This document shows positions 1 through 64,000 of a stretch of DNA of 64,000 nucleotides, one piece after another. The number at the start of each line of letters is the position of its first letter. Position 1 is the first letter of the stretch. Under the pieces are notes generated by a model. That model ran no database searches and was not told where the DNA came from. It was given only the letters and a program-made list of their open reading frames with translations. The stretch comes from Tetraselmis striata (lineage: Eukaryota; Chlorophyta; Chlorodendrophyceae; Chlorodendrales; Chlorodendraceae). Both the position numbers and the translations under genes were made by a program. Location of the stretch: the NCBI GenBank assembly GCA_006384855.1, contig VCJN01001792.1:1-64000 (forward strand), in the 5' to 3' direction.

Positions 1-1
1 A

Positions 2-91
2 GACGTGTTGGAGGACAGCAGCAGCAGCAGCCTGGAAGATGATGAGGGCGAGATCAATGTGCTCGCCAACTCGTACTACAGCGACAGCTAG
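2..91 (+). CDS. C-terminal end of an unidentified protein (partial)
   Basis: An open frame enters from the left edge and ends at TAG 89-91 after 29 codons. The residues form an acidic, serine-rich tail with a run of five Ser followed by Leu-Glu-Asp-Asp-Glu, and the chain ends Tyr-Ser-Asp-Ser. An AATAAA lies at 175-180, about 85 bases downstream, which fits the end of a transcript. The frame is short and has no recognisable domain. The call rests on its compositional character and the downstream signal. It could be a chance frame, and no function is proposed. Confidence 0.45.
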   Translation, partial: DVLEDSSSSSLEDDEGEINVLANSYYSDS

Positions 92-479
92 CTGGGCGAG
101 TTGACGGCTGCTGCAGGTGGCACCGGGTGGCTGCCGCCTGCTCGGGTGGCCGCCTGACACCGGCCTGTAGCATCAATAAACCTTAGTTGTGCGTCCGCTC
201 CTGCCAATGCCCCGGCGGAGGCACATACTGCATCTGCTGCGGGGCCCCGCGCCCGGTCGCCTGCCTGTGCACACTTTCCTTCGTGGGGTGCGCGGCAAGT
301 GTCAGTTCCTAATCCTTACTTGCAGCTCGCGCACAACCATTCATTTCAAATATAAGTAATCTTGATATACATGTACAATTGGGGGGCGGGGGGCGGGGGG
401 CTGCCAGGCAATTGTATAATTTACAAGACAATCACTTTGTTGCTCGGGTAGTGCGCGCAGCAGCGGAGAACCCGCCAGA
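92..479. other. 3' flank and intergenic spacer
   Basis: This is probably 3' untranslated DNA of the gene ending at 91, followed by spacer. It holds AATAAA at 175-180 and a G-rich run near 380-401. No coding frame is convincing here. Confidence 0.4.
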
Positions 480-1238
480 TCAGCGTGTCTTGTAGGCCTT
501 GACGAAGCCCACGGACATGGCGGTGCCGTCCGTGCTGACCGCGCAGTGGGGCAGGTGCCAGCGGTGGCCGAGCGCGCCGCAGCTGCCGCAGCGGGCGCTC
601 ATCTTCCGGATGAGCTTCTCGACCTTGGCGTTGGGAGTTCGCCGGGCGGAATCCTCCCAGCTGTCTCCCCATCGCGTGCCACCAAGGCCGCCCGTGCCGA
701 GCGACCCATAAAACAGTGGACCGGGGTTGATTTGCCCGCTGGAGACGGCAAACTGACGGGCCTCCCGCGCGGGGGAAGCCACAGGGGTGTTGCCAACTTC
801 CAGGTAGTGCCGGAGAGACCTTTTCGCCGTGAGTTTGTCCAGATTTATGGCGAGCTCGCGCCGGATGTATTCGTACGTCTCGAGGCGAGGCACCGAGAAG
901 CGAGGCTGTATGTCTTTGATAGCGGTGTGAGGGCCAGGGCGCGGCGCCTCTCGGGCAGCTGAGTGGCGACGAGTTCCGCCAGGCGACGCCGTCGACGAGA
1001 CGTAGCCGGGGCTGCCGGCGGCGGGTCGCGCAAACCCAATACCGGGGCTCCCGGAGGGACTGCTGTAGATGGAATAGCGGTCGGGGCTGAAGCCCTCGAA
1101 GCTGCTCGGGTCCAGGGTGCCGTATGACGTCGGGGAGGTGTTGAGCGTGTCGGCGATGAAGTGCCAACGCCCGCTGCTGGTGTGCTGCTCCGGGTGGTGG
1201 ACCAGCTCCGACAAGCTGCGCGCCGTCGTCCGCGGCAT
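480..1238 (-). CDS. Hypothetical protein with C-terminal zinc-knuckle-like cluster
   Basis: A single open frame of 252 codons starts at the first ATG (1238), although the frame is open for about 16 codons upstream and could be an inner exon. The first two thirds are rich in Ser, Pro, Gly and Arg and look disordered. A middle stretch (Arg-Leu-Glu-Thr-Tyr-Glu-Tyr-Ile-Arg-Arg-Glu-Leu) looks helical. Near the C-terminus a Cys-X2-Cys-X4-His...His-Cys cluster resembles a zinc knuckle with unusual spacing. I do not recognise the family. It could be a host protein or a gag-like remnant, because a LINE 3'-end repeat lies just upstream at 1545-1622. Confidence 0.35.
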   Translation of the reverse strand: MPRTTARSLSELVHHPEQHTSSGRWHFIADTLNTSPTSYGTLDPSSFEGFSPDRYSIYSSPSGSPGIGFARPAAGSPGYVSSTASPGGTRRHSAAREAPRPGPHTAIKDIQPRFSVPRLETYEYIRRELAINLDKLTAKRSLRHYLEVGNTPVASPAREARQFAVSSGQINPGPLFYGSLGTGGLGGTRWGDSWEDSARRTPNAKVEKLIRKMSARCGSCGALGHRWHLPHCAVSTDGTAMSVGFVKAYKTR

Positions 1239-1544
1239 TGCGTTCGAAGCGCGCAGATACGGTTTGGGTTTTCCTGTCTCCAGCACACGGTCTGAAGGGA
1301 TGGCTGCAGGTAGCTATGAAGCGTCACGGGCGTGGAGTCACGCAATTTGTGGATCATGGACCCCCGGCCATGACGACGGACGACGAGCACGGCATGCCGC
1401 CGCACTGATGCGCGCTCTATACTCATGCAGTAATTTATGTTTCGATCCTGCGCTGCCGCCAGCGCAGGAGCAGTACTCGTACGATTATAGAACACAGCGC
1501 AGCACGCGACCATAATATTTGTCGAATATTTATCTTCGAAATTA

Positions 1545-1622
1545 CTTATATTTACAAGAGCTAGCAGCAGAAGGCGATATCAGGAAATCACCATAAACAG
1601 GACAATAAGAAAGGTCCGTTTT
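1545..1622 (-). repeat. 3'-terminal fragment of a LINE family
   Basis: The stretch around GAGCTAGCAGCAGAAGGCGA closely matches two other places, 44029-44110 and 60888-60970. All three run in the same direction. The third is the 3' end of a LINE whose coding end is still readable, so this one is best read as a severely 5'-truncated insertion, the usual product of target-primed reverse transcription. No coding part remains here. Confidence 0.45.
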
Positions 1623-2306
1623 TTCATATATGAAGGTTTTAATAGGTAACGACGATGATAAACGACATCGTTACATAATCCCTAGATGTTGCACCTCTGT
1701 CAATTCGGTAATAGCGACTACTGTATGGGGTAGGGTAATCTGACGCGAGATGATATGTCCGCCTCACCAAGTATCATTGGTTCAGGTGTATTAAGCATAT
1801 GATGTGTATATATATGCTTTTGTGTATATATATAACAAATATGTCTAACAATAATTTCCATTAATGCTATCGTACAATGAAATAGCTATTTGTCGGCGCA
1901 GAATTCCGGCAGACCGCAGATGGAAATAATCATTTTCATTTTAGTGCTACCTACAGGTAGCTGCTATGGCGCCAACACAATCCCATCCTGCTCATCTGAA
2001 CCCCAGAGTTCGTCACCGCCAGGACGTCAAGGTGCCGCCCCGCATATCATCACCTCCAGTAGAACTGACACCTGCGCGCGAACTTACTGCCATTACCTAC
2101 GAGCACCACGCAAGCCGGAACACTCGCCAAAAAGTGCACGACTGCTTGCAGGCAACGTCGTGGTCACCAGCTCAGCCCGCCCGCTACAGCGAAGCGCCCC
2201 AGCGGCGATCCCGCTGGATCCGACCCGAAGCTGACCCTTACCAGCTGGGGTAGGCTGTCAGCGGCGGTTACGCCTGCTTCTGTCGCCACCCTAGGCGTGC
2301 GCCACG
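1623..2306. other. AT-rich intergenic region upstream of the kinase
   Basis: This DNA is AT-rich, with TATATA runs around 1806-1840. The small frames on the + strand lack domain-like character. It probably includes the promoter of the kinase gene at 2307, but I could not place a specific element. Confidence 0.3.
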
Positions 2307-3084
2307 ATGCCAGGCGCCATATTCAAGAAGCGGGTCGGGGACTACCTGCTTGGCCGAACCCTGGGAGAGGTGGGCTGCCCGCCCGCCCTCGAGAGTCGGG
2401 CATCCGGCGTTCCAGCTTGGCCCCGAGCAGCGCTGCTCGTTTTTTCGGAGTGTAGTAGACGTTCTCCATACCTTGTCTGCGGCATGAAACAACCGTAAAA
2501 ACGAATTATTAAATTCTTAGGTAGAATCTCGACTACTTCATAATGTATGCGAGCATTCCATAAACCGGTATTTTGCAGCTACATGAGTGACGTCAGCACC
2601 GATCGTACTGGGTACGGACATGGCCTCCGTACTCCGTACCCGCTCCGATGACGGCATCGGCACCGCCACCACCCGCAGGCTGCGCCCTCCATGCGATACC
2701 GCCCACGCCTGTGAACGCCCCCCCGCCCCCCCCCACCCCCCGGCCGGTCCGTGCATGCACTGGATCCCCAGCAGATGGTGGTCTAGCACCATGCAGCGAC
2801 TCTCCGGCTGGCGTGGGGCTTGGTGGCGGCTTGCTCCCAGTGCACATCGGCTCCGACAGCTCCCGTCATAACTATCCCCACGACAAACTCCACTCCACCT
2901 TTGCTGCCGCCGACCGCAACTCGCAGCAGGGTGTTAGTCACTATATCCTCGTGGCGTTCATCCGGCGACCTGATTGGCGTTTTTTACGAGTAACGACACG
3001 CGGTGCGCCTGGTCGAGTGCTCATCTGACCCTGTGCTTCAGGGGCTCCTGGAGAGAGGTGCACGTGCGGGTTGCATCCACCCCC

Positions 3085-3115
<31 letters not shown>

Positions 3116-5877
3116 AACAACACACACACCCACCCATCACCACCGCCACTACCCTCCAGTCCGTCCCGCAGACGCGTCTGGCCCCTGGCGAGAAGCCAGG
3201 ACATTGCTGTCGGCCGTGCCCGCCTCTGACAGCCATGGTGGCACGCTCCGCAGGGTACTTACGCCAAGGTGAAGTATGGCCAGCATGCAAAGACAGGCGA
3301 GGCGGTGGCCATCAAGGTGAGGCTGGTGGGGGGTGTCGGAGGGTTCCAAGGGCATGCTTCACCGCCCAGTAGGGGGGAGAGGAGGGGAGGGGGGGTATTC
3401 CGCTGTGGTCTGAGGGAGGCATGCTGCGCGCGGGTAGATCCTGGACAAGCAACAGCTGGCGAGGGAGGACATGGCGGACCAGATTAAGACGGAGATCACA
3501 ATCCTGAAGCACTTGAAGCACCCCAACGTGGTGGACCTCAAGGAGGTGCGTGCTGGCTGCTGTTGTGGGGGCGGCCGGTGGGCGCTGGCGTGGCAGGGGC
3601 CAGGGGGTCGGGACGCTGAGGGTGGCACTCGGGCGGGCGGGCGGCGGCGCAGGTGATGGCGTCGGCGGAGAAGATCTACGTGGTGATGGAGCTGGTGCCG
3701 GGCGGGGAGCTCTTCGACAAGATCGTGGCGGAGGGGCGCATGAACGAGCGGCAGGCCAGGAAGGTGCTGCACGAGCTCATGGACGCGCTGTCCTACTGCC
3801 ACGCGCAGGGCATATACCACCGCGACCTCAAGGTGCGCGGCGCCCCTTGCTCTCGTGTAATATAATGTGCGTATGTAAATGGTGCCGAGCCTGCTCCCCA
3901 ATGCCATCGCGCGCTGACCCCCCTGCCAACCCCCTCACCCCTTGTGCCACAGCCGGAGAACGTGCTGCTGGCAGAGGACGGGTCCGCCAAGCTGTCGGAC
4001 TTTGGGCTGGGTGCGCTGCCGGAGACGGCCAACACCGAGGACGGCAAGCTGATGACGACGTGCGGGACGCCGAACTACGTCGCGCCGGAGGTGCTGGCCA
4101 AGAAGGGCTATGCGGGCGCGCCGGCGGACATCTGGTCGCTGGGTGCGCGGCGCCGGCCCCTCCGGGCTGCCCTCCTCCGTGAAGCCCGGGCCTCCTCCTG
4201 TGGGAACCATGCAGTACCTGCGGCATTGGATGCTTGGTATTTGCCTGGCTTGGGCAGCAGCCAGGATGTGAATGGTATCCCCCCTCTCTCTTGTGTGCGC
4301 AGGGGTGGTGCTGTACGTGGTGCTGGCAGGCTGCCTTCCGTTCGACGAGCCGACGCTGCCGGGGCTGTTCAAGCAGATCATGACGGCCAGCTACGAGATC
4401 GCGCCGTGGTTCAGCGCGGAGGTGAAGGCGCTGCTGCGGCGCATGCTGTGCGTGGACCCCGAGAAGCGCATCACGCTGGCGGAGCTGGCGCGCGACCCGT
4501 GGGTGCTGGAGGGGGGCTACACGCCGGTGCGGGGCAGCATGACGCCGGTGGGCGCCCAGGAGGCGGCGGACATCTTTGACGCCAACAGGGTGCAGCCCAA
4601 GGACCTGACCGCGGCGGCGCAGATGGACCTGGCGGGGATGAACCGCGGGCATAGCAATGGGCTGCGGCAAAACGCGTTCATGCTCATCAGCGCCGCCATC
4701 GACCTGTCCGGCATGTTCGACATCCGCAAGGTACCCCCCCCCCCCCCCTCGCTGCCTAAACGCCTCGGGACGCCCCACCCAGCCCCGCACCTGTACTAAA
4801 GCACTGGCGCCATCAGCCAATCCATCCGCCGTACACACGCGCGCAGTGTTTAGCCGCATGTGCTTATCGCGAAGCTGCACAGGCGCCGGCGTGACCATAA
4901 GACCAGCCGGTGCCTACAAGCCAGCGGTATTGCTGCCCATAAAAGCATCCAGTTTTTGAATGCATCGTCCATATTCGACATCTGGTAGGTTGGGCAGGCT
5001 CGGCTTGGCAGCTGCGGGGAGGGGCTGTATGCCCCTATCTGCATATTTTCTGTTTTTAACTTCCGCGCCCCATTGCTGAACCACTGAACGGCGGCAGTTG
5101 ATCAGGCATTCCCGCCTTGTGTGCAAGCGCTTTCCGTGGCGTACTGTATCATTCTTGTTGTGTCCGATGTCTACCACTCAGGTGTGCACCGGCGACAGTG
5201 TTCCTCACATTCGTATTCTGCGTATGCTGAGGGGAGCGCTGTGCCGATTTGTCCGTGTCGTTTTGCTTTCAGTTCTATGTGACATGCACGTGTGCATGGC
5301 TTCCCCCTCATCGGGGCGTGATGTGCCCCCCCTGAGAGGTCGTGAGGGTTCCTCTGGAAGGGAAGAGAACTATGAATCATTCCTACGAATCATATGACTC
5401 TGGCGCATGACTTGCCGCCGCTGGTAGCTTTGAAGTGTCGCCGCCGTGTGGCTGAGCCTCCGTCCCCGCCGGCCGTTTTGCGTGCAGGACGTGATTGTGC
5501 GCCACACCCGCTTCACCACGCGCGCCACGGTCCCCGTTATCAAGGAGGCGCTGGCCGAGGCGACGCGCGACATGGGCGGCAGCGTGGAGGAGCGGGACGA
5601 GGACAACAAGCTCAAGCTGTCGTTCCACGTGCCCAACAAGGGGGAGGTCACCGCGCAGGTGGAGATCTTCGAGGTCATCGGCGGCTCGCCGCCCACGCAC
5701 ATGGTGGAGGTGGCGCGCAACCGCGGCGAGTACAGCGACTTCTACAAGCTGTACAGGGACCTCGTGGAGCGCGGCACCGCCCTCGTGGCATGCAGCCGGC
5801 AGAACTCGACGGAGTTGTCGGGCCTGCAGATGCAGCCCAGCGCCACCATCGTGGAGGGGGTGGCGGGCCCCAGCTGA
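2307..5877 (+). CDS. CIPK: CBL-interacting protein kinase (CIPK/SnRK3)
   Basis: This is a Ser/Thr kinase of the family that is switched on by calcineurin-B-like calcium sensors. Proposed exons are 2307-2369, 3254-3316, 3438-3545, 3653-3832, 3953-4142, 4303-4730 and 5488-5877. Every junction keeps phase, giving 473 aa, a normal CIPK length. Visible features in order are the Gly-rich loop split over exons 1 and 2, the VAIK lysine, HRDLKPEN, DFG, the APE of the activation segment, and the hallmark NAF motif (Asn-Ala-Phe-X-Leu-Ile-Ser...Asp-Leu-Ser-Gly-Met-Phe) at the end of exon 6. Exon 7 holds the phosphatase-interaction-like segment and the C-terminal regulatory fold. Intron 1 is long and contains a poly-C/poly-A tract at 3080-3117. 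The gene looks intact. Kinase identity is near certain, and the NAF motif makes the subfamily call strong. Confidence 0.93.
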
Positions 5878-6327
5878 CTGGGCCCGGCGCAGTTTAGGGT
5901 TTTTAGGGGTTTTAGGGTTTGAAACCCTAAAACCCTCTCGTCTCAGCAGTCAGTAAACAGAGGCAGTTGCATGCAAGCAGATCCGCGCCCCATCATTGTG
6001 GCACCAGGTTGCAGTAAAAGGTGGCGGCAAGTTTGTAAAAGATAATGTGATTACAATAGTACAACGTGCTCCCCGTTGTGGCGCATGTGGCCACCCCGCT
6101 CCCATCACCGTGCGCATGCCGAGCCAAGAAAGCAACGCCGGTTACGACCCTCGCGGTCGAGGCGATGCGCCCATGCCACTCCTGCATCACGCGTGTCTTC
6201 GACCAGGGGGGTCAGTGGCCCCGGAGCAGCATGATCACCATCTTGAGCATCAGCTGCCAACCGAGCCTACCGGTGCCCGCGCGAGCTCCGCCCTGGAGAG
6301 TGTTCGTTCACGCACGACGGGATCCCG
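5878..6327. other. Convergent 3' ends of the kinase and PPR genes
   Basis: The two genes face each other across about 450 bases. Near 6031-6060 a TGTAA occurs on the + strand (tttgtaaaag) and another on the minus strand (attgtaatc). TGTAA is the usual poly(A) signal of chlorophycean algae, so both transcripts probably end here, possibly with overlap. The spacer also holds the telomere-like inverted repeat at 5891-5938. Confidence 0.45.
5891..5938. repeat. Telomere-like inverted repeat (TTTAGGG/CCCTAAA)
   Basis: Two or three TTTAGGG-type units run rightward and meet their mirror image, forming the palindrome TTTTAGGGTTT-G-AAACCCTAAAA. TTTAGGG is the telomere repeat of most green plants and many algae. 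The tract begins about 14 bases after the kinase stop codon. It could be a scar of break repair or a hairpin acting in 3' end formation. Confidence 0.6.
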
Positions 6328-9300
6328 TCAGAACAAGCCGATGCGGAAGAGCACCGCGCCAGCCACGGTGGCGGCCGCGGACCACGCAGCGGCGGCCGCC
6401 TGCTGGTCCTCCACGCTGCGCATGCCCTGTTGGACAGGCAGCCAGGCAGTCAGCCCGCGTGGTGAGGACTCCCTCGTCTCTTTCCATACTTGAAGAAAAG
6501 ATGCATCAATGATACGGACGGGCAGATTACTCCGCTTGTTTCATGAATCCGGGCATGTCAGCGTTCAGCGGGGGCCGAGGTGGGCGGAGAGGTGGGGGGG
6601 GGCACCTGCTTGCTGACGGTGGACATCACGTCACACGTCACCTTGTTCCTGGCCACCTGCTCCCGGGTCATGGAGCGGATGAGGTCCAGCGCCTGGAGGG
6701 CGGGGGCAGCAGATGCATCGACAGCGTATGGGTCATCAGCGGTACGGCCGATCCTCCTACAAATAGCGCGCCGGGAATGTTTTCGCGTCCATCCGCCGAC
6801 CACTTGCTTCCGACATTCGTGCTTGGAGGTGACGCGATTCCGGTGCAAATGCGCGTATTTAGGATGTTAATGCCATATTATTATATTAACATCGTATTAT
6901 CAGGATGTTAATCCGATGCTAGTTTGAAAGGTCAATCCAAACGGGGCCGAAATCCAGGCACAGGGCGAGTGGGGCTGTGCAATCCGCGCCGTATTCGTTA
7001 TCATCGCGTAATGACTCCGCAAACACGAGTGTCCGGAAAGTCCCATGCCCCGCAGTGCGGATTCGGCAACGCGCCTCACTAGCGAGTGTGCTTGATGGCG
7101 CAACGAGCACCGGGGGGGAGCAGGACAGCACCTTGTCCCACATCTGGTTCTGCTCACACATGAGGAGCAGCTGGTTGTAGACGTGCACGCTCGGCGGGGC
7201 GCCCAGGGCTCGCATGCGGTCGCGGATCAGCAGCGCGGCGCGGGGCCTGGGCGCCACAGCGCGGTCAGCTTCGAGCCAGGCAGGCCAGCAGGGGGGGGTT
7301 AGAGGGGGGGGGGGGGGGGGGGGGGGGGTTCAGCCTCCTGCCTGTCAGCCATGCGGTAGGCCATGACGAGCCCCGCAAACGCAAACGCCTTGGGCGTCTC
7401 CCCGCGGCTGAGGATGTCCTGGAAGACCGCCTCCGCCTGCCGCACCTTGCCCGCGTAGCCGTACGCCGCCAGCAGCGTCTCGCGGTTGATCTGTCGGCTG
7501 ATGGGCTCGTAGTGCTCGTAGACCGCCTTGGCGGCGGCGCACTGCCCCGCCTTGCCCAGCGCCGACAGGCACGAGTTGAGCGTCTTGGAGTTGATCGACG
7601 CCGGCGAGGCGGCCTCCAGCCAGGCCAGCAGGCACAGCGCCTCGCGCCAGCAGCCGCAGCGCGCGCACGCCCCCATCATCGCGCCGCAGACGGCGGCGTT
7701 GAGGGGCCTGTTGCCCGCGGAGGCCTCCACTCCGGCCGGCGGCCCCGCGCCGCGCAGCTGCTCCAGCACCGCCGACACCACGTCCCCGGCCGGCTCCCCC
7801 TCCTGCACCACCCGCGGCACAGCAGCGCGGCGGCCAGACTCAGCGCATGGCGACGCTGCGTGTTGCATGTGCGATGCTGTGGGTTACGGAGCGCCGAAAA
7901 GTCGCGCAGCGATCAGACATCGGGCTCGGCCGTTAGGTCTGCAAATGATAGGAAGGCCGGCCGGACTCACCCCCGGGTAGCTTCCTGCCTCGGTCAGACT
8001 GCCGACCGCCTTGCCGCGCCGGTCCTCTTCCACCTCCTGAGAGTGATGCCCGGGCCGGCAGAACGGATCCGCCTTGATGCCCGCGTCCAGCGCCACCCGG
8101 CGGAAGACATCGGCAGCGGCTGTGAAGCGGCGCGCCTTGCCGAGGCCAGTCAGCAGCGCGCTGTGCGTGTAGCTGTTGGGCGGCACCGCCGCGCCGCGTG
8201 GGCCGCTGCGCTGCATGCGCGCATAGACCTCCAGGGCCTCGTCCATGGCGCCCGCGGTGGACATGCCGATGATGAGGGAGGTGTACGTCGACGCGTTGGG
8301 CCACACGTTCTGGCGGCACATGTAGTCCAGGATCTGAGAGAAAGCGTGGGAGGAGGAGTCAGTTGAGGGTGAACAGGCGCCCATGATAAAGATCGGCGAA
8401 CGTACCGATACCACACCGCATGCCGCGTTAACACGGTATGAAGCGCCACTGCAGTCGGCTGTCGTGGTGCTCACTCATAGGCGCGGGGCAAATGTCACAA
8501 CAGGTCGAAATTGTAAACGTACACTGGCAGTCCCGGCTACGCACAGTGCCAGTGCAGGGATAATAAGATGGCAGGTCTACATTGTGTCAGCTCTCGCTGC
8601 AACTCCCCACATCCCAACCCCCGCCCGCCCAACCCCAACCCCACACTTTGATGCTGCGGACAATGCGATGTGATACAACGCAGTGACTGCGACGGGCAGG
8701 AAGACAAAAGACGGTACACTGACTGTTACCATACACGCGGCTCTGTTTGCATAAAGCAGGCGTACAGATAGGCAACCATATGCACCGTCAGGTTGCACCG
8801 AGTTCGCCTCGCGCAACAGCGTAGTGTTGGCACAATGATTAGGGGGCGGGCAGGGGGTTAAGCGGGGTGGAGGAGGTGTACCTTGGTGGCTCGCTGCCAC
8901 TGCCCCTGTGAGGCGTGCGCCCGGATGAGTGCCGTGTACGCCGCACAGTCCGCCACAAGCCCATCCGCCCGCATGGCCCTGAAGAGCGCGGCCGCGCGGT
9001 CCGGCGCCTGCAGCGGGGCGCACGCGCTGATGGCGGTCGTGTACCCCTGCACGCTGAGCTCCAGGCCCGAGGCCGCCAGCTGGTCCCAGATGAGCAGCGC
9101 CTGCTCGCATTGCCCGTCTGGAGGACCCACAGCACAGCAGACAGACCCAGCCCCTGTGTCAGCCCCCTCCCCAGCAACCACAACTGGAGGGCTGCCGGCA
9201 ATGCCACATATAGGGCTGACGATAGGAAGGGGTACGGTGACGTTTGGCGCTGATTGGGTTTGCGGGTCGCAAACAACATGAAATGTCTGAGGATTCTGTG

Positions 9301-10815
9301 CTAGGTTGGTGTCTCATATTTCTGACAGGTTTCCAGAGAAATATAGTCTGTCCTGCTTTGTGAGGGGATCAACAACAAGAATACATAGCGAACCCAAAGC
9401 ATGGCCTCTGATGCATTGGCGAATGTCGGTATGATGCTGAGCAGGATGAGTTAACCACGGAAGGAGCTTATGGAGACCCCCCCCCCCCCTGCCGTTGACC
9501 TGCCGCATGCCACTGACCTGCGATCGCTGCGCGCATCGCCTGGTTGTACAGCTGAACTGACGGCTCCACTGCCTCGAGAGTGTCCTCAAACACCTCCAGC
9601 GCCCGGCTCGGACAACCGGCCTTAATGTAGGCAGTTATGGCGGCGGAGACCAGGTGGGCGTCCGGCCTGCAGCTCGCCGCCAAGCTGTCTTCCCATATCT
9701 GATGGGGCGGGAGGCATCGCATCGCCCCCCAGTCAGCCCTCACTGCGGGACAAGCCAAGGCCGGTGGCAAGGGAGGGGGGGCGAGGGGCCAGCGCGTACC
9801 TGGACGGCGCGCTGTGGCAGGCCGGCGCGCGTAGCGGCCCGCACTGCGGTGGTGTAGGTGAACACGTTGGCCTGCAGCCCGGAGCCCCCAAAGGACTTGG
9901 TGCCTTGCATCCAGTCAAACAGGTTGAGCGCGCGCAGCCACTTTCCGTGGTTGTAGCAAATCATCATCATCTGGTGAGCCATGTCAGCCTGCCGCGTCAG
10001 TAGCTGCCAGTGCCCCGGCTGAATCGCCGGAAGGCGCCCGGCATGGAGAGGCAGAGGCAGCGGCAGGCAGCGGAGGGCAGCTGTGGGTGGCCTCACCGAG
10101 GTGCAGAGGCGCGTGTCCGGCTCGTGGCCAATCAGCAGGAACCATTCATGCAGCACCAGAACGCGGGGCCACAGCTTCTTCGACTTGCCCAGCTTCCGGA
10201 CCAGGCGGTCCAGCCCCTTGTTGCTGAAGTTGACCAGCTGCACCGCCTCCGCTGCCGGAAGCTTCACCACCTGGCTCTCGTCCAGCAGCTGCTCCGCGAG
10301 GTCCTCAAACAGAAGCAGCTGCCGCGTGGGCTCCTGACAAACCGCCGGTCCGCCGCACGCTCAGCGCCCCCCCCCCCTCGCCCCCCCCCCCCCCCCTCCC
10401 CACATGAGCATGAACAGAGGGTACAGTTCGGTAGGGGCTGTCGATCAAGGGCATATCGAGAGCATAGGCGCCATCTGAGCGGCAGGCGCTGAAAGAGCAG
10501 TTGTTTTTTTGTTATTTCCGTCCCAGGGAGGTAGTCGGCGCGCACCGTGGTCTGCTGAACGTCACTGTGGTCAACCAGCCCAGAGTCCAAAGACAGCCAG
10601 CTCATCCCCTCGAGCTGGTCCCGGATCGAAGCCCGCGCCCGCGCTGCTCGAACCTTGCCCCTAGCGCCATTCCCGCACCTCTGCCGCACCGCCGGCACGA
10701 TGCACACTGCCCCGCCGGCGGGGGGCGCCGCCAGGCACAGCCCCAGCGGCTGCCGCGCGACCCGGGCCGTACCCGCCAGCCCCGCACAGAGCACACTCGC
10801 CACTGTGACCGACAT
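6328..10815 (-). CDS. Pentatricopeptide repeat (PPR) protein, probably plastid-targeted
   Basis: PPR proteins bind organelle RNA and guide its processing, stability or translation. Ten phase-compatible exons are proposed (high to low): 10815-10546, 10333-10097, 9988-9800, 9698-9518, 9117-8882, 8333-7971, 7802-7342, 7246-7132, 6692-6606 and 6426-6328, giving about 745 aa. The first 45 residues are rich in Ala, Val, Ser and Arg with few acids, like a transit peptide. From the third exon on, helix-turn-helix repeats of about 35 residues recur, such as the VFTYTTAVRAATRAG and YTSLIIGMSTAGAMDEALEVY segments. The C-terminus ends in an Ala-rich hydrophobic stretch. The intron between exons 7 and 8 appears to use a GC donor, which is the only choice I found that keeps phase. 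No DYW or SMR domain is visible. Confidence 0.85.
7301..7328. repeat. Homopolymer G tract in a PPR intron
   Basis: A run of G on the + strand (C in the sense of the PPR gene) lies in the GC-AG intron, close to its donor. It belongs to a window-wide class of long C/G homopolymers found mainly in introns and spacers. Confidence 0.8.
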
Positions 10816-12989
10816 ACCGGCGACAAGTGTGCCACAGGAGCGCTGGTCTCTCGGCTGGCCGCCGGGTGGGAGCAGCGAACAAAAGCTGATGTACGTGGCA
10901 GCCGACAAGGGATGTCTCACTGTTCGTGGAGCCGCTTTCTCCGGACGCTCTCCCTGTGACCAAAAAGTTATACTGTTAGTGGAGCCGCTTGAATAAAGAC
11001 CCGCAGACCCGGCAACCGGCAGGCCACATCAGTGGCGGACGGATAGATAAGACGGATAGATAAGCCGATAAGGAATCGTGTTCGCGATTTGGGCGTACAC
11101 GAATTCCAATTGTCTGGTACCTGTACTGTACCTCTGTACCTGTAACGGTACGGGTACTTTCATGCAGATTGGTTTGGTCACATGGGCTCTGGCGGATTCG
11201 GGCCAACGCAAAGTACTACTTTCGGCGGCAGGCAGGGGGGCGCGCGGGGGCAAGGCACTGCTGGTACGGTACTTGTGCTGGTACTTTTGTCAGGCGGTAT
11301 GATGAGGTGGGACGGGTGTAGTCGCTAATCCTTAGCAGTATATTTCGTCGTATACTACGAGTCGGAGCGCATAAAGCGATGATGTCGTCAGGTGACGTGC
11401 ATACCTGATGTAGTAGTCTCGACGGCTGCGAACCGCAGACGATACTTTCATCGAGCGGCCTCTACAGCTAGATCGAATGGCGCAGGCGACTCGAGCCGTG
11501 CCACGTGATCAGTCAAGGGACCAGAGGGGTTTGAATCAGGTTCTGACGCTGTCGTCCTTCGTCCGACGAAACAAATGATGACTATGATTACATGTCGTGC
11601 TAGACACAACATTCAAGAAATCCACACAGAAATCCAAACAAATGCTGACGAAACCGCTCAGAGAGTTCTGCTTAAATGTAGGCTTTTTCCTTCCCGAGTC
11701 CTTTCCGTGCATCCTCTTGACGCTCTCCCTGTAACCAAAAAGACTATTCCCCTACCTCTTGGGTTGAGCGGAGGAAAAGGAGAGCCGCGTCCGAAATCGC
11801 CTGGAATATGAGAGAATCGATACCGGTTACAATACGGTTATATCACGGATTTTTAGGCGTCCGTCCTCCGTCCGTCCTTCGTCCTCCAGTGCTGCGTCTT
11901 CGCGTATGAACCGTCATACGTTCGATCTGTGCTCGTTTGATTTCTAGGCACTCCTACCACAGTCCGTAAAAATCCTGCGACTAAGACGGATCTATCGTGA
12001 ATTATACCGGAAACATACTGCAAAAATCACGAATGTCCGTCCTCCGTCCTCCTGTGCTGCGTCTTCGCGAATGAACCGTCATACGTTCAGTGTTCGCTCG
12101 TTTGATTTCTAGGCACTGGTCCGAAGACGGCAAGATTCTGAATGGATGCGCGTGTATTCTAGCCCAGGCACGTCATATATTCGTCTGAAACGCCAAAATA
12201 ACGCGGTACCGCAGCGCGTTTTTACTGCTGAATCAGCAAGCGAGACTCGCCCTCTGTATATATTTATACAGCGACTAGATACACGGTGGTCCGAGGATAT
12301 GCTGTAACATGATGCTGTAAAAAGGGGTCGCCGCGGTGCGGGGGCAGTCCGCCGACCCGCCGGGGCCCGGCGTCCGTCGACGGACGGGCGACGGTCGAAC
12401 GGCGGCGTCCGGCGTCCGGTGCCGGTACAGGCGGCGGGCGTGGCGATTCGCGCAGTGCCCGCCCCGTAGACCTGACGACCGGCCCGACCTGCGCGGCCTC
12501 GTGCGGGATGCGGGCCGCCTGTAGGCGGCTCATACTGTATTGCTGATCTTGCACTGCTGTTTTTTTTTTTTTTGGGTAGTACAACTTTTAGCGGTGGGTT
12601 GGGTACCGGCCTTTTTGTAATGCACACCAGTAGTCAGCGGCCCGCTTTTACGCGGCTTGCAGATTTTTAAATCTGTTTTACAAAATAATACGTCTCTTTT
12701 GAAAAATAAATTACTGACGAAAAAAAATAAATTACTGGCGAAACAAAAATTACTGACAAAGCTAACGCTAATAAAAGCATTATTACCCGGAAACAACAGT
12801 ATTAGCGACTACAAGATCAACACTACTGTACAAGCCGGGTAAAAGCGGCCCGCATCCCGCACCACGCTCAACCCAAGAGGTAGGGGCACCTCCACAAATC
12901 CCCGGCGCGAAGCGCCGCTTAGTAACGAAACCGCATACTAATAATCCTTACGGGTCACAGCAGGCGGAAACTGCATTAAAACTTCAAAC
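10816..12989. other. Intergenic region with decayed repeats
   Basis: No convincing gene is seen. Near 10946-10970 and 11718-11745 there is a shared stretch of roughly 25 bases (gacgctctccctgt-accaaaaag). A second, longer direct repeat occupies 11868-11953 and 12036-12118. Around 12540-12840 the DNA turns AT-rich, with a poly-T run and several lysine/asparagine-rich short frames, and it includes one copy of a dispersed cctttttgtaatgcacacca motif. The PPR promoter should lie at the right side of the gene, near 10816-11000. Confidence 0.4.
11868..12118. repeat. Direct repeat pair of about 80 bp
   Basis: Segments 11868-11953 and 12036-12118 share a ccgtcctccg-rich lead and then a nearly identical body that includes atgaaccgtcatacgttc and ctcgtttgatttctaggcac. 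They differ by a few substitutions and small gaps. The origin is unknown; they may be remnants of a local tandem duplication or of two element ends. Confidence 0.6.
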
Positions 12990-14808
12990 ATGTTTAACAG
13001 GCCTTCGACGCCCTACACAACCCTGCGTCACCCAGGCAAATACAGAGCCTCTAGGGCTGGCAGGGGCGTGCAAACCCCACCGTCAGGTCCTTGGGGAGGT
13101 CCCCTGGGCGGGGCGCTGATAGTTGTTGAGGGGATTGGTCGCCACGACAGCCGATGGCTCAATGTAGTAAGATCAGCAAAAATTCAAACTCAAACCGCTA
13201 CCGCCGTACCAACCCCCTCCTCCGCACAGCAGCCCACAGCAGCCCCACCAGCTACCCCGTTTTGCACAAGAAGAACCACGGGAAGAGGCCAGACTCGTGA
13301 AACAAGAAGGGGGGAAGGAGGTTGCGAGCAAGTCGCTAGTAGCAATAAAAGTGACAGAGAACGGCATCAAGCCGCCTCCCAGGGCGGCCAACAATCCTCC
13401 TACTTGTTGGGCAGGCGACCTCTGCTTCCTCACATCGTTCTATGGCATGGCTGGGTCTGCAAACAACTACCCGTGCCATCTATGCTACATTCACAAGTCG
13501 AAGCATGGTTATTGAAGGAGTAGTGGGGCGGAAAGCTACCAAATAGGAGGGAACTAGTGGACATGTACATCTCCGCCCACATGTGGGGGGAGGATTACGG
13601 GTTGATTGAGGCATACATACAAATGCCCATGCTGCAACGTAAAACCCCCCTCCCCCCCGTATGCCAATGATGCACAGACGCGGGAATGCGCCATCTTGAC
13701 ATATTGATGTGCAATTGTGCTACTGAAAGTATTACAAAGAACCAGCGCTGGATACCCAACGGACCTAGTGGACCAGGGTAAGAACAAGGCCAAGTACACG
13801 AAGTTCCTGGCCGGCCACTATTATGGGCACCGCCCAGGCGAGGCCGAGCACCTGCGCATCGAGCCATGGGATGCGCCTCCAGAGTGTCTACAAGGCCTCG
13901 CCAACAATCTCGTTCACTTCATCTTCATCGCCATCAATTGCAACTGCGCTAGCAAAGCGCAAGGCGATGCGATTTGCATGTGGCCCTATTAGCGCTTCGG
14001 CACCATGGCAGACACAATACACGTCAACAAGGAAGCAGAGCACGGGCTAACCAAGAAGGTGCAAAAGTGCACTGGGCATGAGTGTTGGGATGTACCAGCG
14101 CACGTACCTCGCCTGCTCACCATGGTGCTACCCCTAGGCCACCCCAAGGCCGAGGAGTACTTGGACTGATGCTGCCGCAAGTTCCTCCGCATGGTCGCCA
14201 TCTGGATTATCAACGGCATCGAGCAAAGTCAGTGGGCAGCACTTGGCGAGGCAATCGAGAAGGCGAGTCAGGAGTGGCTCCGTGGGTCGTGCTGGTGGGG
14301 AGCTCCAAGGACGCCACGGTAACGATGCACACGGTCGTCGATAACTACGGCGACATGGTCCGGAGGCTGGGCCCCACCATGGTACACTGCACGGAGGGCA
14401 TGGAACACAAACACATGCCCATTAAGCGAGAGGGGAGGGAGAACACAAGCTACAAAGACTACACTTCGGTATAATGCAGCCCTTATTCCACTGCCATCAT
14501 GCAGTGCAGCCACCGCCTGCTCGCCAAGCACTAGGTGCATGCATGTCGACGTCCATGGGGCGGACAGCGACAAGCGCCGCAAGCAGGACACATGGGCAAC
14601 CTACGCATATCGAGTCAACACAGATGTCATCAGCGAAGGTGATGAAATGGTGACAGAGACAAAGGTGCGCGCCACATACGCAGGCAAGCTAGTGAAGGCG
14701 AAGCGAGACATGCGGTTGATGGACGAGGTTGCGCGGATGCAGAATGAGTGGTTGGACACACTGCATGCGTGTGACTGGGTCATCAACCAGGCCGGACTGT
14801 TTGAGTAA
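12990..14808 (+). pseudogene. Decayed transposase-like gene
   Basis: Consecutive + strand frames read like one protein broken by stops and frameshifts. One piece (about 13297-13515) carries a Gly-X-Ala-Asn-Asn-Tyr-Pro-Cys-His-Leu-Cys segment, resembling the pre-catalytic Cys-X2-Cys motif in large transposase-like proteins of protists and invertebrates. A later piece (about 14320-14474) has a tract around Gly-Asp-Met-Val-Arg-Arg-Leu-Gly-Pro followed by Glu-Gly-Met-Glu-His, similar to the C-terminal part of the same kind of protein. An in-frame TGA lies near 14168. The family name is uncertain and terminal repeats were not found. Confidence 0.35.
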
Positions 14809-15771
14809 ATGAAGTGAGAAAATAAATGTGTAATTACACCTCCCCCACCTCCACGCAAGCATGGCAGCGCAGGAGATGAATGCCGAGCTTCACGTGGGCG
14901 CTATCATAACTAAGACGTTCGGGACGCGGGGGAGCTTTCTCGGCCAAGTACTCCCCCCCCCCCCCCCCCCCCCCGGTGCCCTCCATGACGTCCCGTTACA
15001 CCCGCCATAGGCCCACCGCCACCCTGTGATAGCTAGCCGTATGTATCATCCAACATCCATGTCGTCAGTTGGAGATGTGTGAGGTGCAATAGTGCGGTGC
15101 AGTATTCAGACAAGGACAAGTGGTTTGAGGAGACGGATTCTGGTTACATGCCGGTTGATGACCGCCGGCTTATAACTGGCAGATCGTGGCAGATCGGGCT
15201 AGAGGTCACGGATGACCGTGCAATAGCCATCAGATGCATGGCACCATGTGTAGTATAACAGATGTGGGCCGTGGGGGTCACCCTCGGGCATTGGGCGCAT
15301 GCAAGCATACGAGTATAGTAAAGGTAATGAGGATGGTTTATACGTATGGAGTAACTTGACAGTTGAATCAGCGATGCGTCGATTTTTCAGAAAATTTTAC
15401 AAGAACGGGTCCTATATCACTAGGCCTACAGTTCCATGAATTGCATTGCCAGCGCTTTGAAGTACCAGCAGCGAGGGTTTGCATTGCCAGCGCTTTGAAG
15501 TATGGGATACCAGAATTTTTTTCCATTAATACCAGCAGCGAGTAGCGAGTACCAGTACCAGGGCCGCTTTTAGGCGGCTTGCTGTGTTGATTTTCTAATT
15601 CTGGGCAACTGCCCTTTTTGTAATTCACACCAGTACCAGCAGTTCTAGGGAACTGCCCTTTTTGTAATTCACACCAGTACCAGCAGTACCAGCAGCGAGT
15701 AGCGAGTACCAGTTAGGATAACCAGCAGCGAGCGTTCGCATTGGATTGCCAGCGCTTTGAAGTAAGGATTA
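14809..15771. other. Intergenic region with poly-C and a small minisatellite
   Basis: A poly-C run sits at about 14947-14973. From about 15440 to 15765 short units recur: ttgccagcgctttgaagta (three times) and accagcagcgagtagcgagt (two or three times). Two copies of a dispersed ctgccctttttgtaattcac motif lie at 15600-15680. I see no gene. Confidence 0.45.
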
Positions 15772-16553
15772 GGCCAGTGAGATTTAATTGTCGGTTTTAG
15801 GTCCCCCCCCCCTCCGATTTGCCCCCCCCCCTCCAGAAATTCTGTAGCTGGGTAATGCTCTATTTTAAAGTACTGTGCACCGTACTGCCAGCCCGCAAAC
15901 TGCGTTACAAGCGCCTGTGTGTTCAGTTTAGGGATGGCTTTCGCCCCGAGCCTGTGACTGTGTCCTCGTGCTCCACGCACACCATCGTCACTTGCTCCAC
16001 GAGATCAAAGAACAGCTCCGGGTCTATGTCCTTCGCCACATGCCGCATCAGCTCAGAGCAAGTGTGTGCTTGTAGCCAGTGCTCGTCAAAGACATGCAGC
16101 GCTGTCCGCCCACCGAGTAGCCTGCCATCCCAGGTCACGGCCACTTTCACAGTGCAGTTGGCGTTGCTTGCCAGCGTGCCGTTGGTACTAGCTCGACGAC
16201 GCGACCGCTTACGGACCCTACCTCCGGCGCTAGGAACTGGCACAGGTTGGTGTAATGGTGTTTCCTGCTCAGGGTTGCGCACCGGCAGATATGCATGCAG
16301 CTGTATGCAGCGGCGTGGAGGTGGCGGCGCGTACATACCCACACTACTCTGCGCGAGTGTGCGCACGACAACAGTTGGCCCTGTAACCATTAACATACGT
16401 ATTTACAATATTTGGCCCGGTTGCCTTACGGTTGAGGAAGTACTGCCAATGTACTGGCTACACAATTATCGGGGGGATGCTGAATAAATCCTCCCCCCCC
16501 TCCGATTTCGGCCAGAAAAGGACCCTAAAACCGACAATTAAATCTCACTGGCC
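15772..16553. mobile_element. PIF/Harbinger-like DNA transposon, probably non-autonomous
   Basis: The element is 782 bp and is bounded by inverted repeats of about 34 bp that start GGCCAGTGAGATTTAATTGT; the two ends differ by one base in the first 33 or so. The flanks are TTA on both sides (15769-15771 and 16554-16556). A 3-bp TTA/TAA duplication is the signature of PIF/Harbinger insertion. Just inside the repeats both ends have a C-rich tract next to tccgattt. There is no transposase. A 157-codon frame on the minus strand (15923-16396) lies in the middle. The element landed in a region of accagcagcgag minisatellite. Confidence 0.8.
15923..16396 (-). CDS. Unidentified ORF inside the Harbinger-like element
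   Basis: A 157-codon frame opens with ATG. It has a basic patch (Arg-Lys-Arg-Ser-Arg-Arg-Arg) near residue 75. The second half looks protein-like (Val-Thr-Trp-Asp-Gly-Arg-Leu-Leu-Gly-Gly, then a His-, Glu- and Asp-rich helical stretch). It is not a Harbinger transposase and I cannot confirm the Myb-like partner protein of such elements. It may be a captured fragment of a host or element gene. Confidence 0.3.
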   Translation of the reverse strand: MLMVTGPTVVVRTLAQSSVGMYAPPPPRRCIQLHAYLPVRNPEQETPLHQPVPVPSAGGRVRKRSRRRASTNGTLASNANCTVKVAVTWDGRLLGGRTALHVFDEHWLQAHTCSELMRHVAKDIDPELFFDLVEQVTMVCVEHEDTVTGSGRKPSLN

Positions 16554-16599
16554 TTAGTCGCTACCAGAGTTTTTTTCCCCATTACCAGCAGCGAGTAGC

Positions 16600-16898
16600 G
16601 AGTACCAGTACCAGTACCTCCCAGCCGTGAGATCGTAATCGGACGGCTGTGTAATTACGGACCGTGGGTGGGTGGGCGGGTGGGTGGGTTGATTATAGTA
16701 CTTAGTAGTACATGCCAGTAGATAAGCGCTTTAGTCATGCACCTATAGGCCCGATCCGCTGCACTATACGGGTACCCGTACGGCAATAAAGCTCACCGCC
16801 GAAAAATCGACGCTTCGCTGGATTATGCAAATTATATATGCAATAGTGGTGCAGGTATAGGTGCATGCATAGGTAGGGTTGCAGAACATACCCTAACA
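16600..16898 (-). repeat. Possible 3' LTR of the Ty3/gypsy element
   Basis: Reading the minus strand, the chromodomain-coding region is followed by a purine tract (gagagggatagg) and then TGTTAGGG at 16898-16891. This is the layout of a polypurine tract next to an LTR start. I could not find the far end or a second LTR copy near 36 kb, so the assignment is tentative. Confidence 0.3.
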
Positions 16899-17894
16899 TT
16901 CCTATCCCTCTCAGAAAATCAAAGCAGGCGTCTCAAAGGTTGAGATGAAATCGGGCAGGGTACTTGCGGGCAAGTTCACGGCGACGTGGGCTGCAAAACA
17001 GAGGAGACAAGGTGGCATTGGAAAACGATACGATAGTACTAAGCGCCTCCAGTGGCCGACTCCACGGCCGCTGCCGCGGTGGCGGCTGATGCCGCCGACG
17101 ACGCTGACGCTGACGCCGTCGGCAGGTGTGCGGTGAGCATAGACAATGAGCATATCAACATTTCTGAGGTTGCAATAGGGCTCCCAAGAGTTGTGCAGAG
17201 AGTCATAGCCTAACCATTGCACAAGGAACACAAGGGCTGGGCCGCGAGCATAATGATCGGGGTCATGTTCAGTTATGTGATCAAGGATGTTCTCAACAAT
17301 GAAATCATCTTGCGGGGGGATAAGTCAACCAAGAACACATCCAAGGGGGTATCAGGCGAGTAGCAGTGGCATAACTTGGAAATGTGAAACACAGGGTGAC
17401 ACTCCGTGGTCGAGGGCATTCGAATGCAGTATGCCTGGGAGGATATTTTTTGGACGGTCGAAAACGGGCCGAGGAATCGCTGGCGGAGTTATGGAACAGG
17501 TTGGTTGCGTAATAACAAATTATATCGATGGACAACCAAATTTCATCGCCCTTGTTAAATTCTTCATGTCGGGATCGGCGATTAGCCGAAGCAATTTGGT
17601 ACGCATCAGCGAGTTTTTATTTTTCGGATATCATGGCATGGGTGTTACGCATTTGTTGGGCAATGTCGACATTAACACAATCCAAGGGTTGGGATAGTAA
17701 GGCAACATGACCAAGGGGGCACATGCCATACCGAGCCTCAAAGGGTGAGCGTTTTATAGCGGAATGGTAATTATTGTTGTAGGAACACTCAGCGAGGGAC
17801 AGGTTATTGAGCCAGTCGTGATGGTTTTGGTGTACATAAGAGCGTAAAATTTGCTCAATAGTGCGGTGCGTGCGTTCGGTTTGCACGTAGGTCT

Positions 17895-17929
<35 letters not shown>

Positions 17930-18640
17930 GACGAGCTAATATTCAGTTTGGTGTTGAGCGGAATTTTTTTTTTCCAAAACGCAGAGGTGAAGCGGGGATC
18001 GCGATCGGAAAGAATTGTACGACATAAGCCATGGTGTCGAAAAATGTTGTTAATGAAAACCGAGCGGGTTGGGGGGGCGTCAATGTCAAGACTACATGGG
18101 ATGAAGTGGGCTTGCTTAGTAAAGTTGCAAACACATGTGGCAATTGTATCAAAGCCATTTGTAGACGCAAGCCAGTTATAAAATCCATCGAAATTACTTC
18201 CCAAGGGCGGGAAACCTTAAAGGAGTGGTGACAGGGAGCCTATCGGTTTTTGGGTCGAGTTCTTAATGCGTTGGCAGGTTGGGCAAATTTTGTAGTACGG
18301 CGAACAGTATTGCGTATGCTTGGCCACCAAAAGGCGCGGGAAATATTGACGAGTGTGCGTTCGAAATCGGGGTGACCGGCGGCATCGTAGAACTCGCCGA
18401 TAATCAGATTTAATAGTGTATCGTCAGTGGGGAGGCAAATTTTATCGGCCATCCAATAAAGCTCATCAGTGGAATCAAAGCGAGCTCCATTTGGCAAGCA
18501 GGATCCCGCATAGGGGGGTCGAATTTGGAATCATATTTAATGCGGGTAACGAGAGCAGGGTCCGCTTGCAAGTGGCACATGGTGGATAAGAAATCCTGCT
18601 GCTCGGAGGCTAAAGGCGAGTCATCCATGCGCACGGTAAG
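16899..18640 (-). pseudogene. pol: Ty3/gypsy chromovirus: integrase and chromodomain part
   Basis: This is the 3' part of a retrotransposon pol gene on the minus strand, broken by stops and frameshifts. In order it shows the zinc-binding N-terminal region of integrase (about 18497-18240, with His-Pro-Asp-Phe-Glu-Arg-Thr), the catalytic core (18204-17617, with Asp-Arg-Asp-Pro-Arg-Phe-Thr and then Thr-Glu-Arg-Thr-His-Arg-Thr), and a chromodomain (17231-17127, with Val-Gln-Trp-Leu-Gly-Tyr and Asn-Ser-Trp-Glu-Pro). Chromodomains at this position define chromoviruses. A 30-base G run at about 17899-17928 has replaced conserved residues in the core. Its upstream RNase H part lies at 29513-30364, across the MULE-1 insertion. 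Confidence 0.85.
17899..17928. repeat. Homopolymer G tract inside integrase
   Basis: A run of about 30 G on the + strand interrupts the integrase core just before its Thr-Glu-Arg motif, where conserved residues should be. It shows that the long C/G runs of this window can arise in coding DNA once selection is lost. Confidence 0.8.
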
Positions 18641-18739
18641 ACCTGTGGAATACACGGGATGTGTGTGTGTGTGGGGGGGGGGGAATGGGCATGGTGGTTC
18701 ATGAATTAACACTCTTGCATTCTATCTGCCCCGCCACAG

Positions 18740-18997
18740 GTTCCAACAAAGGACGACGCAGGACCCAGTACCTCTAGGGCTGCGCGAAGTATTTTTGCGC
18801 CCGTGGCAGTGCGCCCCACAAACACCCCGCGTGCTGTTATTGGGTAGTCTGGGATGCGTTCTGTCCTCCTTCGGAACGGAATGGCGGGAACCGAACACAA
18901 ATATCGTCGTGTCAACCTTGTGCGACAGGTACCCCCACCCGACGAGGCAGGCCCGAGTACCTCTAGGGCCGCAACATTTGGACTGCCGGATGTGGCA
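18740..18997 (+). repeat. Tandem pair of 69-bp phase-0 exons
   Basis: Exons 18740-18808 and 18929-18997 are both 69 bp, both preceded by CAG, both followed by GT, and both in phase 0. Each encodes 23 residues sharing the core Asp-(Asp/Glu)-Ala-Gly-Pro-Ser-Thr-Ser-Arg-Ala-Ala. The unit length, exon plus intron, is 189 bp, close to the 190-bp unit of the larger array downstream. Confidence 0.65.
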
Positions 18998-21900
18998 GTA
19001 CGCCCCCCCCCCCCCTCCCGCCTTTACTTAGTTGTCTCTGTATCGTCAGGCATGGAGTGGTAATTGCTTCATGTCCCGGCCGGCGAATTACTTTGCGCGT
19101 GAAACTGACACAAAACATTGCCGCGTAGGCAGTCAACCCCATCCACCGAGACCCGGCGAAAGGCAAAGGACCAGCTAACCCACTACCATCTAACCCACAG
19201 GTGGAGAAAGGCAAGGCCAAAATGCTGTCGCCTATTCCCGAGGAACTTCACAGCGCATTTCCGCCAAAGACTGAGGAAGAGGTTGAAAACGATTGGCTCA
19301 CCGAGCGCGCCAACAACAAAGTTCATTTGAGAAAAATAGAGCACCAGAAGTACGTCCAACTTGCCATTCAAGAGTGGCAAGACGCAGGGGAACACAGAGG
19401 TTACCTCGAGGACTACATGGTAACCGCAAACGTGGGGAAACAACTTGCCGAGGAAGCAGAGGCGGAGTACTCGCGCCTCGTGAACAGAGGGGCTCGGCTG
19501 ATGCAGGTTACCACCCATGCCTTGCCCACCTGTGTTCCCAACCTGATGGTTTCCAGTATGACCTCGTAGGTAAGACTTGCATGGACTGCTGCGTACTAAA
19601 GACCCCTTCTCCGGTTTACCAGAAACGATTACACCCTTCGTGGGCAGTCGAGGACAGCGCGGAGCCCTCTGTACAACAACCGGATGAGGGCGTAGCCGGA
19701 CCTGGGCACGAGGACAGATCGCCTGAGCCGCGTGCCTCGCAATCGACTGTGACCAACTCTTCCGCACGCGGTGTGTCTGTTTCTCAAGACTCGTTGTACG
19801 ACGCTACCCAACCCGGATATCACCCCAGTTCGGACGGGGGGGTTTCGGAAGATGACGAGCCGGCTCCGCCAATGGCACCTGCGTCCCCGGCTATCGAGCT
19901 TCTCGACTCACCCACGCCTGAGGTACTGCCTTGCTTTGGCCCTCTTGCAAGCGTGAGCCTTAAACTTCTTTAATTTCTTGTCCGCAAGTACTTATGCGGT
20001 GCCCCGTGTTGCCCAGCCTGGCCGACCACCTCTGCAAGTTGATCCTCGTCTACGCCGCGGCTGGGACCCCAATTACGAGAACTTCGACGACTGGTTCTCG
20101 GTATGGCCCGAGCCTGAGTCGTTGTACGGCGAGGATTACGCCGACTTGCACCATGCGATGTGGAAGTGGCTCCGAGATTGGGAGTTCGATAAATTTGACA
20201 TCCAGTATCAGTACGCCTTCCTGGAGGGTTTCCTGCGCTTATGCCCGCCTCCGCCTGGCGTGGAATTTCGTTTCTGTCGTGCGAGCATGGACTACTCAAG
20301 GCGAGGCTTTCCGAATTTTGTGTCTAGGCATGAGTCGTCATGTGGCCGCCGAGACCCGGCCCCCGAAGGCGTACTTGTTTTTTGGTTCCACATAACGTAT
20401 CCCTGGGGTTCGAGGGCATGGGAGCGGCCAGAGTCGTTGCCGTTTCCCAAGTCCACTGAAGCGGGCGGGCACTTCGCAATCGCGGTATGGACAACTCGTG
20501 ACGGGCGTGCAGTTGCGCCGGTTTTCCTATATGACAGCTTGTATCGTGTCCCATCGGGTGGTGTACCTGTCGACCAGCGCCAATACGTTGGTTTCGAGAA
20601 TGCCTTGTGGGAGATTCTGCGCACCAGAGACACGGCACGGATGCCCGCTGTCCTTCGTGGTCGTGTCAGCCAACAAGATGGTACATATGCGAACTCGTGC
20701 TGCATGCGCGCTGGACTTGGAGGTCGCGCGTTCGTGTTCGTCGTGTGCCGAGAGTTCTGGCGCGCCCGCGTTGCACGGGCCTTCGATAGGCCGCCGCCGC
20801 TTCGTGTCGAGATCGCCGACTTGCGGCGATTCGCGTTGGTGTGGATGCCTTGGTTCATGGTGACTGGTCTGGGCCTGACGCCCTTCGAGGGCCCGGTGAG
20901 GAGGGGGAAGATGAGTTTTCTACGTTGCCTCATCGACGGCGTTCCGTGGGACGTGTTCCCGCCGGGAGTGGGCATGTCGTGGTGGAGCGCTGAGCAGATC
21001 TCCCGGAGCCTGGACTTGGCGCGCACGAAGTTCACGGCTAGTCAAGGTCCTTGGCGGTGGGCATATGTGGTGCCGAAACGGGACAACCCTCATGCCAGGC
21101 AGATGCTTCAGAACGCACCCCCGAACAACGTCACGTGGAATAACATCACGTGGTCCCGAGCCGTGGACGCCGTTGTTATGGTCGAGTGTGACGGCGTCGA
21201 CGGAATCGCGCGCCACACAGGGCACAATATCCGCCTGTTCCGGGACTTGCAGAGGCTGCCTCCGCGTGCTGGTCGCTGGACGCCCGCGCAGCTTATGCAA
21301 GCCCGCATACTCCGCTGCGCGACGTGCTTGGGCAACGCCGACCCCAGACCCAACCACCCGGCAGGGGATGTCCCTCATTTCGACGAAGCGGTGGTGGAGC
21401 ACCTCTGGCAGCCCGTCTTGCTTCCAGTGCAACCACCCCGATCACCAACGCCTCCTCGACTTGAACAGGTGTGTTTACAACTCGACACGCATCTATTCGC
21501 GTGCACCTTTGTTGCTGCTGCGCACCACTTACTTTTACGGCATGCTAATTTACTCGCCATCGCACGTTGCCCCCCCCCCCCCGCCCCCCCCCCCCCCAAA
21601 CAGACCCCGAGCGCGGGAGCTAGTCCGAGCGGCGCACCCCCTCCCGTGTTTGCTGCCGAGCCGAAGCCCGCATCGACAGTGGCGCCGGCTGTCGGCAAGG
21701 TGGGATGCCCGCGCTGCACCTTTTGTTGCCGCTGCGCACGAGTTACTTTTACGGCATGCTAATTAACTCGCCATCGCACGTTGCCCCCCGCAGACCCCGA
21801 GCGCAGGAGCTGGTCCGAGCCGCGCACCCCCTCCCGTGCTTGCTGCCGAGCCGAAGCCCGCATCGACAGTGGCGCCGGCTGTCGGCAAGGTGAGATGCCC

Positions 21901-24900
21901 GCGCTGCACCTTTTGTTGCCGCTGCGCACGAGTTACTTTTACGGCATGCTAATTTACTCGCCATCGCACGTTCCCCCGCAGACCCCGAGCGCAGGAGCTG
22001 CTCCGAGCGGCGCACCCCCTCCCGTGCTTGCTGCCGAGCCGCAGCCCGCATGGACAGTGGCGCCGGCTGTCGCCAAGGTGAGATGCCCGCGCTGCACCTT
22101 TTGTTGCCGCTGCGCACGAGTTACTTTTACGGCATGCTAATTTACTCGCCATCGCACGTTGCCCCCCGCAGACCCCGAGCGCAGGAGCTGCTCCGAGCGA
22201 CGCACCCCCTCCCGTGCTTGCTGCCGAGCCGAAGCCCGCATCGACAGTGGCGCCGGCTGTCGGCAAGGTGAGATGCCCGCGCTGCACCTTTTGTTGCCGC
22301 TGCTCACGAGTTACTTTTACGGCATGCTAATTTACTCGCCATCGCACGTTGCCCCCCGCAGACCCCGAGCGCAGGAGCTGGTCCGAGCGGTGCACCCCCT
22401 CCCGTGCTTGCTGCCGAGCCGAAGCCCGCATCGACAGTGGCGCCGGCTGTCGGCAAGGTGAGATGCCCGCGCTGCACCTTTTGTTGCCGCTGCGCACGAG
22501 TTACTTTTACGGCATGCTAATTTACTCGCCATCGCACGTTGCCCCCCGCAGACCCCGAGCGCAGGAGCTGCTCCGAGCGGCGCACCCCCTCCCGTGCTTG
22601 CTGCCGAGCCGAAGCCCGCATCGACAGTGGCGCCGGCTGTCGGCAAGGTGAGATGCCCGCGCTGCACCTTTAGTTGCCGCTGCGCACGAGTTACTTTTAC
22701 GGCATGCTAATTTACTCGCCATCGCACGTTGCCCCCCGCAGACCCCGAGCGCAGCAGCTGCTCCGAGCGACGCACCCCCGCCCGTGCTTGCTGCCGAGCC
22801 GAAGCCCGCATCGACAGTGGCGCCGGCTCTCGCCAAGGTGAGATGCCCGCGCTGCACCTTTTGTTGCCGCTGCGCACGAGTTACTTTTACGGCATGCTAA
22901 TTTACTCGCCATCGCACGTTGCCCCCCGCAGACCCCGAGCGCATGAGCTGCTCCGAGCGGCGCACCCCCTCCCGTGCTTGCTGCCGAGCCGCAGCCCGCA
23001 TGGATAGTGGCGCCGGCTGTCGGCAAGGTGAGATGCCCGCGCTGCACCTTTTGTTGCCGCTGCGCACGAGTTACTTTTACGGCATGCTAATTTACTCGCC
23101 ATCGCACGTTGCCCCCCGCAGACCCCGAGCGCAGGAGCTGCTCCGATACACATCTGACGCACCCCCTCCCGTGCTTGCTGCCGAGCCGAAGCCCGCATCG
23201 ACAGTGGCGCCGGCTGTCGGCAAGGTGAGATGCCCGCGCTGCACCTTTTGTTGCCGCTGCTCACGAGTTACTTTTACGGCATGCTAATTTACTCGCCATC
23301 GCACGTTCCCCCCCGCAGACCCCGAGCGCAGGAGCTGGTCCGAGCGGCGCACCCCCTCCCGTGCTTGCTGCCGAGCCGAAGCCCGCATCGACAGTGGCGC
23401 CGGCTGTCGCCAAGGTGAGATGCCCGCGCTGCACCTTTTGTTGCCGCTGCGCACGAGTTACTTTTACGGCATGCTAATTTACTAGCCATCGCACGTTGAC
23501 CCCGCAGACCCCGAGCGCAAAGGCTGCCCCGAGCGACGCACCCCGTCGCCCGAAACAGAGCAAAACTGCAGAGATGCTCGCCAAACTTACACAACAAAAG
23601 GTGTGTACGTGATTTGTGCCGTTGCCCGTCACTCAGCATTTAAAGCTGTATGTAAGACTTCCGCGCTTTGTCAGGGCATGAAGGGTGGGCAGAGGCAACC
23701 GTGCAAGCTTAACCCGGCATTTGTGAGCGCTCGGACTACATCACGTCGTCTCGCTACTTCAGCCAACGAGGACGCTGAGGACGACTTTCAGCCTCGGCCG
23801 AAGCGTAAGGCGTCTCAACCTATACAGGACCCGCCGGCGCGGAGCCTTCGAGCCCGTGGGACCCGCATGGCGGGTGACACGCCGTCGGTGCGCACTTCTT
23901 CGCATGTCCCTCGGCCCGCCGGGGGTTCTTCCGATCTGCATACAAGCTTACCGGCTCCTCCGCGTTGGGGCCAAAAAGGAGCACGCAGCCGTCCCCAGGG
24001 TGAGCGTCTCCTGCCTAGGGCACAGGCGACGGCGGGTAAACCCAGGACCGCGGCAAAGCCGGGTACAGCCGAAGCGGCTGCGACACACACAATTGGGCTT
24101 GCGAGTGCGTCGACTGTGCGGGCGCCGACGCCAACAGGAGCCGAGGACTCGCGGTTTCCATTCAGGGCAGCCAACCTCGTCGCGCGACACAATACTACTC
24201 CTCGGTTGTCTGTTTCAACTGCTAACCGTCGAGACCTCGTCGACCCCAGGTGTCGTGTCAGATCGGCTACTCAGGGTGCCAAGACAGCGCCGCCCAGGCA
24301 AGAACCTTTCCTGCAGCGCGCTGTGGGGAACGCCGATTTTTTAGCTAGGAAGCAACTCAGCTTCGTAGTCGAGGAAGAACTCGGCACGAAGATGGCGACG
24401 TTGCAGACTCACTTGCTGCTCACTTGCCCCGACTTCTTCCTCGCCGGCGAGAGGAGTCCTCTCATTCGAATTGGTGACCGGAGCCAGATGCTCATGCACC
24501 TTTCAGGCGAGCCCCCCCCCCCCCCCCCCCCCGCCCCCCCCCTCCCCCCCAACGTGGTCCCACTCCAATAATACATGCAGGTAAATTCCTCAGTCGATTG
24601 TTGACCGTCATTGATTTCAGGGCCTGAAGACCCCCGCTGCCAAGTGCCGAATTCCCTAGAGGAGTCGCTGCGCATTGTTCTGCTAGATACGGAAGATGGC
24701 CTACATCTCTACAGGGAACTCCAACACGTCTTCAACGAGATCATACAGAAGGCTCAATCTTTCCTCCAAATCGGTGAGTCGATGATGCCCGCCACGCAGT
24801 CGTTGGTTTTCGTGCCCTCCGGCGCGGACATCGGCCTGCCCGCTGTCAGCGCCCACCGAGGCACAATCGTGTTGCTCTTCTACTGGGGATGCTGTAGCCC

Positions 24901-26576
24901 TCTTCATCTCGTGCGTCACGGAGCGGACATTAGTCTCGAGGACGCGATGGCGTGGGTGTCTCCGACGTTGGTGAGACCCCCCCCCCCACACACACACACA
25001 CACTCGCTCATTCGGCTCGGAATGATTGTAATCCAAGCAGCGGTCGGTTGCTTAGAAGGATGTACACGGCGCAGGTTGCGCAAGCCGCGGCATCGGGCCT
25101 GGGCCTGGAAGAGTTTCTGCGGAGGTATTGGCCTCGCGTGCTCGGAAACGCGAGGGTAGGCGGAAACCTCTGCGAGGACCGCCCGGCTGCTGCGAGGGCT
25201 ATGGCGCCGTGGGGGGCGGTAGACGCGGACTACGTTCATGCGTGCGGTGGCAGCCGCTTGCGAGCCTCGCATTCGATGCCCGGCCTGGTTGTCGCGCTTG
25301 CGGGAGAACGCGTGGTTCGGGAGCCAGCCTTCAAGTCGGTGCCAATTACTGGTTGCGAGTCCTGCCGAGGAAACAAAGCCGCGGGGTACCTTTACGGCTA
25401 CGTTTGTCTCACCCCTGAGACCGGAGTGCCTGCACCGCCTCCGGATTGGCAACTAACCCCGCCGACGATGGTTTTCAATCCTGACCTCTTCCCGGACACT
25501 TACAGCAACAGCACATACAAGAGGCACCAGTTGCAGATTCCTCGTCTGATCGAAGTCTGCCGTCAGTACGGGCGCCTTGACCCTGCCGCGCTGTTCGTTG
25601 ACAACCCGTTAATCGCTGCGGATATCAGGCAATACCTTGACGACGAGTGCGGCTCACCGCCGCCAGAGGAGAAGTTCCCGACATCCGAAGAAGATTTCGC
25701 CCACCTGTCCCCTCTCGCCCCCCCCCGCCCTAGGTGATGTCCGCCGCCCACTTTGCACTATAATTAGCCCCCCCCCCCCCCCCCTCCACCACCACCATGT
25801 CTCCATACCGTGTAAACACAACTCTTCTGGTATGTAGCCAACCACCACCTCGCCAATTGTGCAGGTCTCAGTGTGTCACGGCACCTGGCCTTGGCAGCAC
25901 TCGGGAACAATTCTACGCGCGACTGGCGTGGGGAATGCCAGGGGAGTGGACCCAAGGCCATATTACTCGAGCTTTCTCCGTATTCACGTCGCTACGTAAG
26001 CAAAAAATACCTCCCATTATACCGACTGCCCCATGGGAGTATGACGTGATCAAGACGAGCGTTGCGAGTTTTAAAGGCTCGGTGATTTGGGACCCCTGCG
26101 CCGGGACGGGAGGTACAGAAATTGCGTTTCGAAGCATTGCCAAACGAATTTGGTTGAGTGATGTGATCGACTATGGCTGCGCAGACTTTGTCGCCGACGC
26201 GCTTTTACCTGAAACACATGACAGCGTAAGGTTGCGAGCAAACCCCTCGCCGTATATAATTGTCACGTCGCCGTGGTTCAGCATGCTGGACATGTTTGTA
26301 CCGGTGGCACTGGCGTCGAGCGCCACGCTGCTCTGCGTGCAAGTCCCGCACACGTATCTGTCACAGGGCCCAAAGCCCAGGTTGGAGTTCTTCGCGTCTC
26401 TGGCAGGGCAGAAACGCCTATGTATTCTATACTCATCACGAGACAGAAACCCGGCAACAAACATGCGCGCTATGTGGCTTGTGATATGTAAGGGAGGCGT
26501 TGCAATCGACAATTACATAACGGAGGTCGCGTTATCGCAAAGGATCCCCTTGCTGATAGAGCCAGTGCGCGCATAG
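18740..26576 (+). CDS. Ulp1-like peptidase / tandem-exon / methyltransferase-like fusion gene
   Basis: Phase-compatible exons are 18740-18808, 18929-18997, 19201-19506, 19623-19922, 20017-21468, ten 32-codon repeat exons (21604-23414), 23508-23600, 23675-24506 (GC donor), 24621-24970, 25075-25733 and 25865-26576, about 1,930 aa. The first exon was not found. The 484-codon exon has the layout of a C48/Ulp1 cysteine peptidase: Gly-Gly-His-Phe (His 20470-20472), Tyr-Asp-Ser-Leu (Asp 20533-20535), then Gln-Gln-Asp-Gly...Asn-Ser-Cys-Cys (20671-20703). Next come the Ala/Pro-rich repeats, a basic disordered region, and an unknown domain with Cys-Glu-Ser-Cys. The last exon has Asp-Pro-Cys-Ala-Gly-Thr-Gly-Gly and Thr-Ser-Pro-Trp-Phe, typical of an N6-adenine-type methyltransferase. 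Repeat exon 9 contains a stop that may be an assembly fault. Two or more separate genes remain possible. Confidence 0.6.
21604..23600 (+). repeat. Tandem array of 190-bp exon-intron units
   Basis: Ten units repeat an exon of 96 bp and an intron of about 94 bp. Exons start at 21604, 21794, 21982, 22172, 22362, 22552, 22742, 22932, 23122 and 23319; a diverged 93-bp exon follows at 23508. Each exon begins ACCCCGAGCGCA after cccgcag and ends (G/C)CAAG before gtgagatgcc. The intron has a likely branch point in gcatgctaattta. Each exon adds 32 residues (Thr-Pro-Ser-Ala-Gly-Ala...Pro-Ala-Val-Gly-Lys), rich in Ala and Pro, in phase 0. Exon 9 is 103 bp because of an odd insertion. Copies differ by only a few bases, so the array is recent or being homogenised. 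Confidence 0.9.
23122..23224 (+). other. Aberrant repeat exon 9 with insertion and stop
   Basis: Where sister units read ctccgagcgacgcacc, this one reads ctccgatacacatctgacgcacc, a net gain of 7 bases. It shifts the frame and gives a TGA within the exon. The bases atacacatctgacgc (23146-23160) equal part of the Nextera sequencing adapter, although gacgc also occurs naturally in sister units. An assembly artefact is therefore a serious possibility. Confidence 0.7.
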
Positions 26577-26602
26577 AATCGACAGTGAGGCCAGATGTAA
26601 CT

Positions 26603-29211
26603 CTACTTTGTCGCTAGCGTTGCCTTGCCTCGAAGAGTCTCCGCCAAGGACATGTCGAGTTCAGCCGCACCGTCACTACCACTGTCTGCCTCGGAATGGG
26701 GGGAAGTTCTGGGGGTTGCGACTTGGTCGCAAGCGGGATCGTAGCTCGGCAGCTTTAGCGGCCTCTTCGGCGGTCGTTCTTTCCGGCGTGGCTTCCTAGA
26801 CCATAAGATGTCAGGGCTGGAAGCAGGTTGGACACCGAATTCGGCATCCAGCTCGGCCATGAGTCGACGACGCTCTTCATCCGGAGAGACGGCGGCAACT
26901 ACCGTACTGATTGGGACTTGAGGCCTCCTTTTATTGACGGGGTTGTCGCGGTCACGTGGCGCGGCCTTCGACACGCAAGGGATGGGCCGCGCGCGCTTGC
27001 GGGACTGTTGGCCCCTTGCGTGTCCTGCGGGCGTACTCTGCTCAAGCTGCCGAGGCGCATCGTCGTGCGCCGCGACTGGTTTAGCGCCGGCTTTTCGAGG
27101 TCGGCCGCGCTTGCGGGGTTGCAGCCCGCTACTCTTCTCCGGTGGGGGTCCCTGAAGTCCGTCGACGGGCCCGGCAACGCCCTTGGCCGTTGTAGCTGCC
27201 GAAGGTACATTGGGGCGGTCGCGCCTGAGTGCCATTTGGCCCCTACCAAGCCCCGCCGGCGATACGCTCAGGTCCGGGCATCCCATGGGAACCGAGGGTG
27301 CAACATGCTTGCGGGGTCGCCCGCGCTTGCGGGGCTCCAGCCCGTCGCATGCGCCTGTGTCCTCCCCGGGGACAGCTGAATCTTGTGTTTGCTGAAGATC
27401 GGCCACACGTTCTGTGACAAGCGTGGTAACTGACGGTGTCGCCGGGGGGATGCGCGCCGGGGGCTGACGCGGTTGACGCGCAGTCGCGACAATGCCCGAA
27501 CGACCTGCGCCTCGTCCTCGCCCTGGAGCCCTGCCTCGTCCACGCCTCCCACCTCCCCCTCGTCCCCGGGCACGCATGCGCCCTGCGCCGTCTGGTGGTT
27601 GGACCTGCAAAGCTGGGACGCCGTGCGCAGCTCGGTGCGGCGGGTTCTGGCCCGCCATGCCTACGACGTCCTGCTCGAAACGCAGGCGAACATCCGTATC
27701 GTGAAGTGGTGGTGGTAGCAGGTAACAGCCTGCGGCGGCGGTTATAACACACGTTCAAGCAAATCATTTGGTCCGGCCCGATTCCAACTTATAGACAAAG
27801 AGATAGACGGGCGTCACCTTGGCCGCGGGGAACATCGTCCTAATTGCCAAAACCACTCCAGAGCCCTTGTCGGAGACAACAGCAGAAGGGTCGAGGGCGA
27901 CGCCAAAAAGCTCGCGACAGGTTGTCGAGAGACCCCGAAAGAGTGTCAGAAAGGCAGGCGCAGTCTCAGAGCGAGCGAAGCAAAACGCAATTGGCAAGAA
28001 CGTGTTGACGAGTTTCCGTTTGAAGCTGGATTTTCTGATCGTAGTCGTGCCGACTGTCAGGAGGACCCACTTGTTGAACGACACCTTGTGCGTGCCGTCA
28101 GTCATAAGGTGCAAGGGCAGCCCTGAAAGCAAAGCCATCCGAAGGGTGGTCAAGAGCTCGAGTGAAGAAAACGCCACAGCACTCGACTCCTCATCCACTC
28201 CGTCTCGGAGCACAACCAAGTCAGTTTCTGTCACTCTATCCAACGCAGTCCCGGATGGCAATGCCTTTGACTCGGCCCACTCGCGCAGATCGTGAAAAGA
28301 TGTGAGCTGAAACGCTCCTTTGCCGAGCTTGATCAAATACTTTTTCCACCGCCGTAGCTGAGTTAGGAGCTGGGGCCGCATGCCATCCAAGACTCCGGCA
28401 GCGCGTATGGTCGAGCGTGGTACATGCTCCAACGCATTCTTTGGCGACATTCCCCGAAGCAGGAGCGGCTGCAATATGCCCCGAAGCGACTGAGGTACAC
28501 CCTCCCCACCACGGATCTCGACAAGTGTAGTCGTGTGAACATCGTTGCTGAACTGCAACTCCCACTTGCCGGTTTGCTTGTTGACAACCGCGCGCATCCG
28601 GGCCGGGCAGGCTACATGCTGCCGGCACTGGTACACCTGTAAACATACAGAGTTCCGTTGGTTCGACCGCAGGTGACTGCTACCTGCACGCGGAAATTAC
28701 GTGACGAGGGGCAGCATACCTTTGTAGCCGCCGAGGCATACAAAAATCGCCATTTAGTAGGGAGGCCTGAGATCACAGACTTGACCGCTATGTAGTCGGC
28801 ATATTCAGCGTGGCCGTCTTCGGCAGGAAGCCAGTGACTACCGATATGGTGAGGTTGTACCTCATCCTCAGCCGGGGTGGGCCGTGGGGCGCCTGCAACT
28901 GCCGTGTCGGAACGCCTAGCGCTGCCTTGCATGCCGGGGCTGCCTGCGGCACCCTCTTTAGACGCCACTACTTCGGCCAAAGACGCAGTGGGGCGCTGGG
29001 CACCCCCCCTTAACGACTCTTCCAAGGTCGCAACATCACGCAATGCTGCCCCACGCGAGGAGACGGGCCGGCCAACGGCAGACCCGATACAACTTGTTGC
29101 CATCTCGAGAAGAACTTCCCTACTCATCAGTCCCTCATTTTCTGCAAGGAGTTCCCGCACCTCCCCGAGTGCGGCGCGAAGTTCGTGTATAGCCCGCAAG
29201 GGGGAACCCAT
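26603..29211 (-). CDS. MULE-type transposase with FLYWCH-like finger and AT-hooks
   Basis: Proposed exons are 29211-28720, 28636-27818 and a third ending at 26603; the third may start at 27670, but that junction is unclear. The N-terminal part is variable. Across the first junction lies a FLYWCH/FAR1-like zinc region (Trp-Arg-Phe-Leu-Tyr...Tyr-Gln-Cys-Arg-Gln-His-Val-Ala-Cys-Pro-Ala). Then comes a DDE-like core: Thr-Asp-Gly-Thr-His-Lys (Asp 28097-28099), Ala-Arg-Ser-Glu, and Val-Ser-Asp-Lys-Gly-Ser (Asp 27869-27871) before Phe-Pro-Ala-Ala-Lys. The C-terminal 350 residues are basic, with an Arg/Gly tract and two AT-hooks (Pro-Arg-Lys-Arg-Gly-Arg-Pro-Arg-Lys). I did not find the third catalytic acid, so it may be defective or mis-spliced in my model. 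Confidence 0.6.
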
Positions 29212-29512
29212 ACTGACCCCGCAGCCCTACTTCCTACTTGTTTCAGCGAGAACTGTTAGGCAGGTGTGTGAAACGGATAACTGCCCCGACTTCGCGGCAA
29301 CCTACCTACCTACCTACCTTCGGAGAACCTGCCTCGACCCGCCGCCTTTGGGTCGTTCCGCCGCCACCAAATGATCATGTACTTTGTGCCAGTACACGCG
29401 AACCCTAAAAACCTGCCCAGGGTTTAAAGCTAGTAAATTGTCCCATTTTCAGTGAGTCATAAGTGAAGTATAGTGGCCTCTACCGTTTACGCTAGTATCT
29501 TGTCCCATTCCC
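28651..29512. repeat. Right-end repeat, copy A (MULE-1)
   Basis: This segment matches 32321-33174 along nearly its whole length with scattered substitutions and small indels. It holds the first exon of the transposase, a cctacctacctacc microsatellite, and the right terminal repeat of the element. Confidence 0.9.
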
Positions 29513-30364
29513 GTGTTCGAGGTCGTTGTCGAGCAATTGTTGGTCCATCGTTGTTAAGTTAAGCGCAGATCGGGGCGACGAGACAGTAGGGCATCGGCCT
29601 CATTTTGAGATCCTCTGCGGTACAGAATGTCAAGCACTAGTTAATCAGTGCGGGGGTGTTTGGTCAAGTATGGGGAGATAGTGTGTAACCACAGTGTGTG
29701 GCGGCGGCCTAACGCCGGTTGGGTAGGGAGGTGACGAAGAGTGGCATGATCAGTAATAACAGTGATTTTGGAACTGCCCTGCTCTATGTAACAGCGCCAT
29801 TCATCTAGCGCACAAACAACACCAGTTCCTGATCATAAGCGGGATATCGGGTGTGGGTTTCCTGGAGCACCTTGGCAAAATAGGCACAAGGGCGAAGGTC
29901 GCCATCAGAGTCTTTCCGCAAGAGCACAGCGCCAAGGGGGTACTTGGACGCATGGTGGATATAACAAATTCGGAGTCGGGGCCGGTTCGCGGGGACATGA
30001 GCACTACTAGAGCGGAGCAGAGGGCTTGTTTAAGAGCATTGAACGCAACATGTTCACGCTCACCCCATACAAACTTTTCGGTATTTATTATTCTGCATAT
30101 ATGTCGCAAAGTGGGGCAGCCATATGGAAATATTTGCGTACATGCCGTCGGTAGAAGTTGCAAAAGCCTAAAAATTGTTGTATTGGTTGTACCGTGAGCG
30201 GCGGGGCCCAGTCTCTAATAGCCTTAAGTCTTTTGTTAGAGGGACGGGAGCCGGAGCGGCTAACCATATGACCTAAGTATTAGAGTTCGTTTCGGGGAAA
30301 AATCACTTAGGCGGTCGAAGACGAATATCATGTGCTGCCAAGAGGCTGAGCATGGTGTCTAGGT
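29513..30364 (-). pseudogene. pol: Ty3/gypsy pol: end of reverse transcriptase and RNase H
   Basis: This is a middle fragment of the chromovirus pol gene. It contains the Phe-Val-Trp-Gly...Ala-Phe-Asn-Ala-Leu-Lys segment at the RT/RNase H border, a Thr-Asp-His-Ala-Thr-Leu-Arg-His-Leu motif, and Asn-Glu-Ala-Asp-Ala-Leu-Leu-Ser-Arg-Arg-Pro-Asp near its end. Frameshifts and stops interrupt it. It is flanked by the MULE-1 right end and the MULE-2 left end, which both inserted into this retroelement. Confidence 0.85.
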
Positions 30365-30374
30365 GCCGTAAATG
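30365..30374. repeat. Target-site duplication of MULE-2, left copy
   Basis: GCCGTAAATG is repeated exactly at 33175-33184, directly outside both terminal repeats. A 9-11 bp duplication is typical of MULE insertion. Confidence 0.85.
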
Positions 30375-31458
30375 AGAAAAGCGCAATATTATAGCGTAAA
30401 CGGTAGAGGCCACTATACTTCACTTTTGACTCACTGAAAATGGGACAATTTACTAGCTCACGCGCCAAACAATGTACTACAGACATACATATACAGCGCA
30501 AAGTACTGTACTCGCCGTCGCCGCCGCCATCCCTTATCCCGCCCACTCGAGTGGAGGGGGGGCTGCGCAGTACTACTAGTCGCTACTAGTATACCTTTCC
30601 ACCACCGCCAAGGCTGCCCAGAACCCAAACCGGGCCGTGGCAGACAGTTTGCGACTATTCATAGGAAAGGATCCCACGCGACACAGGCATGCAGGGTCTT
30701 AACTTACACAAAAAGGCGCGAACGCCCGGATCCGTGACATGAATGGACTCCGTCTACCTTCGGCGTAGGTCTGCACGGCTAGTGAGTAGGCAGCTATAGA
30801 GACTTGCAGCTCACGCTATCGGTTACTGCCATGCAGGCTGGGGTAGGTCCCATCGCGATGGAGGTGCCTAGCAACCCCCCCCCCCCCCCCCGCTTCCCCC
30901 CCGCACGCGGCCACCCTCTCGAGAGTCTGCCAGCCGGTCCGCCCGACCCGCTCGACCAAGGGCTGCGTCTGCTCGACGTGCCCCCACCCAACGCTCTCGT
31001 CGCGTGGCGGCCCTTGCCGTTGGACCTAGCCGGGCCGATACGCAGTCAGTGGCGGGTCAAGAGCAGGGCCCGCCAGCGGCAGACATGTCGCCGAGCTTGG
31101 CTGTCGCTGGCGATGCGGGCGAGGGCTGGCCTACGCATAGCGATAGCCAGGCTGGGGAGAGCGGCGGGCAGGGAGCCGGCGCGTCGGCAGCCACACCCTG
31201 TGGACTTGCGCTAGCATTAGGCGGGGGTGGGGGCGTGCCGGATGCCAGCGGTTCGGAGGCTGATAAAGGCGCGACAACCACCATGCTCACGGTAAGAGCT
31301 GTGGAATAGGCGGGATGGAGGACGGGGGGCGGGGGGGGGGGGGGGGTGGGGGGGGGAGGTTGTGGCCGTGCTGTGATGTAATGCTGTGGTAGTGTGGTGC
31401 ACCTTTGCATTTTTATACGGCTTGCTAATTATGTCGCCATTACACGTTCGACTGACAG

Positions 31459-32320
31459 CCCCCGACTCCAAAAACTAGCACGAGCAACGCACTCCCTGCC
31501 CCCGCTGCCGACGAGTTGCAGCCGGCCTCAAAAGACGCAACGCCAGTCGCCGAGGTGGGCGGCCTTGCTGCGATGTAAAGTTGCTGTCCTGGGCTTCTGT
31601 TGTTTTCGGCTTGCTAATTATGTCGCCATCGCGCGTTCGACCCACAGCCCCCGATTGCAAAGCACGAGCGACGCACCCCCTTGCCTTGCTGCCGACGAGT
31701 CGCAGCCGGCCTCAAATGAAGCGACGCCAGTCGCCACGGTGGGCGGCCTTGCTTCGATGTAAGGCTATGCTAGGCTGTTTTAGTTTTCGACTGGCTAATT
31801 ATGTCGCCATCGCACGTTCCACCCACAGCCCCTGAGTGCAAAACGTGGCACAAGCGACGCACCCCCTTCGCCTTGCTGCCGACGAGTCGCCGCCGGGTCG
31901 CATGCGCCACCAGTCGCAAGGGTGGGCGGCTTTGCTGCGATGTAAGGTTAAGCTAGGCTTTTGCAGTTTCCGGCTTGCTAATTATTATGCCGCCATCGCA
32001 CGTTCCACCGATAGCCCCCGAGTCCCAAACCTTGCACGAGCGACGCATCCCCTCGCCCGATGCTGACGAGTCGCAGCCGCCCTCAAAAGAAGCGACACAC
32101 GTCGCCAAGGTGGTCGGCCTTGCTGCGACATAATGTTGTTGTCCACCTTTGCATTTTTATGGCTTGCTACTTATGTCGCCATCGCGCGTTCAACCTACCC
32201 ACATCCCCCCGACTCCTAGCTGCACGAGCGACGTACCCCCTCGCCTTGCTGCCGCATAGTCGCAACCGGCCTCAAAAGAAGCGACGCCAGCCGCAAGGTG
32301 GGCGGCCTTGCTGCAATGTA
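31459..32320 (+). repeat. Decayed second exon-intron array (about 180-bp units)
   Basis: About five units recur, with exon starts near 31459, 31648, 31829, 32015 and 32207. The first exon (31459-31554) is intact: 96 bp, phase 0, 32 codons ending Pro-Val-Ala-Glu before gtgggcgg. Its Pro-Ala-Ser and Ala-Ala-Asp/Glu core aligns with the MULE-1 repeat. The introns keep the ggcttgctaatta branch-point region and tcgccatcgcgcgtt, also seen in MULE-1. Unit 2 has lost 5 bases and others have further shifts, so the array no longer codes. Confidence 0.75.
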
Positions 32321-33174
32321 TCCGTTGGTTCAACCGCAGGTGACTGCTACCTGCACGCGGAAATTGTTTGAGGAGGGGCATCATACCTTTGTAGCCGCCG
32401 AGGCATACAAGAACCGCCAATTAGTAGAGAGGCCTGAGATTACCGACTTGACCGCTTTGTAGTCGGCATATTCAGTGTGGCCGTCTTCGGCAGGAAGCCA
32501 GTGACCGATACGGTGTGGCTGTACCTCAGCCCCAGCCGGGGTGGGCCGTGTGGCCCCTGCAACTGCCGTGTCGGAACGCTTAGCGCTGCCTTGCATACCG
32601 GGGCTGCCTGCGGCACCCTCTTCAGACGCCACTACTTCGGCCAAAGACGCAGGGGGGCGCTGGCCACCCCCCCTTAACGACTCTTCCAAGGTCGCAACAT
32701 CACGCAAGGCTGCCCCACGCGAGGAGACGGGCATACCCGACGGCAAACCCGATACAACTTGTTGCCATCTCGAGAACTTCCCTACTCAACATTCCCTCAT
32801 GATCTTGAATGAGTTCCCGCACCTCCCCAAGTGCAGCGCGAAGTTCGTGTATAGCCCGCAATGGGGAACCCATACTGACCCCGCAGCCCTACTTCCTACT
32901 TGTTTCAGCGAGAACTGTTAGACAGGTGTGGGAGGCGGAGAACAGCCTCGACTTCGCGGCAACCTACCTACCTACCTACCTTCGGAGAACCTGCCTCGAC
33001 CCGCCGCCTTTGCCTCGTTCCGCCGCCACCAAGTGATCATGTACTTTGTGCCAGTACACGCGAACCCTAAAAACCTGCACAGGGTTTAAAGCTAGTAAAT
33101 TACCCCATTTTCAGTGAGTCATAAGTGAAGTATAGTGGCCTCTACCGTTTACGCTATAATCTTGTCCCATTCCC
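32321..33174. repeat. Right-end repeat, copy B (MULE-2)
   Basis: This is the counterpart of 28651-29512. It begins abruptly after the last array unit, which marks the deletion point inside MULE-2. The transposase first-exon frame survives in part on the minus strand (32746-32381). Confidence 0.88.
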
Positions 33175-34740
33175 GCCGTAAATGGTCGTCGAAGGAATTG
33201 CTGAATATAAGTACATCGTCAAGATAGACAATGATAAATGAGTTTTGTGCGGTTGTAAAACGTTATTCATCCAACGTTGAAAAGCATATGGGGCATTTGT
33301 AAGGCCAAATGACATGACCAAAAATTCAAATTGACCGAATTTGCAATTAAACGAAGTTTTCTGTGTGTCGGAATCTTTTTATCCGAAGTTGGTGGTACCC
33401 CAAAGCAAGGTCAAGGGTAGAGTAAACGGCAGCTCCAAAGAGCACATCTAACAACATGTCCGCATGTGGGATTGGGAATTCAATGCGCATGGTATATTAA
33501 TTTGTTTAATTGACGATAGTCGATGCATAGGCGTAAGCCACCATTGCCTTTGCGAGCAAATAACACGGGGGCTGCATAAGGGGAAAACGACTCCTTGATA
33601 AAAAACCTTTATCTTAAAAACCATTCAATTGTCGTTTTAATTCATCTAATTCAGCAGGGGAGAGGCGATGTTTTTGCCGGCGGGGGGAACGGTTGCATCA
33701 GGGACCAATGGTATTTCAAAGTCAAACCCATGGCGGGACACCGGGAGGGTGTTCAACGGTTGGCATGTTTGTTTATGCTTTTGGAGTAAAGCTCTAATTT
33801 CTTGAGTATATTCATGGGACTGGTCTGTGGTCACCGCAGCGATATCCTGACTCAGCGGTAGTTTCTGCTAAGATAAGGCGTCGTATTCGCGACGGCGCAA
33901 AAAACACGGTGTCCGGGTCTTTTTTTAAGTATCTTTCTGGCCAAAGCATTGGCGTGAATAACATGGGCAGTATGAGAGCGGGGCTTGACTGGACAAGTTA
34001 TAACGTGGCCGTTAGAAAATGTCAAGGAACCGCCGTCCGGTTAACATCTGGGTTGTGCTGTTTCAGAAAGGAAAGTCCAAGAACGCAATCGAACTTATTT
34101 TGATCGGATACCCATCGAAATCCAATTTTAATGTGCACGACTGTGAAGCGAGGGTCATACGGCCATCTGCCATAATTATGCGAAATTTATTTTGCAGCGG
34201 ATTAGATTTTATTTTTCGCATTCGAACGGCAGCATATTCCTACTCATTGATAAAACTCAAAGTGGCACCACAATCTAACATCATAGTGGCGGGCGGTATG
34301 TCAGGGTGGCCCAGTAATTCAGGCTTTAATAAAAGCAGGTCATTGTCCGACATTGCGGTTATCAACGCTTTTCAGTTTCAAACCGAGGTTGGTGGGATTT
34401 TTGGAAAACTTTGTTGGGCTGGTATACCCTACCTTTAGACTCAAGCTCAAGAGCCTTAATGTGTTCACTGCGCATGCTGTCGTTGTAGGCAGTGACCTCC
34501 CGCTCATCCACGGCGGAGTCGGCCAGGTACACATCAACAGGCCAATCAAGCCGTAGGCGGCATAGGCAAGCTGTCAGTGGCAGAGGGGGCGGTGTGAAAT
34601 AAATAAGTGCCAGCCGGGTAGGTATGGAATTTTTATATTTTTTCACTATGGGCTGCCAGGATTTTCCCAAGGCAGAGTTCCAGCGGGGTAAAACAACAAT
34701 ATAGCCCGGGTGTGAAAGGGGGAACATTGGTGCTGGGCCT
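33175..34740 (-). pseudogene. pol: Ty3/gypsy pol: retropepsin and reverse transcriptase
   Basis: Reading the minus strand from 34740, an aspartic protease signature (Met-Leu-Asp-Cys-Gly-Ala-Thr-Leu-Ser-Phe-Ile) lies at about 34290-34250. The start of reverse transcriptase follows at about 33834-33646 (Phe-Asp-Phe-Glu-Ile-Pro-Leu-Val-Pro-Asp-Ala), then Leu-Cys-Ile-Asp-Tyr-Arg-Gln-Leu-Asn and Met-Ser-Phe-Gly-Leu-Thr-Asn-Ala-Pro. Several frameshifts and stops are present. Pol is cut by MULE-2 within the palm region, and the frame resumes on the other side when one copy of the target duplication is ignored. Confidence 0.88.
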
Positions 34741-35689
34741 CAAAATGTTCGATCATAGACAGAATATCTTTGCCAAAAACAGGGTTAAGATAGATAGTGT
34801 AACCGGTTACCGTGGTGTCAGTAACAGGTTATTTGTCTTTAGAGCATAATTGCGGACAAACAGCTTTAAATGCAGAAGCCGGAGCATCAAGGGTGACCGG
34901 GCCGTACTGGAAATTTAATGCGTCACGACCATACGCAGTTGAATCAGGCGAGCAAGTGTCAAGCCTGTCAGTATGGATATTAGCACGGCGTAGTTTGGCA
35001 TATTTGCGGCGCTTAAAAAACATCATATAAGCTTCATAAGTTTGACGGATTCCATTGATCGATGTGGACGAGATGTGCTAGATGGCGTGAATTGGCCGAC
35101 TCCCCTGCTGAGGCAATCGGGAGGGCGGGCTCCGGCACGGGCGTGGGCGGCCCGTAGGATTCCAGCAGCCACACGCCACGCAGCACCCGGGCGCGCTGGC
35201 GGTAGTAGCGCGCCTGCGCGCCGGTCAGCGGCCGTGCCTGCGCTGCGCGCAGTGGGTCTTGTGCGTTGTGACAAGCTTAAAAAAGTTATCAAGCTTTTTA
35301 AAGCTTCAGTCGCTTAAAAACATATAGCGCTAAACCGCGTCACGGCGTTCGATGCTAGAGAGGCTGGCAGACCAGTTGTCAGCATGCATGACAAGATCGG
35401 CGGAGGCAAGCAGGAACCGGGAAGCCTGCGCGCATGATGGCGGCATGAGGCGCTCCGACTCGCCCGGCAGTTTCTGACCGGAAGAGGAGACCACCTGGTG
35501 CGCATACGTCAGATGTTGGTCAACCGCACTCACAAGATGCTTGTTGCTCGTTTGGGGGCATGCCAGGCACATAGCGGGCATCGGGTTCAGGGATACACGG
35601 CGAGACCGGACGAAAATCGACTGAATAACAATGCAATTCATCACAGTCCGCCCGAAACCGTCATTTGCGTTCTAGGGACAACTTATCAA
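34741..35689. other. Ty3/gypsy internal region without readable domains
   Basis: This lies between the putative gag end and the protease. Short frames on both strands occur, but none has a recognisable motif. It probably represents degraded gag-pol linker plus later insertions. A short inverted cluster of gcttaaaaaag/agctttttaaagctt lies near 35272-35310. Confidence 0.3.
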
Positions 35690-36207
35690 TCCCGGCAGTG
35701 GCAGCCGTGGCAGCCTTTGTCCTTTGAGGCGGCCACCTTCTGTCGCCAAGGCTCCTTGTCGGCAGGTGAGGTCATGGGGCACTTCATGATAGAATGTGGT
35801 CCCTGGCAGGTATCGCCGGGACCTTTGTAGCAGTCGTACCCAGACGGGGCAGTGGGAGCAGTGAGGAGGGAGAGGGCGGAACAGTGGCCAGAGGAAATGG
35901 GCCAGCGCCGGGGCGGATCTACTTGTTCCGCGGGTCAGTCTTGGGGTCGGCAGGGCTGAGGCGCTTGTTGCCACCGTAGTGTTCGATGTCGACGGCCTCG
36001 AGGTGGCGCAGGACAGTCTCGTAGGTATCGAGCTGCTCGTTGGCACGGCGGGCGGCAGCCTCGAGGGCGTTGACAGCCGAGTTGGGGATGCTGGCGAGGA
36101 TGACGCCGACCAACTGGTGACGCCGACCAACTGGTGTACTCCGAGAAGCGCTGCTTGGCCAGGAGGATGTCGAACATCCGGCGGATGAGATGAGCTGACG
36201 TCATCAT
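35690..36207 (-). pseudogene. gag: Possible gag remnant of the Ty3/gypsy element
   Basis: Minus-strand frames starting at ATG 36207 encode a helical region (Ala-Val-Asn-Ala-Leu-Glu-Ala-Ala-Ala-Arg-Arg-Ala-Asn-Glu-Gln-Leu). Later, in another frame, comes a Cys-rich segment ending near 35690 (Cys-Tyr-Lys-Gly-Pro...Cys...His...Lys-Cys-Pro) that resembles a nucleocapsid zinc knuckle but has wrong spacing. A 17-base tandem duplication (gacgccgaccaactggt, near 36103-36136) causes one frameshift. Position and order fit gag upstream of the protease. No second LTR was recognised upstream. Confidence 0.4.
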
Positions 36208-37938
36208 TTTGGGTTGTTAGTTCCGGATCCGGCCGGAGTTTAGGGATTCTATTGGTAGTCAGGTCATTGCGTGAACACCTGAGGACTTTTTAACTGCCTT
36301 TATTTTGGGCGGGGTCCCCCCCCCCTTCAGCGGCGCCCTGGATTGTACTGAGAAATACTGGGAGAATTTTTCCGGCTATGGCGTTGAGCCCTGCCTCACA
36401 TTGCCATTTTTGTTCCACATGCATCGCACTCCCAAAATGCTTTGCTCCGCAGGATGGGGCTTGGCCGCACTCGCATTACTCGAATGGGCCCCGACGCCCA
36501 AACGGGTAGGGCGGACCTTCCGTGGTCAGTATTGTGATGGCAGTGTTCTAGACGGCGATCCAACAGTGTTGAAAATTCCGTCACGGGCCTCTAATTAGTC
36601 TTGCAGAATGCTTCGGCAATTTGCTTGTTTACTATAAAGGAGCATCACCTACCCAGGACTTTCCGTAACTGGATCGGTGCCTAAACGGCCGTCTTAGAAA
36701 CGTTGCAAGGGTTTCACTGGTACCAAACCTGACCCGGGGGCGAAAAAAAAAGCATATAACTAGTATATTAATAGTAATATCCTTGTCCACAATATAAATA
36801 CACATATCTTCACACATAGATATACATATATATAGGTATGCATATGCATATATGCCAACCAAATGCCAAAGACCCGCTACATTTGGTTCGTGCAATCTTT
36901 GCATCTCAACTGCATTTGCAATACATTGCTCATCTACAAGCTGGTCCGCTGCCCGCGCACTCGATCGAGCCTGGACCGGAGCGGGTGCGCATCCCCTCAC
37001 CCCGCCGCGCGTGGTCAAGGAGGCCGGAATATCTGCACAGATTGCGTCTAGCAGATAACTGCAGCACTCCGACTAATGCTGCATGTCTAGTGCTTAGGAT
37101 AAAGAATGACAGGGAAACAACGATGGTGACGGGTTGGGTGGGAGCCTATGCTGGCCGGCATCTTCAACGGGAGTAGCGCCGGATATCAGACGGTACCGGC
37201 GCCAGTAGCTAGGGGGTGCGTTCACTTGATAACTAGCCGACGGCTATCCACCACGTATAGAATGCAAGGGCTCGGCTATCCACCATGTAACAGTGGCACG
37301 ACGGACGCGCGGCCTAATGCCAGTCGGACCCGCCAAAATTATCTGACGGGCAGCGATAACTAGCGCTTATGGAACGACTCTAATAGTCAAATAGTAGAAA
37401 AACAGGAAGAGTAGTCCTGAATGACTATTAATCATTATTATATTGGCTATATATGTATTTTTGGACACACGTGCAAAACATCCAGATATTGTGGTGGTGC
37501 CCGCCATATATCATATACCGCGCCTGATCAATCTTGGGAATATATTTGCTAGTACTCGTAATAATAACATGTTAGCAAAAATGGGGCACAATCAAAAGAT
37601 AATAATGCTGTCTCTCCGTCATGTGGACAAGCAATACACACTGCCTGGATCAACAATGAAGTGCGGCCATGCGGTATATAGCAACATCAAGACCACGTAC
37701 GCATTCGATGGATCAAGATAGACAGCCAGGGAGAAAGGTTGAAAGAATGCGGGTGGGAGATATGACTCTTCGGACAAAGAATCATCAGAGCGTAATATGG
37801 TGGTGCATTCAGCAGTCCTGGACCGGCAGTGCGCCATTGCGTATGTGGCCTGCTGTGTGTCGAGGCGTCAATCCTTCGTAGTGAACTGCACTACAGAAGA
37901 ACGTAGTTATTAATTCTCACCAGCAGACGCCCCATCTC
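36208..37938. other. Intergenic region, partly AT-rich
   Basis: A C-rich run is at 36317-36326, and AT-rich DNA with tatacatatatatagg repeats lies at 36740-36860. Small frames on both strands lack domain character. I see nothing that can be called a gene. Confidence 0.4.
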
Positions 37939-38657
37939 TCATTTCTTCTTGCTATCCTTTTGAAAGATCTTCCTCAGTATCCCGCCCACATCGAGGCCGC
38001 CTCCCTCAGTCTCCTCCACCCAACCCTGTGCCAGACAAACGATGACGCGCTGTTTGTCAATACTTGACATGGCCCATAAGCTCAATACCCTACACAGCAT
38101 CAACCATGGCCTCACCTTCTCTACGTATTCTCCACCCGGGATGTACTTGGAGTCCACGACCTTATTGTAGGCCGCCTCGCGCTTCTTGGGGTCACTCATG
38201 TCCTGCACATGTGCCAGGTTAGCCCTGCCCGGAAGCCCCAGAGGAAGGCACGGACTCAGATACAGGGCGAGAGATGAAATAGCTACATTCTGCGTCTTCT
38301 GCGCTGGCATTGGCCCTGCGCACCTCCTTCAGCTTCGCGCGTCGCTTCAGAGCGCCTTCGACCGCTTTCCCAGAGCGCCGCGCCGCAAGCACCTCTTGCT
38401 GGCGCTGAAACTCCGCATCTTTCGCTGCCTCGTCACTCTTCCCAAAGTTGTCGAATATTCCGGCGCGCACCACGCGCCGCTCGCTGTGAATGACGGCTCT
38501 ACGCGCGCACTCAGCATCCAACAGCACTCAGCATCCGGCCGATTAAAGATGTGCGATGACGCCAGGGCCCTCACGACATATCGTTTTGTTGGTGATCGGC
38601 TCTGTGTCCCTCCGGACGCCCCCCGCCCCCCCCACCCCCCCCCCCCCCCCCCCGCGT

Positions 38658-38749
<92 letters not shown>

Positions 38750-38904
38750 GCCCGGCTCGGCCCGGCCATACTTCGATGCTGCAGCGTGAGTATCATGTGG
38801 ACTCACCTCCCAACGGTCCGGGAACGCCTCCGCAGGGACAAAGTGCTGGCAGCAGCTGCTGGGGCTGTGAGGCCCACGGCCGCCGAGTGTGCCGCGAAAG
38901 CCAT
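37939..38904 (-). CDS. Small basic protein with plastid-type transit peptide
   Basis: Four phase-compatible exons are proposed: 38904-38807, 38483-38324, 38202-38116 and 38025-37939, giving 143 aa. The N-terminus (Met-Ala-Phe-Ala-Ala-His-Ser-Ala-Ala..., then Leu-Arg-Arg-Arg-Ser) is a good chloroplast transit peptide. It is followed by Val-Val-Arg-Ala-Gly-Ile-Phe-Asp-Asn-Phe, as at many algal cleavage sites. The mature part is a charged helix (Phe-Gln-Arg-Gln-Gln-Glu-Val-Leu-Ala-Ala-Arg-Arg), then Tyr-Ile-Pro-Gly-Gly-Glu-Tyr-Val-Glu-Lys-Gly-Trp-Val-Glu-Glu, and a Lys-rich end. I do not recognise the family; a green-lineage plastid protein is likely. Intron 1 carries a C run and a long AC repeat (38629-38746). 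Confidence 0.7.
38629..38746. repeat. Poly-C tract followed by a long AC microsatellite
   Basis: A C-rich run of about 25 bases is followed by more than 40 uninterrupted AC units (about 38659-38746). It lies in the first intron of the minus-strand gene, where it reads as GT repeats. Confidence 0.95.
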
Positions 38905-40234
38905 CTAGACGTTTCCGTTTCACAGCTGGCAGAGGCGGCTGGCGACGTTGCTTGAGTCGACGCCTGCGACGGCCAAAAGGCTGGTGCAAAGGAACCCTAA
39001 CTAAGGCTAGCGCTTGGTCGAACACTTCCAGGTCGCCACAGACAGTGGGCAGACGTCCTGGGTTTCGCTGTTCAGTGCGCGAGGCATAAGCAGGAGCAAG
39101 CGCACTATTTACGAATATCATATTATATTATTCGCGCGGCACTGCCATCAGCACCACAGCATGCTCATGCCTCGTCGATCGACGGACGGAAGATGACGAT
39201 GCAGCAGAAGCATAAATATCCGATTTCTATGTTGGTCTGATGTTGAAGGCACCCGCCGCGCGCGGAGCGCGCTTTCTCTACACCGGCAACCACCGCGTGG
39301 GCGCGCGCAGCGAACCAGCGGCGGCGATAGAAATGGATACAGTACCCGTATGGGCCTCAAAACGTGACGATGACCCGCTGCGGGCCGCGACGCGCGTCTG
39401 CCCGACAGCAGCCTGTCTGCCTACTGTCAGAGTGCTGTCAGGAGCGCAGGACGTATCGCTCGTTTATCAATCACGGGATAGCAGTCGCTGATGATCGAGC
39501 GACGGTAGTTGGTCAAGCGAGCACATACGGCATTGCCACCGACAGGCGCACAACCGGCCGCTCAGGCAGCTGGTCCCAAAAGCGGCAGTGCTGCGTCGAG
39601 TCGTCGCCCAGCCACCACACAGCCCAGCCGCCAAGCCCGATAACGGCAACATGGCCAGTGTCCTGGCGATGCTATGCCCCTGCGGTGCGGCCCCACCTCC
39701 AGTCCGAACTCGCCTGACCCGCGACGGTGCCTGACGTGAACACCCCCCCCCCCCCTCTCCCTCCTTCCGTTGGTAGCTAGCTACCCGATACAAATATGGC
39801 CCACTGCCGCCGCCGACTTTTTGGCTGCCGCGACAGCGCCCGCTAGCTCCGACTTCTCCGGGCCAGAGGGGGCTGATTGCGGGATTATGAAGGAGGGCAC
39901 CCTCGCGCCGTGGGAACAGGCTGGCTGCACCTCCTGCGGCCTTCAGGCGATTCCAGGCTCGGCAATAGTCTACCTGGTCGTTCTTGGAACCGTGAAAGGG
40001 CGGTCTGCTCGGTTCCTTTGATCCTCTGCAAGTCGCAAGTAATTGTGAGTGTCTCTGCATATCAAAGGAAAATTGTGCATGAAGATGCATGAGGATGGCC
40101 GTGGGAAACGATGTTAATCGCATCCTCTACCCTTATCCAATAGTAGCGCTGCCGATGATCCGTGGCAGCCCACGATCCCCCCCCCCCCCCCCCCCCCCCC
40201 TCCCCTTTGTCCCCTTTCACTTGTAGCAACCTTC
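38905..40234. other. Intergenic region with ambiguous frames
   Basis: A 218-codon minus-strand frame (40123-39467) and an 83-codon + strand frame (39770-40018) overlap. Neither shows a domain, and both contain low-complexity parts. C runs occur at about 39741-39755 and 40177-40200. A short protein on either strand cannot be excluded. Confidence 0.35.
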
Positions 40235-40818
40235 ATGTTGGACTCAAACTGCCACACCACCAGAATACCCACCGCCAACTCATTCTGGTCGGGTGAGCGT
40301 CTGTGATCAGGATGCATGCATCTCAGCTGACAGTACCCCCGCCTTCCCCCCCCTCAGGCTGCTTTGGCTCCAAGCAGAAGCCAGAGACAGAGGAGGGCGC
40401 GCCAGCGGCCAATAACCCGCTGCTGCAGGACCAGCCGGGCACCGCATCGCCGGCTCGTGTCTCTGCCGAGCAGAGCGCAGCCTCCACTGCCTACCAGGCG
40501 CCCCCAGTCGTGACAGGTTCCTCTGCCCCAGCCCCAGCGCATGCAGGCTCTGCTCCAGCCACCGCCCCGCCGCCAACCCAGCCTGCTGCTCCACCCGCCC
40601 CAGCCGCACCAGCTCTGACTACCCCAGCAGCACCAGCTCCGGCTGCCCAAGCAGCGCCAGCTCCGGCTGCCCAAGCAGCGCCAGCTCCAGCTGTTTCCGC
40701 TCCGCCAGCAACAGCAGCAGCCACCTCTGAGCCGGCAACCACACCTGCTCCAGCGGCTGCAGCAGCACCGGCGGCTAAGAAGAAGAATAAAAAGCACAAG
40801 AAGAAGGGGAAGAAGTAA
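40235..40818 (+). CDS. Pro/Ala-rich protein with lysine-rich C-terminal tail
   Basis: Two exons are proposed, 40235-40292 (ATG 40235) and 40358-40818, joined in phase 1, giving 172 aa. The second exon is strongly coding-like. It begins Gly-Cys-Phe-Gly-Ser-Lys-Gln-Lys-Pro, passes through a long Ala/Pro region containing two copies of Pro-Ala-Ala-Gln-Ala-Ala-Pro-Ala, and ends in Lys-Lys-Lys-Asn-Lys-Lys-His-Lys-Lys-Lys-Gly-Lys-Lys. The tail could bind nucleic acid or act as a nuclear or nucleolar signal. No folded domain is evident. Exon 1 is less certain, and an in-frame ATG at 40303 inside the intron is an alternative start. Confidence 0.6.
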
Positions 40819-41110
40819 GCGGAGGGCGGAACTGCAGCCAACAGTGGCAAAGAACACATGTGGTATGGTGAGATAAAGTGATCCAGGGGCGGTGCAATGC
40901 GCTGGCCGAGCAGCAGACCGCAGTGGGGGCTGTGGGTACTGTCTGTGCGCTACTTCAGTGAGTAAGAATTACATGCTGGGGTCAACCTGCCGCCCCGCTG
41001 CGCCTGCCAGGGATAAAAACCCGCACGGCACTACTTGCCGATTGGGCGCATATCTGTCACATTGTCATGCGGGCCGCTATCCGGCCATTGGTGAGTGCAG
41101 TTGCGGGGCG

Positions 41111-43359
41111 TTATTTCAGGTACTGCTTGAGGTACTGCGTGATAAGCTTCCGGATGTTTCCGTCCTCGCGCGCAATGAAGGCGTCGTCGGTGGCGTCCAC
41201 GTGTGCACTCATCACCTGCCGCACCAGCCCCAGGAGTGAGAGGGAGGGGGGGGGGGGGGGGGGGGGGCTTTCCGGGGGAGTGCGCGCGTGATTGTTTCGA
41301 GGTGCACGCTCTTCCCCTCACCCACAGACTGTCCCCGAGGCCGCAGAACCTACCTTATTCACCACCTTTTGCGCCACGGTCTTGAAGTCCTGCCTGGAGA
41401 TCAGATTCTGGGCGTACACAGGGTCCAGGACCCCGCGCACAAACGCCGCCACCCGCCGCTTGACCTGACATCCAGGACAGACGCGCACGCTCACTGCTGC
41501 ATTGCGCCAGCACCTCACGGATGGACTAAAAGTGGCCATAAAAGCTGCAAGGTGGCGGGGGGGGGGGGGGGGGGACACCTTGCCGCGCGACTCCTTGGCT
41601 GCGGCAGCAGAGATGGCGTCCGGAAGTGTGTTGCCTCCAGTCTGCGCGTCGCTGTCCGCCTTGCCAACCTCTGCTTCACCGCTGGCGCCGCAGCCGCTCT
41701 CCCCGCCCCCGATGCTCTCGCCCCGCTGCTGCCCCTTGCCGCCCTCTAGCACCCCCGTGGTGTCCGGTCCAGCAGGGTTGAGCGCCCCGCCACCGCAGCA
41801 CGCCACCTCCACTGCTTCTGGAGGCTGTGCACTCGCCCCAGCCGCCGCTACGTCCACCGATGTTGCTACCTGCGCTGCCCCTATCTGCACACCGGCCTCA
41901 ACATTCGCCTCGGCCTCGACCAAAGATGCGCTGGGCGCACCCCCCGGCACGGCGGGCTCTGCAGCTGAGACCTTTTGACCTGTCGCGCCGTCTACCTCCT
42001 CAACCACTGCTTCTGGCTCCGCGTCCCTCTCCGCCCCTGCATCTGGCTCCGCTTCTCTCTCCGCTGCTGCTTCTGGCTTTACTTCCAACTCCGCCGCTGC
42101 TACTGGTTCTACTTCCAGCTCCGCCGCTGCTTCTGGCTCCGCTTCTCTCCCCTCCGCCACCTCCAGTTCGGCTCCGTTCCCAGCCGCCGACCTCCTGCAC
42201 CCATCCCCACCCGCAGTCCCGCTCCCCGGGTCCGCAGCATCAGCTACATCCCTCGCCTCGGTGGCTCCGCTCTCACCCTCGACAGCCCCGGCAGGCAAAC
42301 GCTTCGTTGGCAGCGGTTGCTGGACAAAGTCGGCGCTGGCTGTGACGGTCCGCGCGCTCGTACTGTACAGCGCCTGCAGCAGGGGGCGTCAGGCACACAC
42401 CGGGTTTCACCCCATGTGGCATGCCTTGGAATTCGATAATCTGCGTCGCCTCAATTCCGGTGATTGTCGTTCCGCTGACAGGGGCAGGATCGGGGGCACC
42501 ACCTTGGTTGCGGAGCGCTTGTAGAGGTCCAGCTCCTGGGCCAGCGCCGCCTTCATTGCCGCCGCGCGCAGGTCGGCGTTCTCCTCCACCAGAGTGCGAG
42601 CTTCCTGCGCTGAGAGCACACCATGCGCGGCGGCCGCCATGGCCAGGTGCTGGTTGGCAAGGTGGTTGGCCACGCCCTGCCTCAACGCCCGAGGAATCTG
42701 CGCCGTACCGTGCCGAGGCGGGCGAGTGGTGGTGGTGGGGGGGGGGGGGGGGGGGGGGGGGGGGATTAGGACCGGCTTCGGCTGCAGGACGAAGACCCCC
42801 TCGGCGCGCCAGACAGGCCTACCTTTGGACGCAGTACGAAGGCGACGATGGGAGTCTCCGGCTTCGGCACGCACTGCAGCAGACCGCCCGGCAGCTGCTT
42901 CCAGTGCAGTCGGCGCGGTGCTTCAGAGGCCTCGCCGGGCTGCGGCGGAGCCGACCGATGCGCCGCAGCGTCGGGTCCGCCGGCCCCAATAGCCGCTCGG
43001 GGCGCGCTGCCGCTGGCCGGAGGATGAAAACGCAGCCCGCCGCCCTCTGTAGCGAGGCGACTTGCTGCTTGGAGCAGGAGAAACTTGGCGTTGGCACCGT
43101 ACCTGCGACCGTTCGCCGTTCGAGGGCGGCAATAAGTCGGTTTGCAGCGCTCTGGCCACGCCGAAAAAAATCGCCGACGCTCATTCTCGTTGATTACTCA
43201 AACGGCACGCGTGTGTTGTTATCGGGAGGTTCACGGGTAGTGGTACCTTGGCGCCTTCTTGCACCGCTCCTCCAGTTCCTCAAAGCTTTCGCCCCTGCCG
43301 GCAAGCGCGTCCGCGGCTGTGAGCTCCAACCCGCGCTTGCCGCCAGCCCCTTCGGCCAT
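41111..43359 (-). CDS. Acidic 532-aa protein with PHRF1-like C-terminal domain
   Basis: Six phase-compatible exons are proposed: 43359-43247, 43102-42823, 42697-42503, 42373-41579, 41464-41354 and 41215-41111. The N-terminal part has a helical region and Trp-Lys-Gln-Leu-Pro-Gly-Gly-Leu. Exon 3 is a long amphipathic helix (Leu-Val-Glu-Glu-Asn-Ala-Asp-Leu-Arg). Exon 4 is low complexity and repeats Glu-Ala-Glu-Pro-Glu-Ala-Ala-Ala-Glu units. Exons 5-6 form a compact domain (Val-Lys-Arg-Arg-Val...Leu-Asp-Pro-Val-Tyr...Phe-Lys-Thr-Val-Ala-Gln-Lys-Val-Val-Asn-Lys-Val-Met, then Ile-Arg-Lys-Leu-Ile-Thr-Gln-Tyr-Leu). From memory this resembles the end of PHD/RING protein PHRF1, thought to contact RNA polymerase II. 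No PHD or RING finger is present here. Three introns contain C runs in the sense strand. Confidence 0.65.
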
Positions 43360-44028
43360 GGTTACGCTGCCCGGAGCCTGCAACAAACGCCTCCGCCCGG
43401 ATCAACGGGGAGACGGACCTGACCCCCCTGCGCAGTAAGACCAGCGGTCCGCACAGGACGGAGCCAGGCGCGCTGTGATGGGGAGGCTTATAGTGCTGCT
43501 CGCTGAGGGGACGGGGAGCGAGGGACCAGCGCCCTGTGTTCATGAACTACGCACGAGACGAGAAAATAAAGCGCGTGCCCGATGACTTCGCGGCGCGAAG
43601 AGCCCGTCGTAGTACCCGCAGTGCTGAGCATTGGCTACACAGGGAAGAGTCGGCGGGTGAAGTACCCACAGCGCCGTGCGCAACGCCCGCAGCAGTGCGT
43701 ACAGGTACCAGAAGCTGCAGATTTTCTAATTCTGGGGAACTGTCCTTTTTGTAATTCACACCAGAAGCTGCAGACGGCGGTACCTGTGCCCGCAGCAGTG
43801 ACCATCTCGCAGCTCTCACCTGCTCGACGGAACGCCCGAGGCGCCCCGCAGCGCTGCTACTCGAACTGAATCCGCGCGCGCTCCGAAACCATAGCGACCA
43901 TGTAGCCGCAGCGCGCAGTATAGGTCGTCGTCGTGATGATGGTACAGGTAATACATCAGGGATGAGAGCGTCCAGAGATCGAATGCACGGAAAGTACTCG
44001 GGAAGGAAAAAGGTTCGTCGTGACATAT
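43360..44028. other. Intergenic region with a dispersed repeat
   Basis: A copy of the dispersed motif lies at about 43722-43764 (ttttctaattctgg-gaactg then cctttttgtaattcacacca), also found at 12600 and twice at 15585-15680. The rest has no convincing gene. Confidence 0.4.
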
Positions 44029-44110
44029 ATATTTACATGAGCTAGCAGCAGAAGGCGATATCGGAAATCACCAAAATAAAAGGCAATCAGAAAGGTCCTC
44101 TACAGCGACT
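44029..44110 (-). repeat. LINE 3'-end repeat, second copy
   Basis: This matches 1545-1622 (gagctagcagcagaaggcgatatc and the bases after it) and less closely 60888-60970, in the same orientation. The DNA to the right (44111-44460) has long frames on both strands but no recognisable LINE domain. Confidence 0.45.
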
Positions 44111-44579
44111 GCGGGGTGGAAGCAGTAAAATGAGAAGACGCAGAGTGGGCACGAGCACACGCATCAGACTTGGCCATCTGCACACCGGCAGAGAGAATGC
44201 CGCCCAGGGTACCATGCACGCAAGCCGAGACCCGCTGCAACAGCCCCCGCCGTGTGCGCGACAGGTGACGGCGGAACTCAGCAGGTTGGCCGGCGACAAA
44301 GTTTCGAAGTGCCTGAACGGATTGACCACGAAGAAAGCAAGAGGTCGGGGCGGAAGGACCGCCAGGGAAGTTGCGCACAGCCAACAGCACCGCGAAGATG
44401 TAGACCACAGTCAAAGCGGACTTCCCGAGTCGGCCGCGGTCCTCAACCACAAAAGGGTAGTTTCAAAGTTGAGTCTGGTTTTGCCAAAAAGGTCGCGCAG
44501 GCTGTTTTACACGGTCAAGAGCCGAAATTGGCAGGAAGGTTTAGCGAAAAGCGTGGAGGGAAAACGGAGTCAGGGGGGG

Positions 44580-44766
44580 CGCTGCGTGGAACGCAGCGAA
44601 AACTGGAAGATGGCAGGCTCAGCTGTTCTGGCTGCTTTTATGTCTACTCGTGCTGCACCCAACAAGGGCGCAACAACAGTTACTAGTTCCCGTACCACTG
44701 CGCAGCACTTGTAGCTGAAAAGCGGTTAGGTCAAGGATGGAAACCCCATAAACTAGTTTAGATCAT
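44580..44766. repeat. Long split repeat, inner copy
   Basis: This 187-bp sequence is identical by eye to 47496-47682. It begins cgctgcgtggaacgcagcga, a small hairpin-forming start, and ends gtttagatcat. Confidence 0.92.
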
Positions 44767-44844
44767 TTCAAAGTTGAGTCTGGTTTTGCCAGTCTTGAGC
44801 GAACGGAGAGAGCGGTGGATTGACGGAGAAGGGGTAGCGCCAAG

Positions 44845-46506
44845 TCATGAAGGAGGCACTGGGAAGGCCACCGCTGCGGAGTCCTGTTGGACTTGGAAGT
44901 GGCGGAGAGGGGCGATGTGTCCAAAGAAGAACCACGCGCCAGGAGAAGGAAGAACGTTGGGGTCGATGTAGTCCAGAACGACATCAGAGTTAGTGGCCCA
45001 ACCGCCCTGGTAGCGGATGTGGGACAGTGGCGCTCCAATGGCGTTTGCTGCAGAGGCTGCGCCCTTGCGTAGACTGTGTGAAGTCCAGGAAGTGCCAGCA
45101 GGGGGGGCAGCGTTGACTAGGTTGACTGCTGTAGACAACCAGTCTGACATCGTAGTAGCAGTCCAAGGTTTCGACTGCTCAGCCACATTGACAGCCCAGA
45201 AGTTGGAGGTAGCCAAGCCAACAGTAACCAGGGGGACAGACTGGACGTTGTCGATGAAGTAGCGCAAGAGACGTGCCACTCGAGGGTGCTCGGACACTGG
45301 AAGGAGAAGTACGCGCAGGTCGTCAGGTCCCCGCCGGCCGGCGCGACCCTTCTCGCGGTAGATCTGCAAGGTGATGTTGTAGGTGTCGACATGCACATCT
45401 TGCACTCGACAGGAGACGCCAGTAAGGCCCCTGGCAAAGAACAGGAAGTTGACAACCGAGGCCAAGAGGGCTCGGTAGTCGAGGTGGGACTCTGGGTAAG
45501 GAGCAGACACAATTAGCTCGGCCTTTGAGACGAAGCGGTAAGCTACATCCGCAGGCAGAGGGACACGCAAAGGGGCAGCGTCCAGTCGACGCTGACGTAA
45601 CATTAACCCACGTCTTGCCGAAGTGAGGTGTAGGCTGTCCTTGGCGATCGGGACGAGGTTGTGCAGCTCGAAGAAGGTGTTGATGGCAGACAGATAGGGC
45701 TGCAGCGACTTAGCTGCGATATGCCCTCGCTCCCCGATCCAGGCAACGTACCGAACAACAGTAGCAGTAGTCGCCTCTAGCGGGCTGATGTTCTCGGAGT
45801 CGTGGCAGAACTCAGCGAACTGAGCCAACCTGCCGGCGTAGCTCTTGAGGGTCTGAGCGCTGAGGGAGCTGGAGAGCAGGTCGAGCGTCCGCTGGCCTAG
45901 CTCGTCTGAGCCGAACGCGTCATGTAGTCGGGATCGCAGTGACGCAGCCCACGGAGCGATAGCTGCGGGCTCGTCGATTACGTAAGTGCGTCGTTTTACT
46001 GACAGAGTGCCACCGGGACGGCTACTGTTCGCAAAGTACTCGGCAGCAGCGGTTAGGTTCCCGGCGGTTGGCCGGTAGTTGCTGGACGGGTTTGCAGTAG
46101 CTCCAGTACGGGTTTGCGGGGCTAGGTTCAGGTAGGAGGGCCGCCCCGCGCGCCCTTCGCGCTCATAGCGCCTGTCCCGTGCGTAACGTACACGCGCGAA
46201 ACTTGGTCGTTGCGAACCGGTTGTAACTCGTAGTGTAACAACCGACGAACGCAGAGATGGGGTTGTAAGAAAGGCGGATGGTTGAGCCGCCATGTGCATG
46301 TGTGCGGATGGTTGAGCCGCACTCGGCTGTAGCTGTAAGAAGCGCCGCACCGAGGAAGGTCTAAATGAAGTCTGTAAGGTGGGGGGGTCAGGTCCTGACA
46401 CAGGGCGCTCATCCCGTCGTTGAGCTGCAAGGGTGCGCCTTGCGGCGGTCACCGAAAGGTGGCCTCGCAAGGCTCCTGCAGCTCCGACGAACGGCGCCCC
46501 ACACCG
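44845..46506 (-). CDS. Tyrosine recombinase (DIRS/PAT type)
   Basis: This enzyme would integrate the circular DNA copy of the element by breaking and rejoining DNA through a tyrosine. The frame is open from just after the gag stop (46507-46509) and has no ATG until 46299, so it is probably made as a gag readthrough fusion. Residues at the start are basic and disordered. A core-binding SAM-like region (Gln-Thr-Leu-Lys-Ser-Tyr...Phe-Ala-Glu-Phe-Cys) precedes the catalytic domain: an Arg region near Phe-Phe-Ala-Arg-Gly-Leu-Thr-Gly, then His-Ser-Leu-Arg-Lys-Gly (His-X2-Arg), Gly-Gly-Trp, and the likely nucleophile in Val-Leu-Asp-Tyr-Ile. The frame is intact. Confidence 0.85.
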   Translation of the reverse strand, partial: RCGAPFVGAAGALRGHLSVTAARRTLAAQRRDERPVSGPDPPTLQTSFRPSSVRRFLQLQPSAAQPSAHMHMAAQPSAFLTTPSLRSSVVTLRVTTGSQRPSFARVRYARDRRYEREGRAGRPSYLNLAPQTRTGATANPSSNYRPTAGNLTAAAEYFANSSRPGGTLSVKRRTYVIDEPAAIAPWAASLRSRLHDAFGSDELGQRTLDLLSSSLSAQTLKSYAGRLAQFAEFCHDSENISPLEATTATVVRYVAWIGERGHIAAKSLQPYLSAINTFFELHNLVPIAKDSLHLTSARRGLMLRQRRLDAAPLRVPLPADVAYRFVSKAELIVSAPYPESHLDYRALLASVVNFLFFARGLTGVSCRVQDVHVDTYNITLQIYREKGRAGRRGPDDLRVLLLPVSEHPRVARLLRYFIDNVQSVPLVTVGLATSNFWAVNVAEQSKPWTATTMSDWLSTAVNLVNAAPPAGTSWTSHSLRKGAASAANAIGAPLSHIRYQGGWATNSDVVLDYIDPNVLPSPGAWFFFGHIAPLRHFQVQQDSAAVAFPVPPS

Positions 46507-47382
46507 TCACTCGTGCTCACCTTCGCGGCCACGTCCACGTCCCCCGCCACGTCCTCGCCCACGCCCGCGACCTGCAGCTGCAGCCGCCACTCGAGAAGTA
46601 GCGGTCGCCTTGGCGCTGCTGGCAACGGTCGCCTCGAAAACACGACGCTCGTAGTCCCGCATGAGGTCCCCAAAGATCGCGGAACCCAGGTGCTCCGAAG
46701 CAGGCTGAAAATGCTGGGCTCGCAGCACATCCAGAACACCTTGGTCACCGTGCACACGCTTGATCTCATTGAGCTTCCGTAGGAAGGCCAAACGAAACCG
46801 AAACGCCTTGTCGATGGCCTCGGCGTGGTTCCGGGCTCTCGCGAGGTAGGGGGTGAAGTCCTGGTTGCTGGAAGGGACGTAGGGCAGTAGCTCATCGAGC
46901 GCCACGAAAAGGGCGGCCATGTGGGCCCCGAAACACGACATCCACAAGTACTCTTCCTGGGCCGGCAGACGCCGGTCATCCTGCTTGAGGTACTCGTTCG
47001 TTAGGTCGGTGCTCAAAGGGAAAAGTCCAGGCACTCGGCTGACCGGTCGAACGGCCTCGTAACCAGACTCTGCTCTCTGCAGTAGCTCTGGCACCGCGAG
47101 GTAATCATCCTCGGCACTCACGGATTTTGCTCCGACACGGCCGCTCTGGGCTAGCTCTAGCAAGTCGGGGCGCTCTGCGGCTCCCCCGCTGCCTGTCGGC
47201 TGTCTCGCGAAACGCTGCCCTGAGCCGGAGCCATGTGCCCCTTCTCCATCAACAACGCGATCACGAGCCGTCAATTGTGCCACAGCTGTAGCCAACTCTC
47301 GCAGTAATGAAGACTGGGCCCTCATATCTGCGTTCAGCGACTGCAGCGTCGGCTCAGCGACGGGTTCTTCTCCATCTGACAT
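46507..47382 (-). CDS. gag: Gag-like protein of the PAT/DIRS-like element
   Basis: This is a 291-aa frame from ATG 47382; the frame is open for 11 codons further up. The N-terminal half has a helical stretch (Leu-Leu-Arg-Glu-Leu-Ala-Thr-Ala-Val-Ala-Gln-Leu). The middle is rich in aromatic and Leu residues, as in capsid-like domains. The end is an Arg-Gly tract instead of zinc knuckles, which could bind RNA. It ends in TGA at 46509-46507, followed by CGG, and the next codons continue in the same frame into the recombinase. The role as Gag is inferred from position and composition. Confidence 0.6.
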   Translation of the reverse strand: MSDGEEPVAEPTLQSLNADMRAQSSLLRELATAVAQLTARDRVVDGEGAHGSGSGQRFARQPTGSGGAAERPDLLELAQSGRVGAKSVSAEDDYLAVPELLQRAESGYEAVRPVSRVPGLFPLSTDLTNEYLKQDDRRLPAQEEYLWMSCFGAHMAALFVALDELLPYVPSSNQDFTPYLARARNHAEAIDKAFRFRLAFLRKLNEIKRVHGDQGVLDVLRAQHFQPASEHLGSAIFGDLMRDYERRVFEATVASSAKATATSRVAAAAAGRGRGRGRGGGRGRGREGEHE

Positions 47383-47495
47383 AGTAACGCACGGACGTAC
47401 GGACGAGAATATCACACTCGGGTGGCGAGCCGGGTGTGGTCTTGAACAACCTGGGGTGACCTTGCTCGCAACGGGTTACGAGACAGTTTTTACAT

Positions 47496-47682
47496 CGCTG
47501 CGTGGAACGCAGCGAAAACTGGAAGATGGCAGGCTCAGCTGTTCTGGCTGCTTTTATGTCTACTCGTGCTGCACCCAACAAGGGCGCAACAACAGTTACT
47601 AGTTCCCGTACCACTGCGCAGCACTTGTAGCTGAAAAGCGGTTAGGTCAAGGATGGAAACCCCATAAACTAGTTTAGATCAT
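47496..47682. repeat. Long split repeat, outer copy
   Basis: This is the partner of 44580-44766 and marks the 5' end of the element on the minus strand. The flank beyond it (accggtgatcg) differs from that of the inner copy, where the 26-bp repeat follows. Confidence 0.92.
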
Positions 47683-50002
47683 ACCGGTGATCGTCGTCAC
47701 ATTGATCGCTCGTATTGTGTGTATACTGTTGCTATGTACTATCATGCTGATAATCGCGCGCGAACGCACGCGCGCAGTAGTATACATAGTGGGCGGCGGT
47801 TGTATAAAGTTCTCCACAAAAGTCTGTGCACAGGAGTTTGATTGCTGGGCGGTCCTATCGCATATGTCGATAAACAAGAATGATTATAAACCAGGGCATA
47901 ATCCATGCCGCAGCTACAGCCATTGACAGTAAATCCGTGATTAAATAAATTAACGGTGTACACGGTGTGCTAGGGTAATGAATGCAAATAGCTGCGACAT
48001 CGTGTGGCGTGACTGAATGATACACATAGCACATGTTGTGTGGCGACTCACTGACACTAAATATTGGCGGATAATAAAAGAACGATATTAATAATATTAT
48101 ATATGCGACCGCGGTTAGACCACATGATACGCCAGTATTTAACTGATAGGAAAGACGATTTTGATCCAACATATATGGCCGCGGAGATGTTGTAAGATAT
48201 AGCATCCAGTCCTATACATGTTGTTATGCACCGCATGCATGGTGTCATGATCATGATGTGCGGTCACTGCGGTGTCATGACATGATGTGGGGTGTATATT
48301 TGGTTATCTTTAAAGCGTGCCGCATGCGAAATGCGCAATATGGCAGTCAGCCATTCAGAATTAATAAAAGCAGAAATATTGCAATCATGTTTTATTAATT
48401 CACAAGGATGGGCCGCTTGGTCATTATATTTGAATCTAAGAGTAGCAGTGGTAGCACGACCATAAAGCCCGTGAGCATGGCCTTACGCTGTATTTTTGGA
48501 TTTAAATTCTGAAGCAAATTGTCATGATTTTCAAAGTGACCCCTCATCCGTTTTGCTTCCACAACCAATCACCTCATGGTTGACAGAGGCGCATGATGGG
48601 TAATGCATGTAGTGGGCTACGTTCCACGTGGCTGCTTTCATTTGGCTGCTGCGGTGACCTTTTTCATGGAGCTCCATATTCGTGTGATGCACCTAGTAGT
48701 CACAATTCTGGCTTTGCATTTCGGGCCGTGGGCAACATGCGTTCCACACCATATGTGTCTGGACCAACGCGATGGTTTCGGAGCTTAGCGCGGGGGCGAG
48801 CCCGCGCTAAGCACACGGGTGGGCAGCATAAACATGCATATATGCAATAATAGAAGCAATTAATATATGTGCTAATGCATTAACGTGGCGGTCAGGCGGG
48901 GCGCCACCAATTATGGCGCTCATCTTGCAAATCCAGTCGGAAAAGGTTTGATGATTGAGCCAAACTACTCAGAGACGACGGTTATGTCCCACCCTCATGA
49001 AAACGCCATGCATCGCAGCGCGCGCGGTAGAGGGCGTTGTTTGGGCTCAAACTCACGCGTCGCACAGTACATTCACATAGTCGCCCACCAACGGAAGCGC
49101 GTGTGCATGCACATGCGATGCGTAGTGGCTTGCTACACAATCAACATCACGTTGTTCTATTGTCGCCCGTGCGTTTTTAGACAAATAGACAGTCTTAGCC
49201 ATGGGCCACAGTACATTATGCCATCGCTGCTTAAAATATCTACAATTGCAACAACCTGAAATAAAACGCCCACCTCTTTGGTATATGGGAGGGTTGCATA
49301 CATTCAAATTATTTATATCCCGTGGCGCCCAAGCAATATCTAGCGTGATGCGTGTCAAGTTGAATGCGTTGAATGCAATCATGTACGCGGATTTTCAATC
49401 GCAAAGACTTTTATGGATGACTTAGCACCATAGTAATTATAAATGCGTAATGCTGAAGTTTGAAAATACATAAATCATACCAGTAACAATAATGATGAAG
49501 CAACAATTATATGATGATATGAATAATATGATAGAAGGTCATCACCATGACGTAGGTCTCAAAACATTCCATGATATTATGCGCGAGTACGAAGTGTATG
49601 ATGTGTAAGACCCGAGGTTTGTAGATACCAATGAAACGAGTATTGTATTTGTGTATACACACATTACCCACACCCTAAACGGCTCAACCGCGGAGGTGAT
49701 GGTGAGTGGAAGTGCTCGGAGCATCTTCCAGTGGGAGCAGCGAGCCGGGCTCGAGCTTCGGGAACTGTGGACAGGAAGAGAGGGGAAACAGAGCGCCCGG
49801 CGGGCCGGGAGACAGGCACGCACGCGCACATGCGCGCGCGACATGTGCCCGGCCGGTGCTAGGGTATAAGGCAGATTCCAACAGCCCCCCTCAATTGTAC
49901 ACGGGGGTCATCTCCGTTTGACCGCTGTGTGAAATTGGAACAATGGTCGGAATCAGGCGCTAATACAGTACCGAGTAGTAGCAGTAATCAGTAGCCACTA
50001 CC
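47683..50002. other. AT-rich region without recognisable genes
   Basis: Base composition is clearly more AT-rich than the gene regions. Short repeats such as ggtgtcatga recur near 48240-48300. A perfect 12-bp hairpin lies at 48783-48812. Frames of up to 124 codons occur on both strands but carry no motif. An old organellar insertion or degraded elements are possible. Confidence 0.4.
48783..48812. repeat. Perfect hairpin
   Basis: GCTTAGCGCGGG is followed by a 6-base loop and then CCCGCGCTAAGC. The stem is 12 bp and GC-rich within AT-rich surroundings. No T-run follows, and its role is unknown. Confidence 0.75.
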
Positions 50003-51094
50003 CTATACAATCTTGATAGCTTCTGGGCGACGTGCTCCAGCGTGCACTGCACTCCATGCTGCGGTGTTGCCCCGCTTTGTTGTCTTATCCGCCGGAGCTG
50101 GCTGGTGACGAGGCCGCGAGGGCGCCATCTTCGTGCCGAGGGCGATGCCGGGCAGTGCGCTTCGCAAGATGGTCTCTAGCAGCCTCTCCGCGAGCGGCGG
50201 GGCTGTTAAGCACGAGATGCTGGTAGCCAACGCAGTCGGGGGAGCACAGGGCGGGCTGCTCGTATCTGAGCTGCCGGCACCCAGTAGTAGCGCTGCCTCG
50301 TCGACGCCCGCCCCATCGCGCGAGCACGACTCCATGCCAAAGGGCAAATAGCCAACGCAGTGGGGGGGGGCCAGGTAGCTCATGCGGGCTGCTCGTAGCT
50401 GGGTTGCTCGTAGGCAGGCTGCTGATCCGGATAGTGCACTCGCCCTCCTGCCTCGCGGTCGCCATTGCGCTCGCCGATGATGCAACGGCAGTTGCAGCCG
50501 CCGGGCGCGGCTCAGAAGTTGGTGTTCTTGCACGCCTAGCCGCCGCATTATTGGTTGGCCTTGTCGCCGTTGCCGTCGGTGCATCGGGTTGGCCATGAAG
50601 CTCTGCGCAGTAGGCGCAAGGGTCGTCGCAGCGGCCGCCCATAGCATTCACGAGCACGGTGTCGTAGATGCGCGTTCTCGCCAGGCGGCCCGTGGAGAAG
50701 TCGCCATGTGGCGATATGCTGCCGATGTATGAAGCACGAAGCACGAAATACTGCCTGAAACAAAAAGTATTGCATGATGAAGTGGATGCCCGCTACGCAG
50801 TCCACGTCGTCGGCAAGAGCACCACGTTGTTGCTTCCGGTAAGAGAGATGTGATGGGCGGGACCTAGGTAGGTAGGCGCCTGGCTAGGTAGCCGTAGCCG
50901 AGTTGTTGATACCCAGACTGCTCGTAGGCGGGCTGCCTAGAGAGTGGCGCAGCGGCACCACAGCGGTCGTCCACTCCGTCGAAGTTGGCAGGCAGGACGT
51001 GATAGGCGGGATCTGGGCATGTAGGGGCCCGGGCAGTTTGCGTGTTGTTTTCGCTGCGACGATCTTGGACGGCTTCTAAACGACACGCTCCGCG
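50003..51094. other. Region with overlapping ORFs and short degenerate repeats
   Basis: A 219-codon minus-strand frame (50744-50085) starts protein-like, with a Cys-Asp-Asp-Pro-Cys-Ala-Tyr-Cys cluster and then a Pro/Thr/Ala-rich stretch. Short units such as gctcgtaggc(a/g)ggctgc recur at about 50260, 50390-50425 and 50920. It may be the start of the decayed LINE to the right or an unrelated gene fragment. Confidence 0.3.
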
Positions 51095-54000
51095 TTGAAA
51101 CGCTCCAGCAGCTCACATACAGCAGCTTCGCGACAGTCCCCCGGCGGTCCTTCCACTGAGCAAAAGCATGGGTTTTGCCAGCATGGCATATTGCGCCCCC
51201 ATCGAACAAGACCACCTCCCCCCGACGGAAGTGCGAAACGCCGGCCGCCAGCACTGCACCCACTGCCGAGTCCCAACCGCATGCAGAGTGCAGTGGAATT
51301 GCCCGGCCACAAGATGCCACGACGTAGTCCATCCTTCCTGTGTAACCAGTACGGATGCCACATGTGCGAAGTGCGTCCTTAAAAACAACCCGGACGACAC
51401 CACCCGATTGTACTCCGTACGGTGGGAGCCGGCCATGCAACTCACGGCGTCCATCATGGACACAAAACCGAACCCGCATGCGGTCGACGACTGCCACCGA
51501 ATCCGCGCGAGACTCACAGCCCCGGAGACCCCCCCCCCCCCCCAACCCCTGCCCAACCAAACGGACGGCACCCTGACCAAAAAACAGACCGAAATCTAGC
51601 TCGCATTAACCAACCCGGACATGAACTCCTTGCTTATATATAGAGGAATTATACCTCAGCGTCATGGATGACCACAAACTCGTGCTCCACAAGCCCGAAG
51701 GCAAGGCCTCCCATACCCTTGACAGCAAGAGGGTAAAACACTTACATTTCCGCTTCCAGCCGGACCGTCCGGATAAAACGTTCGCCGAATAAGTCTAGCG
51801 CTCATGATGGGCAGGGTGGGCACCTTCAGCAGTGATGACGACTACTCCGAACATCGAATAAGAAAAACCGGTGGGCCACAGATGACCGCCTCACGCTCGC
51901 CATCATGTCAGCCCTCCACGTCCGCACGAAACTCTTCAGTGCCTTCTCAACAAGTCAATATACACCTCCAAGATCACAGCCTGTACATACCCCGAGGTCG
52001 GGGTATAGGCTGTGCAGGATGATGCAGTGTTCGGCGCGGGATCTCCCAACGAACTCCACATGTGGGCAAAGACATCACTAGCCAACCCCGAATACGACGA
52101 CAAATGCGTAGTGTTGCAAGCTATATGCAACACGCACTCCGAAGCGTGCACGCCTAACGCCACAAATATACGGCCACCGTGCTCACTTCGCCCCCCCCCT
52201 CCCCCGAGTGGACAGACGCATGACACAAAAAATCACATCTCCTCACACCCCTATGTCCAGAAGCTGTGCGCCGACCTGACCACATTTCGGTCCTCATAGC
52301 AACACACATGCCCCGCCATATAGATACCAAACTCGGCACCAAATGGCCGGTGGGGATGTATCTGTTCGCCACTGCCTCCTACCTAAACGGCATCGACGCC
52401 GTCGCAGCCACAGCCACGATGACAACAACAGTGCACGACATGTATCCCGAGCGCACCCCACTTTTCCACATAAACACCACCCAGCGACCGGTAGGCGCGG
52501 AAGCGATAAAAGCCGCGACAGCATGCCCCCACATTCCACGACCACCCCCGAATGGGAATCGCCACCCCTATTATTGGAGTTACGCCCCCCAACTTCACCG
52601 ATTCCGCTCATTCAGCCTACTATATGATAACAAGACGATGTGACCCAAACCGCTTCACATATACCGACGGCTCTCGCATCCAATGCAGCGACGTGATCGG
52701 CCTAGGCGCGGGGGTTTATACCTCGGGCATGCCCCCCATTGTTGTAAGAGTAGATGCAAATGAAATACGCCTCACCATCACTACAGCATAACCGGCCGCG
52801 CGCCATCTCGGTGGCGTTGGACTCCGGCGCCTGAACATATCCTCTCGGACAGCGCAGTCTCGCTACACCGAATAGAACGAATGATGTACATACCAATCAT
52901 TCTACGGCGACACGTACACTAACTGTTACTAGAGCACGTAGTTCGACAACCCCGAACCCGAGCGGCAGCCGGACTCCGCGCAATCATTCAAAGCCCACGT
53001 CGGGGTGCTCGGCAACGAGCATGCCGATACTACCGCCGGTGAAGTGACCAACTACGGATCGAATGATCGATCATGCCAGACACCACCGTCACCATAGGCG
53101 CCACACCGGATGCAACTGTTTACGTGTTGCTGGCCCCGGCTCGAGGGGCACCGACAACTATACACCAACACTCCACAGCTTGAAAAATGCCCTTCATTGG
53201 TAAAAATGCAACCGCGTGCGTGGCCCGCGTTGCAGCCGATGAAAACCTTGCACTCCCACAGAGTCGATAATCATAGCACTGGCAACATGGGCAACACGAC
53301 CGGACCTCATCAAACCCTCAGACATCACCACCTCCGAAAGAATACACATACTATAATTCATGTATGTGGGGAACACACTCCGCAGAATGAAGAGAAAAGG
53401 CCAGCCATCCTTCACCTGCGGGAAGTGCGGAGAATATCCCAGCAACGGCCATATGGCCGGAAACCGCTTGTCGATGTCGGGCCTAAAAACGGACATACAC
53501 AATAGTACACTCGAACTACATACCCATTGGCGAACTTTGCACCCTAAACGGCGGACGATGGCACATGCTCTCAGTGGATGCAGGAAATAAAACCATGGCC
53601 AACCTTTTCATGCTCCGCCGATCGGGAACACCTCACAAGGCCTCATCTAGTCATAGCTCACATACCGGTTCGGCACACAGTCGCACGCGTATACCCGTGC
53701 AACGGATCGAAGTTGCATATAGCGGACCAAACACCCAGAGGCTGCCTGGGGCTCTGTACTGAGCTGGGCGCGGAAGACGGAGACGCCGCGAAGTCCGAGA
53801 CAACACGCATGAGGGGCAGCCCAAGGCTGCGATGGAAGGGCGAGGCGGGGATGGACACGGAAGAGGCTGGCCGGTAGCCTGAGGTTGTAATACACACATG
53901 TATCCCTACTATGGTTAGAGATGGCAGGCCCTTAGAACGACACGTCCGGGCGGGGGAGAGCAATGGAGTAGAAGTTGTAATTCAATCTCAACTTGAAATC

Positions 54001-54740
54001 TGCACGCGTCGGCAACCCCAGCCGACTGGCCGATATCCAAAAGGGCAAAACCGAACCCAAGAAGACGGCGAACGGGTACCCGTAGTCCTACCTGCCAACA
54101 TGTTACCCCCTCATCTACGACCGAGAAACTGCAAGCCGGGCAGTACGAATCGTCGGATGCAACGGGATCTAGCCACCGAAACCGTAACTCCCCGCCGCGA
54201 CCCCAAAATAATACAAAAAGTACACATTAGATGATTGAGTTCAAATACTGTACCGATATCAACCATGCCACTATACCTATATGCCCTCATCTGCAGAAAA
54301 TAGGAACCCATGGTAGAGGCCCTCAACAGCCAAGGCTGGACGTGCCTGATAGAAATCATCGCCATTATCCTTTGCCGCAGCGGCACCATGCGCAAACTTA
54401 CATTGTAGGCCATCCAACGCCTCACGGTCCTACGCCCCAAGAGACGCCCCCATGACATATATCCCCGTCCGCTGCCCGGAACCGCAGCGATCAGTCTCTG
54501 TAGAAATCTCCAAAGACAGTCCATCGGTTGGCTACACTCACTCTCGCACCAGTCCGTTAGACCCATCACGGCCAAAACCCGTACCTCCAGCAATCCGCCT
54601 ACAGTAGTGACCACCCGCATTAACAGCCACGATTCAGCGGACCACCATATACACAAGACCTATACGACGGAACACCTATACGGGGGGGATACCTAGGCGG
54701 CACGGAAGGAGGAGGACACGAAGGAAGAAGCAAGGCCGGA
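51095..54740 (+). pseudogene. Decayed LINE with PHD-like finger and RNase H
   Basis: The + strand shows pieces of a non-LTR retrotransposon. At about 51255-51375 a C4HC3 pattern resembles a PHD finger (Cys-Thr-His-Cys ... Asn-Cys-Pro-Ala-Thr-Arg-Cys-His-Asp-Val-Val-His-Pro-Ser-Cys ... Cys-Ala-Lys-Cys). Near 52650-52710 is an RNase H start (Tyr-Thr-Asp-Gly-Ser-Arg ... Gly-Ala-Gly-Val-Tyr). At about 52985-53045 is its typical end (Lys-Ala-His-Val-Gly-Val-Leu-Gly-Asn-Glu-His-Ala-Asp). The reverse transcriptase that should lie between is not readable. Many stops and frameshifts break the frames. Material after 53880 may be a second fragment of the same family, since gttgtaattcaa recurs at about 53973 and 54838. 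Confidence 0.6.
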
Positions 54741-56400
54741 AGTTGTATCCATAATCCCTAGGGTTCCCACAGCTGTTGGATAAAGCATGTCCTAAAAACA
54801 ACCCGGTTGGGTCGGCGGAGAGCAACAAGTCAGCACGCGTTGTAATTCAACTTCAATTTACACATGTATACTTCACGACGCTACCGCGTTTGCTGGGCGG
54901 GGCACCGTTTTGCTTCTATTGGATACGCGCAAATATCGCATCGTCATTATTCTATCTATCATTCTCGATCGATACATTGGTTTCGGAGCTAGTGTTCAGC
55001 TCACCGTTGCTCACGGTAGAGCTCGCCGTTCCAATCCCTACGTACTGAATAAACCGCCAAGAATTGACGTCTATCGTGGAAAGGCATGTCGTGTGGCATG
55101 ATAAAAAATACGCGATGTCCATATATCCTACTATGATTACGTGTATGATGTGTACCTGAGGGGACTACTATAGGTGTATGCATGTGGCATCAAGCGTTTT
55201 GCTTTATTTGAGGCGGCCGATAATTTCCTTTAGTACGTACGAGCAGCAGCGTGTTGATACTATTGATTGCGCAAGCCCCATACCTGCGGGATGTGAAAGG
55301 ACACATTTTTTATACGTCTTCTGCATTTTTGCTGAAAATGACAATTAGATCCACCACCGTGTGTATCATATCTTGCTGCTACCGCCTACACCGTGACCAG
55401 TACCTCCCAATACACCGACACCCGTCGCCAGATATGTACGATTCGCATCCCAGCAGCAAGCGTGCCCACCAATACCAAACGAAGCAACGTGCCGTTGCCG
55501 ACTTGCCGCAAGCCCTTGGGTGTGTGTCGTCTGGTAGCTTCTGCTTGGGCGCCGGGGTGGCCCTGCGGATCGCGGTCACGCGCATGCGGTTATTGGTATT
55601 TTTGACATATAACATGCGGTCATTGGTACTTTGATATAAAGGTGATTACTTAGTATGAATAACTACCTGTATGAGTATTCATGAAGATAAGCTGCTCCGA
55701 AACCACACGTTGAGTCTTCGATGCCTACTGAAGCCCGAGCAGGCGGGGGGGCACATCATTTCCGCCGCGCCGGCTGCGCGATGGCGGCAAGTCCCCGCAG
55801 CACTATTGTATCACTCAGGGATAAGTGGCGCGTTCTCCTTTGCACAGTCGGTGGGCAACGCAGCCGCCGTCACCCGCAACCGTCAGGTGTCTGAGCACTA
55901 TGCCCTGTCTATCAGCAGATAGCTACACAGCAGCCTGCAACTTGTGCTTCTGTACAGGTGTAAAAACGCCGTAGTAAATATCGACGTAATCGAAAGCTAC
56001 GGCTGCCACAGCAGGGCCAAGCATGGCGACATATCTACAAAGAACAGAATGCCCTATCAGCACATATATAGTATTTGCGCATATTCGTTATGTGTCTCAT
56101 CAGAACTTCGGTAACGACACCCATTGTCCATCCGCGTGCTTGGCACCTAGCTCAAAGTAGCTGCTCATCGGAACCGTACTTGTGTTTGAAGCAGATGCCA
56201 CAGAGTTACAGCTGATTAGTAAGTAAATTGGGTATTAAATTGGGTGCTTTGCAATCCGCCAGCGCCAGCGCCGCCAACACGGACAAGAGAAGTACTGACG
56301 GGACATTTCCTTGATTCAACTGTGCCCTAATCAAGCCCCCCCCCCCCCCCCCCCCCCCGGCCCTCCGCCCCCTTTCTGCAGCAGAGTGTACCCCACGGGC
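54741..56400. other. Intergenic region without recognisable genes
   Basis: Only small frames occur, up to 127 codons (55251-55634, + strand), without motifs. A C run lies at about 56336-56359, just beyond the end of the ArfGAP coding sequence. Confidence 0.4.
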
Positions 56401-58583
56401 TCATCGCCCAGCAGCTCGCATCGGCGCGTTGCCGTGCGCATGATTGGTGGAAGCAGATGGGGAGGCCATCTTGAACGATGACATCAGCTCGTCCTGCAGC
56501 GCATCGAAGTGGGTCACGCCGACGGAGGAGCCCCGGTGGTTGCTTGGCTGCCAGGAGGCGCGGCTTGCCTGCATGCCCTGCCCTGCTGGCTTTCGGACTT
56601 GCTGCTGGGGAGCCGCGCTGTACGGCTGCCGCACAAGCTCCGGGAGGCGGGAGGGGCCGGCCGGTTCCATGCCGGTATACTGGTAGGCGAGCAGGTCGTC
56701 CAGGCCAAAGACCACCGATGCCCCGGTCATCTGCGTCTCGGGCAGCGGCTGCTGCTGAGGTGAGGGCATGTACAGCTCCTGTGCGTCCATGATGTTGGGG
56801 CTCTGCGCCAGCTCCTCGATCCCCATGCCCATGGGTGCTCCTGCAGGTGGTGGGTGCACTGTGCAGATCGGCACAGACAGCGAGTAAGCTGTCGTGCGGG
56901 CAGAAGCGGGCATCTGGTGCAGTTGGGGGCAGCATATGAGAAGGCAAGTCGGACATCCAAAGGGGGGGGGGGAGGGGGCATACCTGCTGGGGTGGATTCA
57001 GGAGGCGGCAGCACGCGGGCTGCAGGGACATGTGGCGCGGCTGGGGCCGTCGCCATAGGCACCGGCTCCGGCTCAAAGCTCAGCAGGTCAAACAGCGGCA
57101 TTGGCTCAGCAGCGGGCGCAGATGCTGCCAGCGCAGGGGCGGCGGCTGGCGCCGTGGGCACGGGTGTGAACGCCGCCCCCCAGCTGGCATCGGAGAAGGC
57201 GGGCGACGCTAGCGGGGGCTGGGACACGTCATCATCAAAGCCCAGCAGGTCAAAGGTGGGAACCGCCACAGGTGGCTGAGGCTGTGGCGGCCGCTGAGGC
57301 TGCCGAGACGGCTGCGGCTGAGGCTGCGGCCTTGCACGAGTAGGAGCGGAGGATTCCTGCGCCACTGCCGGCGCCGGGCCAGCAGCCTCAAACTTGCTCC
57401 AAAAAGCGCCACCAGTCGTGGGGGCGGTGCTGGCTGTCCTCACGCTGTTGGCCCGGGCAAAGGCCGACTGCCGTGGCGGCTGGGCTGCAGCTGGCGGTGG
57501 GGCAGGACGGGTCGCGGGGCTCGGGGCCGGTTCGGCAGCGACAGGCTGTGGCACGGAGAGCTCCTGCTCCACAGCGGCGCTGGGAGGCCATTCGCCCTGC
57601 GCCCACTGGCCGCTGTACTTAGCTCGGATAAAGCTTGCCAGCACCTGGCGGTCGCTTCCGGTGGCGGGTCTCTCGTGCGGGGGCAGCCGCGCCTCCCAGT
57701 AGCTGTTGGCAATCGTGTTGCCGGTGTTGGACAAGAAAGCCACCTGCTCGGGCAGCCAGGTGTCGAGGGTGCACGAGCGCACCTGCACACACGGGCGGAG
57801 GAGGTTGCAGGGCATCAGCCACCACAACACATGTGGCAAAGGCTATCACAGTGGCAACCGCCGTGCATGGCAACAACGCGGTGATTATAATAACCAGCTT
57901 TGCAAAGGACAATAAAGATAGTACAGTGATAAAAGAACAGTGATGTTGACAGGAGAAGCACCACCATTACTGCCAGCATCTGTATTGGCCTTAACAGTGT
58001 ATACCCATATCATTCACCTGGGTTTGCGCTGGTCGCAAAATTCAATTGTTTCGCACCACCGGCTCAAGATATTTCGTGCTATACTCGTGATGGATTTCTA
58101 TACGGGGGCCGACGCACCTATTAGAACCCTTATTATAGTCCTCAAAGTGGGCTCGCTTGCAACCCATAAGAAGATTTGCCAAAATTTGGCCGGATTTTGA
58201 CCTGATAGGCCGAGTAGGTACTTGTGCGCAGTGTTCTTAATACCGGGCCAGCACCCGTACATTTCCGAATACACATAGGTTTCCTTCCTTGCGAGGGGCT
58301 CTGAAACAGTGATATGGTGGCAGTAAGTAGCAGAGACATAAAATACGTCAAGAGTGGCAACCAGCGTCAGGTCGGTCCGTACCTTGGAGATATGCACGCC
58401 CAGCCCCCGGTGGATGCCTGCGCACTGCATGCAGATAAAGACGCCGGTGTTGATGGACGCCCACGTGGGGCGGCTGCTGCTGCCTCCGCTGCAATCTGCG
58501 CACACGCGGTTCTCCGGCCGCCCCAAAATCTCCTTGAGCCTTGCCAGGTTGCGCTTGTTCTCCTCCAGCGTCACGCCCTTCAT
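56401..58583 (-). CDS. ArfGAP-domain protein
   Basis: ArfGAPs stimulate GTP hydrolysis on Arf GTPases and control vesicle coats. Exons 58583-58383, 57782-56984 and 56858-56401 join in phase, giving 485 aa. Residues 1-110 form the ArfGAP domain: Cys-Ala-Asp-Cys, then [16 protein letters not shown], then [10 protein letters not shown], which includes the zinc finger and the arginine finger. Exon 2 continues with Thr-Leu-Asp-Thr-Trp and Asn-Thr-Ile-Ala-Asn. The long tail is rich in Pro, Ala and Gln and has two Phe-Asp-Leu-Leu motifs and a later Asp-Leu-Leu, likely clathrin or adaptor contacts. It resembles the plant AGD5/NEV or animal SMAP class. The start is the ATG right before the domain. Confidence 0.9.
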
Positions 58584-59400
58584 CTCGCCGGCGTTGCGGC
58601 CCACCGGCGGCTGCGCAGGCCGGTGCCCATTGGACTCGGACGCCGCCTCGCGGTGGTACTGCAAGCGGTCATCGCCGTCGCCGCTGAACCTGCCAAACCT
58701 GCAGGCCCACGATCCATGTAAGCACACAACAGCCACCAGGGCACTCCAGCCGCAACCTTCAAACCCCAGCCCAACCCTACGGCCCCCTCCCCCAACACAC
58801 CTGCAGTCCCGCCCCCCCCTCCCCTTCCCGCGGCCGCTTCACCCAGACCAACCCCGCACTCACTGCTGCTTCCTCCACGCTCTGCCACACCTTGCCCCTG
58901 CCGCTGTACAAGCCAAAGAGTGCGATAACGATGGACAACGCTGGCGTGTTGCAGCCACTCTCCTGGAGCCAAATACGCCCAGTCCCTTGCGATTGGCAAC
59001 ACCACGCACACTCCCCACGCCTTGTCAACATATCTGAGCACAGATTGGGCGGCACTAGTGCTTGGCCATATCTTTTGGGGAACGGAAGCGCCCCCCCCCC
59101 CCCCCCCCCCCCCACACACACACACCTCCACATGCTCTGCCCCCCAGCCTTGCCCTGCTGCTTCGCCATCCCCGTCCCCCTCCGCACAGCAGCACTTGAC
59201 CAAGATCTGACTGGTGCTGTCTGCCAAGGAAAGGGGGGGGGGGGGGGGGGGGGGGGGGCACCCACCCTGCCCCATCATCGCCTCCACCCGTGGCAGAGCT
59301 GTACGAGTGGGAGTTGTTAGGGGAGCGGCTTCCCACCTGCAGGCAGACCACGTGGTGCGCATTCAGCCGCCAGCCGGCGAGGACGAGGTTGTGCCGGGTG
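58584..59400. other. Intergenic region between ArfGAP and ENTH genes
   Basis: It holds a C run (about 59091-59112) followed by CA repeats, and a G run (about 59237-59258). Long proline- or glycine-rich frames here come from these runs. It should contain the ArfGAP promoter and the ENTH gene 3' end. Confidence 0.4.
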
Positions 59401-60500
59401 CTAGAGCGCGCACAGGCTGCGGATGGCCTGTCAGAGGGGTTGAAATTGGGGATGGGGAGTGGGAGTAGGTGGGGGTACGCCTACCATGTCATTCCTGGAG
59501 TAGCCCTGGTACTGCTGGCGCTTCTTCTTGGCGGCCTCGCGCTCCGCATCCAGCAGTCTGGGGCTGGCCAGCAACGCACGGATGGCGGCTGCCCTATGCC
59601 GGACATTGATACCCTGCTCGGGAGTCGCCACAAACTATGGCGTCAGCCATCAAGCGTGCGTAATGCTGTCCTTACCATGCGCTGGCACCGCAGCGACGCT
59701 GGAGAGGAGGGAGGGCAGCGCTGAGGTGGGCCGGCAACCTGGTCGTGGCCCTTCTCGTCAATGTACGCGAACTCCTCCAGCTGTTCCAGCTTGGGCATCA
59801 GCTCCCCGTTGGCCAACGTCACCCACGTGTCGCTGCCTCGCTTCATGATAAACTCCAGCACTGTAAGCGCCTGCAGCACGGAGGATGCAGGGGAGATATG
59901 ACAGTGCTGAGAGCCTGCCTGATCCCCTGTGGCTGGCAGCTGTGGTCGGATTATGGGCCATGGCGCCCCGGGCCTCCACCTTATACACATTCCTCCACTT
60001 GTCAGCGGGGTAGCCTAGCCGGAGCTCCACGATTGCCTGCGCCACGATCACCGAGCGCCCATCCGCCGCGAGTTCAGCCGTGCCAGCGGGCAGTGGGGAT
60101 GGAAACGGTGTTGCACTGGGAGAGGGGGGTGGGGCGGAGGCGTACAAAGATAACGTAGCAGTCCTGCTGCCTGAAGGAGGCTTCCGCGAGCTCGTTCAGC
60201 ATGGTGCCAGTCGGGCCCCTATGCATAGCGGCGGCGGTGCAAGGCAGAGCGGCGCTGGTAAGAGGCTGGCCAGTACGGATGACAGGCTGGCTGCTTGGCG
60301 TCCCCGGGCCGGTGGGGGGGGGGGGGGGGGGGGCGCACTCACCAGGGCTCGTTGCGCGTGGCCTCTCTCACTTTCCGCTCCAGCGGGGAGTACGGTCGAT
60401 ACTGCCCATGCTTCACGGCAGTGTAGAGATCCCGCACCCATCGGTAGCTCTCCACCACGCCGTTCACCACCACCTCGGGCGTCTTCTTCGCCAGATCCAT
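59401..60500 (-). CDS. ENTH-domain (epsin-like) protein
   Basis: ENTH domains bind phosphoinositides and help bend membranes in clathrin-coated vesicle formation. Exons 60500-60343, 60218-60146, 60036-59980, 59870-59739, 59613-59485 and 59427-59401 join in phase and give about 191 aa. The order matches epsins: Leu-Glu-Arg-Lys-Val-Arg-Glu-Ala-Thr-Arg-Asn-Glu-Pro-Trp-Gly-Pro-Thr-Gly, then Lys-Trp-Arg-Asn-Val-Tyr-Lys-Ala-Leu-Thr-Val-Leu-Glu-Phe, Phe-Ala-Tyr-Ile-Asp, Gly-Ile-Asn-Val-Arg, and a basic helix Glu-Arg-Glu-Ala-Ala-Lys-Lys-Lys-Arg. The protein stops soon after the domain, so the usual disordered epsin tail is missing. A different last exon may exist: the segment 59400-59340 could also code in another phase. 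Confidence 0.85.
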
Positions 60501-60887
60501 TGCCAACGCAGCCGCAACCTGGAACGAGCTCCCCCAGCCCCTCGACACCCGGCAGCACCTGCCCGCTCACTGCAGGCGGGAGCACGTGCACAGTCACACC
60601 CTTGGTGGGGTCTCCTTTCAAGGTGATAAGGCAAGGGAGTTGTGCGTGCGCACGGCCGGAAAACGGCCTCCTTTCCGGGGCGGGGCTGCCTGGAGGCGAA
60701 AACGCCTCAGCATTATATGAACTCCAGATCTTTATCACAGCACCAGATCTGTAGATCCCTTAGTACAGTGACGCGCAGGGGCGCAGGGGCCGGCGGAGTC
60801 CCCCCCCCCCCCCCCCCCCCCAAAACCCCGATCGAATCCTCCATAAATGCTTCTCTGGTCGAGAAGCACATACAGGTATAAATAATA
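60501..60887. other. Promoter-side spacer of the ENTH gene
   Basis: This spacer has a C run at about 60801-60821. No convincing gene is seen. Upstream exons of the ENTH gene could lie here, since frames are open on the minus strand. Confidence 0.3.
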
Positions 60888-62829
60888 TTTAGTTATGTGA
60901 GCTAGCTGCAAAAGACGATCAGGAAACCAACCGAAAAGGAAATAGAAAACGTCCGCTACAGCAATTGCCGGTAAGCAGATTTAAATAATATTTTTACATA
61001 AGGGCTTTCACAAAAGCGCACTACAAACAGAACTAACAGCAACTATGAAAGGTTGCCAGCAAAAGAGAGACACAAGCCTGAAACCAAGGTCGAGCAGGAG
61101 GACAGGGAGCCAAGAACCAAGAAGGAGACAAGGGAACCACGAAGTCACATAGCTGCCAGGAACCAAAGGAACCCCCGCCCCGGGGTAGGCTATCATCCAC
61201 GGCGAGGACGCTTGTAGCCAATGACCCGGGTCATAGCAACACATGCCGACGAGCGACGCGACGCAGGCGCAGGAGCACCATCACGTGCCGCACGCGCGGC
61301 CGCGACCCGCCAAGAACGTTGTCTGCATGTGCCATGTTGATGAGCAAGGAGAAACGGCGGCGCCACGCAGACAAGAGCTGGCCGATTTTTTTGCCAGTGT
61401 GTGCGTGGCTAGCTTTCGCGAGCTCCACCAAGAAAGCCTCGGCGTGCGGGGCCAGCGAGCCAAACTCGGAAACGGCGAAAGGAACAAAGCGAAGCATGCC
61501 GGCGGCGTTTCGGACACCCTCGTCATACTTCTGGATTTTGTGGCGCTCAGCAGCCCGCAAAGCAGTCGTTGGATCTGAGGTTGACACGCCGAGGATAGGG
61601 GCAATGGTGGTATCGACAGCAACCGTGTTCCCGCGGATACCGCCATACCCAAAAAGCCCAACATCGGCAGGCCGCCCGTCGCCGCCCTTCGGAAGAGAAA
61701 CAAGCACCGACGGGTCCGTGAGGATCTGGACACCCAAGCCCATCGCGGACTTCACGTCGTGGCAAATGTCGGAAAGGCCATGTGCCGCCCACTCGTGTGC
61801 GGCGTGGTTGGAGTCGCCCCCAGAGCAACGTGCCACGTGATCAACGTATGCGACCGCCCAAGTTGAAGGAGTGAACTCCACGCCAGCATCCTCAAAACGG
61901 GCAAGCATACCTTGTACCGAGAAGGAGCAAGAAGCACAAGAGCATGGCTCGCCAAGGGAGAGGACAAGAGCCGCCGGAAGGCCAAATGGGCGGCAAGCGG
62001 CAACACGGAACATGGAATCGTAGTACTCAGGGGAACGCTCACGGACCTCACCAAGGCGACCCTCACTTGGAGGATCAGTCACCAGGAACGCTGTCGCAGC
62101 GCGTAAGAGGCGGCCTCGGAAGCGGTTGCTGTCAGGGCCGTTTGTAGGCATACGCGCAGCAAGCTTTGCGAAACGGACCGTGTGAATGCGGTGGCTCAGG
62201 GTTTCCTGTACTTTCCGCATGGAGTGCAAGAGGAAGTCCGAGTAATGCGGGATAGCTTGGAGGTCGGCCGCCGAGCGCATTGCAGACGCCGGCTCAGCCC
62301 CGGCGGCCGAGCAGCTTGCACGGGCAACGTGGGAGCGCTTGGAGGGGAGCAACTTTAGGGCAGAGGCCAACGGCCCCGCTAGATCTTCGAGCACCGCGTC
62401 TCCACACTCGTCAACGACACGGGTATGAGCGGCGAGAAGCTCGACATCCCACATCGGCGCCGACGCGTTGGCATCGAGCTCCAACGTCGAAGTGGCCAAA
62501 GCCTGGTGGATCGAGGACGCCCCAACAAGGTAGAGGCTATGATGACTGGATACGCCGGACGGGTCGGAAAAGAACGCCCCGGCGTCGCTCAGGGTGGCGT
62601 GTTGAGCACGGAGGAAAGACACAGCTTGGCCAACCACAAGGGCGGCAGCGCCGATGTGGGAGGCATCTGCTATAACCACATTATCGCCGATGCCGAGGCC
62701 CCATAATTGGACCGGGAGGGACAATTGCGTGCGCATGGAGGGCGTATCCAAGAGGTCGGGGCTAACACCCCATATGCCGGCAAGCGTTGAAAATGCGGCG
62801 GCGTCTGCATCCTCGAGGAAAGACGTAAT
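60888..62829 (-). mobile_element. 5'-truncated LINE with restriction-like endonuclease end
   Basis: The minus strand carries the C-terminal end of a non-LTR retrotransposon protein, then an untranslated stretch, and a 3' end shared with copies at 1545 and 44029. The coding frame begins without ATG at about 62829, exactly where an AT-rich repeat region starts, consistent with incomplete reverse transcription. The family could be close to Dualen/RandI or other algal LINEs that carry a C-terminal endonuclease. Confidence 0.7.
61231..62829 (-). CDS. LINE protein C-terminal fragment (zinc finger and endonuclease-like)
   Basis: About 530 codons are open without a stop. The segment Leu-Trp-Gly-Leu-Gly-Ile-Gly-Asp matches the Gly-Leu-Gly-Ile/Leu motif that follows the reverse transcriptase in many LINEs. 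Later come Cys-Ser-Cys-Ala-Ser-Cys, Asp-His-Val-Ala-Arg-Cys-Ser-Gly-Gly and a following His, a CCHC-type finger. Then Arg-Pro-Ala-Asp-Val with Ala-Val-Asp-Thr-Thr-Ile and Ala-Ala-Glu-Arg-His-Lys-Ile-Gln-Lys-Tyr follow the pattern of a PD-(D/E)XK restriction-like endonuclease. The end is Arg-rich. The reverse transcriptase itself is absent. The intact frame suggests a young insertion. Confidence 0.7.
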   Translation of the reverse strand: MTSFLEDADAAAFSTLAGIWGVSPDLLDTPSMRTQLSLPVQLWGLGIGDNVVIADASHIGAAALVVGQAVSFLRAQHATLSDAGAFFSDPSGVSSHHSLYLVGASSIHQALATSTLELDANASAPMWDVELLAAHTRVVDECGDAVLEDLAGPLASALKLLPSKRSHVARASCSAAGAEPASAMRSAADLQAIPHYSDFLLHSMRKVQETLSHRIHTVRFAKLAARMPTNGPDSNRFRGRLLRAATAFLVTDPPSEGRLGEVRERSPEYYDSMFRVAACRPFGLPAALVLSLGEPCSCASCSFSVQGMLARFEDAGVEFTPSTWAVAYVDHVARCSGGDSNHAAHEWAAHGLSDICHDVKSAMGLGVQILTDPSVLVSLPKGGDGRPADVGLFGYGGIRGNTVAVDTTIAPILGVSTSDPTTALRAAERHKIQKYDEGVRNAAGMLRFVPFAVSEFGSLAPHAEAFLVELAKASHAHTGKKIGQLLSAWRRRFSLLINMAHADNVLGGSRPRVRHVMVLLRLRRVARRHVLL

Positions 62830-63100
62830 AGTGACGTAATAGATATAATAATCCTTCCGATTATTGTAGTGCGCTTTTGTTTAAGCCCTGATGTAAAAAA
62901 GTTAATAACCCTTCCGTATCTGGACGTAATAGATATAATAACCCTTTATAGTTAATAACCCTTTCGTTTCCTTGTATCTAGACGTAATAGATATAATAAT
63001 CCTTATTCCGATTATTGTAGTGCGCTTTTCTTTAAGCCCTGATGTAAAAAAATTAATAACCCTTCCGTTTATTATTCATATTTCCGTGTCTCAAAACCCC
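62829..63100. repeat. AT-rich direct repeats
   Basis: gacgtaatagatataataa occurs three times (about 62832, 62924 and 62983), and a longer unit with ttccgattattgtagtgcgc, taagccctgatgtaaaaaa and ttaataacccttccgt occurs twice (about 62854-62920 and 63008-63070). The block lies exactly at the truncated end of the LINE. Confidence 0.8.
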
Positions 63101-63228
63101 CAGCAAAAATGCCGACTGTAACCAAAAAGAATTACGCAAAAACTGCCGACGAGCCATGTGCGCTGTACGAGGATTTCAATTACTGTATTTCCTATCCCAT
63201 AGTAAATTCATATCATATCCAGGTACGA

Positions 63229-63326
63229 TGAGTTTAGGGTTTCAGGGTTCAGGGGTTTTATTGAAAGATTTCAAGGTTTAACGTCATAAACCCTATAGCC
63301 TGAAACTAAACCCTAAAATCCCTAAC
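63229..63326. repeat. Telomere-like inverted repeat, second copy
   Basis: Degenerate TTTAGGG/TTCAGGG units run rightward from 63231, then after about 40 bases AAACCCT/AAACCCTAAAAT units run the other way up to 63323. The two arms are complementary over gtttagggtttcagg and cctgaaactaaaccc with small differences. No gene is seen on either side within 300 bases. Confidence 0.55.
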
Positions 63327-64000
63327 ACTTGGGTATACGGGTAAACTGAGCGGTGCAGCACCAGAACGCGGTCGATCTCTCCAGGAATCCTGGGATATGG
63401 TCGCTATGTTCAGCGGCGGGCAGTGGCGTTCTGGCTGCTGGAGGGCGGAGCCATACCACCAGCAGTTGCATCTCATCATACATCATCGTTGATCAGCGCG
63501 GCATACATATGAGCATCCCACGCGCCAGCAGCAGGCTGCTGTGCTGCAGCCGCTGTATATTTTCGGTGGACCGCTAGTGTATCACCAGGAACTAAGAGGC
63601 CAGACAAAGCCGCGCGTTGCCGGGGCGGGTGCGGCCGCTCGTCACAGCGCAACGGCTTGGTGCTGGGGCTGCACTGCTGCGGTGTTGCCACCTCAGACGT
63701 GCGTGCTGCGGAGGTCGACCTGCCGGGGTGCTGGGGGGGGACGACGCCTCGCCGCCGCGCCCCCTTACTCGTACTGGCGCCCTCCGCGCCGCCCTCTCAG
63801 CCATCGTGCTTCGCGGTCTGCTGGGGGAACGAGAGCCGTCGGATGCTCGCTGGCTCCTTTGGGCGGCCGTGAGCCCACACACCCAGGCCCTGCGGGATCG
63901 GGAGCGGGAGGGAGGCAGCGCGCGGGACGGGGCAGGGGCGGAGGGCGCGTCGCCTACCTGGATCGGGCTTGGCGGTCATGGATAGCGACGACGAGCATGA
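63327..64000. other. Window end; possible divergent gene starts
   Basis: On the minus strand ATG 63979 opens Met-Thr-Ala-Lys-Pro-Asp-Pro followed by a possible donor (gtaggc), and further Arg/Pro/Ser-rich frames run down to about 63592. On the + strand ATG 63978 starts Met-Asp-Ser-Asp-Asp-Glu-His and runs off the window. These could be two divergent genes, but too little is visible to decide. Confidence 0.25.

Follow-up and report, generated by a model that had tools for sequence, protein, structure and literature searches.

A MULE-type transposon family of Tetraselmis striata with a predicted accessory gene joining peptidase-like, tandem-exon and methyltransferase-fold parts

Plant MULEs that carry Ulp1, namely Kaonashi/KIU and VANC, and Ulp1 in Mutator elements of hydra, lancelet, maize, rice and melon, are described in the relevant portions of PMC2836005 and PMC13317346. 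For Ectocarpus Sola1-1, the section of PMC12477816 on this element describes ParB-like and N4C/N6A methyltransferase domains on the strand opposite the transposase. KnitGypsy-Dnmt3, a DNMT-bearing Ty3/gypsy element of the green lineage, has a DNA methylase domain in its Pol polyprotein (PMC5890265, in the part on these elements).

Comparison of copies shows a MULE-type family in T. striata whose predicted accessory gene lies tail to tail with the transposase gene, its exons joining peptidase-like, tandem, middle and class I methyltransferase-fold parts. Like the Ulp1-carrying MULEs as far as those sources describe them, it would encode an extra Ulp1-type product beside the transposase; unlike them, the Tetraselmis element has terminal inverted repeats and links its peptidase, assigned from the motif alone, to tandem exons and a domain of methyltransferase fold. 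As in Sola1-1, on the account in that section, the strand opposite to that of the transposase would encode a large accessory protein that includes an amino-methyltransferase-type domain, whereas the Tetraselmis element is a MULE rather than a Sola element and has peptidase-like and repeat regions; Pfam, at E values up to 5, matched no family in the accessory frames scanned outside the tandem exons, a ParB-like domain such as that of Sola1-1 included. Related gypsy Pol polyproteins resemble KnitGypsy-Dnmt3, on that partial account, as green-lineage Pol products that include a DNA methylase domain, and differ in that the Tetraselmis and metagenomic polyproteins have, behind a PHD finger, a Rossmann SPWF domain related to the exon studied here. 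The preliminary description had proposed a new kind of transposon cargo, which is too strong, as both Ulp1 in MULEs and algal methyltransferase accessory genes opposite the transposase are already published. A literature search of open papers found no report of a peptidase-methyltransferase fusion, or of a methyltransferase domain common to MULE and gypsy elements.

The window is the whole stretch of DNA analysed, 64,000 nucleotides in length. Exon positions without a stated basis below come from comparison of copies.

18601 to 29512, no strand: MULE-type DNA transposon (BLASTN against 10 copies; right end at 29512)
18881 to 18997, plus: exon with the ATG of annotated models P0006/P0007, putative 5' end
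19129 to 19506, plus: exon (comparison of copies, annotated models)
19623 to 19922, plus: exon without visible constraint, pN/pS 1.16 (comparison of copies, annotated models)
20017 to 21468, plus: peptidase-like exon; His, Asp, Gln and Cys at exon residues 152, 173, 220 and 228
21604 to 23414, plus: ten tandem exons with an Ala/Pro-rich unit, 96 nt each and phase 0-0, bar one of 103 nt
23508 to 23600, plus: final, diverged array unit
23675 to 24506, plus: middle region 1, ending in a GC splice donor
24621 to 24970, plus: middle region 2, under the tightest constraint (pN/pS 0.08)
25075 to 25733, plus: middle region 3, donor AG/GTGA, phase 2
25865 to 26576, plus: methyltransferase-like exon and stop, with WDPCAGTGG and TSPWF motifs (sequence matches)
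26603 to 29222, minus: transposase gene, convergent with the accessory gene; MULE core 27767 to 28639
29428 to 29512, no strand: right terminal inverted repeat (inverted-repeat comparison and C2740 end)

BLASTN against copies shows the window element to be truncated on the left at 18601, with about 0.9 kb absent. Long terminal inverted repeats, as in MULE/Mutator elements, measured 75 to 92 nt in two comparisons: 29428-29519 pairs with 30367-30458 (92 nt, 87%), and the left end of C2740 matches 29502-29428 (98.7% over 75 nt). A 9-bp target-site duplication, also a MULE/Mutator character, flanks all three insertions with both ends visible, C860 (ATTCCGTTT), C2740 (GAGTACAGG) and the second window element (GCCGTAAAT), the first window element having lost its left end. 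The window transposase is broken, with about 760 bp absent at 27706 relative to copies. It matched PF10551 (MULE transposase) weakly (E 2.6e-4; 21.8 bits, below the cut-off of 27.6), two frames of a C2869 relative had no Pfam match in the same check, and a CxC...CxH pattern, spotted on visual inspection of a 634-aa frame present in C1476 and C2740, is what we take to be a SWIM motif. The 9-bp duplications in copies, the inverted ends and the weak opposite-strand transposase match support the reading of the accessory gene as transposon cargo.

The exon at 20017-21468 was recovered as originally proposed, with His, Asp, Gln and Cys in C48 order. The order and spacing of these residues in Ulp1 provide the yardstick for a C48-like arrangement, and the spacing here (H-D 21, Q-C 6-8) conforms to it. 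We found H, YDS, Q and C invariant across three families that are 38% and 30% identical. The H-D-Q-C pattern, picked post hoc, occurred in 22, 24 and 40 per 20,000 shuffles and in one of the 105 window frames, namely this exon; slightly widened, it also matches PF02902 members L071-L073 of the genome. The suggestion of a Ulp1/C48 peptidase therefore stands as to order and spacing, by motif alone, and lacks a PF02902 profile match. That the region is instead another conserved transposable-element domain, matching the H-D-Q-C pattern by coincidence, is a sizeable if not leading possibility. PF02902 matched none of the proteins scanned with Pfam, including three peptidase rows that had no match to any Pfam family, and none of its 20 places in the genome coincides with a copy of the peptidase exon among the matches listed. 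Nor did a comparison of the HHpred type bear out the assignment, as hhalign against three PF02902 genome members gave no match (probability 0.2%; three rows per profile), and a single-sequence structure model reached a pLDDT of 37.7, too low for a papain-like fold to be read. Against coincidence stand the invariance of the residues across diverged families, their spacing, and the scarcity of the pattern, post hoc as its choice was. The peptidase profile had no match among PDB sequences, and none was found in viral contigs.

The motif I-like and motif IV-like sequences noted earlier in the last exon are present as WDPCAGTGG and TSPWF, and the structure check on 25865-26576 gave a Rossmann methyltransferase fold. 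This supports a class I SAM-dependent methyltransferase fold for the predicted domain and does not support any target base. The canonical motif IV of N6A/N4C enzymes is (D/N/S)PP(Y/F/W); here it is replaced by SPWF, invariant in all 11 aligned members. PHROG 799, a DNA methyltransferase family, matched the window exon at E 2.2e-5 and three of 11 members. Among 10 methyltransferase members, Pfam gave one DUF6774 match at 0.23 and NCBIfam none, and profiles searched against PDB sequences gave weak matches near motif I only (best E 0.67 and 0.045). For the methyltransferase, viral contigs yielded one match of 37 residues near motif I, and the exon alone matched none of 375 candidates in a length-limited protein database search. 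A tblastn search of phage genomes gave no match.

Because the best fold matches are mainly rRNA methyltransferases, the substrate may be RNA. It is unlikely, in our estimate, that the domain acts on RNA or just binds SAM or nucleic acid, with a role in transposition or translation of the element and not in DNA marking. A DNA or chromatin context is indicated by the gypsy polyproteins, where RT, RNaseH, integrase and PHD precede this domain; the C5-methylase PF00145 is listed for all three metagenomic gypsy polyproteins.

The association of the domain with its partners was counted within 16 kb for 73 MULE-type methyltransferase matches spanning at least 180 query residues (shorter rows excluded), using peptidase/transposase match lists of 101, the best 150 of more, and 137 rows; 20 long gypsy-type rows were tallied separately. 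Among the matches listed, the peptidase lay upstream in 51/73 and the transposase downstream in 54/73, with both partners in 37 and neither in five; the peptidase in six and the transposase in three were arranged otherwise, which counts against the model. In an unrooted tree in which long branches meet, a branch (100/99) splits four MULE rows from seven gypsy rows.

Our best overall explanation, which we place at about even, is that the family's accessory gene, tail to tail with the transposase, joins the peptidase-like region, variable tandem exons, three middle regions and methyltransferase fold, likely in one protein, that would serve to counter silencing or to mark the element. Its methyltransferase domain would methylate element DNA at an exocyclic amino group, either N6 of adenine or N4 of cytosine, the peptidase-like domain would strip SUMO-like modifiers off host factors assembled at the element, and the tandem exons would form an elastic, freely lengthening linker. 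If true, one transposon protein would combine an enzyme that marks DNA with a protease that removes modifiers, algal transposons writing 6mA or 4mC on their own DNA would have a testable case, and a methyltransferase domain would be common to DNA transposons and retrotransposons. We hold only tentatively, and with more doubt than conviction, a broader proposal: that the MULE and the C5-methylase-bearing Ty3/gypsy elements of algae, which belong to unrelated classes, share one SPWF amino-methyltransferase module, which the MULE lineage fused to a SUMO-type peptidase through a linker extensible exon by exon, giving a writer-plus-deconjugase whose non-5mC mark would allow escape from host silencing.

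Whether one gene spans these parts was judged from the window and 10 copies, 11 sequences of which seven have all exons; as retrieved, C860 and C2069 are internally deleted and C1701 and C1487 lack the 5' part. C2232, C407 and C1913, with 14-17 tandem exons, read through uninterrupted from the ATG to the stop codon and have splice-site dinucleotides at the borders of all exons, an openness that appears to exceed chance when set against the noncoding control. In a family at 39-41% identity, a single 610-aa frame (L043) covers middle region 1 together with the end of the peptidase, and a 799-aa open frame there recurs in 13 further places among the matches listed, one of which contains a TAG. 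The phase-2 intron preceding the methyltransferase exon is identical in three families. Counting against the model, just 11 of 19 distinct copies (24 rows less five repeats taken out by hand) have a C-run at the end of exon 25075-25733 whose length keeps the frame, C1476 reads open only when that exon is cut by length, C423 is frameshifted, and all seven annotated models matching the peptidase exon omit its catalytic core or stop earlier. A separate methyltransferase start at the nearest ATG, near 25798, was judged unlikely, since C1913 and C407 show gaps of 2 and 4 bases ahead of the exon's acceptor, which makes coding by that stretch unlikely. Two genes, the first holding peptidase and repeat and the second running from an ATG near 23678 through the middle regions and methyltransferase, are improbable: that ATG immediately follows the acceptor at 23675, P0006 stops at the donor after 23600 and middle regions 2 and 3 are more constrained than the peptidase, yet all seven aligned copies retain the donor and acceptor around 23600/23675, and L043 runs unbroken from peptidase end to middle region 1.

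A single gene with both domains and an expandable linker is thus well supported by copies and diverged families, and its product is likely one protein, as the preliminary description had it, except that the window copy itself has broken tandem exons. The phase-compatible junctions claimed from 18740 to the stop (26574-26576) are GT-AG with one GC-AG, at 24507, and hold apart from two broken array exons; the first exon at 18740 stays putative, as P0006 and P0007 begin at an ATG matching 18881, whereas alternative models splice in other 5' exons. Relative to a single noncoding baseline, 18601-18880 (pN/pS 1.18, gaps in five of six sequences), pN/pS was 0.40 for the methyltransferase (13 sequences), and 0.65 for the peptidase and 0.58, 0.08 and 0.21 for middle regions 1, 2 and 3 (seven sequences); the 1.16 of the 5' exon 19623-19922 counts against the model.

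The tandem-exon repeat was confirmed by Tandem Repeats Finder (period 190, 10.2 copies, 21601-23544). One window unit, 22932-23027, contains an in-frame TGA and another, 23122-23224, is the one of 103 nt, so that an open frame in the window copy requires these symmetric exons to be skipped; with all tandem exons omitted, it is open from peptidase to stop across 1,365 aa. Unit number varies from 7 to 28 per sequence by a pattern count in eight sequences, which may miss diverged units, and the C1487 array may exceed its retrieved stretch. Because nearly all units are phase 0-0, we propose that the linker tolerates their gain, loss and skipping, and the series of 7 to 28 units would offer natural material on exon duplication and skipping. 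The C2740 array includes one tandem exon of 97 nt and one of 95 nt.

The accessory gene of the MULE-type transposon at 18601..29512 lies on the plus strand, tail to tail with the transposase gene (26603..29222, minus strand), and its predicted exons in the window are as follows.

Predicted exons of the accessory gene
18881-18997, plus strand, exon
19129-19506, plus strand, exon
19623-19922, plus strand, exon
20017-21468, plus strand, peptidase-like exon
21604 to 23414, plus strand, ten tandem exons
23508-23600, plus strand, exon
23675-24506, plus strand, exon (middle region 1)
24621-24970, plus strand, exon (middle region 2)
25075-25733, plus strand, exon (middle region 3)
25865-26576, plus strand, methyltransferase-like exon

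The introns are GT-AG throughout, except for one GC-AG intron whose donor is kept in all 15 distinct copies aligned there and whose acceptor is lost in one of them (L009). The preliminary description had all splice junctions phase-compatible up to the stop; in the window, one tandem exon contains a TGA and another is 103 nt long, but some other copies bear the claim out. Among 11 sequences examined, seven of which have the complete exon set, C2232 (15 tandem exons, 2,116 aa ahead of the stop), C407 (14 tandem exons, 2,086 aa) and C1913 (17 tandem exons, 2,184 aa) read through without interruption. The frame of C2740 also stays open, with one 97-nt and one 95-nt tandem exon; that of C1476, which has a longer C-run, is open only with exon 25075-25733 cut by length; C423 is frameshifted. 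The tandem array is the variable part of the gene, with 7, 10, 12, 14, 15, 15, 17 and 28 units by pattern count in eight sequences, almost all of them 96 or 102 nt. The introns after 24506, 24970 and 25733 contain poly-C runs of very variable length among aligned copies, sitting close behind the first two of these donors.

We favour the prediction that the peptidase-like and methyltransferase-like parts belong to a single protein, because of the open frames in C2232, C407 and C1913, and because two features recur in diverged families. In the C2869-type family (about 40% identity), where no tandem array was found between the end of the peptidase and middle region 1, a single 610-aa frame at locus L043 runs through both; an apparent 799-aa open frame covers this stretch at 13 other C2869-type places among the matches listed, with a TAG in one. 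In addition, the window family, the C354/C2308 family (53%) and C2869 agree in the intron ahead of the methyltransferase exon, which is of phase 2 and of the form AG|GTGA...AG|G in each. Counting against one protein, just 11 of the 19 distinct copies keep the reading frame through the C-run closing exon 25075-25733, and all seven models of the JGI set Tetstr1 (TSEL) of Tetraselmis striata, a green alga, that match the peptidase exon (P0001-P0007, 88-98% identity over the aligned parts) leave out the peptidase core or stop before it. The predicted introns at the core differ in extent among these models, and its skipping is possibly an exitron or a prediction artefact.

Across the 224-Mb genome, in which the window is G000:C1447:1-64000, there are at least 168 matches to the methyltransferase exon, at least 137 to the transposase and at least 101 to the peptidase. 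Neighbours were sought within 16 kb of 73 MULE-type methyltransferase matches spanning at least 180 residues. Among the matches listed, 51/73 have a same-strand peptidase match upstream, 54/73 an opposite-strand transposase match downstream, 37/73 both and 5/73 neither; other arrangements comprise six peptidase and three transposase neighbours. None of 20 long gypsy-type methyltransferase matches has either neighbour among the matches listed.

Neighbours of MULE-type methyltransferase matches by identity group, among the matches listed
86-98%, n=23: peptidase 17, transposase 21, both 15
58-60%, n=2: peptidase 1, transposase 2, both 1
52-53%, n=6: peptidase 5, transposase 5, both 4
39-43%, n=28: peptidase 23, transposase 19, both 15
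mixed, more decayed remainder, n=14: peptidase 5, transposase 7, both 2

Pooled pairwise pN/pS was 0.40 in the methyltransferase exon (13 sequences) and, with seven sequences each, 0.65 in the peptidase exon and 0.58, 0.08 and 0.21 in middle regions 1, 2 and 3. It was 0.62 and 1.16 in two 5' exons, compared with 1.18 in a single noncoding control (six sequences). The peptidase exon, gap-free across its seven sequences, divides into a core (20206-20790) at 0.73 and a remainder at 0.49.

The peptidase claimed in the preliminary description is upheld at the level of its motif: three families share H152, D173 (in YDS), Q220 and C228 without exception, at C48-like spacing (H-D 21, Q-C 6-8), the D-Q distance of the third being unreliable as its row was read through a frame break. 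This pattern, picked after seeing it, occurs in one of 105 window frames, the peptidase-like one, and in 22, 24 and 40 of 20,000 shuffles per sequence. The genome has 20 matches to PF02902 (C48), and no listed copy of this region is among them; hhalign against PF02902 members gave a probability of 0.2%, and a single-sequence structure model was unsuccessful (pLDDT 37.7). For these reasons, and as the pattern is post hoc, we call the region C48-like by motif and do not assign it to C48.

The methyltransferase-like (SPWF) domain also occurs in gypsy elements. Within the "37%" group of matches, L061-L063 were read over this domain only and L045 in full; the latter is a single 1,646-aa frame with RT, RNaseH, H2C2, integrase and PHD followed by the SPWF domain.

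G000:C2631:132500-141500, minus strand, L045, Ty3/gypsy polyprotein with a PHD finger and an SPWF methyltransferase-like C-terminus

A protein database search returned three proteins, all metagenomic gypsy-type polyproteins (1,651, 2,145 and 2,022 aa), one of which, P0008, shares 34% identity with the window exon across 205 aa. PF00145 (C5-methylase) is among the precomputed domains of all three and matched in both scanned here (P0008, P0010); the L045 N-terminus resembles the end of a C5-methylase by eye, with Pfam silent there. In an unrooted tree one branch separates the four MULE rows from the gypsy rows, a split consistent with one transfer of the SPWF domain between MULE and gypsy elements. 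Six gypsy-type methyltransferase matches at about 4.01-kb spacing (G000:C2237:9832-30553, minus strand) look like a tandem array of a retrotransposon part.

In earlier work, Mutator elements carry Ulp1 domains proposed to help transposition (PMC2836005), VANC genes carry Ulp1 and related copies are hypomethylated (PMC13317346), C48 peptidases occur in Crypton (PMC3212892), C5-methylases in gypsy and other retrotransposons (PMC5890265) and methyltransferases in viral Mariners (PMC3627910); retrotransposon accessory domains are treated in PMC6338049. A peptidase and a methyltransferase within one transposon protein were not found in literature searches covering open-access papers. By analogy with VANC/KIU and with chromatin-linked gypsy proteins, we favour a role in which the accessory protein would act in anti-silencing or marking at element DNA; the main rival is that it would act on RNA instead.

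The window's copy belongs to a multi-copy family and is damaged: its transposase lacks about 760 bp present in C1476, C860 and C2740, and its left end is truncated at 18601, about 0.9 kb short of the end in complete copies. In BLASTN against 10 copies, the repeated unit spans 18601 to about 29512; complete copies start with GAGAAAAGCGC and finish with CTTGTCCC(A/G)TTCCC. PF10551 (MULE transposase) matches weakly, below cut-off, at 28639-27767 on the minus strand (E 2.6e-4). Duplications of 9 bp flank two copies with both ends, as well as a second, probably non-autonomous window element of 2.8 kb (30374-33174) with related ends, the duplication GCCGTAAAT and a short tandem array of its own (31418-31985; 3.1 units of 184 bp). 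Adjoining the cut left end, a minus-strand frame at 17617-18600 is gypsy-integrase-like by eye, with no Pfam recognition. The N-terminal exon joined to the accessory gene in model P0003 has a 79% match at 15908-16174 (minus strand), which here lies on the strand opposite the gene. A tyrosine recombinase at 44848-46506 (minus strand; Phage_int_SAM_1 6.3e-8, Phage_integrase below cut-off) belongs by eye to a DIRS-like or Crypton-like element.
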